NCBI GenBank assembly: GCA_023205875.1
Contig: CP060757.1
Span: 868,001-932,000, forward strand
DNA length: 64,000 nucleotides
From: Chloropicon primus
Taxonomy: Eukaryota; Chlorophyta; Chloropicophyceae; Chloropicales; Chloropicaceae
Direction: 5' to 3'
Made by a program: the position numbers and the translations under genes. The notes under the pieces were generated by a model, which was not told the DNA's origin, did no database searches, and saw nothing but the letters and a program-made list of their open reading frames with translations. Positions 1 to 64,000 of this stretch are shown here, piece by piece. How positions within the stretch are numbered: the first letter of the stretch is position 1; each line of letters begins with the position of its first letter.

Positions 1-225
1 GGCAATCACCATCCTCCTCATCCTCATCCTCATCCTCATCCTTGTCGTCGTCGTCGTCGCCATCTTCACAACAGTTTCTGTGGCTGCTGTCTCCTCGCGT
101 TTGTCGTCTGGATCTCTCCTGCTTCGATCCACACGCTCGCTTCGCTGCTACGGCCACTTTTCTCCGAAAATCCTTGATCCTTCCCTTGGGATGATAGCAC
201 CTTATCATCGTAACGCACGCGCCTC
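1..225. other. Upstream region with CATCCT/GTC simple repeats
   Basis: No supported gene here. Positions 10-62 are a triplet/hexamer simple repeat (CCTCAT units, then GTC units). Read on the minus strand it would give an Asp/Glu-rich stretch, so it could be part of an acidic-protein gene lying mostly outside the window, but nothing else supports that. The remainder is probably leader sequence of the globin gene. Confidence 0.4.
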
Positions 226-1173
226 ATGGTTCGTCGTTTCTGTTGGCGCGCGCAAGATATGGATCCAAAAACGATTGCGACGGTCAAGTCGACCGCACGG
301 GTCATGAAGGAGCACGGGTATGAGATCACCCAGGGTAAGCGCTCGACCCCTTCTCTCTTCCCTTGTCTCTCTCTCTCTCTGCTTCTTTCTTCTCCTTCTT
401 CTGGCTACTAACTCCTCTCCCTTCCTTCCTTTCCTCCTTGTTGCTTCTCTCTCTGTCGCGCGCGTGACGTGTGCGTCGTCAGAGATGTACGCCACCATGT
501 TCGAGGAGGTGAGTGCCTCGTCCGTTCGTGCTCCTCGAAGCCCCCTGACACGTGCTTGGCTTTCGTTCCCTCTTGTTCTTCTTCTCTTCCAACCCGCAGC
601 ACGAGGACATAAAGGCGCTCTTCAATCACGACAACATGGTTGTGCATCCGGGAGGTAAGCGCGTTTTGGCCTCCAGCTCCTCCCACTCGCCCCCCACGAC
701 TGCTGACCTCCAGAGCTCTCTCTCTCTCTCTCCCTCGAGTCTCGCAGAGACGAAGAAGAAGCAGCCCCTCCTCCTGGCGCAGGCCGTGCACGCTTACGCC
801 GAGAACATCGACAATCTGAGCTTGCTCGAGTCGGCCGTCGATAGAATAACCAAGAAGGTGGGTAGCTCACAGCAACGACCCGGAGTTCCCGCCCTGACAC
901 GAACGCCGCTACTCTCTCTCTCTCTCTCCACACTTTTCGCAGCACGTGAGCGCGAACGTGAAACCGGAGCACTACGGCATCGTTGGCCGGCATCTGCTGA
1001 ACGCGGTCAAGAAGGTTCTCGGGGAGAAGGCGAAACCGGAGATCTGCGACGCGTGGGAAAAGGCCTTCAACTTCCTCGCCGAGCTCTTCATCGAGACGGA
1101 GAACAACCTGAGGAAAGAGGAGGCCGCCAAGAAGGAAGTGAGCAACCTTGGCTGCCGTTGTACCTTGGGCTGA
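226..1173 (+). CDS. Single-domain (Vitreoscilla/flavohaemoglobin-type) globin, five exons
   Basis: Heme globin of the bacterial single-domain/FHb class; family roles are oxygen or NO binding and NO detoxification. Exons 226-334, 483-508, 600-654, 748-857 and 943-1173 splice in frame to 176 residues. A second in-frame ATG at 259 would give 165 residues, nearer the 146-residue Vitreoscilla protein. Visible family marks are the MKEHGYEIT A-helix, the ALFNHD CD corner, AENIDNL, and the proximal F8 His (H101 from the first ATG) in KKHVSANV, followed by HYGIVG and AWEKAF. The ferredoxin-reductase half of flavohaemoglobins is absent. The four introns are 85-148 nt with a CTGAC or CTAAC branch-like motif and CT-rich tails. 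The last exon extends past the globin fold by about 15 residues and might end differently. Family is secure; the role is inferred. Confidence 0.85.
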
Positions 1174-1418
1174 GCACGCCAACGATGGGCCCACCATAGA
1201 TCACCCCCTAAAACAAATTAAGGCGTCGCGTCATTCATCATCCACATCCACATCCACTCTCTCTCCTTTCTCCCTCCTCTCCTCTCTCCCGGATTGCCTG
1301 GCCTGCTGACTCGAAAAAAGCAAAAAAGATTTTTTTTCCGACGACCCCAAAGACGAGAGAGAGACAACGTTGGCGGCGGTTCTGTAGACGAAAGGCGACA
1401 CGAAGCAGCGACGCAACG
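1174..1418. other. Short intergenic region
   Basis: Holds the 3' end of the globin transcript and the CT-rich leader of the acyl-CoA dehydrogenase gene. No TGTAA signal or other element was recognised. Confidence 0.4.
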
Positions 1419-1803
1419 ATGAAGGACATGACGGAAGACTTGGACGTGATAGGGTGGGGCGAGCCCAACCACCTTTCGCGGTACCACAGTCCGTACTACA
1501 CGGAGAGCCACGTCAAGTGGCGCATGCACCTGAGGAAGTGGTGCGAGGAGAAGCTGCAACCTAACATCGGCAAGTGGGAGAAGGAGAAGATCATCCCTCA
1601 CTCCGTGTTCAAGAACGCCTTCGAGGTGGGGTTTCTCCCCGCCATTGTGGGCGCCCCGTGGCCAGAGCACCTGGTGGGACCCTGCCCAGCCCTTGGAAAA
1701 GGTAAGGACGCGGCGACGCCCCGAAGACGATGACAAAAGACGAACGAAAACAAAAGCGAAGCAAGCAACTCTAGTTCCCTGCACCGGACGCCACTGACCC
1801 CCT

Positions 1804-1851
<48 letters not shown>

Positions 1852-2869
1852 ACCCTGTCCAGGCGAGAAGTTCGACGCTTTCCACGAGCTGATCGCGTGG
1901 GAGGAGATTTGCAGGCTTGGCTCCGGCGGCCTCACTTGGGGCATCTGCGAGGGAATCCAGATCGGCGTCCCACCGCTGCTCAACTTCGGGACCCCTGAGA
2001 TGAAGAAGGTCGCCCAGCAGTGCTTGATGGGCGAGAAGGTGATCTGCCTGTGCATCTCCGAGCCGTACGCGGGAAGCGACGTGGCGAACATCAGGTGCAA
2101 GGCCGAGAAGAAGGTCGTGAACGGCGAGGAAGTGTACGTCGTGAACGGAGAGAAGAAGTGGATCACGAACGGGACTTACGCCGACTACTTCATCGTTGCC
2201 GCCAGGACCGGCGGAAAGGGCAACAAGGGAATTTCCCTCCTGCTGGTGGACAGGTCCATGGCGGGCATAGAGACCAAGAAGATGGACTGCATGGGCATGT
2301 TCGCTAGTGGAACGGCGTACATCACCCTCGAGGACGTCCACGTCCCTTGCTCCAAGGTCATTGGCGAGGTGAACAAGGGTTTCTACTACATTATGTACAA
2401 CTTCAACCACGAGAGGTGGGGCTTCATCGCTCAGTCGACCGAGTTCGCCAGGGTCTGCCTGGACGAGGCGACCAGGTACGCCCTGAGGAGGAGGACCTTT
2501 GGGAAGACTCTCGTGGAGCACCCAGTGATCAGGGCCAAGATCGGCGAGATGGCGAGGCAGATCGAGAGCACCCACGCCATGCTGGAGCTCATGACGTACC
2601 AGATGACTCAGATGTCAAAGGAGGAGCAGATGACCAAGCTGGCCGCGGATTCCGCTCTCATCAAGGTGCAAGCCACGAAAATGTTCGAGTACTGCGCGAG
2701 AGAGGCGGCGCAGATCTTCGGAGGCAACAGCTACATCAGAGGTGGCCAGGGCGAGAAGGTGGAGAGGCTCTACAGGGAGGTGAGGGCCATGGCCATCCCC
2801 GGAGGTTCCGAGGAGATTATGATCGACTTGGCCGTGAGACAGATCTTGAAACCTATCAAGAAGCTATAA
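1419..2869 (+). CDS. Acyl-CoA dehydrogenase family protein
   Basis: FAD-dependent acyl-CoA dehydrogenase, presumably acting in fatty-acid or branched-chain beta-oxidation. Exons 1419-1701 and 1863-2869 give 429 residues. Order: N-terminal helical domain (WEKEKIIPHSVF), middle beta domain with the FAD signature CISEPYAGSD and WITNGTYADYF, then the C-terminal helical domain with RTFGKTLVEHPVIR and QIFGGNSYIRGG. The MCAD-type catalytic Glu motif (YEGTS) is replaced by AIPGGSEEIM, so the base must lie elsewhere or the chemistry differs, as in other divergent branches of the family. No peroxisomal PTS1 is seen (it ends in KKL) and no clear mitochondrial presequence. The 161-nt intron has CTGAC near 1794 followed by about 42 nt of (CT)n. 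Confidence 0.88.
1807..1850. repeat. (CT)n microsatellite inside an intron
   Basis: A run of about 21 CT dinucleotides lies between the CTGAC branch-like motif and the AG acceptor of the acyl-CoA dehydrogenase intron. It doubles as an extreme polypyrimidine tract. Length is likely polymorphic. Confidence 0.9.
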
Positions 2870-2939
2870 ATTCGTTTGAGAAGCCTGTTGGTTTTACACA
2901 CGAGCTTTTCCTTTCTTCCAACCTAAGCTCCAGACCTCC

Positions 2940-4358
2940 TCACGCCATGGGATAAGAGATGACGTTGCCGTCGTCGCCGCTCGCGACGAGGAAATCGTCC
3001 GTCACTCCCAGGGACCTGACGGCATTCTGGTTGCCTTCGAGGCCGTACAGGCAGCTTCCCGTTCGCATGTCGTGCACGAGCACCTGGCCGTCCCCGGAGC
3101 CGCTGATGACAAGGTCCCCCATCAGCTCCATGGAGTAGATGAAATCCTTGTTACTTGAGATGGCGCCCACCTTCTCGAAGGACATCCTCGGGTCGGATAT
3201 GCATATCCTCTTGTCAGCTCCCATTGTCACGACGTTTCCGTCGGCCGTGCACCGTATGGCTCCAATGGCACCGGCGCCCCCGTCCCTCCTGTGGTGGTAC
3301 TTCTCGAAGAGGCAGTCCTGCAGCCTCTGGTCCCGGACTTGGAGGCAGCCGTCCTGCCCCCCGGAGAGGACGAGATTATCGTCGCGCCCGTCGAACAGAG
3401 CCAACGCCGTGATGTGACCCTGGTGCGCCGCCCCCACCGCCTTCTTTGGTTTCCCCTTCAGGACGTCCCAAAGGATCAGAGCTCCGTCCCTGCTTCCGGA
3501 CACCAGCGTGTGATCCCTCCAGGCCATCTCCATCACGGGGGCCTTGTGACCGCGCAGGCTCTGGCTCTCCCTGCCGTTGAGGCCAGAGATGTCCCAGAAC
3601 TTGACCGTCTTGTCGTAACTGCACGAGCAGGCCACGCCCCCGTCGGGGCTCACCTGGATCCCAGAGACGGAGTGCGAGTGGCCCTTCAGCTCGGTGGCTC
3701 TCACCGCCGAGCTGTGCCAGAGCAGCAGCTTCGAGTCGAGGCCGGCGCTCAGAACCTTCCCGTCCGGAAAGTACTTCACAGCGTTCACCCACTCGCAGTG
3801 CCCGTACGCCTTGGAGTACAACTTCCTCGTCCTCTTGCCCTTCCGAAAGTTCACCTCGTACAGGGCGTGGTCCGAGCTGCCTATGACAGCGCAGTCGTTC
3901 CTCACGTCCATGCACAGGCTGGGTCTGTCCGAGAGGTCGATTTTCGTCCCACTGCGATCCTTTGGACCGCTGCACCAGGCGCCGGGAAGCTGACCCTTCG
4001 GCGGGGCCTCGGTCTCCGCGGTCCTCCCCACCGCCCGAGCCACACCCGCCTTGGACCCCAGAGCAGTCTTCAGAGGCTGGTGGCCCTGATGAAGCACCGG
4101 GCACTTGTTGCTGCTGCCACGGACTTCCCCCTCCTTGGTCCGCGGCTCCTGGAAGTCGATGTTCTCCTTGGAGGACATGCTCTGGAAGGCCTCCTCCATG
4201 GCGTCCATGTACTTGTCGTTGAGCTCGTGGGAGGCCGCTGCCGAGTTCACGGGAGGCCCCTTCTTCCTGCTCGTTCTCCTGTCTCTGCTAGTCGCCTTCA
4301 GCCTCCTCAGGGAGCTTCCGAGTCCCCTCTGGGACCCCTGCTGCTCGCTGGACATCAT
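2940..4358 (-). CDS. WD40-repeat protein of unknown function
   Basis: A 472-residue intronless ORF. Residues 1 to about 140 are basic and low in complexity; the rest forms a beta propeller with recognisable blades (HCEWVNAVKYFPDGK, LLLWH, GHSHSVSGIQVSPDG, VKFWDISG, GHKAPVMEMAW, LILWDV). The start at 4358 is fixed by an upstream in-frame stop. A TGTAA on the minus strand (2894-2898) follows the stop. It converges on the acyl-CoA dehydrogenase gene with 70 bp between stops. I cannot assign it to a named WD40 family; a scaffold role is the family default. Confidence 0.85.
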   Translation of the reverse strand: MMSSEQQGSQRGLGSSLRRLKATSRDRRTSRKKGPPVNSAAASHELNDKYMDAMEEAFQSMSSKENIDFQEPRTKEGEVRGSSNKCPVLHQGHQPLKTALGSKAGVARAVGRTAETEAPPKGQLPGAWCSGPKDRSGTKIDLSDRPSLCMDVRNDCAVIGSSDHALYEVNFRKGKRTRKLYSKAYGHCEWVNAVKYFPDGKVLSAGLDSKLLLWHSSAVRATELKGHSHSVSGIQVSPDGGVACSCSYDKTVKFWDISGLNGRESQSLRGHKAPVMEMAWRDHTLVSGSRDGALILWDVLKGKPKKAVGAAHQGHITALALFDGRDDNLVLSGGQDGCLQVRDQRLQDCLFEKYHHRRDGGAGAIGAIRCTADGNVVTMGADKRICISDPRMSFEKVGAISSNKDFIYSMELMGDLVISGSGDGQVLVHDMRTGSCLYGLEGNQNAVRSLGVTDDFLVASGDDGNVISYPMA

Positions 4359-4794
4359 GTTGAACTCGACTATGCCCTAAAACACCTCTCGTTTTTCAGT
4401 CTTCTTTACTCCTTCACCTATCGAGCGCGGCGGAGGGACTCTTTCGAAAGGGAATGAGCGCAACGCGGGGACACCACCAAAGGGTCCTTCCCTCAATCCC
4501 ACCTTTCCCCTCCTCGGTTCACGCTTACCTCGTCTCTCTTCGACCTCGCCTTGTCCGCTCTTGCCTGTCCCTCGCCAAGTTTGAATCGATACGAAATTGT
4601 TGGGCACAATTTTACGAAAGTTCACCAAAGATGGCGGGAGGCAAGGGGGCAGTCCTTGGGAGGTTGGACGGGAAGGTGAGGAGCGTGGGGCATATGGAAT
4701 TGAGTCGAGGGAGAAGAATCCGCGGGAATCGGCGTGTCCCCTCCGGGACTTGTCGTTCTCGTCGCTCTCGTGTCCTTGCGTGCGTGCGTGCGTG

Positions 4795-4832
<38 letters not shown>

Positions 4833-4992
4833 TGCGTGTGTGACTTGAACTTGACCTCTCGCTCTCCTGCGTGTCGTGGGGTCGTCTCCCTCGTTTGTTG
4901 GCACGAGTGCCCGATTCCCTCCGCGCGCTGACGAGCTCTTCGCCTTGTTTCCCTTCCACTTCCTCGCCGAAAAACGACGACCTTGACGACGA
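4359..4992. promoter_or_regulatory. Divergent promoter region, WD40 gene / COMMD3
   Basis: About 630 bp with no credible exon. Contains AAGATGGCGGGAG (about 4628-4640), which shares its GGCGGGA core with elements before CDT1 and the CTU fusion, and a (CT)n-(GT)n microsatellite at about 4797-4842. ORFs on both strands through here are low-complexity shadows. Confidence 0.5.
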
Positions 4993-5523
4993 ATGGCTGC
5001 TGCTTGTGCTGCGGCTTGGGTTGCGCAGGAGGCCGGGGAGCTCGGGGAGGCGGCCGTGCGGCTGATCCTCGACGAGAGCGGGTCGAGCCCGCCCGAGGGC
5101 GACTCGGAGAGGGAGGCGAGGGTGGTGTCCTTGGCGGGTGCCGTGGTGGACGCCTGCAGGGAGGGGCTTGCGAAGGACGAGGTCGCTTCCTTCCTCGAGA
5201 GGGAGCACCGGATCCCTACCGCGGCCGCGGCTCGCGTCGCGGAGGCCCTCGAGAGGCGCCGGGCGAGCCTCTCGAGGGCCGTGAATAGGGCGACCGGGTC
5301 GACTTGCCTGCCCCACCTCGGCTCGGCGGACTGGAGGCTGGACCTCAGCAAGGGCAAGGCCGGCGAGGTCGCCGAGCCCGTCTTCCACGTCAACCTGAGG
5401 TCCGCGGACGGCTCGGACCTCTCGTCCTTCGCGTGCAGCATCGAGGAGATGCAGGACTTGGTGTCCACCCTCAAGGACGCTTGCCTGTCCGCCAAGAGGA
5501 ACGAGAGGGCCTACTCTTCCTAG
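4993..5523 (+). CDS. COMMD3: COMM domain-containing protein, COMMD3-like
   Basis: A 176-residue intronless ORF. The N-terminal half is the helical HN domain (REARVVSLAGAVVDACREGL). Residues about 105-170 are the COMM domain: LPHLGSADWRLDL, then FHVNLRSADGSD, then SFACSIEEMQDLVSTLKDA, which matches COMMD3 better than other paralogues. COMMD proteins form the Commander complex with CCDC22/CCDC93 and VPS35L-type retriever for endosomal cargo recycling. No other Commander gene is in the window. A possible TGTAA lies at 5813-5817, rather far from the stop. Confidence 0.82.
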   Translation: MAAACAAAWVAQEAGELGEAAVRLILDESGSSPPEGDSEREARVVSLAGAVVDACREGLAKDEVASFLEREHRIPTAAAARVAEALERRRASLSRAVNRATGSTCLPHLGSADWRLDLSKGKAGEVAEPVFHVNLRSADGSDLSSFACSIEEMQDLVSTLKDACLSAKRNERAYSS

Positions 5524-6167
5524 TCCTCCTCGTCGTCGTCCTAGAGCAGCAGCAGCAGCACGGGGAGAAGGAAGGAGAGGAGGAGGGAGGAAACTTATAG
5601 GCGGTGGATTGTTGGGTTGTATTCTAGTCTTTTGCTTTATTATTATTATCAATAGCAAGGGGAAGGGATTGGACCCCTGATTTCGCTCTCTCGCAGATCA
5701 CAGTCGAGATCACGACTTTCCTAGGGTTGCCATTGATTTGATTTGAGTGGTCACGATATCGTAATTCTACGCCCATCTGAGGGCCTAACGTGGGTTTTTC
5801 TACTTTTTCTCTTGTAACGTCCAGAAATGGAGATGGGCAAGCGGACAGGTCGAAAAGTTCTTTTTTCTCCGGTGGCGAAGGCGAGACCTTGTGTTTAAGT
5901 TGTCGAGTTGGAGTGGTCCGAAGCGGAGTTGGGCGCGGGGATAAGGTAGAATCGGGAACGGCGGCCGGGTCTCTTTAGTCGGTCTCACGTTCCATCCTCA
6001 AAGTCGTTGCGCGCTCGGTCGGGAGGGCATGAAGTAGAAGGGGAAGGGGAGGCATCGATCTTTGCTTTTGCTTTTGTCCTGTTTCTGACGAGGATTGGGT
6101 TTGACCGCGCGCGCAGCTGGAGGTGGCCCCACGACGAGGACGAGGACGAGGTCATCTGGTCGACAGC
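5524..6167. other. Intergenic region between COMMD3 and the AP2 gene
   Basis: About 640 bp. No ORF with protein-like composition was found. It should hold the COMMD3 3' UTR and the promoter and leader of the AP2 gene. A TTATTATTATTATC run occurs near 5638. Confidence 0.4.
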
Positions 6168-7418
6168 ATGGCCGGCCCTAGCGAGAGAGGGGCGAAGGAT
6201 GCGCCAGCGAGAAGGAACGAGTCGTCCTCCTCCAAGCCCGTCGTCGCCGCTCGGGAGGAGGGCTCGGCCTGCAAGAGCGCCCGGGGGGCGGCCAAGGTTG
6301 CGAAAGCGCCGGCCCTGAAGAGGACGACCTCGGCCCCGCCCGCGATGCTGCAGAGGAAGAAGTCCCGCTCGGGCCCCAAGTCGAAGAGCAGCAACTTCAT
6401 CGGGGTGTCGCAGTACAGGAGGACGGGGCGGTGGGAGGCTCACATCTGGGACTGCGCCAAGAGCAGGAACATCCCGGGGGCGAAGGGCAGGCAGCTCCAC
6501 CTCGGGAGCTTTGACTGCGCCGAGGACGCCGCCCGGGCGTACGACCGGGCCGCCATCCACTTTCGGGGGGAGGAGGCGGACACGAACTACCCGCGGGAGC
6601 AGTACACCCACGACCCGGTGCTCAACGCCCTGAAGGGCCTGTCCAAGGACCAGTTCGTGGTGAGGCTGAGGGGGGTCGCTCAGCACCACAAGATCCAGTC
6701 CCAGAACCGGAAGAAGAAGGAGAGGAGGAAGCCGGCGAGGGATTCGGGGAAGGCCGAGGGGCCCGCCCCGATGACGATCAAGAGGACTACGTCGTTCCCC
6801 CTCCACAGCCCCTGCAGCGTGCTGCCTGGGGCCGACCCGCCGCGCAGCTTCTCGGGGCACAAGTACATGCCCCAGGTAGACCACGGGTACTCCCCGGCGC
6901 CCTACCACCAGGACCACTTCCAGGGCTACCACCTCTCGAGGGCGAGGAGCACCCCCAATGTCTTCGGGCACCTGATCCCCCCCCACGGCGACCAGGGCCT
7001 CGTGTACAAGTCGAGGGTGGTGGAGGCCAGTCCGACCTACGCCCTGGTCGACGTGATCCATGGCTTGGAGGGGGAGGGCAGCCCGTCCTTCATCCACAGC
7101 CAGTACCCGATAAAGCAGGAGCCCGCGGGCCCAATCAAGGACTTCTTCGACGACGTCATCTCCTTCCCGGAGGACTACTCTCCCACGGAGATGCAGGGCC
7201 ACATCAAGCAGGAGAGGGAGATGAACGACTGCTTCAGGTACATCATGACGCCGGGCATGGAGGACTACCACCTGCACGAGGACGAGCACAACAAGGTGTT
7301 CGAGAAGAGGCCGGGGGCGTCGCGACCGGAGATATTCGAGTACAGCAGTCCCCCGGCGGAGGGTCAGGTGCCCCTGCTGATGGAGGGCATGGGCGAGGTG
7401 GACACGGGCACGTTCTAA
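6168..7418 (+). CDS. AP2-domain transcription factor, single AP2 domain
   Basis: A 416-residue intronless ORF; the first ATG at 6168 is chosen because the frame upstream has only GTG starts. One AP2 domain at residues about 73-135: [39 protein letters not shown], then [12 protein letters not shown]. The WEAHIWD and YDRAAI forms resemble the ANT/AP2 group rather than ERF/DREB. The flanks are Lys/Arg-rich ([26 protein letters not shown]), consistent with nuclear import. Two near-identical KRTTS patches lie either side of the domain, and IKQE (twice, at [12 protein letters not shown] and HIKQERE) fits sumoylation sites. Targets are unknown. AP2 factors are typical of the green lineage and its relatives. 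Confidence 0.88.
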
Positions 7419-7548
7419 ATAGGATGGGGGTGCCGGCCTTGAATTGAAAGTACAATAAAATTTTTTTGTGTCGTGGCTAGTGTTTCCATAAACTCTGTTA
7501 ATGTACGTTTCACTAAATTCATCCCTTGAATTATTTTTCTTGAAGTCC

Positions 7549-9828
7549 TCAGTAGTACGCCTTGATCGGCAGGTGGACGAGGGACTCGTGCCCCGGACCC
7601 GAAACCACTTTGATCTCCGTGCCCTCCTGCACGTTGTGCAGGTAGTGCTGCTCGTCCGAGCCGCTGAAGGCCAGCCGCATGCAGCTCCCCCTCTGGAAGC
7701 AGTACGACGTGGGCATCATCTCGAAGACCAGCCTCGCCGGCTCGCCGGGCACCAGGGGCTCCGCATCCGCCTCGTCGAAGGTGTGGTAGAAGGGGATGTC
7801 AGGGGGGACGCTCGATTGGTAGTGCCCCTCGCACTCCGCCTTCGGATACAGCTTCCTGTGCCTCGCCCTGAAGGCTCCCTCCGTGACGTAGTTCACGCTG
7901 CCTGTCACGGGGTCGTAATCCTCGAGGTAGACGATGATGTCCGCGTCCGGGTGCGAGGAGCTGACCCACAAGTCCAGGTAGGGGGTCCCCGTGATCTCCA
8001 GGTGGCAGTCCAGGGGCTTGGAGTCCATGAACACGTGGTGGCGGTACTTGCCCATCTTGTAGTTCAACAAGTCTCCGACGAAGATCATCGTGTGAAACCT
8101 TGAGTTGCAGTGGTGAGGGCCCTGGCCCTTCTCGGCACTGAACGCCAACTCGGCTTCGCTCTGGGGTGGAACCTGGGTCAGCGAGAGGCGGTGATCCGAG
8201 GCCGCGCTGTCCACTCCGAAGTAGAACACCTTGTCCTCCAGGTGCGAGGGTGGCCAGCAGCTCGTTTGCCTCCACCTCGAGATGATCTCGTCGGGGGCAT
8301 TCATCGTGAAGTAGGTGATGACCCCCTCGTTGCCACCGCTCGAGGAAGGGCAATCGTTGGCGAGGGAGAGGAAGAACTTGACGACCTCCGCGACGAGCTT
8401 GCTCCTCCCTATCTTCATGATCTTGTGGAAGCTGCTGAAGTCGCTCTTCTGCTTTGGGCCGAGCCCCGCGTTCTGGACGCCTCCGTGCGTCCAGGGCCCG
8501 ATGATCAGGCGGCTCCCGCTGTCCCTCGCGCAGTGCCAAAAGACGTTGATGGACGACCTCGCCGACCCGTCCAGCCAGCCTGCCACGAGGAAGAAAGGCA
8601 CGTTGCTCTCCCTCAACTCCCTGTGCCTGGTGTAGGGGCTGCTGTCATCCATCTTCAGCCCCCTCAGCGCGTCCGGGTGGTCGTCCCTGTTGATGACCTG
8701 CCTCGTCGCCTCGGACAGGTCGGCAGTCTCGTGGCTCTCGAGAGCTTTCTTGACCAAAGCCTTGGAGACCCCCTTCACGCCTTTGAACCCCGCGACGAAG
8801 GAGGCTCCGATCGGGGGCGGGGCCTCGATCAGCCGGCCGGAGTCCAAAGCGTGCACGAGCTGGTTCCAGTTGTCGAAAAAATACTTGAGGAGCACGCCCC
8901 CCGGCGCCCCGAGGTCCGAGTACACGTCAAAGTACGAGAAGAGCGACGCGCAGGCCTTGACGTTCGGGTGCTTGTACGACACGGTGAACATGGCCGCCAT
9001 CGCGTCGTACGAGATCCCGTAGCAGAAGATGCTCCCGTTGCACCAGCTCTGCTGCGAGATCCAATTGAGCATCTCCACTGAGTCCTCCCTTTCCTTGGGC
9101 TGGCACGGGGCGGACCACTGGCCGAACGACGCCCCCGTGCCCCTCACGTCAACCGAAACGATCGCGAAGCCCGAGTTCGTGAACGCCTTCTTGAACGAGA
9201 GGTTGATGGGGTCCATGGGAAAGGGCTCGATCGGCCTGAGCACCTTCCTCAGCCTCCACTGCCTGTAGTACCTCGTCTGGTGGAAGACGCACGGGATCTT
9301 CTCGCCCGGGGCCCCCGCCCTTTCCGGCGGCAGGATCACGTCCACCGCGAGCTCCACGCCGTCCGCCATGGTGACCATGTACGTCTCGCACCTCGGGGCC
9401 TTCTTCCTCGGGAACCAGCCCTCCTTGGGCAGGACGCCCTCGATCTCCTTCACGTTCCAGTGCCTGTCCTGGTTGTTCGCCCTCCTGCACCGGGGGGGGG
9501 ACGAGGGGGAGAGAAAAAGGAGAGAGAGAGAGAGAGAAAGCGTGTGGGTGGGTGGGTGTGGGAAAAAAGTGTCAGAACACGGGGTCTCCTCCCTCGGCCA
9601 AGCAAAACCCTCTCACCTCTGCTTCAGCTTCCTGCTGTGCCTCAGCCGCTCCAGAGCGCCCCTCGGATCCAAGGGATGTCGACTCCCCGTCGCCGCCGCC
9701 CCTTCCCTCTCCTCCAGGAAGGGAACCGTAGTCGTCCCCGTCTGCTGGGCCGCGGGCTCCTGGGCCTCCTGGGCCTCGCCGCCGCCCCCCCCTCCGAGGC
9801 CCAGCAGGCCGGAGAGCAGCGCCTTCAT
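7549..9828 (-). CDS. CocE/NonD-type serine hydrolase (S15 family, X-Pro dipeptidyl-peptidase-like)
   Basis: Exons 9617-9828 and 7549-9484 join in frame (codon AG|G) to give 715 residues. The alpha/beta-hydrolase core shows VSVDVRGTG, the nucleophile region FCYGISYDA (canonical GxSYGG is altered after Tyr), the acid region GWLDG and the His region IIGPWTHGG; a C-terminal jelly-roll region follows (FHTMIFVG to the end). Bacterial relatives cleave acyl esters (cocaine esterase) or X-Pro peptides; the substrate here is unknown. The first 70 residues (MKALLSGLLGLGG onward) are Gly/Ala-rich, possibly a targeting peptide. The 132-nt intron has a CTGAC motif. Without this intron the main ORF has no ATG start, which supports the splice. 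Genes convergent: 130 bp to the AP2 gene. Confidence 0.83.
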
Positions 9829-10137
9829 CCTCCCTCTCAAGAGGAGGAGCGCCTTCGAGGAGGCGAGGCCAGACGAGGAACAAAGGAAGGAACAAGAAAA
9901 AGGTGACTCTGGCGTCGGCTTCTTCGCAGGCTTGTTCCAACACACACACGCACGCACAACAGAGACAGAGACAGAGATAGAGAGACACGATACCACTGCG
10001 GGTCTGCGCAGACCTCTCTCCCCGCGGTCCCTTCAAGCCTCAAACAACGCGCGCCTCGAGACCCCCCTTGCAACAACTCTATCTCTGTCCCCCATCATTG
10101 GCTCCGTCCGATAACTCCGCTCAAGCGGTTACGGAAA

Positions 10138-10176
10138 CATCGAACATTTCCATCGAACATTTCCATCGAACATTTC
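10138..10176. repeat. Three tandem 13-bp units upstream of CDT1
   Basis: Unit CATCGAACATTTC occurs three times with no mismatch (10138-10150, 10151-10163, 10164-10176). Position in a promoter suggests a clustered binding site, but slippage is also possible. Confidence 0.85.
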
Positions 10177-10188
10177 CACTCCCTCGTG

Positions 10189-10203
10189 AAAATGGCGGGA
10201 AGG
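10189..10203 (+). promoter_or_regulatory. E2F-like element before CDT1
   Basis: Contains GGCGGGAA, the reverse complement of the TTCCCGCC core of E2F/DP sites. CDT1 is an E2F target in animals and plants, so a site here makes biological sense. The reverse complement of 10188-10202 recurs exactly at 57529-57543. Confidence 0.5.
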
Positions 10204-10316
10204 AGAGGAAAAAAGTGAGGGGACCTTGCCGGCTTCGCTGTAAGAGAGCTTGAGCGTCTTCCCTGGTTGTTGCGTAGGCTCGAGAGGATCGGTGGTCGTG
10301 GTGTTTGGTTTTCGTG

Positions 10317-11390
10317 ATGTCGTCGCGTGCGCTGAGGGCGGTGAAGACGAGCCTTGGGGGGGAGGATCGGGGCGGCGGGGGAGGGGGAGGGAGGAGGGTG
10401 AGCGGGGCGGTGCCGAGCTCGACGACGGTCAAGAGGCCGAGGGAGGAGGTGGGTCAGAGCCCCGACCCGGTGCAGGGGTCGACCCCGGCGCTGCCAAAGT
10501 CGTTTCGCGTCCTCGAGGAGACCTACGAGAAGGTGTGCTTCATCTTCGGCATCCACTCGAACAACGACCGGAGGACGCTGCGCGACCTTCAGGAGGCGTT
10601 CCACCAGCTGTGCGGGCGGAAGGTCCGGCTGGACGAGCTGCGGCAGCTGAGGTCGGCTTACCCGGGCTGCCTGGCGTTCGGGTACAGGGGGCTGTCGTCG
10701 AAGCCGCTGAGCCTGGACCTCACCGTCCAGATCCCGAAGGAGGGTGGGAGGCCTTGTTCCGAGAAGCACAAGCGCGTGCTGAGGAAGAGGCTCCTGCGGC
10801 TCGCCCAGCGGGGGGGCGGGCTTCCGCTGTCGGACCTCCCGGAGCGGCCATCGAACCGCTCCCTCGAGGAGTCAGAGAAGTACGTCAAGAAGGTGATCCA
10901 GTCCTACTCCCCGAAGCGGAACAGGGTGGGGGCGCCGGGGCAGCCCTCGTCCTCCACCATCAAGTCCTTCTTCCAGACCAACAAGCTGGTGTCGAGCGGG
11001 GCCCTGGACATGGTGGAGCGCACCCACAACAAGATGAGGAAGCTCTTCGACGAGTCCGAGCTGGAGGAGAGGAGGAGGAGGAGGAACGTCGCTCAGCTCC
11101 CCGCCCTCTTCGACAGGCTGAGGGGCCTCTTCCGCAGCCACAACAGGAGGGCGATGCCGCTGAAGGACGTCCTGCCGCACCTCATGAGCATGAGGAGGGA
11201 CAAGTCCATCCAGTTGGCCGAGATAGAGGAGCAGCTCAAGCTCATTGTCGACGAGGCGCCGGAGTGGTGCACGGTGCAGACGGACACAAGGAACAACAAA
11301 ATTCTTTCCACAAACTTGAACGCGAATCCAAATGTGGTGAGAAGGAAGCTAAGTCTCTTGTCACAGGACTTGGAGTCACCCAAGCCTTGA
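10317..11390 (+). CDS. CDT1: DNA replication licensing factor CDT1
   Basis: A 357-residue intronless ORF. After a Gly/Arg-rich disordered N-terminus, residues about 63-190 match the geminin-binding winged helix of CDT1 (FRVLEETYEKVCFIFG, LQEAFHQLCGRKVRLDEL, RQLRSAYPGCLAFGY). Residues about 260-345 match the C-terminal MCM-binding winged helix (LPALFDRLRGLF, AEIEEQLKLIVDEAPEW). CDT1 loads MCM2-7 with ORC and CDC6 at origins. A PIP-box-like STIKSFF with Lys at +4 lies at residues 212-223 between the domains. The promoter has an E2F-like site. AATAAA and TGTAA (11406-11410) follow the stop. Shorter than animal CDT1 (about 550 residues). Confidence 0.85.
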   Translation: MSSRALRAVKTSLGGEDRGGGGGGGRRVSGAVPSSTTVKRPREEVGQSPDPVQGSTPALPKSFRVLEETYEKVCFIFGIHSNNDRRTLRDLQEAFHQLCGRKVRLDELRQLRSAYPGCLAFGYRGLSSKPLSLDLTVQIPKEGGRPCSEKHKRVLRKRLLRLAQRGGGLPLSDLPERPSNRSLEESEKYVKKVIQSYSPKRNRVGAPGQPSSSTIKSFFQTNKLVSSGALDMVERTHNKMRKLFDESELEERRRRRNVAQLPALFDRLRGLFRSHNRRAMPLKDVLPHLMSMRRDKSIQLAEIEEQLKLIVDEAPEWCTVQTDTRNNKILSTNLNANPNVVRRKLSLLSQDLESPKP

Positions 11391-11405
11391 ATAAATAAGC
11401 AAAAG

Positions 11406-11410
11406 TGTAA
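11406..11410 (+). terminator. TGTAA poly(A) signal, CDT1
   Basis: TGTAA, the chlorophyte polyadenylation signal, 16 nt after the stop. Confidence 0.55.
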
Positions 11411-11481
11411 TCTTTTCATTCTGACCCCGAAAGGAGACCGAAAAGCCTCCCCCCCAGCACTACCCCCTTTCCCCTCAAAAA

Positions 11482-12231
11482 TCAACCGGGAAGGGCGTCG
11501 TCCAAGACCGTGCTGAGCTTGCTGTACTCCTCCCTCGTCTTCTCCTTGATCTCCGAGACGGCCTGGACGGCAAAATAAGTCGCAGATATCGAGAGCAAAA
11601 AATTGAAGAACACGAAGACAGCTGCGGCCGTCTCGTACCCGCTGTTCATCCCGGACTCTCTAGGGAACTTGATTGTGGTGTCCACCGCGACGTCCACGAA
11701 CAGGTGGAAGGAGAGAACAATCTAGAGTTTTTCCGACGAGAGGGAGCACAAAGTTAGCGAATTCGCCAATGGGGGCGAAAAAAAAATCGAGGTCCAACCC
11801 ACCTGAACGATGTTGTAGCTGAAGAAAGCCGTGACCATCTCCTTCTGCGAGTTGATGACGCCGGCGAGTCCAAAGAAAGCGAACGTGTTGTTCAGCAGGG
11901 ACAGGAAGAACACCTGGTGAAAGTTAAATGCCGAGAGAGAAATAGAGAGAGAGAGAGAGAGAGAGAAAAACGAGGTCAGTCTTCGAGTGATTCTCCTTCC
12001 GCCAGCTTGCGGGAAACAACCTGGCAAAACACGAAGCCAGGGACGACTTACGATATCCATCGGCGTGCTGGTTGTGGTCAAGACGGTCCCCGTGGCACCG
12101 CCATCGCCCACTGTGGCCGGCACTTTGACGCGGAAGAACTCTTTCTTGTACGCTTCATATATACCCAGAAGAACGAGCCCCACCACCAACTGGAGAACAG
12201 ATATACACAGAACGCCTCCCCCGCTCTTCAT
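11482..12231 (-). CDS. Small four-span membrane protein, unknown family
   Basis: Exons 12052-12231, 11803-11913 and 11482-11721 join in frame to 176 residues. Hydrophobic segments are at about residues 6-24 (VLCISVLQLVVGLVLLGIY), 61-80 (VFFLSLLNNTFAFFGLAGVI), 87-108 and 131-152 (AAAVFVFFNFLLSISATYFA), giving a tetraspan topology with a charged C-terminal tail (EIKEKTREEYSKL). The introns (138 and 81 nt) carry CTGAC and CTAAC motifs. The long minus-strand ORF over this locus is only read-through of the introns. The family is not recognised; MARVEL-like or another small tetraspan protein is possible. Confidence 0.68.
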
Positions 12232-12620
12232 TGGATTCTTGGTAAAGGCGGTCCAAACGCTCACGAAGTTCAAGAAGAAGACGCTCTTATGAACGGATTC
12301 CTGTGCAAGCGGAGATCCCTCCCTCTCTCCCCAAACTACCCCTCGACGTCGGCGTCGATAGATGGCCCCACACGTTCTCCCACTACCCCTAAGAACCCCC
12401 TCGCTCTCGCTCGCTCTCTCCAGCAAATCGAATCGAATCGAGAACAGAAGAGGGAGAGGGAGGAGAGACGAGGGGAGGGAGAGGAGGAGTTGAAGCGCGG
12501 TAGGGTAGTGACATGGGTGTTGTGAGGGAGTAGCAGCAGGAGGGGTTGCACCAGCGAGAGAGTCCAAAGACGCAATTGGACTGTTGTTCCTTGGGAAGCA
12601 GAAGAGTACAAGAGTACAGT
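12232..12620. other. Divergent intergenic region
   Basis: About 390 bp between the four-span protein gene and the next plus-strand gene. GA/CT-rich (GAGAGGGAGAGGG near 12450), with no recognised element. Confidence 0.4.
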
Positions 12621-13143
12621 ATGAACCAGACGAACAACTCCGTGTTGGGGCAGAAGGCTCACCAGTTGGAGGAGAGAGCGCGGCAACTCGCGTTTCTTGA
12701 AGGTAAGTTCGCGACGAGACCGCCGCTCTCACCGGCGTGGGAGGTAGCGGGCCCTGCTCTCGTCCCGAGTCGCAGTCACTAAAGCGCTTCCTTTCTTTCC
12801 AAACTTCGTTTCGTGCTTTGGCCTCTTCCTCCTTTGTGCAGACCAAGAGCTGAAGAGGGGTTCCACGCTGAACATTATTCCCCCAACGCCGATAAAGAAG
12901 ACGAGCCAGTCCCCAGCTGTTGCTGCCGCTCAACAGGCGGTGATTTCGACCTTGAGGCACAGCACGACTCCGCAAGTTGCGCCCAATCCTGTGCTGGTGC
13001 CAACGGTGCCGCTCGCGGCCTCGTACCTCCACCAACAGCTTCAGCCACAACAACAGCAGCAGCCTGCGACGGACCCGCCTCGGGAAATGGCGGTCGACGG
13101 GGAAGCTGAGGCGGGCGAGGAGGCGGAGACGACCTCATCCTGA
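12621..13143 (+). CDS. Small Gln/Pro-rich protein, unknown
   Basis: Exons 12621-12702 and 12842-13143 join in frame (GA..G|AC gives LEDQELKRG) to 127 residues. The N-terminus is a short amphipathic coiled coil (KAHQLEERARQLAFLEDQELKR), the middle is basic (TPIKKTSQSPAVA), then a QLQPQQQQQP run and an acidic tail. No family recognised. A consistent donor (GTAAGT), a CTAAA branch-like motif and an ordinary acceptor make a real gene likely, but protein-level support is weak. Confidence 0.55.
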
Positions 13144-13231
13144 GCGGCAAAAGTGATAGTAATACATAAAAACAGCTGGTGGAGTTATCTCCACCGCTTC
13201 TTGTCTTCTTTGGTATCCGCACCCCTTCTTC

Positions 13232-14815
13232 TTACATCCAGTCATCGTCGTCGTCATCGTAGAAGTCCTCAAAGTTCGCTGGCTGTTCGAACTCTGTGAG
13301 ATCGATCGCGTAACGGAGCAGGCCACCAATGCCTCCGAAACCTCTGCAGAACTGAGACCCTTCCTGAGACTTGTTCGTGACGAACTCCAAGACGCAGCCA
13401 AACTTCTTGTACTCGTTTGCCACCCACTCCACAAGGAGCTGCTTCTCCTTGGTCTCAAGCTCAACTCCCGTCTCCTCGTCGTGAAAGTGCTTGTCGTCCT
13501 TGGCCTGGACCTCGGTCAGGTGCTTCGTCACAGTCTCTCCGGTGGCCGTGTTCTGCAGGGTGTACCTGAAAACGTCCAAGTTCTCGAACACTATGAGGGT
13601 CTCGATGGCGCCCATCTCCAGGCAAGTCAACGTGTCGTCCACTCCGAAGACATACTTCCCCGTGTCCTTGCTGATTTCATCAAAGAACTTGCTAATAAGC
13701 TTCTTCTCCTGCACGAACTTCACGTTGGCAAGAGTGTCCGCAGAGAGTTCAATGGCCTGACTGAAGCCGTTCTCTCCTCCGTAGGACACATCGACGATGC
13801 TAGTGATGACTTGCTGGAGCCTCTCGTCGAACATGTCACTGTGACTCAAGACGTTCTTGAAGTCAGCCGAACCAGCAAGGACGAGGCCAGCGACGTTTGG
13901 CCTGTCGTTCGTGATGAACATCTGCACCGCGATTTCGGCCACCTTTCTCACGTAATTGTGCCTCTTCTCGAGACGAAGACGGGCGAAACGAAGGGCGGAC
14001 TGACCACCACGACCGTGCTTCTTGGGCAAGTCAACTGTGATCTTGTGCAGGACCTCGCGGTGGTTGCCACTCAACGTGCCGAAGAGCGACCCGTTACCGT
14101 CCATCACAATGAAACCGTACTTCTGGTCACTCTGAAGGAGTTCGCTCAAAGCTTCTGTGTGGAACTTGTTATCGCACAGGTAAAGCGACGTGTTGATTGG
14201 CTTGAAGGGCTCGAAGTCGATATTCAGCTTCTTCTCCTTTCCGTCCTCCGTCATCACGGTGCCAGTGTAGAGGACCAGGCCTAGAGAGAGAGAGAGAGGA
14301 CAAGAAGAATGAATGAACTCAAACGTCAGCCCCTTCGCACAACTGCCGCGCAGCCTCGAGCCCAGGAGCTCAGAAATTGCACTCACCGTTTGGTGGAACC
14401 TTATTGTAGAGCTTCAGGCGCTGCTGGGCCGACGTGATGGCTCCCAGAACAGACAAACGGTTCACCCTACTCTTGATATTCGAAGCGGTTCCGTACTCAT
14501 CTCCCAACATTTTTGCAATACGGTTGACTTGGTCCTGCGGGGGCGGAGGGAGAACCAAGCGACGAGGAGGAAGCGAGGAGGCAACGAAAACGAGAACGAA
14601 AAAGGACGTCAGCAAACGTGCGGTCGGCGGGCGGGGGAGGAAGGGGAAAAAGATTAAAATGACCTCGACGTCCGCGCTCGTACCTTTGGAGGAATAATGA
14701 GACTAATCATAGAGGTGCCGTTTCCTCGAGCGGCCTCAAGAGCCTTGATCAGTTTCTTGACCTTCCATATCTCGACCTGCTGGTCCGCGTCACTCGAGTC
14801 AGCAGCGGCGCCCAT
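13232..14815 (-). CDS. eRF1: Eukaryotic translation release factor eRF1
   Basis: Recognises all three stop codons in the ribosomal A site and triggers peptide release with eRF3. Exons 14684-14815, 14387-14534 and 13232-14280 give 442 residues, the usual length. N domain: NIKS at 63-66 and the YxCxxxF stop-reading motif at 127-133 (YLCDNKF), as in standard-code eukaryotes. M domain: GGQ at 185-187 inside KKHGRGGQ. C domain for eRF3 binding follows, with an acidic tail (DDDDDDWM). The stop codon itself forms ATGTAA, so the TGTAA poly(A) signal overlaps it. Both introns have CTGAC motifs. Confidence 0.96.
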
Positions 14816-15002
14816 CTTGCTCTCTCTCTTCGTTCCCGCACTCTCCGCTCTTCTTGCTCGGCCTCGCGCGGCGGCTCGTCGCAAAATGTACGACTTACGA
14901 AAAGCATGGTGAAAACCTGGACAAGGACAATACGACGACGACGACGGAGGTGGGGCCGAGCGGAGTGAATGAATGAATAATGAATGATATAAGGGTGAAG
15001 AG
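14816..15002. other. Tandem intergenic gap
   Basis: Between the DeSI gene stop and the eRF1 start, both on the minus strand. It must hold the eRF1 leader and the DeSI 3' UTR. No element recognised. Confidence 0.35.
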
Positions 15003-15897
15003 TCATGACTCCAGGGCCTCCTTCACGATGGACAGAGCCAGGATCGCTGCTTCTTGGGCGGTGTGCTTGCCTTCTGCCATAAGCTTTTCAAAGGTCTCGG
15101 TGACGAGTTTCTCGAATTCCTCCCTCAGGGACGACGGGGGCTCCTTGTCCTCGTCCTTGTCCTCTGCTCCCCCACTGCCCCTTTGCTTCGGCTCAGTCCC
15201 GGGCTCCCTGGGGGTGCCTTCGCCTCCTTCGTTCCCACGGCTCTGCCCCCCTTCGTCCTGGCGCCCCCCCTCTCCGCCACTCGTCGCCCTCGTCGTCGTC
15301 TTCTCCTCCTCCCTGCCTCGCTCCGCAAACGTCGTCCCTGTTCCGACCGAACCGAGGTGCTGCTCGAGCTGCTCGAGGACGGGGCGGAGCAGGGACCCCA
15401 ACGGGGAGTTCAGAACCGTCTCTGGCAGTCTGACGATATCCTCTGTGACAACGAAAGGAGAACGCGTCAGTCGACCGAAACCGCCACGAACGTGTGGACC
15501 ATCCACTCCTACCTGGTATGCCCTTGCCCACCAGAAACATGCAAAAGCTGTCAGAAAAGTTGTTGCAGTTGTTCTTCATCAAGTTGTACGACTCTGGCGT
15601 GAACGTCTGTGCGAGGTCAAAGAGCATCTCCCTCACGAGCTCCGGAGGAATAAAAGTCTTCCCCATGTTGATCACTTTGTGGGGGCGTCCGAAGGGAGTC
15701 TGGCCCGCCGTGGCCTCGTTCAGTCCGTGACCAAAGTAGTACTCTTGCCCGTACACCACTGTCCCCGTGTGATAGATCGCATTTATCTGCGTTCCGAGAA
15801 GGAAAGGACTCAGCGCACTCGCCATGCCCGCTGACAAGTCGTACACGTGGAGCAGGACCTCCGAGGAGGACCCGCCATCGTCCTCCTGTCCCGCCAT
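15003..15897 (-). CDS. PPPDE (DeSI-like) thiol peptidase
   Basis: Exons 15513-15897 and 15003-15442 give 274 residues. Residues about 13-130 are the PPPDE fold with LLHVYDLS, the catalytic His in [10 protein letters not shown] (H43) and the catalytic Cys in [10 protein letters not shown] (C111). DeSI enzymes remove SUMO; related PPPDE proteins act as deubiquitinases or depalmitoylases. The C-terminal part is a disordered Glu/Gly/Arg-rich linker (about 155-225) followed by a helical segment ([21 protein letters not shown]). Intron 70 nt with CTGAC. Substrate not shown by the sequence. Confidence 0.86.
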
Positions 15898-15972
15898 CGT
15901 TCACCAGTTGTCGACCCCCCCCAAAAAAAAACCAAACGACGCGACCCAACAATAGACAGTCTGTGCTGGCCT

Positions 15973-16003
<31 letters not shown>

Positions 16004-16276
16004 CAAAAGGTTTTGGTTCAGTCTCTCTCACAAGCCCTCCGTGTTGTTCGAGCGAGGGGTTGGGACGAGGTGGGAAACACACGACGCTTCCGCGTGTCCC
16101 TCCTCGTTCTCGACCGTCCAAGTCATCGGGCCCCCCTCACACCTTACCTTTCCCGATCGAAAGTCTTCGTCCCCCCCTCTCTCTCTTCGCGATCAAAATC
16201 GATCGATCGCAGCGATCAAAGGGGGGAAGAGGGAGCGCGCCGGTAGTGCGTGGTGCGTGTGTGGACGAGGTAGGAG
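15898..16276. promoter_or_regulatory. Divergent promoter region, DeSI / RING1
   Basis: About 380 bp. Contains a (GA)n microsatellite at about 15973-16001 and GATCGATCGATCGCAGCGATC near 16198-16217, a short palindromic cluster. No exon found. Confidence 0.45.
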
Positions 16277-17299
16277 ATGGACTTTGGGAGCGAGGCTGCC
16301 CTGAGGGAGGCGACGACTTGCACGATATGCCTGTCCACGATACAGAACACTCGCGCGGTGAAGGAGTGTCTTCACCGGTTTTGTCGGGAGTGCATAGAGG
16401 TTGCCATGAGGCAGAACAGGCCAGAGTGTCCTTTGTGCAAGACGCGGATACCGTCGAGGCGATCGTGCAAGGAGGACAAGGCCTTCGACGCTCTTCTGGA
16501 GTCGATTTACGGGGACCTGGATCAGCTCCGGGCGGCGGAGAGGAAGAAGTCTGAGGAGTGGTGGTCCAAGAACAAGGGGAGTTTCAAGCACATTGGGGAG
16601 TCGTTCTTGAAGCAGAAGGAGGCCACGAGGGGCAGGAGGGCCACCGTTCCGAAGCGGACGAAGAAGCGGAGGGAGGCGCCGCCGCCGCTATCGCCTCAGG
16701 ACGCGAAAGCCGCGAGGGCCGCGAGGGCCGCGAGGCGCCTCGCCCCGAGGAAGCCGTCGCCCGGGCGTTCGGGGGGCACGTCCCCGACGAAGAACCCCAA
16801 GGACCCCGGGCCGATCGCGACCACGGCCGAGGTGGCCGGGTCGTACCTGTACCTCCGGGCCTCGGAGAGGAGCCTCAGCGAGAGGATCAAGGAGAAGGTC
16901 GAGGCCAGGAGGGTGTCCCAGCTGGTGGAGGAGGAGAAGCGCCACATCATGGTGACCCTGGAGGCCGGAAACGACATCGACGAGGAGCTCGCCTTGCTCA
17001 AGCCCCACCTCCTCTGCAAGCCCAGCCTGAAGATCTCGAGCCTCAAGAGGATGATCGAGTCCAAGCACCCGGGGAGGCTGGGCGAGGACCAGCTGCACTT
17101 GTACCTCTGGATGGGCGCGCCGAGTCCCGCCAAGCAGGCCGTCCGGCTCGTCAGGTGCGGAGAGGGGGACAGGCTCGACTCCTTCAAGGCGCACGAGGGG
17201 GTCAGGGACCTCAGGGCGGGCCTCAGTTTCGTCTACAGCCAGAAGGAGTCCCTGCCCCACGACTATCGCGGCCGGGTCGCGTCGACGCCGTCGCCCTAA
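16277..17299 (+). CDS. RING1: RING1-type E3 ubiquitin ligase of Polycomb repressive complex 1
   Basis: A 340-residue intronless ORF. The C3HC4 RING lies at residues 15-56 (CTICLSTIQNTRAVKECLHRF, CRECIEVAM, ECPLC), with the KECLHRFC pattern and the post-RING DKAFDALLESIYGDLDQ segment of RING1/RNF2 proteins. A basic disordered linker follows; residues about 230-335 fit a RAWUL ubiquitin-like fold (LKPHLLCKPSLKISSLKRMI, QLHLYLWMGA). PRC1 RING1 monoubiquitinates histone H2A and pairs with a PCGF/BMI1 partner, not present in this window. Confidence 0.82.
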   Translation: MDFGSEAALREATTCTICLSTIQNTRAVKECLHRFCRECIEVAMRQNRPECPLCKTRIPSRRSCKEDKAFDALLESIYGDLDQLRAAERKKSEEWWSKNKGSFKHIGESFLKQKEATRGRRATVPKRTKKRREAPPPLSPQDAKAARAARAARRLAPRKPSPGRSGGTSPTKNPKDPGPIATTAEVAGSYLYLRASERSLSERIKEKVEARRVSQLVEEEKRHIMVTLEAGNDIDEELALLKPHLLCKPSLKISSLKRMIESKHPGRLGEDQLHLYLWMGAPSPAKQAVRLVRCGEGDRLDSFKAHEGVRDLRAGLSFVYSQKESLPHDYRGRVASTPSP

Positions 17300-18010
17300 T
17301 GCACAAAGGTCACAACGAGTCCTATCCTATGTGTATATGTATATGTATATATAAAATGTATTCTTTACTTTTCGTCTTTGTCTCTCGTCGCATACATTGG
17401 TGCGAAAGGCTGCTGTTTCGCGGTGCTCGTGCTGCTCTTGGCAAAGCAAAGCAAAGACAAGGACCAAGGGTGTCCGCCGACCCGAAACGATTCTCGCCCC
17501 ACCACCTTGATTTTTGGGTGGACACAAGACAAGACAGAAAACAAATAGCCTTCGTTTGAGGCCCCCTAACCTAACGACTAGCCGTTACGAACTTTTACTC
17601 CCCCGACCGTTGACCGCTGGGCCTAGGACGCAAGCTCTCTCAGGACCGTTTCATTTCCGGTTTCGAAAGCGTTTCTTTCCTGGCCCCCCTCAAACCCGCG
17701 ATTTGCACTCTCCTCATGAAAATCGAAGAGGAAAATCTCAGGAGGGCGTAGGGGGAGTTGGGTGGGGGATCGCGTCGCCAGGGGTCAGGCTGTGAGTGCT
17801 CCTTGTCCTTGGTGGGTTCGCTAGCTTCCGCGCGCGGTCTCGTGTAGTGAAGGGTCGTCGTCGCGTTCCCGGAGAGGTTCTTCGAGGCGCCCGAGTTGTG
17901 GTTCCACCGCGCTCCGGCGACGGTTCCTTCGAGGCGGTGTGTGATCGAGCGAGCGAGCGTTTCTCGCTCTCGACTTGTGGGGACTGCTCGGGCTACTTCG
18001 GACTGCTCCT
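17300..18010. other. Intergenic region and leader of the acetyl-CoA carboxylase gene
   Basis: About 710 bp. A TATATG repeat (about 17333-17355) follows the RING1 stop and may be in its 3' UTR. No ORF resembles protein. The region after about 17780 is probably carboxylase leader: the reading frame is open from 17975 but has no ATG before 18011. Confidence 0.45.
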
Positions 18011-21000
18011 ATGGGCAAGGGGAGCAACGACGCCAAAGCTGACGCCTTGGTTCTGGGGAGCATGGTGACGAAGGTCGACAGCGCGGCCTCGTTGGAGGTG
18101 CTGAGCAACGTGAACGAGGCGATCGTGAGGAGGAGCCAGTCCCAGAGGCTGGACGACCTGCAGCACCCCGGCCGCAAGGGCAAGTTCGATGCGGCGATCA
18201 ACTCGTTCGTCCAGGGCCTGGGGGGCTCGAGGGTCATCAGGAGCATTCTCATCTCGAACAACGGCCTCGCGGCCGTGAAGTTCATAAGGAGCGTCAGGGG
18301 TTTCTCCCTGAAGAACCTCGGGGACGAGAGGGCCATCGCCCTCGTGGCGATGGCCACCCCGGAGGACATGAGGGTCGGGGCGGAGCACATCCGCATGGCG
18401 GACCAGATCGTGGAGGTTCCCGGGGGGAGCAACAACAACAACTACGCGAACGTGAGGCTCATCGTGGAGGTGGCCGAGCAGCAGAAGGTGGACGCGGTGT
18501 GGCCGGGCTGGGGCCACGCCTCGGAGTACCCCGACCTCCCCGCGGCCCTCAAGGCCGCCGGAATCGTCTTCCTGGGCCCCCCGTCGGAGCCCATGGCGGC
18601 GCTCGGGGACAAGGTCGGCTCCACCATCCTCGCCCAAGCCGCCAAGGTGCCGACTCTGGGCTGGAGCGGCAGCAAAATAGCCGTGTCCTACGAGGAGTGC
18701 AACGGCGTGATCCCGGAGGAGACGTACAGGAAGGCGTGCATCAACGACGGGGACGAGGCCGTCAAGGTCTGCGATGAGATCGGGTACCCGATCATGCTCA
18801 AGGCCTCCTGGGGCGGCGGCGGCAAGGGCATCAGGAAGGTCTTGGACAGCAAGAACGTGGCCCAGATCTTCAAGCAGGTTCAGGCGGAGGTGCCGGGCTC
18901 CCCGATCTTCGCCATGAAGCTCGCGCCGAAGAGTCGTCACCTCGAGGTCCAGCTTCTGGCGGATATGCACGGGAACGTCTGCGCGCTGTTCAGCCGCGAC
19001 TGCAGCGTCCAGCGCAGGCACCAGAAGATTGTCGAGGAAGGCCCCGTTACCATCGCCTCGCAGGAGAGCCTGAGAGAGATGGAAGTCGCAGCCTGCAACC
19101 TCGCAAAAAGCGTGGGGTATGTGGGCGCAGCGACCGTGGAGTACCTGTATCTTCTTGACACGAAGGAGTTCTGCTTCCTCGAGCTCAACCCCCGTCTCCA
19201 GGTGGAGCACCCCGTGACCGAGTGGATTTCCGGGGTGAACATACCCTCTTGCCAAGTTATGATCGGAATGGGAATCCCTCTGTGGAGGATTCCTGACATA
19301 AGGAGGCTGTACAAGAAGGCGCCCAAGGATGACTCTTTCTTCGACCTCGCCAATGAAGAGAAGGGAGACCCCTCGGGGCACGTGGTCGCCGTGAGAATCA
19401 CCTCTGAAGACGCGGGTGATGGGTTCAAGCCCACAAGCGGATCCATTGACGAGCTGAGCTTCAGATCCACGCCAGATGTGTGGGGATACTTCAGTGTGAA
19501 GGGAGGCGGAGGAGTTCACGAGTATGCGGATTCCCAGTTTGGGCACTTGTTCGCAAAGGGTGAAACGAGGACCGAGGCCATCAAGCACATGCTTGTGGCC
19601 TTGGCTGACATCAAGATCCGAGGAGAGATAAGGACGACAGTCGATTACCTCATTGACATGCTTCAGTGCCCTGGGTTCGTGGACAATCAAGTCAGCACCA
19701 GCTGGCTTGACGAAAGGATCGAGAAGCAAGTGAAGCCGGATGCTCCTGTTTGGTACCTGGCTGTCATTGGAGCATGTGTCTCAAAGGCTTACGAAGTGCT
19801 GCAGGCAAGGATGGCGGACTTCATCAGCTATCTGGAGAAGGGTCAAATTCCGGGAAGGAACACACTGTTGGAAGCGGTCCACCACACCATGGTGATGGAT
19901 GGAGTGAAGTACGAGACAGAAGTGGTGAAGATCGGACCGCAGCAGTACAAAGTGTCACTGAACGGAAGCTCGGTTTATGTGGTCGCCCGTGCGCTGAGGG
20001 ATGGAGGTCTGTTGATGCAGCTGGATGGCAACGCACACGTCGTTCACGCAGAAGAAGTGGCTTTGGGCACACGCTTGCTCATTGGGCAGAAGACCTGCCT
20101 CATTGAGAAGGAGATGGACCCCTCCAAGGTGGTGGCCGTGACTCCTGGAAAGCTGGTGAGATGGCTTGTCGAAGACAAAGCTCACGTGAAAGCCGATGAA
20201 CAATACGCGGAAATCGAAGTCATGAAGATGATCATGCCTTTGGTGAGCTCCGCGGCTGGAATCATTTCCTTGGAGATTGCTGAGGGCCAGCAGGTTGCGC
20301 CCGGTCAATTGATCGCGAGGATCAAGCTTGATGACGAGTCATCCATCAAGATCGCAGAGCGCTTCAAAGGCGTGTTCCCGACAATGGGACCGCCTATGAT
20401 CGTTGGAAACTCCACAGACCAGAAGTACAACGACTCCTTGCAGAGTCTGCTCTTGGTCCTTGCAGGATATGAGCATTCGGTAGAGGAGAACATTTCCAAA
20501 TTGCTGAGCGCTATTGATGATCCAGAACTTGCTTTGAGGCAGTGGCAACAAGCCATCTCGGCAATCAAGGCCAGGATGCCTCCTGTTTTGGTGAGGAAGC
20601 TCGATGACATCATTGGAACGTACGAGAAGGCTCTCACTGAGGGCGTGGGCAGCGATCCAGCTTCCACCTTTTCCATGAGGTTGACTCCTCGATCATTGCC
20701 CTTCCCATCAGATGCCGTGTTGAATGCCATCGATGAATTCATTGACAATGCTCCACAAAATGACCAGATGCAACTCCAGGTCACCTTGGAGCCAATTATC
20801 TCCGTGGGCTACATTCATCAGGGTGGTCGAGAAGCTCATGCAAGCAGGATTGTGAGGCAGCTGCTCGACAAGTTCTTGCTTGTAGAAGAGGTCTTCAATA
20901 CAGATGCACAGCTTTCTGATATCATTGAGGATCTCAGGCACAAGCACGTGGGGGCTCCTCAAGAGGTCCTGGACATTGTTGTCTCACACCAGTCTTTGCC

Positions 21001-24000
21001 AACCAAGTGCAAGCTTCTGAATGGCCTCCTGTCGGCTGCAATCATGCCAAATCCACAAAAATACAGAACATACTTGCGAAGGCTTGTTGCTCTCGAATCA
21101 AAAGGTGCTCAGGACGTAGCTTTGAGAGCAAAACATCTTCTGGAGCACTCCATGCTTGCTGATCTGAGAGCTGCCGTTGCAAGATCACTCTCAGGGCTCG
21201 AAATGTTTCATGCCAGTGATGTCAGTGATGCAGAAGTAGAGAAGAAGAAGAGAAGGCACCACAACTCGATGTCAGGGTCGGAATTGGCCGCGTTGATTGA
21301 AAGTGATGTTGTCCTCGAATCAAGCCATAAGCTCGTCAGAAAAGCAACTGAGAGAGAAGGCCTCTTCTCTGGCCTGAAGAAAGCAGACGAGACCTTGGAG
21401 GAACGGATGTCAACACTTGTCCAAGCTCAGGCCGCCGTAGAGGACCCGCTTGCGAGTCTGCTCGATCATCCTGATAACGACATACAATGGAGGGCCGTCG
21501 AAACTTACATCAAGAGGATTTACAGTCCTTACTTGTTGGAAAGCAGCCTGAAATTGCAGTCAGCTGGTACCTCGATCTTGGCTACGTGGTGCTATCTTGA
21601 ACCCATTTCTACAGCCGCCGCTGCTGCTTGCAACATGAAATCGGAGTTACACTTCGGTATCATGGTCATCCTCAACTCGCTGTCTCAATTCCCGGCCACT
21701 GTGACAGCCGCCACTGTTGCCGTTGCCGATGCGAGGAAGTATTACAACTGCAGCATGTCGTCCAACAATACAATGCACATTGCGCTCGTTGGAAGCGGTG
21801 ACGGAATCTTGCGCCTGTCCAGCAATGCATCCATCCTTTTCAAAGAGATGAAAGGCAGGCTCACAAGGAACAGGAGCTTTTACGAAGAGTCATTCAGCAG
21901 TGAAAGCGATGGGGAACTCATGACGCCTGGGATGAACTTTTTGTCGACGTTGAAATCAGCGGCTGCCTCTGCTGTTGCGGCGGAAGCATCTGTTTTGAAG
22001 GCAGCTGGTTTTGAGACTGTGAGTTTCGTTCGCCCCGCAGGCAAAATTCTCCCCCAGAGGTTTGGTTTCATTTGGCAACCAGAGGTCCAAACGTTTGACC
22101 TTGTTGAACAGAAGAAGAGGAGAGGTCTGTGGCAAGTAGAGCCCCCAATCGCAAGCTTGCTTGATCTGCAGAAGCTCAAGGGTCTGGCCAGTCTGTACTG
22201 CCCTTCCAGAACCAGGCAATGGCATCTGTTTGTGGTTACGGAGAAGACCGGAGTGAGGACTGCTGCGCTCCGCAGGGTTTTCCTCAGAGGTTTGGTAAGG
22301 AAGCTCGACCTATATCCCGAGGCAAAGTCGAGCAACGTGAGCATGTGCTCAGGGGTGATTGCAAGCATTAAGCCTCACCTCACCGCCGCATTGGAGGAGC
22401 TGGAGAGGGCTCAATTCGACGATACAAGCAGAGCCAGATCGGCTGATTGGGCTCACATCTACCTGTGTGTGCTTCCCACGTGCTTGCCAGCTGCAGGAAA
22501 GGACCTGGGCCACGCCGAGATGGCGGGAGCGCTGAGAGCGGCAACAGCCGAAGTCCTTCTGAGGTGCGGAGCTCAACTGAGGAGGACTGCGGTTTCCTGC
22601 CTGGAACTCCGTCTTGCTGCCGTGGATGGAACTGCCTGGAGGATCTGCGTTTCCCTCCCCTCTGGTTTTGAGTCGGACTTGGAGCACATTGATATCTACA
22701 GAGAAGCTCTGGACCAAGCTGGACAAGCTGTGTATGCTCCACAGCCTGCTGCAGGAGCGAGACCTGGGCCTCTGGCCGGCCATCTTCTTGGAAAAGTCTA
22801 CGAGCCTCTAGAGACGTTGCAGAGAAAGAGATTGTCTGCCAGGAGATTGAGAACAACCTACTGCTATGACTTCCCCGCCCTTTTCGAGACTGCTTTGAGA
22901 GAAGTTTGGGAAAGCACCGGAGCTCATGTTCCAGCTGCAGCAAAGCTTTTGGAAGTGGAGGAGTACGTCCTGAACGAAACTTCTCTTCAGAATGGAAAGA
23001 GTATCTGGAATGTAGACCTCGTTCCTATCTCTAGACCACCTGGGCAAAACAGCATTGGCATGATCGCGTGGATCTGGACCATGAAGGTTCCAGAGAAACC
23101 AGAAGGCCGCCAAATCGTTGTGATCGCTAATGATGCATCGCACAGCGCAGGGTCTTTTGGGCCAAAGGAAGATGCAGTGTTTAAAGCTGCAACGGAATTG
23201 GGTCTGAAGAGGAAGCTGCCAATCATTTACTTGTCAGTGAATTCTGGTGCCAGGTTCGGGCTCGCCGAAGAGGTACGAAGCAAATTCAAGATTGCTTGGA
23301 TCAATGACTCTGATCCTGCCAAGGGATTCCAGTACCTGTATTTGGAGGATGCTGACTACGAGTCGATAAAGGCTTCTGTGAAGGCTGAGTCTTTCACGAC
23401 GGAATACGGCGAGAAGCGTTGGATCCTCACGGACATCATTGGCGCTGAGGATGGCATTGGCGCTGAGTGTTTGAGTGGAAGTGGTGCAATCGCAACTGCT
23501 TTCTCCAAGGCGTACCATGAGGGCTTCACACTCACTTTTGTCACAGGCAGAGCTATTGGCATCGGTGCTTACTTGTCTCGCCTTGGGCACAGAGTCATTC
23601 AGAGAGTCGATCAGCCTATTATCTTGACGGGTTACGCTGCCTTGAACAAGCTGCTTGGAAAGGAGGTTTATACCTCGCACATGCAGCTAGGCGGTCCAAA
23701 GGTCATGGGTAATAATGGTGTGAGCCATTGCTTGGTTGAGGACGATGTCTCTGGAGCTATGGCGATCATCAAGTGGCTCAGCTACGTGCCATGCCGTGTG
23801 GGTGGCGCACTTCCCATCACGAAGCCGGTCGACCCTGTGGACAGGGACGTCACGTACTACCCAGAGAAGGAGGAGAAGCTCGACCCCAGAGCAGCCATTA
23901 CCGGAAAGAGCAAAAGCAATGGAGAGCCCCTTCTCGGTATGTTTGATGACGGCGAGTGGTCAGAGCTTCAAGCAGGCTGGGCTAAGACCGTGGTCACGGG

Positions 24001-25171
24001 TCATGCCAGGCTGGGTGGAATCCCAGTGGGAGTTGTTGCCGTGGAAGTTGATACAGTGTCGATGAACGTGCCTGCGGACCCTGGCGATTCAACGAGTTCG
24101 GAGAAGAGTGTTGCGCAAGCTGGGCAAGTTTGGTTCCCTGACTCTGCTTTGAAGACAGCTCAGGCAATCGAGGAGTTTGACCTCGAGGGGCTGCCCCTGT
24201 TTATTCTGGCCAACTGGAGAGGCTTCTCCGGAGGCATGAGGGATTTGTTTGATGGCGTGCTCCAGAACGGAGCCAGGATTGTGGAGGCCCTCCGCGTTTA
24301 CAAGGGTCCCATCTACATCTACCTTCCACCCAAGTGCGAGTTGCGTGGCGGTGCCTGGGCTGTCATCGACACCAAGATCAACCCGGAGAGGATTGAGATG
24401 TACGCAGACACTACCGCAAGGGGTGGGGTGCTCGAGCCAGAAGGAATGGTGGAAATCAAGTACAGAGACAGCCAACTCATCAAAACGATTCACAGGCTCG
24501 ATCCTGTGGTCCAAGCCTTGAAGAGGGAGGAAGGCAACGCTTCCATGAACCCCGCTGCGAAGCATGGCAACGATAGTGCCATCCAGGCCAGGCAGCAGAC
24601 CTTGCTCCATCCTTACAGGGCGGTGGCCGTCGGCTTTGCGGACATGCACGACAAGGCAGAGAGAATGAAGGCAAAGGGCATTGTGAGGAAAGTTGTCCCT
24701 TGGAAGCATGCGAGGAGGTTCTTCTACTGGAGATTGAAGAAGGCCGTGATTGAGGACACCCTTGCGCGTTCCATAATCTCCACTCGCGAGGGCATGAGCT
24801 TCCAGGAGGGCAAAGACCTCGTGGCCAGCTGGTACACCGAGAGCAACAATGGATCCAACACGGAGAGCCCAAACACGGACTGGGAGCAGGAAGTCCTCGA
24901 GCTGGCCAGGTTTGTCAAGTGGTCAGAATCGGAAGGCCCAAAGATCCAGGCGAAGATCGAGGCGTTGCAGGCGAAGTCTGCGACCCGGATCTTGAAGGAG
25001 TTCATGAGCTCAGAAGTCGGGCCAGTCCACGCTTTGGTGGAAGCCATCAAGGAGATATCGAACAACCTTCAGACTGGCGAGACGTCGATATCTGCTGCTG
25101 ATAGCAGAGCCTTGGACGTGCTCAAGGAAACCAGGAACAAGTTGCAGAACTTGATGACGGACGATTTGTAA
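18011..25171 (+). CDS. ACC1: Multidomain (homomeric) acetyl-CoA carboxylase
   Basis: Makes malonyl-CoA from acetyl-CoA, bicarbonate and ATP. One intronless ORF of 2386 residues, close to the 2250-2350 of eukaryotic ACCs. Order: biotin carboxylase about 65-570 (ISNNGLAAVKFIRS; ATP-grasp KASWGGGGKGI near 264; LNPRLQVEHPVTEW); biotin carrier with biotinyl Lys739 in EVMKMIM; long central region about 820-1620; carboxyltransferase about 1640-2260 (ANDASHSAGSFGPKED near 1700; SVNSGARFGLAEE; NWRGFSGGMRD). The N-terminus (MGKGSNDAKAD) is not an obvious plastid transit peptide, so a cytosolic enzyme is likelier; a plastid form cannot be ruled out. Codon use is strongly GC3-rich for the first 1 kb, clearly less so from about 19.2 to 24 kb. 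TGTAA at 25230-25234. Confidence 0.97.
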   Translation: MGKGSNDAKADALVLGSMVTKVDSAASLEVLSNVNEAIVRRSQSQRLDDLQHPGRKGKFDAAINSFVQGLGGSRVIRSILISNNGLAAVKFIRSVRGFSLKNLGDERAIALVAMATPEDMRVGAEHIRMADQIVEVPGGSNNNNYANVRLIVEVAEQQKVDAVWPGWGHASEYPDLPAALKAAGIVFLGPPSEPMAALGDKVGSTILAQAAKVPTLGWSGSKIAVSYEECNGVIPEETYRKACINDGDEAVKVCDEIGYPIMLKASWGGGGKGIRKVLDSKNVAQIFKQVQAEVPGSPIFAMKLAPKSRHLEVQLLADMHGNVCALFSRDCSVQRRHQKIVEEGPVTIASQESLREMEVAACNLAKSVGYVGAATVEYLYLLDTKEFCFLELNPRLQVEHPVTEWISGVNIPSCQVMIGMGIPLWRIPDIRRLYKKAPKDDSFFDLANEEKGDPSGHVVAVRITSEDAGDGFKPTSGSIDELSFRSTPDVWGYFSVKGGGGVHEYADSQFGHLFAKGETRTEAIKHMLVALADIKIRGEIRTTVDYLIDMLQCPGFVDNQVSTSWLDERIEKQVKPDAPVWYLAVIGACVSKAYEVLQARMADFISYLEKGQIPGRNTLLEAVHHTMVMDGVKYETEVVKIGPQQYKVSLNGSSVYVVARALRDGGLLMQLDGNAHVVHAEEVALGTRLLIGQKTCLIEKEMDPSKVVAVTPGKLVRWLVEDKAHVKADEQYAEIEVMKMIMPLVSSAAGIISLEIAEGQQVAPGQLIARIKLDDESSIKIAERFKGVFPTMGPPMIVGNSTDQKYNDSLQSLLLVLAGYEHSVEENISKLLSAIDDPELALRQWQQAISAIKARMPPVLVRKLDDIIGTYEKALTEGVGSDPASTFSMRLTPRSLPFPSDAVLNAIDEFIDNAPQNDQMQLQVTLEPIISVGYIHQGGREAHASRIVRQLLDKFLLVEEVFNTDAQLSDIIEDLRHKHVGAPQEVLDIVVSHQSLPTKCKLLNGLLSAAIMPNPQKYRTYLRRLVALESKGAQDVALRAKHLLEHSMLADLRAAVARSLSGLEMFHASDVSDAEVEKKKRRHHNSMSGSELAALIESDVVLESSHKLVRKATEREGLFSGLKKADETLEERMSTLVQAQAAVEDPLASLLDHPDNDIQWRAVETYIKRIYSPYLLESSLKLQSAGTSILATWCYLEPISTAAAAACNMKSELHFGIMVILNSLSQFPATVTAATVAVADARKYYNCSMSSNNTMHIALVGSGDGILRLSSNASILFKEMKGRLTRNRSFYEESFSSESDGELMTPGMNFLSTLKSAAASAVAAEASVLKAAGFETVSFVRPAGKILPQRFGFIWQPEVQTFDLVEQKKRRGLWQVEPPIASLLDLQKLKGLASLYCPSRTRQWHLFVVTEKTGVRTAALRRVFLRGLVRKLDLYPEAKSSNVSMCSGVIASIKPHLTAALEELERAQFDDTSRARSADWAHIYLCVLPTCLPAAGKDLGHAEMAGALRAATAEVLLRCGAQLRRTAVSCLELRLAAVDGTAWRICVSLPSGFESDLEHIDIYREALDQAGQAVYAPQPAAGARPGPLAGHLLGKVYEPLETLQRKRLSARRLRTTYCYDFPALFETALREVWESTGAHVPAAAKLLEVEEYVLNETSLQNGKSIWNVDLVPISRPPGQNSIGMIAWIWTMKVPEKPEGRQIVVIANDASHSAGSFGPKEDAVFKAATELGLKRKLPIIYLSVNSGARFGLAEEVRSKFKIAWINDSDPAKGFQYLYLEDADYESIKASVKAESFTTEYGEKRWILTDIIGAEDGIGAECLSGSGAIATAFSKAYHEGFTLTFVTGRAIGIGAYLSRLGHRVIQRVDQPIILTGYAALNKLLGKEVYTSHMQLGGPKVMGNNGVSHCLVEDDVSGAMAIIKWLSYVPCRVGGALPITKPVDPVDRDVTYYPEKEEKLDPRAAITGKSKSNGEPLLGMFDDGEWSELQAGWAKTVVTGHARLGGIPVGVVAVEVDTVSMNVPADPGDSTSSEKSVAQAGQVWFPDSALKTAQAIEEFDLEGLPLFILANWRGFSGGMRDLFDGVLQNGARIVEALRVYKGPIYIYLPPKCELRGGAWAVIDTKINPERIEMYADTTARGGVLEPEGMVEIKYRDSQLIKTIHRLDPVVQALKREEGNASMNPAAKHGNDSAIQARQQTLLHPYRAVAVGFADMHDKAERMKAKGIVRKVVPWKHARRFFYWRLKKAVIEDTLARSIISTREGMSFQEGKDLVASWYTESNNGSNTESPNTDWEQEVLELARFVKWSESEGPKIQAKIEALQAKSATRILKEFMSSEVGPVHALVEAIKEISNNLQTGETSISAADSRALDVLKETRNKLQNLMTDDL

Positions 25172-25229
25172 GTGGATCAAGCGAGGAGAAGCTAATGCCG
25201 TACCAGTAAAAAAAATAACTGTAGTAGTG

Positions 25230-25234
25230 TGTAA
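25230..25234 (+). terminator. TGTAA poly(A) signal, acetyl-CoA carboxylase
   Basis: TGTAA 59 nt after the stop, followed by an A/T-rich stretch, 54 nt before the convergent SLBP stop. Confidence 0.5.
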
Positions 25235-25287
25235 TAGAATACAAGTACAATCACAGAAGATCAAGTTAAAGCTCGGCGGGGCGTGTG

Positions 25288-26136
25288 TCACAGGCCATCG
25301 TACAGACTGCAGTCGTTATCCTCTACGCTCGTTCTCGCCGTAGTCGTGTTCTCATCCGAAGGCAGGGGCGCCTGAAAGATATAGTCCACGTTGCTCGGCA
25401 CAGGTTTTTCTGGTTCCTGAGGTCCCGATTCTAAAGTCCTTGAGGCTGAAGGGCCCGCCGCAGCAACCCCCGAGCTCTTTTGGCTCTCATTCGTTCTGTT
25501 CGCAAAAAGAGAGTGCAGCTGCTTCCTCCAAGCTTTGACTTGGCCGTCGAAGCCACGCTTGCTGCACTTTTTGTGGATGTCAGGCGTGCGCGGGTCTTGC
25601 TTCCTCCTCCTCCTCCTGGCGAGCACGCAAGTGGCCACGTTAAAGGTGGCCAAACCAGACAGAAAAAAACGTCAAGTCAGCCAGCGTCGTCGTCAACCCC
25701 CTCGAAACGAACTCACTCACTTTGGAACCAGTTGGATGTACTTCTTGTACGCCTCGCTCTGCTTGGCAATGTTGATCTGCTTTTGCCGCTGCTGCAGCCT
25801 TCTCATGTCGGTCTCCTTCTCCAGGTCCGCGCGTTTTACTGCACAAGAACGAAGAACGAAACGAAACGAAGCCAAGCTCGTCAAAAGCTGTTGGAGAAGC
25901 ACAGGACTGATCTCAAAACAGTGGTTTGCTCTGGCCCCTTACCTCCGAGTTGCTTGCTCCGGTGCTCCGTCAGGGCGAACACACGAGTCGTGGATGTCAC
26001 CCCTCCCGCATCCACTTTCCTCGTGTGCCGCTCCAAGAACCGGAGCATCCTCCTCCTTCCTCCTCCTCCTCCTCCCTCTGTTCGCTCCCTCTCCCGCGCT
26101 TCCCGGCGAGAGCCAACCCATGGGATGATAGGAGTC

Positions 26137-26138
<2 letters not shown>
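25288..26138 (-). CDS. SLBP: Histone mRNA stem-loop-binding protein (SLBP)-like
   Basis: Binds the 3' stem-loop of replication-dependent histone mRNAs for processing and translation. Exons 25943-26138, 25721-25838 and 25288-25615 join to 213 residues. The RNA-binding domain spans exons 2 and 3: RQKQINIAKQSEAYKKYIQ, then VPKRRRRKQDPRTPD, then KRGFDGQVKAWRKQLH. This follows the metazoan pattern QKQI-Y-YI-VP-PRTP-K-S-R-D-Q-K-W-LH. The TPNK Thr motif is TPDI here (T115), and the following Trp is Phe. If the upstream ATG at 26138 is used, its CAT overlaps the AMMECR1 ATG; an internal Met (26048) is the alternative start. The rest is low-complexity. Confidence 0.78.
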
Positions 26139-27068
<930 letters not shown>

Positions 27069-27197
27069 ACACCACCGCGCACAACGGACGGTGGAAGGAT
27101 TCATCTTTCATCATCTTATGTATATTTCACTCTCTCAAAAATTGTGTTACCAAAAATTTTGTTCTCAAAATTGTTCGCGAACGCACGCACGTCCGGT

Positions 27198-28712
27198 CTA
27201 AGCAAAGTTCCACGCGATGTCGACGCAGTTCTCGCTCAGGTTGAGCCTGTTCTCCCCACTCACCCGCAGGTTCAAGCCCTCGGTATAAGGCATGAGAGAC
27301 TTTGACATCCTCACGAGTCTGTTACAGCACTGCCTGAACTGGTGGATGGTCACTCCCTCCTCTCTGGAGAATATCCTCACTTTCAACCTGCTTCGAACGA
27401 GGTAGGTGAGCCTCTCCAATTCTTTCACCTCCTTTTGGTGCTCGAAACTTATTCTGTCGGCCTCTCCCGCGCTTGCCGAAAAGAAGTCCAGAATCCGATC
27501 AGCGCTGAGCGTCAGGGGGACTACGATCGTGCCATCGATCTGGTTGATCGCGCATTCTCGCGTCTTGTCCACTACAATTTTATTTGTCCTGTGCCCCGAG
27601 TAGTTGCGGACGTTTTCGGTCCTCCTCAGGATTTGCTGGAGGAGCTCCTGACAAGCCTCCGGGTGCGCCAGGGCTTCAGCGCTGCAATGGATGGAAGTGA
27701 TGCCCAGTTCAGAGGCAACGCGGTCCTCTGACCTTCGAATCCCTTCCACGAAGTTGGTTCTCAGTCTTGCGACCTCCAAGTCTTGGCTTGAAGACAGATA
27801 CGCGGCCCACGCTTCCTTTGAGTTCAGTTCTCGAACGTTCACGTGCATTGCCCCCGTGGCAGACACCTTGGCCGTCTGGTCAAGAATCAACTTCAGTCCC
27901 CTGACGTTAATCGTGTGGTCCGCGTCCAGAGCCCTCATCAGGCTTTCCAGGCAAGTTTGCCCTTGCCTCGAGAGCTCCGAGTCGTCTCCCCTACTCCTCA
28001 AGGATCTGGAGAAGCTCGTGGTGACCCCCCTGAACATTCGTAGCGTGGAGCGTATCATGTCAGTCTGCTGGGACTTTGGCGCGTGCCCGCCGCTCCTGTG
28101 AAACCTGTCCGCAGCGTAAGGGAGGAAGTCGATCAGGTTGGTTCCTGCAAAGCTTTCGTACGCCTCCTCGCCTCCCCTGACTGCCGCCTCGGCCTCGCCC
28201 TCAGTGGGAACGCTGATGGTCTCCAGCCCGCACGCTTTAAGCAGCTTGTTGAGAGCTCGCGTCAGCAAAGGGTTCACGGCTCCCGACTCCTTTCCCCTCC
28301 AGCCAAGGGCAGTGCTGCTGGGCTGACGCAGCTCCACGTCCACTTTCTGAAAGGTCGCCTCCGGAGAGGGAGAGGTCGCAGCGCCCTGCCCTTCGCTTTT
28401 CCTCAAGTAAAATTTGAACTGGAACGAGCTCGACGTCTTCGCCCCGCGCTGGTGCACGCCTCCGTCGCTCTCCGACATGAACTGCTGCAAGAGCTTGAAG
28501 CTGCGCTCGTTCTCCTCCTTCGCCTCGGGATGTGAGTGGAAGAGGTCCGGATGCACGAGCTTGTACAGCTGGTTCAGCTTCGACTTTATTTCCTTCTCCG
28601 TTCCTTCCGGGGTGAGCTTCTCCACGCCGTGGCGATTCCGAGAGGACCAGGATCGGGATGCTCTCACACCAAAGGTCACGCCCGCTTCCCACACCCTCCG
28701 CACCAGCATCAT
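27198..28712 (-). CDS. TCAIM-like mitochondrial protein (DUF4460/DUF4461)
   Basis: A 504-residue intronless ORF; the first ATG (28712, followed by a second Met) gives a basic, Ser/Arg-rich N-terminus (MMLVRRVWEAG, RASRSWSSRNRH) fitting a mitochondrial presequence. Residues about 40-85 resemble the J-like DUF4460 (EIKSKLNQLYKLVHPDLFH, ENERSFKLLQQFM). The C-terminal third (IVVPLTLSADRILDFF, FEHQKEVKELERL) fits DUF4461. Animal TCAIM binds TCA-cycle enzymes with mitochondrial chaperones; the role in algae is unknown. Assignment is from pattern similarity to the N-terminal domain, weaker for the middle. Confidence 0.7.
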   Translation of the reverse strand: MMLVRRVWEAGVTFGVRASRSWSSRNRHGVEKLTPEGTEKEIKSKLNQLYKLVHPDLFHSHPEAKEENERSFKLLQQFMSESDGGVHQRGAKTSSSFQFKFYLRKSEGQGAATSPSPEATFQKVDVELRQPSSTALGWRGKESGAVNPLLTRALNKLLKACGLETISVPTEGEAEAAVRGGEEAYESFAGTNLIDFLPYAADRFHRSGGHAPKSQQTDMIRSTLRMFRGVTTSFSRSLRSRGDDSELSRQGQTCLESLMRALDADHTINVRGLKLILDQTAKVSATGAMHVNVRELNSKEAWAAYLSSSQDLEVARLRTNFVEGIRRSEDRVASELGITSIHCSAEALAHPEACQELLQQILRRTENVRNYSGHRTNKIVVDKTRECAINQIDGTIVVPLTLSADRILDFFSASAGEADRISFEHQKEVKELERLTYLVRSRLKVRIFSREEGVTIHQFRQCCNRLVRMSKSLMPYTEGLNLRVSGENRLNLSENCVDIAWNFA

Positions 28713-28971
28713 CTCCCCTCCCTGTCCTCGAAAAAGGCACAAACGCTCCGCTCCGCTTCGTCAAATCCTCATCAGGGCGTCGTTTCCTTCAAGGGAGAGC
28801 ACTTTGTGAAGCCCAAGAGATGAATCTTCCCCTCCGATCCTCGCGCCTCCTCGCGCACTCGCCGCCCGGCCGGCTCCTCTCCCTTGCACTCCCTCTCTCG
28901 TCCTCTTCCTCCCCCCTCAGTTTTCGATAAGCTGCTGCTTACAAATTGTAAGAAGCGAGCTTTGGCGACCC

Positions 28972-29853
28972 ATGGCGACTTTGAACGAGCTGAAGGATGG
29001 TACGTAGGGCGAGAAGGGGGTGGGGGCGTTTGGGAGAGTGGTTTGCGTCCCTGGTCCGTGTCTCACATCACGTGTTTCTCTTCTTCACTCCGTCTTTTCC
29101 TCAGCCCTCAAGGACGCGCTGGACAAGAGAGGGACTCTGAACGAGCTCAAAGCGAAAGTGAGGAGCGAGGTGTTCAGTGCTATTGACGACACAAAGGTGA
29201 GCATTTTCGGTCGCTTGGTCGTCATGGCGTCCTCTAACCCTTCTGTTCCGTTTCACGTCTCTTCGAAGGGGGTGCCGAGGCCAGAGCCCTCGGAAGAGAA
29301 CGAGATCATTAACGAGCTCATACGGGAGTACCTCAAGTACAACAACTATCGGAACACGCTCTCGGTGATGATACCAGGTGAGGCAAACGGGCGAAGGAAT
29401 GGGCACGGGAAAAATGGTCTGCCCCTCAACGAAACTGACGCTTTCGCTCTCCCTTCTTTCTCCTCATCTCGCAGAAACGGGCATAGGCGAGGTCACAAAG
29501 AAGACGAGGTCCGACATTGTGAGTGCTCCATACTCCACACGCGCGCCATCCACCATCGCTTCTCGAACGATCGATCCCTGTCCCGCTCAGCGAACTGATA
29601 CTTTCAACTTCTTGGCGCAGGTCGAAAAGCTCTCGGTGAAGGAGACCCAAGAGAGTAGGGAACTGTAAGTTACACCCCACAATCCAACGTTGGTCTCTTC
29701 CCCTCCTTTCCAAGCAGGTAGCCGCTCGGTGCCGCCTTGATTGCCTCCGATTAGGGCGTTCCACTGACCAAGAAGCTCTTTTTGGCGCGATCTCTTTCCT
29801 CCAGTCCCCTCCTTTACTCCATCTTCGCCCTCCGAAGCAAGTCCTCCACTTGA
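28972..29853 (+). CDS. FOR20/CEP20-like LisH protein of centrioles or the cortical array
   Basis: Six short exons (28972-28999, 29105-29196, 29269-29377, 29475-29518, 29621-29664, 29805-29853) join in frame to 121 residues. The product aligns with the FOP/FOR20/TON1 N-terminal family: MATLNELKDALKDAL, GTLNELKAKVRSEVF, SAIDD, PRPEPSEENEIINELIREYL (LisH motif NELIREYLKYNNYRNTLSVM), and a C-terminal LPLLYSIFAL matching the family's IPLLYGIL. The last exon is 49 nt and easily missed. Relatives act in basal-body/centriole assembly and, in land plants (TON1), in cortical microtubule organisation with PP2A. TGTAA begins 2 nt after the stop (29856-29860). Confidence 0.82.
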
Positions 29854-30155
29854 TTTGTAATAATGTGATCTTGTACGATTCCCCCCACCCCCCCCCATGG
29901 TAGTCGTGTCCCGCCGCCCTCGGCAGCCTTGGTTGCCTCCGAGTACGCCACCCTTTTGCCTCGGACAACCTCGAGCCCCTTGCCCCTCCTCCACGATGAG
30001 ATGCTCCCTTCTCCTCTCCTCCGATTACGATTCGATTATGATCTAGCCGTTAGTTTGGACATCTCTTCTTTCCCCTGCTCTGCTCTGCTTTGAAAAGAGA
30101 GAGTGACAGACGGGGGAGTTGTTGACTCGAGGAGTTGTTGAGACAAGGGGCAGCC
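29854..30155. other. Tandem intergenic region
   Basis: About 300 bp between the FOR20-like gene and the coiled-coil gene. Holds TGTAA at 29856-29860 and the leader of the next gene. Nothing else recognised. Confidence 0.4.
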
Positions 30156-32810
30156 ATGAAGGGAGCACTCCAGACGATAGACGTGAACCGTTGTGAGGTC
30201 AACGAGGCCACCGAGACTCCTGAAACGTTGAAGACACGGAGGGTGGTTTGCGCTGACGTTGGGCCTGGGTCGCCGGGTGTGCTTACGCCAATACCGGAGG
30301 AACCCACGCCGAAGAGTTCGGTGAAGCGAGGCCAGAGTCCCCTGGACACTTTCTTGGAGCTCAGCAAGGCCGGGGACGTGAGCCCTCAGAGTCTCGAGGA
30401 GGAGCTTTGCAAAGTCATCGAGGGGGAGGGAACAGACGCGACGACAGTGACCAGTCCTATGTTGAACGAATGGCTCTCTGGTCTTGGTTTGAGAGAGAGG
30501 GTCAACACTCCCGCGCGCCTGGAGCTCAAAGCACTGAAGCGTGCATCCCACGAGAACGTCCACTTGAGGAAGCTCCTTGAGAAAGTCAAGGAAGTCGAAC
30601 TCGAGATAGCCGCGGAGGAGGCCAAGTCTGCAGCCGAGTTGTGGGACTGCCTAGAGCAGGAGTGTGGCGAACTTCAGGAGCAGAACCAGGGCTTGAGAAA
30701 GGATATCGAGGCAGCCCAGAGTAAAGTTGCGCAAAACGACGAAGAGAGCAAAGAGCTTCGAAAGAAGATGGAAGGGATATACGCGAGCTTGCAGGAAACG
30801 GAGGAAGAGTGTGCGGTGCTGAAGGACCACCTCGAGGGCTTGAACAAGATTCTACTCAAGGGGGAATCGGGCGAGGTCAATCTTGCAACCCAGGCCGAGA
30901 TCAAGGAGACCGCCAAGGAGATCAACTCGAGGGTTGAAGCCATGGTGACAGAAAGGGGAAGACTTGAGAATGACCTCAAAGTTGCCCTGCAGGCCAACAA
31001 GAAGCAGCACGAAGAGCAGAGCGCGATCAAAGGAAAGTACGACAGTCTCAGAACGGAGATGCAGGAGTGCAAGAGCGCGCTGGAGCACCAAAAAGAGGTG
31101 ACGGAAAGCGTTCGGAAGCTTCTGAAGGAAAAGGACGCGGCGTGTCAAAAAGTGTTTGAGGAGCAAAGAAGGTTGAAGATGAAGTGCGAGATCTCAGAAA
31201 GGGAGAAGCAAGAGGCGTGTGAGAAAGCCCTGGAAGCGTGTGAGGAGATCCTTCTCGAGCAAGCCGCGATGAAGGAGAAGTACGAGATCCTGGAGAAAGA
31301 AAAAGCAGAGGGCTGTGAGAAAGTTCTGAAGTTGTATGAAAAGACTATTCAAGACGTAAACGAACTCAAGGAGAGATGCGAAAAGTTGGAGATCGAGAAG
31401 CAAGAAGCTTCCGACGCTGCTCTGAGGGGTCAGGCTCATCTGCGAGGCAAGGAAGAGGCATTCAAAATTGCTCTTGAGGATAGCAGCCTAAGAACACAAG
31501 AGCTCGAGATTTTGCTTGAGGAGAAGGAAAAGTCTCTCGATGCAGCAATGGCTGAGGGAAAGCAAATGATATCCGAGTCTGTGTCCTGGAAAGCGAAGGT
31601 GCAGCAGGAGCAAGGAAAGTGCAAAGAGCTCGAGTCTTTGCTTGAGGAGAAGGAAAAGTCTCTCGATGCAGCTGTCGCAGAACAAGTGAAATCCGAGTCT
31701 GAGTCCTGGAAAGCGAAGGTTCAGCAGGAGCAAGGAAAGTGCAAGGAGCTCGAATCTTTGCTTGAGGAGAAGGAAAAGTCTCTCGATGCAGCTGTCGCAG
31801 AACAAGTGAAATCCGAGTCTGAGTCCTGGAAAGCGAAGGTTCAGCAGGAGCAAGAAAAGTGCAAGGAGCTCGAATCTTTGCTCGAGGAGAAGGAAAAGTC
31901 TCTCGATGCAGCTGTCGCAGAACAAGTGAAACCCGAGTCTGAGTCCTGGAAAGCGAAGGTTCAGCAGGAGCAAGGAAAGTGCAAGGAGCTCGAATCTTTG
32001 CTTGAGGAGAAGGAAAAGTCTCTCGATGCAGCAATGGCTGAGGGAAAGCAAATGATATCCGAGTCTGTGTCCTGGAAAGCGAAGGTGCAGCAGGAGCAAG
32101 GAAAGTGCAAAGAGCTCGAGTCTTTGCTTGAGGAGAAGGAAAAGTCTCTCGATGCAGCTGTCGCAGAACAAGTGAAATCCGAGTCTGAGTCCTGGAAAGC
32201 GAAGGTTCAGCAGGAGCAAGGAAAGTGCAAGGAGCTCGAATCTTTGCTCGAGGAGAAGGAAAAGTCTCTCGATGCAGCAATGGCTGAGGGAAAGCAAATG
32301 ATATCTGTGGCCGAGTCCTGGAAAGCGAAGGTTCAGCAGGAGCAAGAAAAGTGCAAGGAGCTCGAGTCTTTACTTGAGGAGCAGAAGGAAGTAGGGGGGG
32401 CGGAGAAGGAGGAGCACTGTAAGATTACATCCAAACAGGTAGAAAGTACATTAGCTTGGAAGGAGGATGAGGGCGGCAATGCGAGAGGCGGTGGCATAGG
32501 ATTGGCCTTATTTCCTCGCAACAGCCCGAGCAGCGGTCACGTTGAAGTCAAGCTGAATCTGGATTTGTCCCCGTCGTCAAGAAAAGGAACCCCCAATGGA
32601 AAGGAAGGATCTGTTACCCCAAGGGACGATGTGTACGACGCCGCACTGCTGCACATTCGATTCAAGAAACTGAAGCAGCGCAACAAGGGTCGCAGGTTCA
32701 TGCCAAACGGTTATGACGTCTCGGCAGATGAGTGCAGGAGGAGGGCGAATGCCCTCGGGCTAAGATCGAGTCCTATCTTCAGGAGCAAAAGGTATTCAAG
32801 GACGTCGTGA
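30156..32810 (+). CDS. Long coiled-coil protein with near-identical internal repeats
   Basis: An 884-residue intronless ORF, unrecognised. Residues 1 to about 120 are mixed (TPIPEEPTPKSSVKRGQSP looks like a Pro-directed phosphorylation patch). Residues about 125-755 are continuous coiled coil. Within this, 31497-32380 holds seven copies of a 40- or 42-residue unit (ELESLLEEKEKSLDAA, then AEQVKSESE or AEGKQMISES, then SWKAKVQQEQGKCK) plus a partial eighth. The C-terminus is basic (KKLKQRNKGRRFM, RSKRYSRTS), perhaps nucleic-acid or membrane binding. A structural or tethering role is only a guess. The stop lies 32 bp from the convergent BRF1 stop, so the 3' UTR must run into BRF1. Confidence 0.85.
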   Translation: MKGALQTIDVNRCEVNEATETPETLKTRRVVCADVGPGSPGVLTPIPEEPTPKSSVKRGQSPLDTFLELSKAGDVSPQSLEEELCKVIEGEGTDATTVTSPMLNEWLSGLGLRERVNTPARLELKALKRASHENVHLRKLLEKVKEVELEIAAEEAKSAAELWDCLEQECGELQEQNQGLRKDIEAAQSKVAQNDEESKELRKKMEGIYASLQETEEECAVLKDHLEGLNKILLKGESGEVNLATQAEIKETAKEINSRVEAMVTERGRLENDLKVALQANKKQHEEQSAIKGKYDSLRTEMQECKSALEHQKEVTESVRKLLKEKDAACQKVFEEQRRLKMKCEISEREKQEACEKALEACEEILLEQAAMKEKYEILEKEKAEGCEKVLKLYEKTIQDVNELKERCEKLEIEKQEASDAALRGQAHLRGKEEAFKIALEDSSLRTQELEILLEEKEKSLDAAMAEGKQMISESVSWKAKVQQEQGKCKELESLLEEKEKSLDAAVAEQVKSESESWKAKVQQEQGKCKELESLLEEKEKSLDAAVAEQVKSESESWKAKVQQEQEKCKELESLLEEKEKSLDAAVAEQVKPESESWKAKVQQEQGKCKELESLLEEKEKSLDAAMAEGKQMISESVSWKAKVQQEQGKCKELESLLEEKEKSLDAAVAEQVKSESESWKAKVQQEQGKCKELESLLEEKEKSLDAAMAEGKQMISVAESWKAKVQQEQEKCKELESLLEEQKEVGGAEKEEHCKITSKQVESTLAWKEDEGGNARGGGIGLALFPRNSPSSGHVEVKLNLDLSPSSRKGTPNGKEGSVTPRDDVYDAALLHIRFKKLKQRNKGRRFMPNGYDVSADECRRRANALGLRSSPIFRSKRYSRTS
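31497..32380 (+). repeat. In-frame tandem repeat array, 120/126-bp units
   Basis: Units differ by a 6-bp length variant in the linker. The order is long, short, short, short, long, short, long, then a partial unit. Neighbouring units are almost identical in DNA including synonymous sites, so the array has expanded or been homogenised recently. Confidence 0.9.
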
Positions 32811-32831
32811 TGTCACAAAATAAAACGGAAA

Positions 32832-32836
32832 TTACA
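32832..32836 (-). terminator. TGTAA poly(A) signal, BRF1
   Basis: TTACA on the plus strand (TGTAA on the minus strand) 7 nt past the BRF1 stop, inside the 32-bp gap to the coiled-coil gene. Confidence 0.5.
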
Positions 32837-32842
32837 AGTAGA

Positions 32843-34663
32843 TCAAAATTGTACACTTTTCTTCTTGAGAGCACTTCCCAGAGGAAGGCCAAATCCCAGT
32901 CCACCCCCCAGTCCCATACCACTACTCGATCCGCTCAGGAATCTGTCGTCGTCTGCGTCGTCTGTGCTTACAGCACTCTTCTTTCCCTTTCCCTTCCCCT
33001 TCCCCTTCCCGCTCTTTTTCCCCGACTTTGATCCGCTCCCTTCGGGCTCTTCGTCGAAGAGCGTCTGCAACGCCGAGTAGTTAATTTTCGAGCTCAACCT
33101 TTTGCTCGCAAGCATCTTGTGAGTTGCCTCACTCGCCGTATCGGCACTGTACTTCTCCTCCGGGTTATTCCTATTCTTCCTCTTCCTTGCCTTGCCGTCC
33201 CCTTGCTTACCGCCCTTGCCAGAGCCGCCCTGCTCAATCTGAGGCTGCGAGTTCAAGTATTCCGCATTCATTTGGTTCCAAAGCTGTTCCTTCACCTTGA
33301 TTTCGTCGCTTGTGTGAAGGTACTGGTCAATCTCGTCATCATCGATCTCTGACAGGTCTCCGCAAGTGTGGACGTTCTCCTTGATCACGATCCGCGTCGA
33401 AGAAGCAGGAGGATTTTCCCTCGCTTCGAGCTCAGATGCAATCTCTGCAGCTTCTTTCCGGTACTCGAGCTGGAGTTGCTTCTCTTTCAGGTTCTCGATG
33501 CCTCTTGAGAACGCGGGTGGGTCCTGCCCACCCGAGAAGCCACCGCAGAGCTTCACGATGTCCTCAAGGTCGTTCGCCCCGCTGCCCGCCAGGGTGAGTC
33601 CCGTCGAGCCCTGGCTCGATTGCAGCGCCTGCTCCTTCTCGTACTGGATGCCCCACTGCTCAAACTCGCTCGTCGTGAGCTGGGCATTGGGCGTCAGCTC
33701 GAACTCGCCCAGCCTCTTCTTGATAGTAGCCTCGCAGACGTGGACGACCCCCACGATGTCCCTCTTCTTCCTCCTGAACCCGTGCATATGGCTGGCAATG
33801 AACAGGGCCGCTCCGCAGATGCCCGCGGGCCTCCTCCCGGTCTGCATCCAGTCCCTCTTCATCGAAGCGACCAGCCGCAGTGCCGTGCTCGCGACGGCGT
33901 GCATGTTCTTTCCAAAGTTCATGCGGTCCGCGAACCTGTGGATGTACAAGCTGGGGTCGATTGGCCTCGAGATGATCGGGTGGGCCTCCAGCCTCAACAG
34001 CTGCAGCAGCTGCAAGAAAACGGCTCCGAGGAGGTAAACGTTCGCCTGGATGCAGTCAGAGAAGTCGATGAGCATGTAAGGCTTCTGTTCTTGGCGGCAG
34101 ATGGTGTAAAGGCACGCCGCCGCGACTTGCTGGGTCCTCCTCCCCCTCGTGAAGTTCCTCTGCACCGCGAGCTTGTACAGCCGGTGGGCCGCGGACGCGA
34201 TCTCCTCCCTCGGCTTTATGCTCAGCCGGTCCGCCAGCTCGTTGATTTCCGACCGGCCCCTGTTCAGGGTCTTCTCGTGAGAATCTTGGCTCTGGAAGCT
34301 CAAGGTGACCTGCCCTCTCGGCCCCCTCGTCAGCGTCGGAGCGAGACCCGACTCGGGGACCACGTTGCCCACGACCTGCGAGGCTCCCGTGGCCGTCTTG
34401 AGGAACGTCGGGTCGTTCGAGAAGACGTTGTCGTCCAACACACCTCCGCATAACGTGCATATTGTGTTTCCTTCGGCCTCGTCCACCACAACATCCTGTG
34501 CAGAGAGAGGGTGTGTCAAAGGAGATTTTGAGATTTTGGGTTGTTCGTCAGAAAAAGTGAAACGAGACGACCGCCACGCCACTCGTCACCCCCCGGCCCT
34601 CGCTCCTCCGCGCGAGGCGCAGCCAGGCTCCCTCCTTACCTTTTGGCACTGCTTGCAGAACAT
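32843..34663 (-). CDS. BRF1: RNA polymerase III initiation factor TFIIIB subunit BRF1
   Basis: Exon 1 (34640-34663) is just 24 nt encoding MFCKQCQK; exon 2 is 32843-34495; total 558 residues. Joining them completes the TFIIB-type zinc ribbon: C3, C6, C21, C24. Two cyclin-like repeats follow (about 95-280; LADRLSIKPREEIASAAHRLYK, then PSLYIHRFADRMNFG and RRPAGICGAALFIASHMHGF). The C-terminal region has the BRF1 homology segment (LSEIDDDEIDQYLHTSDEIK) that binds TBP. BRF1 with TBP and BDP1 recruits Pol III to tRNA and 5S genes. The Lys/Gly-rich C-terminal tail is disordered. The 144-nt intron has CTGAC. Confidence 0.93.
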
Positions 34664-35189
34664 ACTGCCCCCCTCAAAGGTTCGTTCACCTCCCCCACCC
34701 CCCAAAAAAGATTTCTTTCTTTCCAAGTTTTTTCACGCGTTTCCGTCTCCCGCTCCCTCCCGTCCGCGCAAACTCGCGTCAGAGAGGAACAAGCAAAGGA
34801 CTCCCACGACCGACGAGTCCGTCGTAGGAGAGAGTGTTTGCCGTTCCGAGACCTCCCTCCGTCCAAGCAAAGGCCTTGGTTGGGCCTGAGCAGCAGGAAA
34901 AGTCTTCGGCAAGCGAACTAATAATCCTCGACTCCTCGTTTTCGCAAAAGGATTACACGAGGTTTCAAAACAGATGTAAAGTTTGAATCTGTCTGTCTCT
35001 TGAAAGACGAGACGGCGAGAAGAGGAAGCGCGCGTGGGCGAGCGTGCGTGTGTGTGTGTGTGTGTGTGTGTTTTGTTTTTGGTGTGAGCGCGTGACGAGG
35101 TCGAGGGTGAGGTGGAGGGGTCGAGAGAGGGTGTCGAGAAGGTGTGAGGCGAGGGTCGCGAGGGAACTGTGTCGGAGGAAGGCGGCGGT
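34664..35189. promoter_or_regulatory. Divergent promoter region, BRF1 / myosin
   Basis: About 525 bp. Contains a (GT)n tract at about 35047-35070, alternating purine-pyrimidine. The frame is open upstream of the myosin ATG to 35169 but only with a GTG codon. No exon recognised. Confidence 0.45.
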
Positions 35190-38100
35190 ATGGCGGCGGA
35201 GGCGACGGCCAGCCAGCTGGCACTCACACAAGGGAGTGAGGTTTGGTTTTGGGTGGAGGACTGGCTGAAGGCGACCGTGACGAGCGTCGAGGGAACGACC
35301 GTGACGATAGAGGATGAAAACGGGGGGACGCACGTCGTCGAGGACGCGACGGAGGAGAAGCTCCCGCTGCAGAACCCAAAGGGGAAGGGGGGGGTGGACG
35401 ACATGACTCAGCTCTCGTACCTGAACGAGCCGGGCGTGCTGCACAACTTGAAGGATCGGTACTCTTTTGACTCGATCTACACGTACACGGGTTCGATCCT
35501 TATCGCGGTGAACCCCTTTTACCCCGTGCCCCAGCTCTACGGGGAGCATATGATGTACTCGTACAGGGACAGGATGCTGGGGGAGCTGTCACCTCACGTG
35601 TACGCGATAGCCGAGGAGGCCTTCAAGCAGATGTCCTTGTACAACCAGAGCCAGTCCGTTCTCATCAGCGGGGAGAGTGGGGCGGGAAAGACGGAGACGA
35701 GCAAGCTGATCATGAACTACCTGGCCTTCGTGGGGGGTCACTCGAAGGAGAAGCAGAGCGGGGAGAAGACGGTGGAGCAGCAGGTCTTGGAGTCCAACCC
35801 GATCCTGGAGGCCTTTGGAAACGCCAAGACGGTGAGGAACAACAACTCGTCCCGGTTCGGAAAGTACATGGAGATCCAGTTCGACTCCAAGCTCAGGATC
35901 AGCGGCGCCGCCATCCGAACCTACCTGCTCGAGAGGTCCAGGGTCGTTTTCGTGAACGACCCGGAGAGGACGTTCCATTCGTTCTACCAGCTGTGCTACG
36001 GGGCGGACGACGAGGAGCGCGAGGCCCTCAAGCTCAAGCCGGCCCAGGAATACAAGTATCTCGCCCAAAGCACGTGCTTTGAGATCGAGGACATGGACAA
36101 CAAGGAGGGGTACAGGAGGACGAAGGAAGCCATGTCGATCGTGGGAATGACGGAGGACGACCAGAAGTGCGTGTTCAGGGTCGTGGCGATCGTGCTCCAT
36201 CTCGGAAACGTGGTCTTCGTCCCAGACACCGAGGACGATGAGAAGTGCGTCCTCGCGGAAGACTCTGGAGACAGCGTGAACGCCGCCGCGGAGCTCCTCG
36301 GGACGCAGCCGGACACCCTTGCCAAGGCGCTCTCGACGAGAACGCGCCACACCTTCGATGGCGCGATCACAAGCCCCCTAAATGCTGCTGCTGCGACGCA
36401 CAGCAGGGACTCTTTGTCCAAAACAATCTATTCGAAGCTCTTCGACTGGCTCGTGGAGAAGATAAACACGTCCATCGGGCAGGACGCCAACAGCAAGCTC
36501 ACGGTGGGTGTCTTGGATATTTACGGTTTCGAGCAGTTCAAGAAGAACGATTTCGAGCAGTTTTGCATCAACTTGGCGAATGAGAAGCTGCAGCAGCACT
36601 TCAACCAGCAGATCTTCAAGAAGGAGCAAGAGGAATACAAGAAGGAGGAAATCGAATGGACCTACATCGACTTTGTGGACAACCAGGACATGCTGGATTT
36701 GATCGAGAAGAAGCCCGGTGGAATCATTGATTTGCTTGACGAGCAGTGCCAGTTCCCAAAGGCTACGAATGCTGACTTTGCTCAAAAGCTTTACAACAGC
36801 TTCACGGGTAACAAGAGGTTTTCCAAACCGAAGTTGTCCAGGTCCGCGTTCACCTTGAACCACTACGCCGGAAATGTCACCTACGACACGGATAACTTCT
36901 TGGAGAAGAACAAGGATTATGTCATTGCTGAGCACAAGAACATGCTGGCGTCATCAGAGTACGAGTTCGTCGCTTCCTTGTTCAAGGACAACGAGGAGGA
37001 GAAGCAGAAAGAGGAAGCGAGCAAGGGAAGGAGAAAGTCGGTCTCAGCGTTCAGGTTTGCCTCGTTGGGAAACACTTTCAAGGGGCAACTGAAGGAGTTG
37101 ATGACAGCGTTGTCACAGACAGAACCCCACTACGTGCGTTGCATCAAGCCAAACAACGTGAACAAACCGGGAATATTCGAAACGATGAATGTCCTGCACC
37201 AACTGAGATGTGGTGGTGTGCTAGAAGCCATCAGAATTAGTTGTGCCGGGTACCCTTCCCGAAACAGCTTTTACGACTTCGCTGAAAGGTTTGGGTTGCT
37301 GTGCCCCTCACTGTATGACGAGGGTCTGGAGGACAGCCAAATTTGCGAAAAGTTGTTGGAGCTTGCAAAGTTGGAAGGTCATCAGATCGGAAAGACTAAG
37401 ATATTCTTGAAAGGAGGTCAGATGGCCATGATGGACAAGCTGAGAACGGAGAAGATGAATGCTGCTGCGACCATTATTGCAAGGCACCTGATGAGCTTTG
37501 TGGCGAAGAAGAACTACAAGAAGAAGATGGAAGCCATTGTCACCATCCAGTCGGGTGCGCGCTCCATGTTTGCAAGAAAGGTCTTCAATCACAAGAGGAA
37601 CACGCGTGCCGCCACAAAGATACAGACTCGCTATCGTGGCCACAAGGCCTTCAAAGACTACAATAAGAAGAAGCACGCCGCGGTTCAAATTCAGTCTGTC
37701 TTCAGAGGCATGAAGGCAAGGAGGCACGCGCATGACTTGAAGAAGGACCGCTCTGCTTTGAGGATTCAAAGGAAGTGGAAAGGCTCCAAGGAAAGGAACA
37801 AATTTTTGCACTATAGGAGTTCGTTGACGAAGGTGCAGGGTCTTTGGAGGGCGAAGAAAGCCAAGGAGGCTCTCAGGCAGCTGAGACTTGAAGCTCGCCA
37901 GGCCGCGTCCCTGCTCAAGGACAAGAAAGCACTGGAGACCAAGATGAAAGACATGGAGCAAAATGTCGAAAACTTGCAGGAGCAGAAGGCGGAGCTGAGA
38001 GCGCAGTTGAAGAAGGCCAAGACCCAGCTCGCGGACTCTGCAGAGGCAGAGGAAAATCTCGCTGCATCTTTGACCGAGATAGAGGAACTGAAGGCCACAG

Positions 38101-39806
38101 TCGAGCAGGAGAAAGAGAGCAACCAAAAATTGCAGGAAGAAGTTTCTGGCTTGAAGGAGGCCCTGCAGGCTGCAGAAGATGCGAAGGCTGGCTTAGAGGG
38201 TGAGGTTGCCCAAGCCAAGGAGGAGGTAGAAAAGCTGAAGGAGGAAGTGTCGAGCAAGGCCAACGACTTGGAGGGTCTCAAGACTGAGAACGAGTCGATG
38301 GCAAAGGAAGGCGAGGGCATGATCGAGAAGGACAAGAAGATCGAAGAACTCGCCTCGAGACTGGCTGAGGTCGAGGCCTTGAATAATGCCCTCAACAGCA
38401 AACTTGCTGAGGTTCACCAGACGCCAAACGGCAAGGGTGGATTCATGGATGGAATGAGGAGAATGAGCAACGGGGTCCAGATGGCTTTCAGCAATGACTC
38501 TACGCCTGTGACTGCGACACCAGAGAGCAGGCTGTCAGAGTATTCGGCGGACAGCCACATGTCTGAGCTAGATAAGCAGCAGAGAGAGCTGGAAGTCAGG
38601 AAGCATAAGCTGAGAGCAGAGAAGCAGGGTGCCCAGCAAAGCAAGCTTCTTGAGTTGTTGCTCACAAACAAGGAGTTCCACGATGGCATCTCTGTTGGCG
38701 CCTGCACGACTTTCAAGTGCCTCTTGCACTGGAATGCGTTCCAGGCTGAGCGCACCACGATTTTTGATCAGATTATCCAGTCCGTGGGCGGCATATTGGA
38801 AGAGAACCAGGACAACAACGACGTTCTTGCTCACTGGCTGACGAATTCCGTGACTCTTCTCGCCCTGTTCAGGAGATTCGTGCGTCCACCTTCGGAGAGC
38901 GGAATCCAGCGCAGAAGCAGAGCCCCCTCGGGATTGTTTGCTTTCAGATCCAGCATGATCTTCTCGCGATCGCCTGCTCCTGACTCGTCAGCTCAGTCCT
39001 CGCAGAAGCAAGTCGAAGCCAAGTACCCTGCTCTTTTGTTCAAGCAGCAGCTTGATGCGTTCGTGCAGAAGATCTTCAGCCTCTTGCGTGACAACATCAA
39101 GAAGGACATTGCTCCAACCCTGAACCACTGCATCCATGCCCCTCGCGGAAGAGCAGCAAGTGCAGCCGATGGCAAGAAGTCTAGAGGCGGTCCTACGTTG
39201 AGCAGCCATTGGACTACCGTTATCAACATCATGCAGAGCTTGCTTCAGCTCATGAAGGATACCCACGTCCCAAAGTTCTTGATTCGAAAGCTTTTCAAAC
39301 AGATCTTTGCTTTCATCAACGTGCAGCTGTTCAACCAGCTGCTGCTCCGCCGCGAGTGCTGCTCGTTCAGCAACGGTGAGTATGTGAAAACGGGATTGGC
39401 GGAGTTGGAGAATTGGATACACGTGAGCACCACGGACTACGTTGGCACGGCTCTGGAAGAGCTGAAACAGATCAGGCAAGCCGTGAGTTTCTTGGTGATT
39501 CACCAGAAGCCAAAGAAGAGCTTGGAAGAGATCACGAACGACTTGTGTCCCATCCTCAGCGTTCAGCAGCTGTACAGAATATCTACGATGTATTGGGACG
39601 ACAAGTACGGAACAGAAACGGTCTCAGGAGAAGTCCTCGGCAGAATGAAGAAAATGATGGTGGAGGACTCGAACAGTAGCAACAGCAATACTTCTTTCCT
39701 GCTGGATGATGATCCGAGCGTGCCGTTTGACTACAGCCAGTTGACTGAAGATGTCGTAGAGATGAAGATAAAGTTAAACTCTTTCCCCGTGCCAGACTTT
39801 TTGTGA
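35190..39806 (+). CDS. Unconventional myosin with IQ repeats and dilute domain (class XI/V-like)
   Basis: Actin motor for organelle transport. An intronless ORF of 1538 residues. SH3-like N-terminal domain about 15-60 (VWFWVEDWLKATVTS); motor about 70-745 with the P-loop GESGAGKT at 161-168, switch-1 NNNSSRFGKYMEIQF, switch-2 DIYGFEQF and HYVRCIKPN; about six IQ motifs at 755-900 (AATKIQTRYRGHKAF, AAVQIQSVFRGMKARR); coiled coil about 905-1090; C-terminal dilute/DIL cargo-binding domain about 1280-1500 (QQLDAFVQKIFSLLRDNIKK). This architecture is that of plant class XI and animal/fungal class V. GC3 is highest at the 5' end and falls afterwards. Confidence 0.96.
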   Translation: MAAEATASQLALTQGSEVWFWVEDWLKATVTSVEGTTVTIEDENGGTHVVEDATEEKLPLQNPKGKGGVDDMTQLSYLNEPGVLHNLKDRYSFDSIYTYTGSILIAVNPFYPVPQLYGEHMMYSYRDRMLGELSPHVYAIAEEAFKQMSLYNQSQSVLISGESGAGKTETSKLIMNYLAFVGGHSKEKQSGEKTVEQQVLESNPILEAFGNAKTVRNNNSSRFGKYMEIQFDSKLRISGAAIRTYLLERSRVVFVNDPERTFHSFYQLCYGADDEEREALKLKPAQEYKYLAQSTCFEIEDMDNKEGYRRTKEAMSIVGMTEDDQKCVFRVVAIVLHLGNVVFVPDTEDDEKCVLAEDSGDSVNAAAELLGTQPDTLAKALSTRTRHTFDGAITSPLNAAAATHSRDSLSKTIYSKLFDWLVEKINTSIGQDANSKLTVGVLDIYGFEQFKKNDFEQFCINLANEKLQQHFNQQIFKKEQEEYKKEEIEWTYIDFVDNQDMLDLIEKKPGGIIDLLDEQCQFPKATNADFAQKLYNSFTGNKRFSKPKLSRSAFTLNHYAGNVTYDTDNFLEKNKDYVIAEHKNMLASSEYEFVASLFKDNEEEKQKEEASKGRRKSVSAFRFASLGNTFKGQLKELMTALSQTEPHYVRCIKPNNVNKPGIFETMNVLHQLRCGGVLEAIRISCAGYPSRNSFYDFAERFGLLCPSLYDEGLEDSQICEKLLELAKLEGHQIGKTKIFLKGGQMAMMDKLRTEKMNAAATIIARHLMSFVAKKNYKKKMEAIVTIQSGARSMFARKVFNHKRNTRAATKIQTRYRGHKAFKDYNKKKHAAVQIQSVFRGMKARRHAHDLKKDRSALRIQRKWKGSKERNKFLHYRSSLTKVQGLWRAKKAKEALRQLRLEARQAASLLKDKKALETKMKDMEQNVENLQEQKAELRAQLKKAKTQLADSAEAEENLAASLTEIEELKATVEQEKESNQKLQEEVSGLKEALQAAEDAKAGLEGEVAQAKEEVEKLKEEVSSKANDLEGLKTENESMAKEGEGMIEKDKKIEELASRLAEVEALNNALNSKLAEVHQTPNGKGGFMDGMRRMSNGVQMAFSNDSTPVTATPESRLSEYSADSHMSELDKQQRELEVRKHKLRAEKQGAQQSKLLELLLTNKEFHDGISVGACTTFKCLLHWNAFQAERTTIFDQIIQSVGGILEENQDNNDVLAHWLTNSVTLLALFRRFVRPPSESGIQRRSRAPSGLFAFRSSMIFSRSPAPDSSAQSSQKQVEAKYPALLFKQQLDAFVQKIFSLLRDNIKKDIAPTLNHCIHAPRGRAASAADGKKSRGGPTLSSHWTTVINIMQSLLQLMKDTHVPKFLIRKLFKQIFAFINVQLFNQLLLRRECCSFSNGEYVKTGLAELENWIHVSTTDYVGTALEELKQIRQAVSFLVIHQKPKKSLEEITNDLCPILSVQQLYRISTMYWDDKYGTETVSGEVLGRMKKMMVEDSNSSNSNTSFLLDDDPSVPFDYSQLTEDVVEMKIKLNSFPVPDFL

Positions 39807-39835
39807 GTTGTTTGTTGGCATGCCCCTGTGATACA

Positions 39836-39840
39836 TTACA
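39836..39840 (-). terminator. TGTAA poly(A) signal, CtpA
   Basis: TTACA on the plus strand, 44 nt past the CtpA stop and 30 nt past the myosin stop on the opposite strand. Confidence 0.45.
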
Positions 39841-39883
39841 ATCAGTTCATTATTTCCCACTCATACCTCAATGCGGGCCCGGT

Positions 39884-41284
39884 TTATTCCAGAGCGGCCT
39901 TTGCGATTGTGCAAGGCTCGTCAGACAAGAGGGGAAGGTCGTCCTTCACGACGTTTGGCATAATTCCCTTCTTGTTGATGTCGATCTCATTCGGTGTTTG
40001 GTACTTTGCAACAGACACGGCTACTCCCGAACCATCCGAAAGCTTCACCAACGTTTGTATCAACCCTTTCCCGAAAGTCTTCTCCCCGACCAATACTGCT
40101 CTCTTGTTGTCTTGGAGCGCGCCGGCCAGGACTTCAGCGGCGCTCGCGGTGCCTCCGTTCACCAAGACGGTGAGACGCGACGAGGAGTCCTCCGCCGCAT
40201 TCTTGGCTTCATAGTAATCCTTGATTCCCTTGCTGTCTGCTATGTTCACGATGACCCCCTCGTTCATGAAAACCCTCGCCACGTTCACCCCCGCGTTGAA
40301 GGAACCTCCCCCGTTGTTCCTCAGGTCGAGGACGTACTCCTGGATCCCCTTCGATTGCAGCTCCTGCACGGCCTTTCTCACCTCGAGGTCAGTCTCGTCG
40401 CTGAACGAGGAGAGTCTGATGTACCCGGTCGGGCTGTCCAGCGCGCAAAAGTTGGATCCCACGTTCTTTCTGGTCAGAGCATCCCTCTCTAGGTCAAGGG
40501 ACGCCACGTTGTTCTCCTGGTCCCTGACTTTGACGCGCACGACCGTGCCCTTCTCGCCCTTCAGCAAGCTGGCAGCCTCGTAGAGGGACATGCCACTGGT
40601 CGGGCTGCCGTCGATCTCGAGGAGGAGCTCGTTCGACTTGATCCCCGATCTCTCCGCGGGGCTTCCAGCCTGGGAGTTTACAACCAGTATGCCCTCCTCG
40701 CTCTTGTTCTTCGGATAAGCGATCTCGAGGCCAACTCCGCTTACAGAGCCGCCCTTCTTATTCCCGGTGATGAAGGCGTACTTGCTCGGCTCGAGCAGCT
40801 TCGTGTAGGGATCGTCGAGCAGCGACAGGTTGCTCTCTATTGCCGCGTACGTGTCCTTCCTCGTCGTCATGCTGTATTCCTTCAAGGTCTTCTCCTTGAG
40901 CTTGAACCAGTTCTGACTGTTGTACGTGCCATCGTAGTATGCTTGGTAGACCGCCCTCCACGCCTCCAAGTACAGCAAGTTCTCCTCCGTCACAGCGTTC
41001 GCGTACAAGGGAACAGCCGCCACGAGACCCGCGGCGGCCGCGACGACGGCGGGCAGCCGCTTCCGCGCCAAGTCGTCCCTCTCCCCAGGCATCACCCGAG
41101 CAAACATCCAGGCGACCCACTCCCCAAACAAGCCGGAAACCTTCCTCGAACTCCGGGAGCCATCTCTCCGGCTCGCGCTGGTGGCGAAGCTCTCCCTCGG
41201 TACCCCCCGTCGCTTCGATGCCGAAGCCCTTATCGCGTCGGCCCGCGAAGAGCCGCTGCACCTGCAGGAAGGCGCGGCCCTCAT
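39884..41284 (-). CDS. CtpA: Carboxyl-terminal processing protease CtpA (D1 protein processing)
   Basis: Thylakoid-lumen serine protease that removes the C-terminal extension of photosystem II D1. 466 residues from the first ATG; the Arg/Ser-rich N-terminus and hydrophobic KRLPAVVAAAAGLVAAVPLYANA fit a bipartite plastid/lumen presequence. PDZ domain about 175-265 (GVGLEIAYPK, NSQAGSPAERSGIKSNELLL). Protease domain: LDLRNNGGG, then the Ser/Lys dyad with S381 in NGGTASAAEVL, E384 and K406 in FGKG, the same 25-residue spacing as in Scenedesmus D1P. No intron. Strong evidence for an oxygenic plastid. Confidence 0.94.
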   Translation of the reverse strand: MRAAPSCRCSGSSRADAIRASASKRRGVPRESFATSASRRDGSRSSRKVSGLFGEWVAWMFARVMPGERDDLARKRLPAVVAAAAGLVAAVPLYANAVTEENLLYLEAWRAVYQAYYDGTYNSQNWFKLKEKTLKEYSMTTRKDTYAAIESNLSLLDDPYTKLLEPSKYAFITGNKKGGSVSGVGLEIAYPKNKSEEGILVVNSQAGSPAERSGIKSNELLLEIDGSPTSGMSLYEAASLLKGEKGTVVRVKVRDQENNVASLDLERDALTRKNVGSNFCALDSPTGYIRLSSFSDETDLEVRKAVQELQSKGIQEYVLDLRNNGGGSFNAGVNVARVFMNEGVIVNIADSKGIKDYYEAKNAAEDSSSRLTVLVNGGTASAAEVLAGALQDNKRAVLVGEKTFGKGLIQTLVKLSDGSGVAVSVAKYQTPNEIDINKKGIMPNVVKDDLPLLSDEPCTIAKAALE

Positions 41285-41431
41285 GACTGGATCTGCTCTT
41301 GCCCTGACAGCCAAGCATTTTCAAAGATCGTGATCGACAGATGGAGCGAATGGAGTGTGGGGTGGACCAGAAGGCGATCAACAACAAAAATAAAGAGCTG
41401 CTGTTAAGGGGATGCTTGTCGGCTTCACCCT

Positions 41432-44002
41432 TTACCGGAGTATGGACGGCCGCCGGACTTTCTTTCCTTCTCCCACCGCTTTTGTCATCTTGACTTCGGC
41501 CGCGTGCACTTCACTTTCGGCCCTCACTCTCATTTCCCTCTCCTCTCTCAAGAGTTGGACAAGATGCCTCACGATGGACGCGCCGTCAGCTGACGCGACG
41601 TCGATGTTTTCGGCGTTCCCCCGCAGCCACTCGTCGTCCTCGTCGTCTGCTGCTTTGGCATCCCTCAAGTCCCTGACCCCGGACGCGGCCAGCGCGCTGG
41701 CGCTTCCCTCTTCGGCCTCCAGCACAGGTTTGGCGCCACCCCTTCCCGAAGCCTGGGCGCCACCGGCAGGTGCATCGGCGACTTCGACCTCCACTTCTGC
41801 TGGATCGGCGCCAGAATCGGTTCTTTCAGTCGCGGGTTTCGATCGCCTCCCGTAAACCGAACTCAACTTCTTCTCGTCAAAAGAAGTCTTCGACGACAAG
41901 TCGCCCGATTTGGATCTGCTGATCGAGCTCAAAGTGCGCAGGAACCTTCGCCACTTCATCTTGTCCGTGTTTCCGCTGATCGGGTCGAGGCCGCTGCTGT
42001 AAATCCTCGTTTTCGCAACCTTGTCCCACTTCTTCTTGTCCGACGGATACTTCGTCAAGACAGCCTCAACGCTGTCTTTCGTCAGGGTGTAACAATCGCA
42101 AAAAGTCAGACACCTCACGCTTGCCGTCCTCCTCGCCATGTCGCTCATCAGCGCGATCTCACCAAAGTAGTGTCCCTCCCTGAGCCTGCTCACGACTTTA
42201 ATCCCCGTCTCATTCGACAGGTCCTGGTGGTAGACCTCGACGAAGCCATCAACGATGAAGTACATCTCCCGTCCCGTTTCCCCCTCCGTGATGATCTTCT
42301 CGTTGGGCTGGTAGGAGTACATGTCGAGGTGCTGGAGGAGCTCAGCCACGCAGTTTTCGGAAAGGTTCTTGAAGAAAGCGTTCCTGCGTATCATTTTTGA
42401 GTTCAGTGCCAGGACGACCTCGACCTGGAGGTCCCGCGACAGGTCGTGTATGATATCTTGCTCGTCGAAGAACCTCTTCTTGCTGTGCAAGTGCTCGTAG
42501 AACAGGCGGACCTTCCTTCGCAGCACCTTCTCCTGAGGAAGCCTCATGCTGAGGAAGTCGTTTATCATGTCCATCTTCTGCTTGTACAGCGTCTCGGAGC
42601 GATTCAAGTTGAAGATAAGAGTGCACATGTTCGTGATCCCGTAAGCGTAAAGCGAGCTTCCCGCCAGCATAGTCAGCAAACTGTAGACCCTCTCCGTATC
42701 CGTCACAGGCTCAATGGAACTTCCTATCGTACTCATGATCATGATGCTGTGGTAAAGGCTGATGATGTACTTTGTTCTCAGGGGCTGGTAGAACAAGGTG
42801 CCTGGCTGATCCGCACCCGCGAGCTGCATCTCGCTGACCCACGTCACGTTGCCCTCGATCCCTTGGAGGTGCCCGATCATGAACCAAAAGCAAGCGATCC
42901 AGTGGGCCACGAAGGCCACAGCGATGAAGAACTGCAATATTGTGATCACGCTGTAACGCAGATTGAATAAGTCGCGGAAGCGGCTCATGATTCGCGAGAG
43001 CCTGGCCAGGCGTAGAACACGAACAAGCCTAAATGTCTTCAAAATTTTCAGGAGCTTGTTGACTCGGTACCCCGTGTCATTGCCACTGCCCTTGGTGTCC
43101 ATTCCAAAGCCCAGCAGGACAAGGTCGACTGGAAAGGCACTGATGATGTCGATGACGAACCACGTCTTGAAGTAGTGGCGCGCGATATCCTTTGGCTTGG
43201 AGATGACTATCCCAGCACTCTCGATGGCCGTCCTAAAGTTGAGCACGATGTCGCAGAGGAAGATGAAGTCCGTTGTGAGGTCAAAGATCAGGAGCTCCAG
43301 TCCTCCGTCCAAATCGAACCCGAGTCTCAAAGGGACCGCAACTGCGTTGTAAATTATGAGAACCGCCAAGGCCAGGTCCCAGCTCGTGCGAAACGACGAG
43401 TGGGGATTTAGGACGAACCTCTGCTCCGGATCTTTCCCGTGCGTTTTGTGCTTGACATACAGGTCCGGTTCCAAATCCATGCTCGCGCTGCGAGGGCTTG
43501 CCACCATGGACAGCGTGTCCTCGATCGACGCGCGATCATTGTAGTACCTCGTCGATCGAAGGGACAGGTTCGACCTCGGGCTGAACCCGAAGGAGTATGG
43601 CGACTGGAATCCCGACCTTGGAGAGTTCACGCTCCAAGGTGGTGACAGGCCCGCGCCGTAGCCGTGCGAGGGAAAAGGCGTCGGCATGTCATGCACGCCT
43701 CGTCCCATGTGCGCCTTGATAGCGCTTTCAGGCAAGCTCAGAGTTTTTTGTAAGCTATCAGCAGGCGTCGAAGCGCCTTTGAAATTCCTGGGACTCGTCT
43801 GCCGGCTCACCGTGGCCGGACTGTCCCCTCTCCCAAAGATGTCTGCCACATCCGAGCTGCACCTGCGCAAGCTTCGTGCACTCCCCGGGGTGACGAGAGG
43901 CTGTTCGTTCCCGGGACTCGGCACCAGCCTTGGCCTCGGGCTTTGGAGCATTGCCCCAAGCTTTGGATCCGCGCCACCCTTCTCTTTCTCCTCGTCTTTC
44001 AT
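41432..44002 (-). CDS. Six-transmembrane cyclic-nucleotide-binding-domain channel with unusual pore
   Basis: 856 residues, no intron. Disordered Ser/Pro-rich N-terminus (1-190); S1-S6 about 205-475, with an S4 of regularly spaced Arg (RLVRVLRLARLSRIMSRF); pore region YHSIMIMSTIGSS (TIGSS at 425-429); C-linker (LRRKVRLFYEHL); cyclic-nucleotide-binding domain about 525-645 with the phosphate-binding cassette GEIALMSDMARRTASV. The fold is that of HCN/CNG/EAG-like channels, but the selectivity sequence is neither the K+ type GYG/GFG nor the animal CNG type GET, so ion preference cannot be told. The acidic Ala-rich C-terminus is disordered. Confidence 0.88.
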   Translation of the reverse strand: MKDEEKEKGGADPKLGAMLQSPRPRLVPSPGNEQPLVTPGSARSLRRCSSDVADIFGRGDSPATVSRQTSPRNFKGASTPADSLQKTLSLPESAIKAHMGRGVHDMPTPFPSHGYGAGLSPPWSVNSPRSGFQSPYSFGFSPRSNLSLRSTRYYNDRASIEDTLSMVASPRSASMDLEPDLYVKHKTHGKDPEQRFVLNPHSSFRTSWDLALAVLIIYNAVAVPLRLGFDLDGGLELLIFDLTTDFIFLCDIVLNFRTAIESAGIVISKPKDIARHYFKTWFVIDIISAFPVDLVLLGFGMDTKGSGNDTGYRVNKLLKILKTFRLVRVLRLARLSRIMSRFRDLFNLRYSVITILQFFIAVAFVAHWIACFWFMIGHLQGIEGNVTWVSEMQLAGADQPGTLFYQPLRTKYIISLYHSIMIMSTIGSSIEPVTDTERVYSLLTMLAGSSLYAYGITNMCTLIFNLNRSETLYKQKMDMINDFLSMRLPQEKVLRRKVRLFYEHLHSKKRFFDEQDIIHDLSRDLQVEVVLALNSKMIRRNAFFKNLSENCVAELLQHLDMYSYQPNEKIITEGETGREMYFIVDGFVEVYHQDLSNETGIKVVSRLREGHYFGEIALMSDMARRTASVRCLTFCDCYTLTKDSVEAVLTKYPSDKKKWDKVAKTRIYSSGLDPISGNTDKMKWRRFLRTLSSISRSKSGDLSSKTSFDEKKLSSVYGRRSKPATERTDSGADPAEVEVEVADAPAGGAQASGRGGAKPVLEAEEGSASALAASGVRDLRDAKAADDEDDEWLRGNAENIDVASADGASIVRHLVQLLREEREMRVRAESEVHAAEVKMTKAVGEGKKVRRPSILR

Positions 44003-44296
44003 CGTCTAGTCTTATCCAGCGGAACCCAAACAAACCCCTTTTCCTTTTGGTCCAGCCTCAACGAAAACCCCCCCAACGAGAATGTTTCGTCCCAAGCTCA
44101 AGGAAGTCCTTTTCGACGCTGCATCCCCCTCCTCCCTTTCCTCCTCGTCTCCCCCTAACCAACAAAGGCCCCCATCGCCAGACCTTGAGTTCTCTCTCCA
44201 CTGTCCCTTTCCCGCCGCTCGGCGTATCTTGCAGACCAGACGGAGAAGTCCCTTTGTCTCGTGTCTTGTGTTCCTGAAGGGAACGGGAGGGGCAAG
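44003..44296. promoter_or_regulatory. Divergent promoter region, channel / GPR107-like gene
   Basis: About 290 bp, with CT-rich leader-like sequence. No recognised element. Confidence 0.4.
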
Positions 44297-46064
44297 ATGA
44301 AGTCTTTGGGTGGGTGGAAGGCGTGGCTTGTGCTTGTCGTGGTCTTGCAGCACCTCTGCGTCGTCACACATGGCGCCATACACAAGTACAACAAGAAACC
44401 GTTCAGGCCATATCTCGACGCCTTGGTGTACGGTGGTGCGAAGGAGGGGATGAGAGCGACGAGGATCAATCAGAACAGGACGGATGAGATCATAGAGAAG
44501 TGGTCGGAGCACCCAGCTTCGGGAATGTCGAGGCACAGCACGGACGGTCTGTCGTATATTCGGTTCGAGGGCCTCAAGTTCTTACGACCCAAAGAGGTTG
44601 CGGACAAGTACAGGGACAAGAAGCACAAGAACGGGAAGACGGGCTTGGTTCAGATATTGCTGTTCGAGGTCAGGAACCTTTATGACGTCGGCCACGTTAA
44701 TCCCGAGACCAAGGAGCACACCCTTTGCTGCACCAAGAAGCTGTCCCAGGAGATTGGGTGCACGAAGAACTCGCTGATCCTCCAGACAGAGAACGAGAAC
44801 CAAACCTGGCCCAAGCTCTTCGACGTGCACTTCAACGGAGCGAAGGAGACGGTTCACGTGGAGGACATGCTCATCGACGTCGAGGAGACTGGTCTGTACA
44901 ACCTGTGGTTTATCACCTGCCACCCAGATCTCACTGCGTCACAGCTCTGGGTGTCTGGCACGAGCATTTGGAAGAATCCAACGGGCTTCCTGCCCGGGAT
45001 GATGCTCCCCCTCATCCCGCTCTACGGGGTCCTGTCGCTGTGCTACCTGTTCCTTGGTTTTGTGTGGCTCGTGCTTCTCTTCAGGAACTTCAAGGACGTT
45101 ATCATGCTGCAGGTTCAGATCTCTGCCGTGCTCTTGTTGAGCATGTTGGAAACGAGTTTGTGGTATTTTGACTACGTGAACTTCAACAACACGGGATCAA
45201 GGCCAGCCGCAATAACGATGTGGGCGGTCCTCTTCGGAGCCCTCAGGAAAGTGATATCGAAGGTCGTCCTTCTGCTGGTTTGCATGGGGTATGGAGTCGT
45301 GAAGCCCACGCTGGGTCAGGACAAGAGGAAGGTAAGGAGCAAGTGATGTGAGTGATTCGTTTTTTCTTTTCTTTGACACTGACATTTATGTTGTACTCGG
45401 TGGTTCCCCTCCTCCCTGAAAAGATCCTTCTGCTGACGGCAGCCTACTTGGGTGCGACAATACTCTTGGACACGCTATCGAACGTGGGGACCATAGACGA
45501 CATCTCGGACTTCGGAAGAATCACGATTTTGCTTCCAGTTGCCGCTCTCGATGGGGTAATCATCGTCTGGGTTTTCAGCTCGCTGACAAAGATCATCAAC
45601 AAGCTGCAGAATCGCAACCAGGTCGTGAAGCTCACCATGTACAGCAGGCTTTACAAGACGATGGTCCTTGCCGCGGGAGTGTCTCTGGTCTGGATGCTCT
45701 ACGAGATGTACTTCAGGGTAGCGGATGCCGCGAGCATGCAGTGGCAGAGCGAGTGGGTCTCCGCTTGCTTCTGGAAAACCATGACGCTGGCGCTCACTGC
45801 GGTGGTCTGCGTTCTCTGGTCGCCGAGCAAGGTCTCTGCCAGATACGCGTATTCAGAACAGCTGGATGGCAATGGTAAGGCTCCCTCCCTCGACCCCCCC
45901 GCCCGCTCGTCGTTCGCACAAGTGACTCAACTTCCGCTTGCTCTCGTTCTTCTGGTTCAGGCGAGGATAACCTCGAGCTCTGCGAGCGGTCAGCTACCCC
46001 AAAGAACGACGAAACTGTATTTTCTCTCGAAGACGAGGACGAGGAGGCTGGGAAGCTGGAATAG
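44297..46064 (+). CDS. GPR107/GPR108-like (Lung seven-transmembrane) protein
   Basis: Exons 44297-45331, 45424-45874 and 45961-46064 join in frame to 529 residues. A cleavable-looking signal peptide (about 1-26, WLVLVVVLQHLCVVTHG) precedes a lumenal domain with paired Cys (TLCCTKK, EIGCTKN) and YNLWFITCHPD. Then seven membrane segments from about 240 (MLPLIPLYGVLSLCYLFLG, VQISAVLLLSMLETSLWYF) to about 475. The tail is acidic (SLEDEDEEAGKLE). Animal GPR107 and plant CAND-type members work in Golgi and endosome trafficking. Exon 3 is a short spliced tail. TGTAA at 46097-46101. Confidence 0.87.
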
Positions 46065-46096
46065 GAAGGCGTCGTGTATTCTTTGTTGTCTTCGGA

Positions 46097-46101
46097 TGTA
46101 A
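46097..46101 (+). terminator. TGTAA poly(A) signal, GPR107-like gene
   Basis: TGTAA 33 nt after the stop. Confidence 0.5.
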
Positions 46102-46153
46102 TGTATAGAACACTCCAGGTCCCACTGTTTCACCCCGAGCTCTGTCGGTAGCC

Positions 46154-46620
46154 TCAAGGCGACGTCTTCTGCCGCTCTTCGATCCTATCGAACAGCAGTA
46201 GACACACACGCGGGGCGTCAGGTTTGGTTTCGGAGGAGAGAGACGAGGCGGGAAGACGACGGGTTAGTTGTGTCGCGACAACGGGAAGAGAAAATCTCGC
46301 GGCGCGGGTCCTCACCATGCCTGGTCCTTCTCGATCTGGACCTTGCGCTTCGCCTCGTTCTTCGTGTTTCTTTTCAAGATGGTCTCCACGGCCTCTTTGA
46401 ACTGCTTTTCCTTCTCCACCTGGAGTTGCGAAGTGACCGCCAGAAGGTCCATGATAACCTGAACGAGCTGAGACTTGGTCATCTTCTTCAGCGACGCCCT
46501 ATCGACGATCTCCAGCAAGTGCACGATCTCCTCCCAGTCCCTCTTGTCCGGTCCCGTCCCCACCTTCCCCGGGTTCAGGTCACCGGCGGACCCAAGGCTC
46601 CCCAAGCCTTCTCCCACCAT
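46154..46620 (-). CDS. Small coiled-coil protein, unknown
   Basis: The ATG at 46620 opens a 102-residue frame ending at 46312 with TGG TGA. However, GTGAGG at that point is a good donor: an intron 46185-46315 with a CTAAC branch-like motif leads to a 31-nt exon (46154-46184) that adds IEERQKTSP in frame, for 111 residues in all. Either form has a helical core (WEEIVHLLEIVDRASLKKM, QLVQVIMDLL, then a Glu/Lys-rich coiled coil). No family recognised. The upstream start is uncertain; a 5' exon in 46621-47046 is possible. Confidence 0.55.
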
Positions 46621-47046
46621 CTCCAACGCCTCTCAACAACTCCTCGGCTCCGAGAGTGTCGACCCCTCCGGCAGAACTGTCGTCGATCCCCCCAAAGGTC
46701 CCAAAAGATCCCACCTTTGTGGCGCCCTTGCCTTCTCCCTCGACGCCCAACTCGCACGGCCAAACCCACCCCTTTCCACCTCCGCCTGTCTCTCCCTCGT
46801 TCAAAAGCGTCCGTTTCCCCAGCGGAGGAATTGGTAAAATTAGTCCAGCCTGGAGGAGGAGAGAGCCCCAGGAGGAGCTTTGGTTTGACATCGCTTGGAG
46901 GAGGGGACCACCTCGGGCAGGACGAGGGGAGGTTTAACAGAACGGAAGCTTGTCTCACGAGCATTGCAAAGAGCTCTCGCTTGGATTATTTGGCACGGGT
47001 TTCGGGCCTCAGAGGGGGGATTCAGCTGGGCGGCGAGAGTAGCCCC
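46621..47046. other. Divergent intergenic region open in several frames
   Basis: About 425 bp of Gly/Pro-biased sequence open on both strands. The plus frame runs unbroken from 46270 into the channel gene, but the translation is low-complexity and overlaps the minus-strand coiled-coil gene, so I treat it as leader/promoter. Confidence 0.4.
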
Positions 47047-48569
47047 ATGGCGGACGGCAGGGTGGACATAGAAGAGCCGCTCCTCCAGCGGGAGGAGGGG
47101 GGGGACGAGGGGGGGCGCGCGGGGCGCTTGAAGAATGTGGTGGACTTTCGTGGACGCTCGGAGGGAGCTAGCTCGAGCGTCGAATCGACGCCGAAGGAAG
47201 ATCCAACAGACATTGAGATAAAAGAGCAGATACGAGACATGCAGAACAACTTCCTGGTGCGAATGTCTATGACGATGCCGCCGCAGGGGACTGAGGTTGA
47301 TGACATGTCAAGGTCGCCAGGATTCGGGCGAAGGGGGGGGCAGCGGACTGGAAAGAGGAAGTCGGGGCCCGGGTTCGTGTCCCTCTCCTCCTTCAGGGAC
47401 GGGGCACAGTCCGTGCTCGGCCTGACCAAGTCCAGGGGCACGGTCGCTTTGCTGAGCTTCCACGTGATCTTGACTGCGATCTGGGCGACTCTTGGGGCGT
47501 GCTACTACATCTGGCGACTGGTAAGTTGGGCTCCCTTTTGGACCCGGGCGTGGTTTATGCGTGTGCTGACGAGACTCCCTCTCACTTCTTGCTCTCTCTC
47601 TCTCTCTCTCTCTCTTCGCGCCAGGACTGGACTTTCTCCGGTGCCATTTACTTTATTTTTCAGGCGGGTTACGGCGTGGGGTTCGGGGGACCCTTGGAGC
47701 TGAACAAGGGCCCCAACCACGAAATACCTCTGGACGTGCTGTACTTCACCACCATAGTCGTGTGCCTGATCGGCTCTCTGTCCGTGTTCAGCCTCTACGC
47801 CTTCTTCTTCCACGAGTTCCAGTTGCACTCGTTCCAGTCCCACCTCGACAAGGAGAGCAAGAGCGCCTTCGTGGGCGAAAAGAACAAGAAGAAGAAGATG
47901 GCGGCATACCTGAGCAGGTCTTTCCACTGGCTCTGCGGGGGGTGGCTGAACGATCTTTGCGGCTGGCAGCTCCCGGCGGTTGCTTACGCGACTTTGATGA
48001 TGCTACTAGTGATGTTCCTGGGCGTAGGCATCGGGATGGGGTACGAGGACTTGACCTTCCACGAATCGATATACTTCACGATAAGCACCGTCCAGACCTC
48101 TGGCCTCGCAGTCGTGAAGGAGAACCCAAGGTCCTTCATACTGGTCACCCTCCTCGTGGTGGTCGGGGTCCCGACATACGCAGCGTTCTGCAGTCTGCTC
48201 CTGGAGAGGATCACGAGGCCTTACACCACGAGGCTGCGGAAGAAAATGATGAGGCACCGGTTTGCGACCCATGACAACGTCTTCCTGCAGAACATCAGGA
48301 GCAACAGGTCGAATATCAACAACTGGGACGGAAGAGGTGGCGACGACGGAGTGAAGATCTATAACAGCAACATCCTTCCCGTGGATTGCTCCTCCGGTTC
48401 AGGCATGGGCACGAGCACCTCCCAGATGAAGGCAACCTCCACCACCAGGGACGGCTTGAACTGGACCGAGTACCTGGAAGTGGAGCTGATGAGGTTGGGG
48501 ATCCTCGAGATGGAGACCCTGCAGACCGTTTGGGAGAACTTCTGCAACATGAGCATGCAGAACAAGTAG
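47047..48569 (+). CDS. Two-pore (TPK/K2P-like) channel with non-standard selectivity filters
   Basis: Exons 47047-47520 and 47625-48569 join in frame to 472 residues. Acidic N-terminus (EEPLLQREE, possibly a dileucine sorting signal), then TM1 (VALLSFHVILTAIWATLGACYY), pore loop 1 (IYFIFQAGYGVGFGG, filter at 172-179), TM2 (LYFTTIVVCLIGSLSVFSLYAFF), TM3 (YATLMMLLVMFLGVGIGMGY), pore loop 2 (YFTISTVQTSGLAVV, 313-319) and TM4 (FILVTLLVVVGVPTYAAFCSLL). Spacing matches two tandem pore domains, but loop 2 lacks GYG. The 104-nt intron contains CTGAC and (CT)n. TGTAA at 48639-48643. Confidence 0.85.
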
Positions 48570-48638
48570 GACGGGGGACGGGGTAATGGCGCGTGCGGCG
48601 CCCTTAACGACTACTACTACTTACTAGGAAAACTTTAT

Positions 48639-48643
48639 TGTAA
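48639..48643 (+). terminator. TGTAA poly(A) signal, two-pore channel
   Basis: TGTAA 70 nt after the stop. The overlapping sequence on the other strand reads AATAAA, about 85 nt after the eL24 stop. Confidence 0.45.
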
Positions 48644-48721
48644 TATCACAAACAACAAAAGCTCTCTAATAGTTATTCTATCATTTCAGCCCGAAGAAGA
48701 CCCCGAGAGAAGAGTCGTCAT

Positions 48722-49487
48722 TTACTTTCTTCCCTTCTTGAGGGCAGCCTTGGAGGCAGCCTTCTTCTCCTGCTTGACCTTCTTCATCCTTTCCTTAACT
48801 TCACGGAGAGCAGAGTCACGGGCGGCCTGCCTGACCTCTGGCTTCTCAGAACGCTTCTTCTGGATGACCTCAAGGGAGGCTCCGGCTATGGCACGAGAGA
48901 TGGTGGCCTTGTTTCCCCTCTTCTTCCTCTTCGTCGTCTCAGAGGTCAGGTCCTTCTTGTGCTGCTTACGGTAGAGCGAGGTCCATGCAAGCTTTGCTGG
49001 CTTCTTCCTCTGGTTGAAAAGAGTACGGCACTTGGACTTCAAGAAAGTGAAGATCTGGGTGTCCGTACGCACGAACTTGACGGCGCGCCCAGGATAAATT
49101 CTGAGGCCGCTGAAACGGCACGTCTCCGTCCTGCGGTTGGTTGCGACGACAAAAAGAAAGAGGGCGCGAGGGTCAGAAACGAAAAGAAACCAAACTAAAC
49201 AACAAACGCCAAGAAAACCAAAAGAGGTTTCGATTCCCAGTGGAGGTCGACACCGAGAGGAACGGCACCGCGCCCGAGACCGAGCTCCCCCGAAACAAAC
49301 GCCACGAGGGCCTCTTGAGCAGCTCTGAACCCCCCCTCCTCCCACGGGAAGTGTGGGTTTCCGTGACTCCATTTCTCTCGGGCGCCTCGCGGTCTCCCGC
49401 AAACTCGAGCGTCGCTCCGTCCGCGACCCATCTCGCCTCCCTCTCCCCACCCCTCCCCTCCCTTCCAGTCACTTACTTGATCACCAT
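48722..49487 (-). CDS. RPL24: 60S ribosomal protein eL24
   Basis: Exon 1 is only 11 nt (49477-49487, ATG GTG ATC AA) and exon 2 is 48722-49130; joining restores [12 protein letters not shown] and a 139-residue protein of standard length. Family marks: [55 protein letters not shown], and a Lys/Ala-rich tail. The 346-nt intron is the longest in the window and has CTGAC. Divergent from eL30, so the two ribosomal genes may share a promoter. Confidence 0.94.
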
Positions 49488-49840
49488 CGTTGCTCTAGTT
49501 CCGCTCCGACGATCGTAAAACTACCTCCTCTCCTCCCTCTCCTCTCCTCTCTCTCTCTCTGCTCTGGAGCATTTCGTGTGCTAATTCCATCTTGGGGAGG
49601 GAGTTTGGGCCGAGCGCCGCCACCGGAAATATTAAACATTTCCAATTCCTTTTTCCAACCACGGAAAAAATTAACAAGGGATTTCTACACGAGGACCAGC
49701 CGGCCGCCGGAGGAGAGCGAGAGCGAGAGCGCGAGGCGAAGAGGGGAGTCAGTTCAGTGAGGAGAGTGTGCGACGTTGTGGAGGTCGGACTAACCTAAGA
49801 AGCAACAAGTAGGAAGGAGAAATAATAGAGAAAAGACACC
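49488..49840. promoter_or_regulatory. Divergent ribosomal-protein promoter, eL24 / eL30
   Basis: About 350 bp. CT-rich near 49530-49560, AT-rich patch GGAAATATTAAACATTTCC (49624-49642, imperfect palindrome) in the middle, then GA-rich sequence up to the eL30 ATG. No TATA box at an obvious place. Confidence 0.45.
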
Positions 49841-50076
49841 ATGGCCAAGAAGTCGAAGAAGGGACAGGATAACATCAACAGGTGCGTGCCAAGGAGACCG
49901 AGCGCGAGAGATGAGGCGACTCCTCGAACCCAAACCTCCCCTGTGAATCCCAACTCTCTCTGTCAAGATTGGAGGAGCAGGAGGTCGTGTCTTCTTTTTT
50001 GGGGGGGGGTTGGCTGGCGAATCGAGCGTGTCGAGAAAGTCTTGTCTCTGCCTTTTGTACTGACTTTGCGTTTCCT

Positions 50077-50107
<31 letters not shown>

Positions 50108-50415
50108 GTGGTTGGTCGTTTGGCAGTCGTCTTGCACTCGTCATGAAGAGTGGCAAGTACACCTTGGGTTACAAGACCGTGCTCAAGAGCTTGCGCAGCG
50201 GAAAGTCCAAGCTCATCTTGATCTCCAACAACGTTCCTCCAGTGAGGAAGAGCGAGATCGAGTACTACGCCATGCTCAGCAAGACCGGAGTTCACCACTA
50301 CGCTGGAACGAACATCGACTTGGGTACTGCCTGCGGTAAGTACTTCAGGGTGAGCTGCTTGTCCATCACCGATCCTGGTGACTCCGATATCGTCAAGCAG
50401 ATGCAGGGAGAGTAA
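49841..50415 (+). CDS. RPL30: 60S ribosomal protein eL30
   Basis: Exons 49841-49881 and 50127-50415 give 109 residues. The split codon AG|T restores [20 protein letters not shown]. Further family marks: [50 protein letters not shown]. Component of the large cytosolic subunit. The 245-nt intron contains CTGAC and a long (CT)n. Yeast eL30 regulates its own splicing through an RNA structure at the exon 1/intron junction; I did not identify such a structure here. Confidence 0.96.
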
Positions 50416-50587
50416 GCATCTCGCGCGCTGCTGGCCGAATCCGAGGGAGGACGAGTGAATGGTGACAGGACGACTGGTTTGGGTTCATTCAGAAAGAGTG
50501 CGCACATGGTGCATTTTCTTTTCGGAAGTCGAAACTTTTTAATAGTACTTTTCATGGTTCCACTAGTGTTACAAGGCGGCTCCTCCT

Positions 50588-52294
50588 CTAAGTCGACAGC
50601 CTTCCCCTCCTCATGTTGTTCCTTCCCTTGATCACGCCCGCGCCTATCCCGTCCCCGGTGAGGGTGCCCTGAGCCACGTAGGGGGACTGGTAAGCCTCGT
50701 TCTGCAAGAGCTGCTGGGGAAGCTGGACCGATCCGAGAACGAGGGCCCCGACCCTCCGCAGGTCCGCCAGCTTGGCGTTGGTTAGGACGAAAATGTCCCC
50801 GCTCCCAGGGTCCACGCTTCTCACCAGGCCGAAGCCCACGAAAGGATAGCACGTCGTCGCTCCAGAGTCTTCGTCTTCCCCCCCCCCGCTCCCCTCCGCC
50901 AGGCCCACCAGTGACCCGTTGAGGACTCCCGGCAACATCCGGCTCGGAAACTCGAACGTGGAGGCCGAGACGACCTTCAGCAGGTCGAGGTTCACCCTGT
51001 ACGGCAGGCACCCGCACAGGCTCGAAGCTGCCTGCGAGAAGAGCTCCTGGGTGGTCGCGCTCAAGTCCATGGGCGTTCCCGTCCCCGCGCACTGGTGGCA
51101 GAACGAGAGCCACATCAGGGACCTCATGTCCACCGCGCTGACCCCGCTGGGCGCGTTGTGCTCGTGGGCAGGAGGGTAGTAGAGGCTCAGACCGAGGCCC
51201 CTCCAGTCCGCCTGCTCCCTCGGCAGGTCCTTCCCGGTGTTGGTGCAGAGCTGCACCACGTGCTTGGGCTGAATCTGCCGCACCATGCGGTCAAGTATTT
51301 CGAACCCCAGGCCTTTGACCCAGCCCGGCGTGTTGACCACGAGGGGGGCCAGGTTGCGCGACCGCAGGGCTCCCAGGCCGTGCGCGGCGTACCAATCCAT
51401 GAGGTGGACGACGGAGTTGAAGTACAAGACGGGGTCGCTCTTCGGGGTCGTGTCCCCCACGAAGCACGCCCTCTCTGGCTTCCTGGGGTGCATGAACGGC
51501 GGCCCAGCGATCGGGGACGCCACGAAAGTGAGGGAAACCGACCCGGGCGGGCTGAACTCGGGCTGGCCGCAGTCCGTCTCGAGGTAGGCCACCACGGGGT
51601 TCGAGTTCAGCAGCGTGTTCACGAGCTCCCTGCAGAAGGTCGACTTTCCCGCGTTCTTGGGGCCGCACACGAGCGCCGTGAAGTCGGCCAGGGACTCGGA
51701 GGTCTCGCAGCCCTCCGAGAGCTCCGCCGCGACCTCCTTGAGGCAGTCCCCCCACCCTCCGGGCGACGACGACGACGACGGGGAGCTCCCCGCACCGCCG
51801 GCCTTCAGAACCCTGTGCTGGTACGTGCTCCTGCTCGTGCTTCCGGGGGTGTAAGCAATCCCGGACACCCTGTCCCGCCCCACGTCCTCGAGGGAGACCA
51901 CGCACCTCTCCGGCCTCCCCGGCCCCTTGTACTCGCCTCGAAACACCGGCCGGCACCGCAGCGGCCACCCCACCGAGACGTTGCCGCACAGGGTGACGCT
52001 TCCCTTGTCCGGCGCCAGCAGGTACCCCCCGACCAGCAGGCACCCCTCGGACACCCTCACCCTTGCCACCCCCTCCAGCGACAGCTCCTCGTTCTCCTTG
52101 AGTTCCAGGCACTGGTGGTCCTCCTCCTCCTCCTGGTGGCGGTGGTGGTGGTCGTCGTCGTCGTTGGGGAGAGGAGTTCCCGGATCCGAGGTCTCAATTG
52201 CGGGCGCGTGACGCCCCCCTAACCCCCCCCGTCGGCACTTCGGGCGCTGCGCCGTGGACGCCCCCTCCCCCTGCCTCTTCTTCCCCGGCGGCAT
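50588..52294 (-). CDS. GRC3: Polynucleotide 5'-hydroxyl kinase GRC3/NOL9
   Basis: Phosphorylates RNA 5' ends during ITS2 pre-rRNA processing in the nucleolus, with LAS1. 568 residues from the first ATG (52294); the frame is open further up to 52630 without an ATG. An N-terminal beta region (LLVGGYLLAP, CGNVSVGW) precedes the kinase core: Walker A GPKNAGKS at 211-218, ETDCGQPEFSPPGSVSL, PLVVNTPGWVKGLGFEIL, and VVQLC. The C-terminal part (YPFVGFGLVRSVD, FVLTNAKLADL) is typical of the family. Intronless. Lys/Arg-rich N-terminus (PGKKRQ, RPKCRRGG) fits nucleolar targeting. Confidence 0.92.
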   Translation of the reverse strand: MPPGKKRQGEGASTAQRPKCRRGGLGGRHAPAIETSDPGTPLPNDDDDHHHRHQEEEEDHQCLELKENEELSLEGVARVRVSEGCLLVGGYLLAPDKGSVTLCGNVSVGWPLRCRPVFRGEYKGPGRPERCVVSLEDVGRDRVSGIAYTPGSTSRSTYQHRVLKAGGAGSSPSSSSSPGGWGDCLKEVAAELSEGCETSESLADFTALVCGPKNAGKSTFCRELVNTLLNSNPVVAYLETDCGQPEFSPPGSVSLTFVASPIAGPPFMHPRKPERACFVGDTTPKSDPVLYFNSVVHLMDWYAAHGLGALRSRNLAPLVVNTPGWVKGLGFEILDRMVRQIQPKHVVQLCTNTGKDLPREQADWRGLGLSLYYPPAHEHNAPSGVSAVDMRSLMWLSFCHQCAGTGTPMDLSATTQELFSQAASSLCGCLPYRVNLDLLKVVSASTFEFPSRMLPGVLNGSLVGLAEGSGGGEDEDSGATTCYPFVGFGLVRSVDPGSGDIFVLTNAKLADLRRVGALVLGSVQLPQQLLQNEAYQSPYVAQGTLTGDGIGAGVIKGRNNMRRGRLST

Positions 52295-52833
52295 AACGTA
52301 TGTGTATATATCAAGTCGCCCCACTCGTCGTCGTTGTTGCTGGTCCAAAGGACAGGACGCAATGCGGAGATATTGGTGCGGAGAACCAGTCCGCCCGCTG
52401 CGACGCCCGCCACCGAGCGCGCTGCCGTCGTCCTCCTCGAAGAAATCGTGGAGCTGCAAACTCCCTTCTCCTGATCCCGGGGGTCGATGCAGCGCGTCCA
52501 GGACGTCCCTCTCCCGATCCACGATAAAGCGTGGCGATGAATCCTCGCGTCCGGACGACCGAGGCGTCCAATCCAAAGCCTCCCACGAGCGCTCGCCTCG
52601 CCTTGCAAGGCGACTGGACTCCTCCTCCAAAGGGCCTCCTGCTCAGCTCTGGTGGAAATCACCAATGGGTGTACGGTCGTCGTACACCGCTTGTTCGGGC
52701 CGCCAAGTGTGGATAAGGTTTTGGAGGAGGTGAAAAAGGGACAAAGTCTTTGTGGTGAGAACGAAGGCGTTGGGTTTGGCGGAGGAGGAGAGCGTTGCGC
52801 TGTTAGGGTCAGTGGTTCGGTGTGCGGTTGAGG
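52295..52833. promoter_or_regulatory. Divergent region, GRC3 / uS5
   Basis: About 540 bp. The GRC3 frame stays open up to 52630 but lacks an ATG, so an N-terminal extension from a missed exon cannot be excluded. No other element recognised. Confidence 0.4.
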
Positions 52834-53901
52834 ATGAGTGCGATGAGAGGCAAGGTGTTGGCGAACAAGGTGGGAGGGCTTCGGCTGGCGTGCAAGGCGG
52901 GGCGGGCGGCGGTGAGGTCCCGGGGGTTGGAGAGCACGAGGACCACGGCCATGTCGAGGAGGCAGAGGAACGCGGCGCGCGTTTGGGCTGCTGCTTCGGG
53001 GGGCGAGGAGGGCGTGGACATGGAGAACATTGAGGTCGTGGAGGCCGCGGCCGAGGAGGAGGAGCACGGCTCCGCTTCGGACTTGGAGGAGGTTATCTAC
53101 AGCCTGGACAAGAGTGCGAGTGTGGCCTCTCTGATGTCGGTCATCGAGCAGAAGTTCGCGGACCAGCTCGACCCCGCGTTCATGGACGACGGGGTGGACG
53201 GGGAGGACTACGAGAAGCACGCGGAGAACATGAGGAACAAGGTCAAGTCCCTCGGCATGGAGGAGAGGCTTATTGAGGTGAGGAGGGTGACCAAGGTGGT
53301 CAAGGGTGGGAACATCCTGTCCTTCCGCGCCATCGTGGCCGTGGGAAACAAGAAGGGGAAGATTGCCGTCGGCGTGGGCAAGGGCAAGGAGGTCATGCCG
53401 GCGACCACGAAGGCGGTCGCGGAGGCCCTCCGCGACGTGGTGGAGTTCCCGCTCGCGAAGAACGACTCCATCCCCCACACCACGGTGGGCTCGGCGACCT
53501 CCGCGTCCGTCATCCTCAAGCCCGCCGGCGAGGGTACTGGTGTGATCGCCGGCGGGGCGACGAGGACCGTCCTGGAGCTCGCGGGGGTGGAGAACGTTCT
53601 GAGCAAGCAGCTCGGGAGCGACTCCCTGCTCAACAACGCCAGAGCGACCGTGAACGCCCTGGCGAAGCTTAGGAGCCCGGTGCAAGTCGCGCAGCTGAGG
53701 GGGAAGACGGTCAGGCAGCTCTTCGGCTTGGACGACGTGACGAAGAAGGTGGACACGATTGACGTCTCCGCAGAGAGGCTGCAGGAGCTCATCCAGTCCT
53801 GCGACACGAAGACCCAGACCGAGATCGGCGAGGGACTCGAGTTCTTGAAGGAGAAGGGGTTCGAGCCCGAAGCAGCTGAGGCTCAGGTGAACGCAATTTA
53901 G
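52834..53901 (+). CDS. RPS5: Organellar ribosomal protein uS5 (bacterial type)
   Basis: 355 residues, intronless. Residues 1 to about 145 are an Arg/Ala/Ser-rich presequence and acidic extension; from about 147 comes the S5 fold: LIEVRRVTKVVKGG, FRAIVAVGNKKGKIAVGVGKGKE, then the C-terminal half with IPHTTVGSATSASVILKPA, then GTGVIAGGATRTVLELAGV and NNARATVNALAKL. These are bacterial-type marks, so the protein works in plastid or mitochondrial small subunits; the presequence and general similarity make plastid my preference. The extra ~65 residues at the C-terminus are acidic/helical. TGTAA at 53925-53929. Confidence 0.93.
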   Translation: MSAMRGKVLANKVGGLRLACKAGRAAVRSRGLESTRTTAMSRRQRNAARVWAAASGGEEGVDMENIEVVEAAAEEEEHGSASDLEEVIYSLDKSASVASLMSVIEQKFADQLDPAFMDDGVDGEDYEKHAENMRNKVKSLGMEERLIEVRRVTKVVKGGNILSFRAIVAVGNKKGKIAVGVGKGKEVMPATTKAVAEALRDVVEFPLAKNDSIPHTTVGSATSASVILKPAGEGTGVIAGGATRTVLELAGVENVLSKQLGSDSLLNNARATVNALAKLRSPVQVAQLRGKTVRQLFGLDDVTKKVDTIDVSAERLQELIQSCDTKTQTEIGEGLEFLKEKGFEPEAAEAQVNAI

Positions 53902-53924
53902 AGTTGATGAGAGATTTGCCTCTT

Positions 53925-53929
53925 TGTAA
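53925..53929 (+). terminator. TGTAA poly(A) signal, uS5
   Basis: TGTAA 23 nt after the stop. Confidence 0.55.
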
Positions 53930-53993
53930 TGTATCGCTTTTTCTGTTAGGAAGCTTTTTCTTCTCTCTCGGGACGTTGGATCGTGAGCTCGTT

Positions 53994-54029
53994 TGTGTGT
54001 GTGTGTGTGTGTGCGCGCGCGCGCGCGTC
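53994..54029. repeat. Alternating (GT)n-(GC)n tract
   Basis: About 36 bp of GT repeats running straight into GC repeats between two convergent genes. Perfect purine-pyrimidine alternation of this type can adopt Z-DNA under negative supercoiling. A second GCGCGCGCG lies near 54092. Confidence 0.85.
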
Positions 54030-54139
54030 GTCCGTGCCCAAGCATCCTATAGTAGTACATTCATCAAAATTAGTACACGAAAACATACGACGCGCGCGCG
54101 TGGTTTATACGCAGAACCCAATGCGAACAAGCAGACACG

Positions 54140-55321
54140 CTACTCCTTCGTCAAAACGTCTTGGGTCATGATCCTCTTGAAGCTCGGTGGGTTGTCCAAG
54201 TAAACGTGGTGGCCTGTGTTGGAAATGATCCTGACCTCCGCGTTCGGCATCGAAGCGACGATGTCCTCGATCGTGGGGTGGAGCATCCAGTCGCGGTCCC
54301 CGAACAAAAATGTCAGGGGGATGTCTCGGGGGAACTTGTTGATCAAGTCTTGGGCCAAGGGCCTGCGAGCGTAGACCCCGGGAAAGTTAGTCTTGAAGAC
54401 GGGAACCAACAAAGCGTTCAGCGCTAACTCGCCGCTCGGCCTGCCGACGTTGATGTGGTAAAGGTAATCGGACACAATCTTGACTTCCTCCTCGCTCATC
54501 CCTTTCAGGCGCGCCTTGACGATTTTGGTGACGAGCTCCGGCCCCCAAGGCCCGGCGATGCGGGCGACGCTCTGGGGCGTGAGGTTCATGCTCCAAAATA
54601 ATCCAACCAGACTCGTGAACAACCTGTTCCTCTTGACAAAATCAGGCATGCTGTTCTCGTTCTCCTCTGGCTCGGGCACCCCGACGGGGGACAGGAGAAC
54701 CAATCTCTCGACCCTCTCAGGGTAAGCCAGTGCGTACCTGGTGCTGAGGTACCCCCCCAGGGAATGGCCAACCAGTTGGAGCTTTGCGATCTTCATCTCC
54801 TCCCTCCACTTTTCGAGAGACTCCACAAAGAAGTCGATGCACTCGTCGCTCACCTCCTCCTTCTCCCTTCGATTAAGCGAGAACAAGGACCTCTGGGGGT
54901 AGCCGCGGCCCGACATGAGGCCGGAGGAGGGTCGAGACGAGCGGCCCATCCCCAACCAATCGATCGCGAAGACGTCCTCGAACCCCTTGCGGCTGAGCTC
55001 TTGAAGGACGTGGTAGAACATCCCAGATCCCCCGCCGAACCCGTGCGTGAACAGGATGGCCGATCGAATCGGCTTCTCCCCCCCCTCCTCCTTCTTCCGA
55101 AGGCTGTACGTGTGGATGTACTGGACGCCATAGTTTTCTAGCTCGATGTAAACTCTGCTCGACTTGAACTTGTCCAGAAACCTTTCCAGCAAACGCTGCT
55201 CCGCATCAAAAGCCTTTGTCGAGGAGGTCCTTACCCACAACCGCGCAAGGTAGGAAAGCTCCTCCCCCTTCTGGTTCTTCGTTCCCAGCAGGGCCCCGTT
55301 CACCAGAGTCTTCCATAGCAT
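54140..55321 (-). CDS. CGI-58/ABHD5-like alpha/beta hydrolase
   Basis: 393 residues, intronless. Alpha/beta-hydrolase core with FTHGFGGGSGMF (oxyanion region), the nucleophile motif VGHSLGG (S187), acid region GDRDWM and His region TGHHVYLD (H371/H372). Serine is present, as in plant CGI-58, whereas the animal co-activator ABHD5 has Asn. The HX4D acyltransferase signature is met by H371-D376. Plant CGI-58 shows LPA acyltransferase, lipase and phospholipase activity and controls lipid turnover with PXA1. Only 133 bp separate its start from the divergent DUF1802 gene. Confidence 0.86.
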   Translation of the reverse strand: MLWKTLVNGALLGTKNQKGEELSYLARLWVRTSSTKAFDAEQRLLERFLDKFKSSRVYIELENYGVQYIHTYSLRKKEEGGEKPIRSAILFTHGFGGGSGMFYHVLQELSRKGFEDVFAIDWLGMGRSSRPSSGLMSGRGYPQRSLFSLNRREKEEVSDECIDFFVESLEKWREEMKIAKLQLVGHSLGGYLSTRYALAYPERVERLVLLSPVGVPEPEENENSMPDFVKRNRLFTSLVGLFWSMNLTPQSVARIAGPWGPELVTKIVKARLKGMSEEEVKIVSDYLYHINVGRPSGELALNALLVPVFKTNFPGVYARRPLAQDLINKFPRDIPLTFLFGDRDWMLHPTIEDIVASMPNAEVRIISNTGHHVYLDNPPSFKRIMTQDVLTKE

Positions 55322-55454
55322 ACTCGACGCTCAGCGCAAGCAAAAACTTGTGGTCTCTCCACCCGCCCACGTGCCCTTGAGGGCGAGGCGAGAGGGCGAC
55401 GGGGTGGGTTGATTGGTTTCTGGTTCTGGGAGAGGGGAGAGAGGTTCACTGGGA

Positions 55455-56090
55455 ATGGGGAAAAACGTCGTTGCCCTCAAGGAATGGCATCTCGCCGTTT
55501 CTGCGCTGGAGCACGGGCGCCAAACCGTTATTTTCAGAAAGGGCGGGATCAGGGAGCCCGTCTTCAAGGCGAGGTCGAACGAGTTGTTCCTCTTCCCAAC
55601 CTCGTTTCACGCTTCCTTGGATCTCATCAAGGAGGAGGCGCGGCCGCTTTCGGCGAAAGCCGTGGACTGGGAGCCCGGGCCCACGCTCGAGATGAACAGC
55701 TTCGCTCTCGTGACAGGTTCCTGGGCGACCAAGGAGGGGCCATCAGCACTCGAGGCGCTGGATGACTTTCACGCGTACACCGAGGAGTTTGGGGCTCAGA
55801 GGCTGACTTGGAACGAGAAAAGGGTCTGCACGATTCTCGAGCTGCAGACGTTCAACCTTGAGGAACCCATTCTTTTCCCCAGCAAAGAGGATTACTTCGG
55901 GTGCTTCTCTTTCATCGACGTGGCTGTCGACGCTGACCTGGACGGGTTGATGGAGAGGGCGACCCCGGCGGTCCCGCCGAGCGAGTTCGAGGAGAAGCGA
56001 AAGGCGCTTCGAGAGGCCCTCACGCGAAAAGTGTGCCCCGATCTCGTTACCGTCCAGGTGCCGATGCGTGCGGACAGGAAGCAAAGATGA
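55455..56090 (+). CDS. DUF1802 family protein
   Basis: 211 residues, intronless. Contains the family pattern VALKEWHLAVSALEHGRQT then IFRKGGIREPVF and FLFPTSFHAS, characteristic of DUF1802 proteins of cyanobacteria, algae and plants. Function is unknown. No clear transit peptide: the domain starts at residue 5. Presence of such a cyanobacterial-type family supports plastid-derived ancestry, but this is inference. Confidence 0.83.
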   Translation: MGKNVVALKEWHLAVSALEHGRQTVIFRKGGIREPVFKARSNELFLFPTSFHASLDLIKEEARPLSAKAVDWEPGPTLEMNSFALVTGSWATKEGPSALEALDDFHAYTEEFGAQRLTWNEKRVCTILELQTFNLEEPILFPSKEDYFGCFSFIDVAVDADLDGLMERATPAVPPSEFEEKRKALREALTRKVCPDLVTVQVPMRADRKQR

Positions 56091-56179
56091 TGTACAATAT
56101 AAATAGAAGGCCTGGTAAAATTTTGGTTTGTTTTAATATTAAATATTTTATACAATTAGCCGACCGTGCCGTCCCCCCC

Positions 56180-57466
56180 CTACCCCCCTTCTTGCTTTTC
56201 CTGCCTGAAAAAGAAACCCTTTTTCTGATTGGATTTTGGGTCCATGCCCAGCTGCTGCTGGAAGCGGGCAAGGGCACAAAGCCTCTCGAGGGATACGGCG
56301 TCCTCCATGGTCATACCCCGCGTTGCTTGGTTCCTCCTAAGCTCTTCCACGGCCCCAATGAAGCTGCCCATGAACTCCCCCTCGACCCGGAGCTGAAGCA
56401 GCTTCTGCTGGAGGAGCCCCCTTGCCTTGGCCACGACCTCGTGCTTCCTCTGGTACGACGACGTGCCCTCCAACGCGAGGTTCGACTGGAGGAGTAGGTT
56501 CCGAGTCCTGTCCTCGCTGCCCTCCTCGCCGTCCAGGAGGCGTGCCAGGGTTTCCTTGGGGATCCAACACATCGAAAGGGAATTCAGCTTGCCGGAGCAC
56601 GTGATGTCTTTCATCACCCCCCCGGAGCCCTGGCCGTCCGCCTCTCTCCCCGAACCCCTTGACGCAACGTCTTTCCACTGCTGCCCGTATTCCTTCATCC
56701 GCTCGATCCGCTTGTGAAGCAGCTGCCTTTGCTCGAGGAAGTCCTTCATGTCGGCCCGAAGCATGGCCAAGTCGGATTGAGTCATGTCTTCCACGCCGTC
56801 CACCCGCGTCTTGATCTCGTTCGCTCGCTCGGCCAGATCCTCCAGAGCGGAGGCGTGCCCGCCCCCAACCGTGCCGGGCCTCCCCCCCTTCAAGAGCTTC
56901 AGAGCCCTGCCCTTGAAAGAGGAAGCTGCCCCGGCGACGAAGTGGCCGTCCTCCAAAAGCGCCTCCGCGCTGTCGGTCGCAAGCTTTCTCAGTTCCTTCA
57001 CCCTCGGCGGGAGTTTCAGCTCGGGCTTCCTCCTCGGCTTTTGCGCGGGCTTCGGGGTCGGCGCCAGAGGCTCCCCTCTCGCCTCGGCCGCCTTGGCGGG
57101 CTTCTTCCCCCCAGCCCTCGAGGCCGCCTTGGCTTGCAGGGGGTCCACCACCCTCCGCGCTTTGGCCAGGATCTTCTCGATCTCATCGGGGAGCTCGGCA
57201 CCCGCAGGGCTGGCCTCCTCCCTCTTCGGCCGCGGAGCGCACACCTCCGCCGCCGCGGCGGGCCTCTCCCTTCGTCGCAAGAACGCCAAGCAAGCGTCCA
57301 CGTCCCTGTTCACCGTCCCCAAGGCCGAGTTCGCCCCCACCAGGTTACAGTAGGTCTCTCCCAGGTAATCTATCAGCTCGTCCAGGGTTTTGGACAGCCT
57401 CTCCTCCACTGGCTCGAGCATCCTGCCACCTTCCGCACTCCCTTCCCGCGCGTCGTCCCTCACCAT
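56180..57466 (-). CDS. Coiled-coil protein, unknown
   Basis: 428 residues, intronless. Helical start ([19 protein letters not shown]), a basic Pro/Ala/Lys linker at about 75-160 ([19 protein letters not shown]), two helical regions ([41 protein letters not shown]) and a C-terminal helical region. N-terminal layout is reminiscent of small centrosomal or tubulin-binding proteins, but I could not match a family. The start ATG sits in a CATG at 57464-57467 that also gives an ATG on the plus strand in the CTU fusion frame. Confidence 0.72.
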
Positions 57467-57528
57467 GGCTCTCTCTCACCTCCTCCTCTACATCCCCTCT
57501 CTTCTTTCACCTGTCGCCCTCTATCTCT

Positions 57529-57543
57529 CTTCCCGCCATTTTC
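57529..57543 (+). promoter_or_regulatory. TTCCCGCC element before the CTU fusion
   Basis: 15 nt, CTTCCCGCCATTTTC, identical to the reverse complement of the element before CDT1 (10188-10202). It lies 60 bp before the preferred ATG of the fusion gene. Confidence 0.5.
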
Positions 57544-57602
57544 CCCCCTCCTTTTGCCGGGGCAGGGCCAAGGTCCAAGTTGAGTTGTCAAACGAAGCGA
57601 CG

Positions 57603-60089
57603 ATGGTGCTCGAGCTGTGGAGGGACTGGTGCGACGGAAGCGACGAAGAAAGCGACAGCACGGGACTTGAGGAGGTCGACGAGGCGGAGTACTCGTACAT
57701 GGCGGAGTTCGAGGGGGGTGGCGGAGGGGCGTGCGGGAGGGCGTGTGATTGCGATGGTGGGGGTGGTGGGGTGGGGGGTGTGGACGAGGACGAGGACGGT
57801 CGCCCCTCGAGGAGGCAGTTCTCCACCCCGCCGTGCCTCAAGTGCGGGAACGCCCCCGCCCAGTTCATCGCGCGCCAACGAGAGCCCCTGTGCAGGACCT
57901 GCGCGGAAGATTCTATTTCGAACAAGGTGAAAACAACCATCGTGAGGCCGGGGCAGAAGGGGGCCTTCCTTCTGGGCGCGGACGACACGCTCGCAATCGC
58001 CTGCTCCGGTGGGTTCAATTCCATGGGTCTGATTGAGATCATCAGGGATCTGGCCGACTTGGAGTCGCAGAGGCGCCGCCCTCGGTTCGGGCGAGGGATG
58101 AAAGTTATACACGTCGTCACAGAATCCGAGGAGGACTCGAGGATCAGGCGGAGCCTCGCCGCGATCGATGCGTCGATAGAGTACGTCGCCGTGCCGCTGA
58201 GCCTGGTCGAGTCGAGCGACGAGAACCTTGCCCACTTTCTTGCGAGCGGAAGCCTCCAGCCTGGCTCCTCCTCGGCGACCAGCCTGGCCCCCTCGTCGAG
58301 CTCGAAGGCCTCGAAGCACCTGCTGAAGAAGCTCCTCGTCAAGCTCTTGTGCCTCAGGGTCGCCAAGGCCCTCGGCTGCACCAAGCTCGCTTTCGGGTAC
58401 AACGCCACGTACTTTGCGATGCACTCCCTCGCCTCGATCTTGAGGGGCTCCGGGTTTGCGCTGCCGGCCGAGTTGCAGTACACGGACTCGAGGTCTGCGT
58501 CCTGGGGCTTCCCGGACATCATCCACCCCCTGAGGGACTGCGTCTCCAAGGAGCTCCTTCTCCTGTGCTACTTGCGTAACATAGACTTCGTGGCCTCAGA
58601 GAGCGACATCGTGGGAGACAGGACGGATGTGAAATCCCTTTGCAAGGACTTTGTGTTCTCTGCCCAGGATAGGTTGCCGAGCACCGTGCTGACGGTCACG
58701 AAAACGGTCTCCAAGCTAGATTACGGCGGGATCAGGGAGGAGGATGTCAAAGTCCTGGACAGTGGCGGGAGAATCAAGCAAGAAAAGATGTGCCGCCTCT
58801 GCCTGTCGCCGATGTGCACCTCCTCCAAGGCCTTTGCGCTCTCTCAGCAGCAGCAGCGACAGAGGGCTGCCACGGGTGACCACGAGGAGCTCGAGGAGAG
58901 TTTCTGCTATTCTTGCTGCTCGCTGTTCGGGAAAAACAACGAGAATTTGAAGCTCTGGCCCGTTGGAAACGAGCGAGCCTCCGTCGGGGAATACCTCACT
59001 GCCAACAGCAGCGGCGGCGTGACTGATGTTATCGAGGAGATCAGACTCGTGCCTCTCGAGGAGGGCAGGAGTGTCCAGGTGGATCCACCCGCTTCGCTGG
59101 CGAGGGCCAGGCATGGAATGACCTGCGCTTACTGCAGGACAAACCGAGCCATGCTGAAGAGGCCCAAGACGAAGGAGAACGTGTGCAAGGAGTGTTTCTA
59201 CGAGGCTTTCGAGGAGGAGATCCACCAGACCATCATGAAGGAGAAGCTCTTCAACAGAGGCGATAGGGTCGCCATCGGCGCCTCGGGGGGGAAGGATTCT
59301 ACCGTTTTGATCCACGTGCTCAAGACGTTGAATGAGAGGTACGACTACGGGCTTGAGCTCTTCTTGCTTTCCGTGGACGAGGGCATCAGAGGCTACAGGG
59401 ATGATTCCCTCGAAACCGTTGCAAGGAATGAGCAGCAGTATGGCATACCGCTGGAAGTGGTTTCGTACAAGGACCTTTACGGGTACTCCATGGACGACAT
59501 CGTCGCAAAGGTGGGTCTGAAGAACAATTGCACGTTCTGCGGGGTTTTCCGAAGGCAGGCCCTTGACAGGGGTGCCGTGCTTCTCAACGCGAACAAGATA
59601 GTCACGGGCCACAACGCGGATGACATCGCGGAGACAGTGTTTCTCAATGTTCTTCGGGGGGACTTCCCGAGGTTGACCCGCTGTACAAACAGTATCACTG
59701 GGGAGGATAGCGCTCTGCCTCGGTGCAAGCCCTTCAAGTACACCTACGAGAAGGAAATCGTCATGTACGCCTTCCACAAGAAACTGGATTACTTTGCTAC
59801 GGAGTGCACCTACTCCCCCCAGGCGTACAGGGGCGTGGCGAGAGAATTCATCAAGGACGTGGAGATCATTGAGCCCGTGTGCATCTTGAACACGATCATC
59901 TCGGGGGATGAAATGAAGCTGGGAGCAAACTCTAGTTCAGGGAGGCCTCTGCAAGTGCAAGGGGAGTGCGCCAAGTGCGGTTACATGACCAGCCAAAGGA
60001 TCTGCAAAGCCTGCGTTCTCCTTGAAGGATTGGACAAGGGAGACGCTAGGTATGGGGTGTCGAGGCAAGCTTGCCGCCCTCTGAGGTAA
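57603..60089 (+). CDS. Fused cytosolic tRNA thiouridylase: CTU2 (NCS2)-like half plus CTU1 (NCS6)-like half
   Basis: 828 residues in one intronless frame. CTU1-CTU2 adds sulfur to U34 of tRNAs for Lys, Glu and Gln (mcm5s2U), receiving it from URM1. Residues 78-~485 are CTU2-like: zinc motif CLKCGNAP and CRTC, degenerate PP-loop SGGFNS (135-140), [18 protein letters not shown], then DIIHPLRDC and a C-terminal Cys cluster ([13 protein letters not shown]). Residues 508-828 are CTU1-like: CAYCRTN, CKECF, intact PP-loop SGGKDS (561-566), [16 protein letters not shown] (C643 region), [12 protein letters not shown], and a terminal zinc pair CAKCGY and CKAC. Only about 20 residues link the halves; the MTCAYC Met may be the former CTU1 start. 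An ATG at 57465 is an alternative start. Confidence 0.9.
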
Positions 60090-60202
60090 TCAGAGCAGGA
60101 CGTAAACATTTCTCTCGGATTGTTCGCCGATCGTTTTTCACAAACAATTAATTTATACTTTTATACTTTTGTTATACAAGCAGGGCCCTTGCGCCACAGT
60201 CG

Positions 60203-61726
60203 CTAAAAGTCGAGCATCATCGGTGTCGGCGCTTCATTCTTCTTCTGAGATCGATCATGGAACTCCGTGTACAGCACTTCGTTCGCTTTGGGGGTCTTGA
60301 AACCGCCCAACCATTCTTCGATCTGACTCGTGTTCGGGTTGCCTCTCGGGTGCCTCCGGGCCACTTCACTGTCGTGGTACAATTGCTCGAGCTGCCTCAG
60401 AATTTCCTTCCTGTCTATCACTCTCCTTCCCATTTCGTCCACCTGGTCGTCGTCTTTCATCTGCCCGCCCCCGTTGAGGCAGCCCGAGGGGCACGCCATA
60501 ATCTCCACAAAGTGGTAGGTCATCTTCTTCTGCTTGATCCTCCTGATGATGTTCTGGATGTTCCTGAAGCCGTAAGCCAGGGCAAAGTGCAGGATGACGC
60601 GGCCATCTTCGCCCTGCAAACTGATTTCCTGAAAGTCTTGGTTTCTGATCACTTTCAACGGCAGCGGCTTGTCTGGCTCGAACACTGCCTGGCCTCTCAG
60701 CCTCCCGACGCACTCCCTGAAGACGAACTCCAGGTAGCCTCCCGACGACCCGAAGTTCGAGAACTGCGCTTGCTGTGTGCCCGGACCCTGCAGGATGTCG
60801 TCGAAGGGCAAGGCGGGGCAGGTCTGCTCGGCAAAGGATTTCATCTTCAGCAGATTGTGAAACTCAGTCGTGGCCAGCACGCAGTCCAAGTCTGCGAATT
60901 CCCCAGACTTCAAGTCCTCCCTCAACGCCTCCAGCTTCTTGTCGAAGCACGGGGAGATGAAGCAGTGGTAGATCGACCCGGCGTCCACGCCCAACTTGGA
61001 CGGCAGGAGCTTCTTTGTCAGACTTCCCAGCGTGGCTATTGCGCTCCTCGCCTTGCTCATGTAGGGCAGGACGACCTCCCCGTGCGTCTTCTCGGCGTAC
61101 AGGACCCAGCCCGGGCACTCCGACGTCAGGAGTGGGAGGGAAAACCCTTGCCCGACCCCCCCCCTCCCGCTGGTGTACTTGTCCCAGAACTCCTCCAGGG
61201 TCGCCAGGAGGGCCACGTCGCGCCCTGTGTTGTCCTCGAGGACGAAGTCCGCTCCCAGTGACTTGAGGAACCCCGTCAGCCTCATCGTCATCTCCAGGGG
61301 GCTCAGGCCGTAGTGCGAGGCGAGGGACGTCCGGCTCGCTTGGCTTATGGTCACAACGACCACCCTGTCGCTCTCCGCCTTCGCCTCCAGCACCCTAAGA
61401 AACTCCTCCGTGGACTGCTGCTCCAGCAGGACGGTCTCCGCGCTCGTGACGCACCCACTGCATGCCAGACAGTCGTTCAAGCTGATTTTGACGGGATCCT
61501 CCCCCGCTTTCGACCCACCCGGCTTGGCGCCCTTCGGATTCGCCTTCGCCTGCCCCCTCCTCGCTCGGCTCTGGAGGCTCACTTCTCCCGTCTTCGCCTT
61601 CGCCTCGTCCTTTCCCGGCAACTCGGGCGTCCCCACGGCCACCACGCACGCCTGGCTCGGCGCGATGAAGTCGGAAACGTCCGCCAACCGCACCCCTCCG
61701 CTGAAGCTCGTCTCCACCGCCGACAT
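60203..61726 (-). CDS. NAR1: Cytosolic Fe-S assembly factor NAR1 (NARFL/CIAO3), Fe-hydrogenase-like
   Basis: 507 residues from the ATG at 61726; intronless. NAR1 bridges early and late CIA machinery, passing 4Fe-4S clusters to CIA targeting proteins. Cluster ligands are present: C27 (IAPSQACVV) with C86, C89, C92 (DCLACSGC), and the hydrogenase-like site Cys in TSECPGWVLYAEK, ISPCFDKKLEA and MACPSGCLNGGGQ. The last Cys that holds the 2Fe subcluster in true hydrogenases is not expected in NAR1. The conserved start FSGGVRLADVSDFIAPSQ resembles animal and plant NAR1. 78 bp separate it from divergent HCAR. Confidence 0.95.
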   Translation of the reverse strand: MSAVETSFSGGVRLADVSDFIAPSQACVVAVGTPELPGKDEAKAKTGEVSLQSRARRGQAKANPKGAKPGGSKAGEDPVKISLNDCLACSGCVTSAETVLLEQQSTEEFLRVLEAKAESDRVVVVTISQASRTSLASHYGLSPLEMTMRLTGFLKSLGADFVLEDNTGRDVALLATLEEFWDKYTSGRGGVGQGFSLPLLTSECPGWVLYAEKTHGEVVLPYMSKARSAIATLGSLTKKLLPSKLGVDAGSIYHCFISPCFDKKLEALREDLKSGEFADLDCVLATTEFHNLLKMKSFAEQTCPALPFDDILQGPGTQQAQFSNFGSSGGYLEFVFRECVGRLRGQAVFEPDKPLPLKVIRNQDFQEISLQGEDGRVILHFALAYGFRNIQNIIRRIKQKKMTYHFVEIMACPSGCLNGGGQMKDDDQVDEMGRRVIDRKEILRQLEQLYHDSEVARRHPRGNPNTSQIEEWLGGFKTPKANEVLYTEFHDRSQKKNEAPTPMMLDF

Positions 61727-61804
61727 GTCCCCTTTCCTGTCTCTCCAAGCGCCAAGCAGCCCTCGCTCGATCTCGATCTGCAGTTTGTGGAGTGAGTGAG
61801 GAAG

Positions 61805-63307
61805 ATGAAGCAAGGGAGGGGTGGTAACGCGGTGGCTTGCTCGTCCACGGCGTGTTCCCCTTCTTCAGGAAGGTGGAGGAGGGGTGGTAGCGCGGTGGCT
61901 TCTGCCTTGAAAAAGGGCGATGAAAGTGGTCTCGACCTTCGATTCAAGGAGCGTGTGAAGGGGATACCCCCGACGGAGGATGCCGTGTATCCGGCAGGGG
62001 ACATGTGCTCGAGATGCGGCCTGTGTGACACGTACTACGTGGCGAAGGTGAAGGAGGCTTGCGGCTTCATCGGGGACGGGATGTCGCGGATCGACCAGCT
62101 CGAGGAACAGGTGCACGGCAGGCAGAGGGACCTCGGGGAGGCGGATGAAGTCACCTTTGGGGTGCACGAGCACATGTCGTTCTGCAAGCTCACGCCTGGC
62201 GTGGAGGGCGCGCAGTGGACCGGCGTCGTCACGACCATCGCCGTCGAGATGTTGAGGGCCGGCATGGTCGAGGCGGTAGTGTGCGTCCAAAGCGACCCCG
62301 AAGACGAGTTGAAGCCGAAGCCATGCATCGCGATGACGGAAGAGGAGGTGATTGAGGCAAGGGGGGTGAAGCCTTCGCTCTCCCCGAACCTTGAGGTTCT
62401 GGCGGAGGTGGAGGCGCGTGGCATCAAGAAGCTCCTCTTCATCGGGGTGGGCTGCCAGGTCCAAGCCCTGAGGAGTGTCGAAAAGTACCTTGGCTTGGAC
62501 GAACTCTATGTGGTGGGCACCAACTGCACGGACAATGGCCCGAGGGAGGGCCTCGAGAAGTTCCTCCAAGTCACGAGCGCGAACCCGGATCAGGTCAAGC
62601 ACTACGAGTTCATGCAAGATTACCGCGTCCATATGATGTACAAGGACGGAGTGACTGTTGAGAAGGTGCCGTACTTTTGCCTCCCCGCGGACCAGCTCAC
62701 CGACGTCATAGCGACGTCCTGCTACTCGTGCTTTGACTACGTGAACTCCCTCGCCGACGTCGTGGTGGGCTACATGGGCGTCCCTTTCGAGGGGCCGGAC
62801 GTTCCCATGACCAAGCACTTCCAGTACGCGACGATCCGCAATGAGAAAGGCAGGGAAATCTGGGACCTTCTTCGAGGGACGGAGAGGTTGGTGGAGGAGC
62901 CCACCACCAGAGAGGGCGCGCGCCAGGACTTTGTGAAGCAGACCCTGGTGACGGACGACGACGTTCAACTGGGTCGGGCGAAGAGCAATCCGCTGCCGTT
63001 GTGGATCGGAAACATCCTGGCGGATGTCCTGGAGAAGATTGGACCAAAGGGACTCGAGTTCGCCGCCTACAGCCTGGACTACCACGTGCTGAGGAACTAC
63101 TTGCTGGTGTACAGGAGGCTGGGGAGGGAGAAAGCGTGGAGGCACCTGCCAGCCTACGCGAAGAAGATCATCGAGAGCGAGGATTACGAGGCCATCGTCG
63201 CCAAGCAGATTGCAAAGGGAGAAAAGGGGGAAGACTGGGATCTTCTCGATGAGATGGTGTCTGCGTTGCCGGGTGAGATCAGGGACCTTGTGAACAAGGT
63301 CCGCTGA
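61805..63307 (+). CDS. HCAR: 7-hydroxymethyl-chlorophyll a reductase-like (FrhB family flavo-Fe-S) protein
   Basis: 500 residues, intronless, with a Ser/Ala/Gly-rich N-terminus (1 to about 48) fitting a plastid transit peptide. Fe-S motif CSRCGLC (C68, C71, C74), then EACGFIGDGMSRI, GAQWTGVVTTIAVEML, VVCVQSDPED, GVKPSLSPNLEVLAEVE, FIGVGCQVQALRSVEKYL, GTNCTDNG, ATSCYSCFDYVNSLADVVVGYMG. This block order follows plant HCAR, which reduces 7-hydroxymethyl to methyl in the chlorophyll b-to-a cycle with ferredoxin. The same family contains the cyanobacterial-type 8-vinyl reductase (BciB), used in some prasinophytes; sequence alone cannot exclude that activity. Confidence 0.9.
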   Translation: MKQGRGGNAVACSSTACSPSSGRWRRGGSAVASALKKGDESGLDLRFKERVKGIPPTEDAVYPAGDMCSRCGLCDTYYVAKVKEACGFIGDGMSRIDQLEEQVHGRQRDLGEADEVTFGVHEHMSFCKLTPGVEGAQWTGVVTTIAVEMLRAGMVEAVVCVQSDPEDELKPKPCIAMTEEEVIEARGVKPSLSPNLEVLAEVEARGIKKLLFIGVGCQVQALRSVEKYLGLDELYVVGTNCTDNGPREGLEKFLQVTSANPDQVKHYEFMQDYRVHMMYKDGVTVEKVPYFCLPADQLTDVIATSCYSCFDYVNSLADVVVGYMGVPFEGPDVPMTKHFQYATIRNEKGREIWDLLRGTERLVEEPTTREGARQDFVKQTLVTDDDVQLGRAKSNPLPLWIGNILADVLEKIGPKGLEFAAYSLDYHVLRNYLLVYRRLGREKAWRHLPAYAKKIIESEDYEAIVAKQIAKGEKGEDWDLLDEMVSALPGEIRDLVNKVR

Positions 63308-63417
63308 TGGTGGTAGGCAACAAGGCGTGCAAGGCTCTCCTCCCTCTGAAAGCTAATAGATGGTATGTTTAGTTGTACAAAAGACGTTTAGATATCTTAT
63401 GATAGATTGTGCTATTC

Positions 63418-63422
63418 TTACA
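63418..63422 (-). terminator. TGTAA poly(A) signal, PEX10
   Basis: TTACA on the plus strand, 21 nt past the PEX10 stop, in the 135-bp gap to the convergent HCAR gene. Confidence 0.5.
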
Positions 63423-63442
63423 CGCAACGGACTTGGATCCCG

Positions 63443-64000
63443 TCAGATGTGGATATGGTGCATGCACACCAAGTCCCTCGTGTCTGCCCCCGACCTGCAG
63501 AGGGGGCATTCCTCCTTTTGGTTGCACCAGTGGAGTATGCAGGACCAACAGAACACGTGGCCGCATGGGGTTGAAGTTGGGAACTCCACGTTCGAGAGGC
63601 AGAGAGGGCACTTCGCTTCGTGTTCCAGCGCCGCGTCAGAGCTTTGGCTCGCTGGAGCTCGCTCCGACTTTTCCTTGTTGCTGAAAAACTTCAAGTTTCC
63701 CTCGCTGCCCCCTTGCCCATCACTCTCAAGGGACTCTGAAGCGGAGTGCCTCCTCTCCACGTACTTGACGAACTCTGCCAGGATCAGAAACCAGCCCAGA
63801 ATCCTGTAGTGAGGCTGCCTCTCGGTCTTGCTGATCTCGTCGTACGAGAAGAAGGAGACGCGGCTCAGCCTGTAGGCCAGCTGGGGGAACAAGCCGTTGA
63901 GGAAGAAAACGAGGAGGCAGCCCCGCTCTGCGGCCTGCAGAATTCCGAAGAGTGCTGAGGACAGCTCGTAAGAACTGAGCTGGGGCAGAAACCTCCCCCC
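63443..64000 (-). CDS. PEX10: Peroxisome biogenesis factor PEX10, C-terminal part (cut by window end)
   Basis: Partial: the frame is open to the window edge and the N-terminal part of the gene lies outside. About 185 residues are visible. A hydrophobic segment CLLVFFLNGLFPQLAYRLS and RILGWFLILAEFVKYVE match the PEX10 membrane region. The C-terminal RING is CPLCLSNVEFPTSTPCGHVFCW, then CILHWCNQKEECPLC, with the peroxin pattern CGHxFCW and W-C-ECPLC. PEX10 with PEX2 and PEX12 forms the peroxisomal E3 ligase retrotranslocating PEX5. First ATG not visible. Confidence 0.88.
   Translation of the reverse strand, partial: GGRFLPQLSSYELSSALFGILQAAERGCLLVFFLNGLFPQLAYRLSRVSFFSYDEISKTERQPHYRILGWFLILAEFVKYVERRHSASESLESDGQGGSEGNLKFFSNKEKSERAPASQSSDAALEHEAKCPLCLSNVEFPTSTPCGHVFCWSCILHWCNQKEECPLCRSGADTRDLVCMHHIHI

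Follow-up and report, generated by a model that had tools for sequence, protein, structure and literature searches.

A single reading frame in the green alga Chloropicon primus joins CTU2-type and CTU1-type halves of the tRNA U34 thiolase

The reading frame and its two halves

In a 64,000-nucleotide window of the genome of Chloropicon primus, a very small marine green alga (contig CP060757.1), one intronless reading frame on the forward strand encodes a CTU2/Ncs2-type half (residues 1-505) followed by a CTU1/Ncs6-type half (Table 1). This frame most likely encodes the only cytosolic tRNA U34 2-thiolase of C. primus, with a non-catalytic CTU2 and a catalytic CTU1 covalently joined through a short linker. 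It is likely, though a little less so, that the product is a single-polypeptide U34 thiolase, an internal pseudo-dimer of a catalytic and a degenerate PP-loop half, in which the 1:1 pairing is hard-wired and neither CTU1 nor CTU2 occurs free in the cell. The enzyme is a known one of which ordinary chemistry is expected; its architecture is unusual and useful.

Table 1. Coordinates of the fused reading frame and its features in the window
Feature	Position (nt)	Strand	Evidence
CTU2-CTU1 fusion ORF	57603..60089	+	828 codons plus stop TAA
N-terminal acidic, Gly-rich extension (aa 1-77)	57603..57833	+	translation; without Pfam match
N-terminal Cys-pair site C78, C81, C97, C100, zinc-finger type	57834..57902	+	aligned to NcsA N-terminal site
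Degenerate PP-loop SGGFNS (aa 135-140)	58005..58022	+	fits CTU2 consensus SGGXXS
Pfam CTU2 domain PF10288 (aa 343-438), Cys pairs C397/C400, C435/C438	58629..58916	+	profile match
Linker, ~18 aa (aa 488-505)	59064..59117	+	start set by eye
CTU1/Ncs6/NcsA half (aa 506-828)	59118..60086	+	NF047749 match, 6scy match
N-terminal Cys-pair site C508, C511, C528, C531	59124..59195	+	translation, 6scy alignment
Intact PP-loop SGGKDS (aa 561-566)	59283..59300	+	translation, alignment
C643 and C646 of CTFC, predicted [4Fe-4S] ligand positions	59529..59540	+	6scy alignment
C735, predicted third [4Fe-4S] ligand position	59805..59807	+	6scy alignment
C-terminal zinc ribbon PF16503 (zn-ribbon_14, aa 787-817)	59961..60053	+	Pfam match

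The frame opens with an ATG at 57603, closes with a TAA at 60087-60089 and has no internal stop. Scored in 50-codon blocks from 57603, its in-frame codon score was positive in all 16 blocks. The codon model learned from 23 long frames in the window, picked mechanically as stop-to-stop stretches in order of decreasing length. At least one of these frames, 61867-63352 on the minus strand, is probably antisense to an FrhB-like gene, so the scores are approximate. A start at an upstream ATG in the same frame (57465) would lengthen the protein by 46 residues, and the added stretch scored -0.051, as non-coding sequence does. This stretch (57464-57602) is hydrophobic and Ser-rich, and overlaps the start codon of an upstream frame on the opposite strand (57466-56180). 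The original prediction, made from the letters of the window, was of a single intronless ORF carrying both halves, CTU2-type motifs first and CTU1-type motifs second; the 828 codons in one frame, with the motifs where they had been placed, bear it out.

The best NCBIfam model for the CTU1 half was NcsA (NF047749), matched by residues 506-811 over model positions 1-320 of 322 (E 1e-55), with Met506 falling on model position 1. The score of 186-189 bits lies under the curated cut-off of 500. Because the NCBIfam models are made for bacterial and archaeal proteins, we read the shortfall as “not an archaeal NcsA” and not as “not a CTU1”. The model of TtuA (NF049949), at 147 bits against a cut-off of 450, scored lower than that of NcsA (189 bits). 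In the PDB, the best match was the archaeal U34 thiolase NcsA (6scy); the CTU1 half aligned with it almost end to end (E 3.6e-41), sharing 33% of residues with the fragment of 6scy that was compared. The Pfam PP-loop domain PF01171 was matched above its gathering score by residues 556-742. The cluster ligands of MmNcsA are reported as C142, C145 and C233 (PMC10067955), and the three predicted ligand positions of the alga (C643, C646 and C735) align with cysteines of 6scy, as is to be looked for in a CTU1. The zinc ribbon scored 58.3 bits against a cut-off of 34.9, and both the N-terminal and the C-terminal zinc site of CTU1 were recovered. A full CTU1/NCS6-like half with an intact SGGKDS loop, as originally proposed, is what these matches describe.

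The CTU2 half was recognised by PF10288 at 29.9 and 30.3 bits against a gathering cut-off of 27.9, a margin of only 2.0-2.4 bits by hmmscan; a profile search of the genome gave 34.1 bits at the same locus. Its PP-loop has the form SGGXXS, the consensus given for CTU2 (PMC4014090). Other residues stand at the three positions aligned to the [4Fe-4S] ligands, none of them Cys, and there is no CxxC from the PP-loop to C397. The zinc sites C78-C100 and C397-C438 are kept, which completes the combination of features looked for in a CTU2. As a query against PDB sequences, residues 70-505 detected no relative: all 17 matches up to E 10 were unrelated (best E 0.66). The claim of a full CTU2/NCS2-like half, with degenerate PP-loop and Cys clusters, agrees with the PF10288 match, the SGGFNS motif and the Cys pairs.

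Compared directly by BLASTP, the two halves matched at E 2e-7 (a single comparison) and 19% identity. In hhalign, an alignment of seven archaeal NcsA sequences plus the CTU1 half matched the CTU2 half with a probability of 94.4 (E 8.8e-8, 250 columns); the match begins at the N-terminal Cys site of that half and takes in most of its PP-loop domain. By these comparisons the CTU1 and CTU2 halves are distant paralogues. Given the two motif sets, this paralogy and the match of the CTU2 half to the NcsA alignment, both halves look complete. Structure prediction with AlphaFold, using the seven archaeal rows, gave a mean pLDDT of 50 and a pTM of 0.39 for residues 70-828, where only the CTU1 core was confident, and 47.5 and 0.47 for the CTU2 half (residues 70-505); no reliable packing of the halves can be read from these models. 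Foldseek ranked NcsA 6scy first. We did not count this result, as the model was poor (rmsd 15-19 for the top 17 NcsA/TtuA chains) and the comparison was circular, the model having been built on NcsA rows.

One gene or two at the junction

In a minor correction to the original prediction, we place the junction between about residues 487 and 506; the CTU1 half starts at Met506 (nt 59118). A stretch of 66 residues separates the final Cys cluster of CTU2 (C435, C438, C439) from Met506. About 18 of them are presumably free linker, which would start where the C-terminal segment of CTU2 ends, a division made by eye. Residues 455-505 contain no stop, and frame 0 scored best of the six frames (+0.172 nats per codon; next best +0.041), against reference values of +0.243 for residues 1-454 and +0.304 for the CTU1 part. 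For the last 18 codons before Met506 it was again the best of six (+0.014) but uninformative. An open junction of 51 codons arose in 19% of base shuffles of the junction stretch and in 6.5% of sequences drawn with 3′-flank base frequencies, so that openness by itself proves little.

No splice-donor-like word GT(A/G)AG(C/T) was found in the whole ORF, and its only GTGAG lies at 57942, far from the junction. The looser word GT(A/G)(A/T)G occurs at seven places in the ORF, one of them near the junction (59181). No donor consensus falls at the junction, in line with the original statement that no stop, frame shift or splice-like signal separates the halves. Polyadenylation-like words (AATAAA, TGTAA) and TATA-like words are absent from the junction; the gene's own flanks also lack them, which makes their absence uninformative. 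A scan for sigma-70 promoters and terminators, with bacterial models, gave no match and is left out of the argument. Taken together, the facts of the junction favour one gene, rather than proving one protein.

Two proteins could nevertheless be made from the one locus, if the long frame yielded CTU2, directly or by cleavage, while CTU1 also arose separately through an internal promoter, a start at Met506 or proteolysis of the linker. We consider this improbable, though it is the strongest of the alternatives. Since Met506 coincides with the first position of the NcsA model, the natural start of CTU1, an internal start is possible, and a short linker with uninformative codons could be expected where a chain is cut or begins. 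On the other side, no stop precedes CTU1, so that a CTU2 mRNA would read into CTU1 unless it were cut short or the protein were cleaved. Across the junction (58960-59139, three blocks of 60 bases) the GC content is 0.57-0.67, compared with 0.33 just past the stop; this argument is weakened by blocks of 0.43-0.47 within the gene itself, including the block at 58900.

An error of assembly or consensus, by which two adjacent in-line genes lost a separating stop or frame, is less likely still. The RCC138 genome was assembled from Nanopore and Illumina reads (PMC12301720), and the other forward frames carry stops at 0-based codons 448, 472 and 505 and at 424 and 473, so a single indel could separate the halves. 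However, a polished, nearly telomere-to-telomere assembly is reported (PMC12301720), the codon bias lies in frame 0 throughout residues 455-505, and in view of the AT-rich 3′ flank it would be unusual for two eukaryotic genes to lie about 54 bases apart without a drop in GC.

Copy number and pathway partners in the genome

The fused gene appears to be the only copy. The genome (17,584,162 bases in 20 contigs) was searched in six frames, exon by exon. The PP-loop family search returned two matches, the fusion gene and TilS; the latter, on contig C5 (L001), had been a candidate for a separate CTU1 and was rejected. PF10288 matched only the fusion gene, with no second CTU2, and the zinc-ribbon search, with one match above the cut-off among the six listed, likewise gave no second copy. 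The whole protein found itself and one other stretch, on contig C2 (E 0.16, 32% over 78 residues), which we take as a chance match and not as a second copy. Separate CTU1 and CTU2 genes elsewhere, part of one of the findings on which the original prediction would have been given up, were thus not detected in the 17.58 Mb. A second CTU2 that was both very divergent and intron-rich could escape an exon-by-exon search.

URM1 is present as a two-exon gene whose product ends in GG, and UBA4/MOCS3 as a protein with ThiF and rhodanese domains, one of nine ThiF matches. ELP3 (TIGR01211, residues 114-641 of 694) was found on C4 near 103-105 kb (L060:274-2355, plus strand). Its C-terminus continues past the family domain into a hydrophobic stretch that looks like a tail anchor; a tail-anchored Elp3 is known from Toxoplasma. 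There were two strong MnmA-type matches and one short and weak one, and these genes could serve organelles. With URM1, UBA4/MOCS3, ELP3 and MnmA-type genes present, cytosolic U34 thiolation has its other known parts and needs a thiolase. That the fusion is a dead or repurposed copy is the least likely reading: the divergence of the CTU2 half is the sole point for it. Against it, the CTU1 half retains its PP-loop together with all three cysteines of the cluster and those of the zinc sites, the searches found no other copy, and the genome has URM1 and UBA4.

Among the 30 of 33 tRNA matches that were examined there was an intron-bearing tRNA-Gln(UUG). These 30 included neither tRNA-Lys(UUU) nor tRNA-Glu(UUC), in a search that is incomplete relative to the 46 tRNA genes of the RCC138 genome (PMC12301720). 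Introns seem to be common in the tRNA genes: the same loci (L030-L059) received an intron-bearing call in 17 of 30 cases with the intron option of ARAGORN, although a few of the anticodon calls in these look doubtful. Four tRNA-Pro(TGG) genes (L037 and L055-L057) stand in tandem at C4:1124897-1127803, spaced by 940, 948 and 947 bases. In Table 3 of PMC12301720, QTRT1 and QTRT2 of RCC138 are two genes (tags 05g40100 and 06g42800). Read as different chromosomes, these tags suggest that at least one other tRNA-modifying heterodimer is unfused.

Relatives and proposed function

In yeast, humans and Arabidopsis, CTU1 and CTU2 are two interacting proteins (PMC10067955, PMC4014090). The algal halves carry the same motifs as these eukaryotic pairs (Ncs6/Ncs2; ROL5/CTU2 in Arabidopsis), that is, SGGKDS with the cluster cysteines in the one and SGGXXS without them in the other. 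Unlike those pairs, they lie in one reading frame with CTU2 first, and at gene level are not two separate proteins. The archaeal NcsA homodimer (6scy) likewise has two PP-loop units per functional enzyme, and its arrangement resembles that of the modelled human CTU1/CTU2 pair (PMC10067955); a fused chain can therefore in principle fold as an internal pair. Whereas NcsA consists of two identical catalytic chains, in the alga one unit is degenerate and both are fused. The tRNA U54 thiolase TtuA (5mko, 5gha) is a sequence relative with a PP-loop and Cys sites, for which we know of no CTU2-type half.

A viral contig collection, scanned with the whole protein, each half and alignment A1, yielded no relatives. 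In a genome-contig collection without eukaryotes, none of the 18 candidate stretches of a first scan was a relative, and a scan with alignment A1 recovered archaeal NcsA-type loci in 7 of 32 candidate stretches. Among the papers listed from an open-access library, no title or opening of an abstract describes a natural CTU1-CTU2 fusion, in keeping with the original statement that no described one was known, and the main text of PMC10067955 uses neither “fusion” nor “fused”. This fusion may stand without comment in the published gene set, and databases may likewise hold fusions from other species.

We suggest that UBA4 would make the thiocarboxylate of URM1, the presumed sulfur donor. The CTU1 half would adenylate U34 with ATP through its SGGKDS loop and pass on the sulfur via a three-cysteine [4Fe-4S] cluster. 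The CTU2 half, with neither the Lys-Asp of the PP-loop nor the cluster cysteines, would give structural support and position the tRNA. Most likely the two halves pair with each other inside a single chain, as the subunits do in the archaeal NcsA homodimer, and pairing between two chains is also possible. We infer that the frame is translated as one chain that is active, pairs intramolecularly and is not cleaved; its stoichiometry would then be fixed at 1:1, and the delivery of URM1 could be changed.

The stoichiometry of the human complex was described in 2023 as not confirmed by experiment, recombinant CTU2 as not obtainable in soluble form, and one group's attempts at a recombinant eukaryotic CTU1/CTU2 complex as having failed (PMC10067955). 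In a 2026 review (PMC12954526), the way in which thiocarboxylated URM1 encounters the Ncs2/Ncs6 complex is among the unknowns. A natural fusion would be evidence from evolution that the working unit is 1:1, and purification, reconstitution and structure determination could be attempted with a single chain.

Downstream of the fusion, a convergent gene on the minus strand (60203-61813) encodes a Fe_hyd_lg_C domain and looks like NAR1/IOP1. NAR1/IOP1 is part of the cytosolic Fe-S assembly, which a [4Fe-4S] thiolase would need; that such a gene adjoins the fusion may be chance. The FrhB-like gene lies head to head with the NAR1/IOP1-like gene, on the plus strand (61796-63307).
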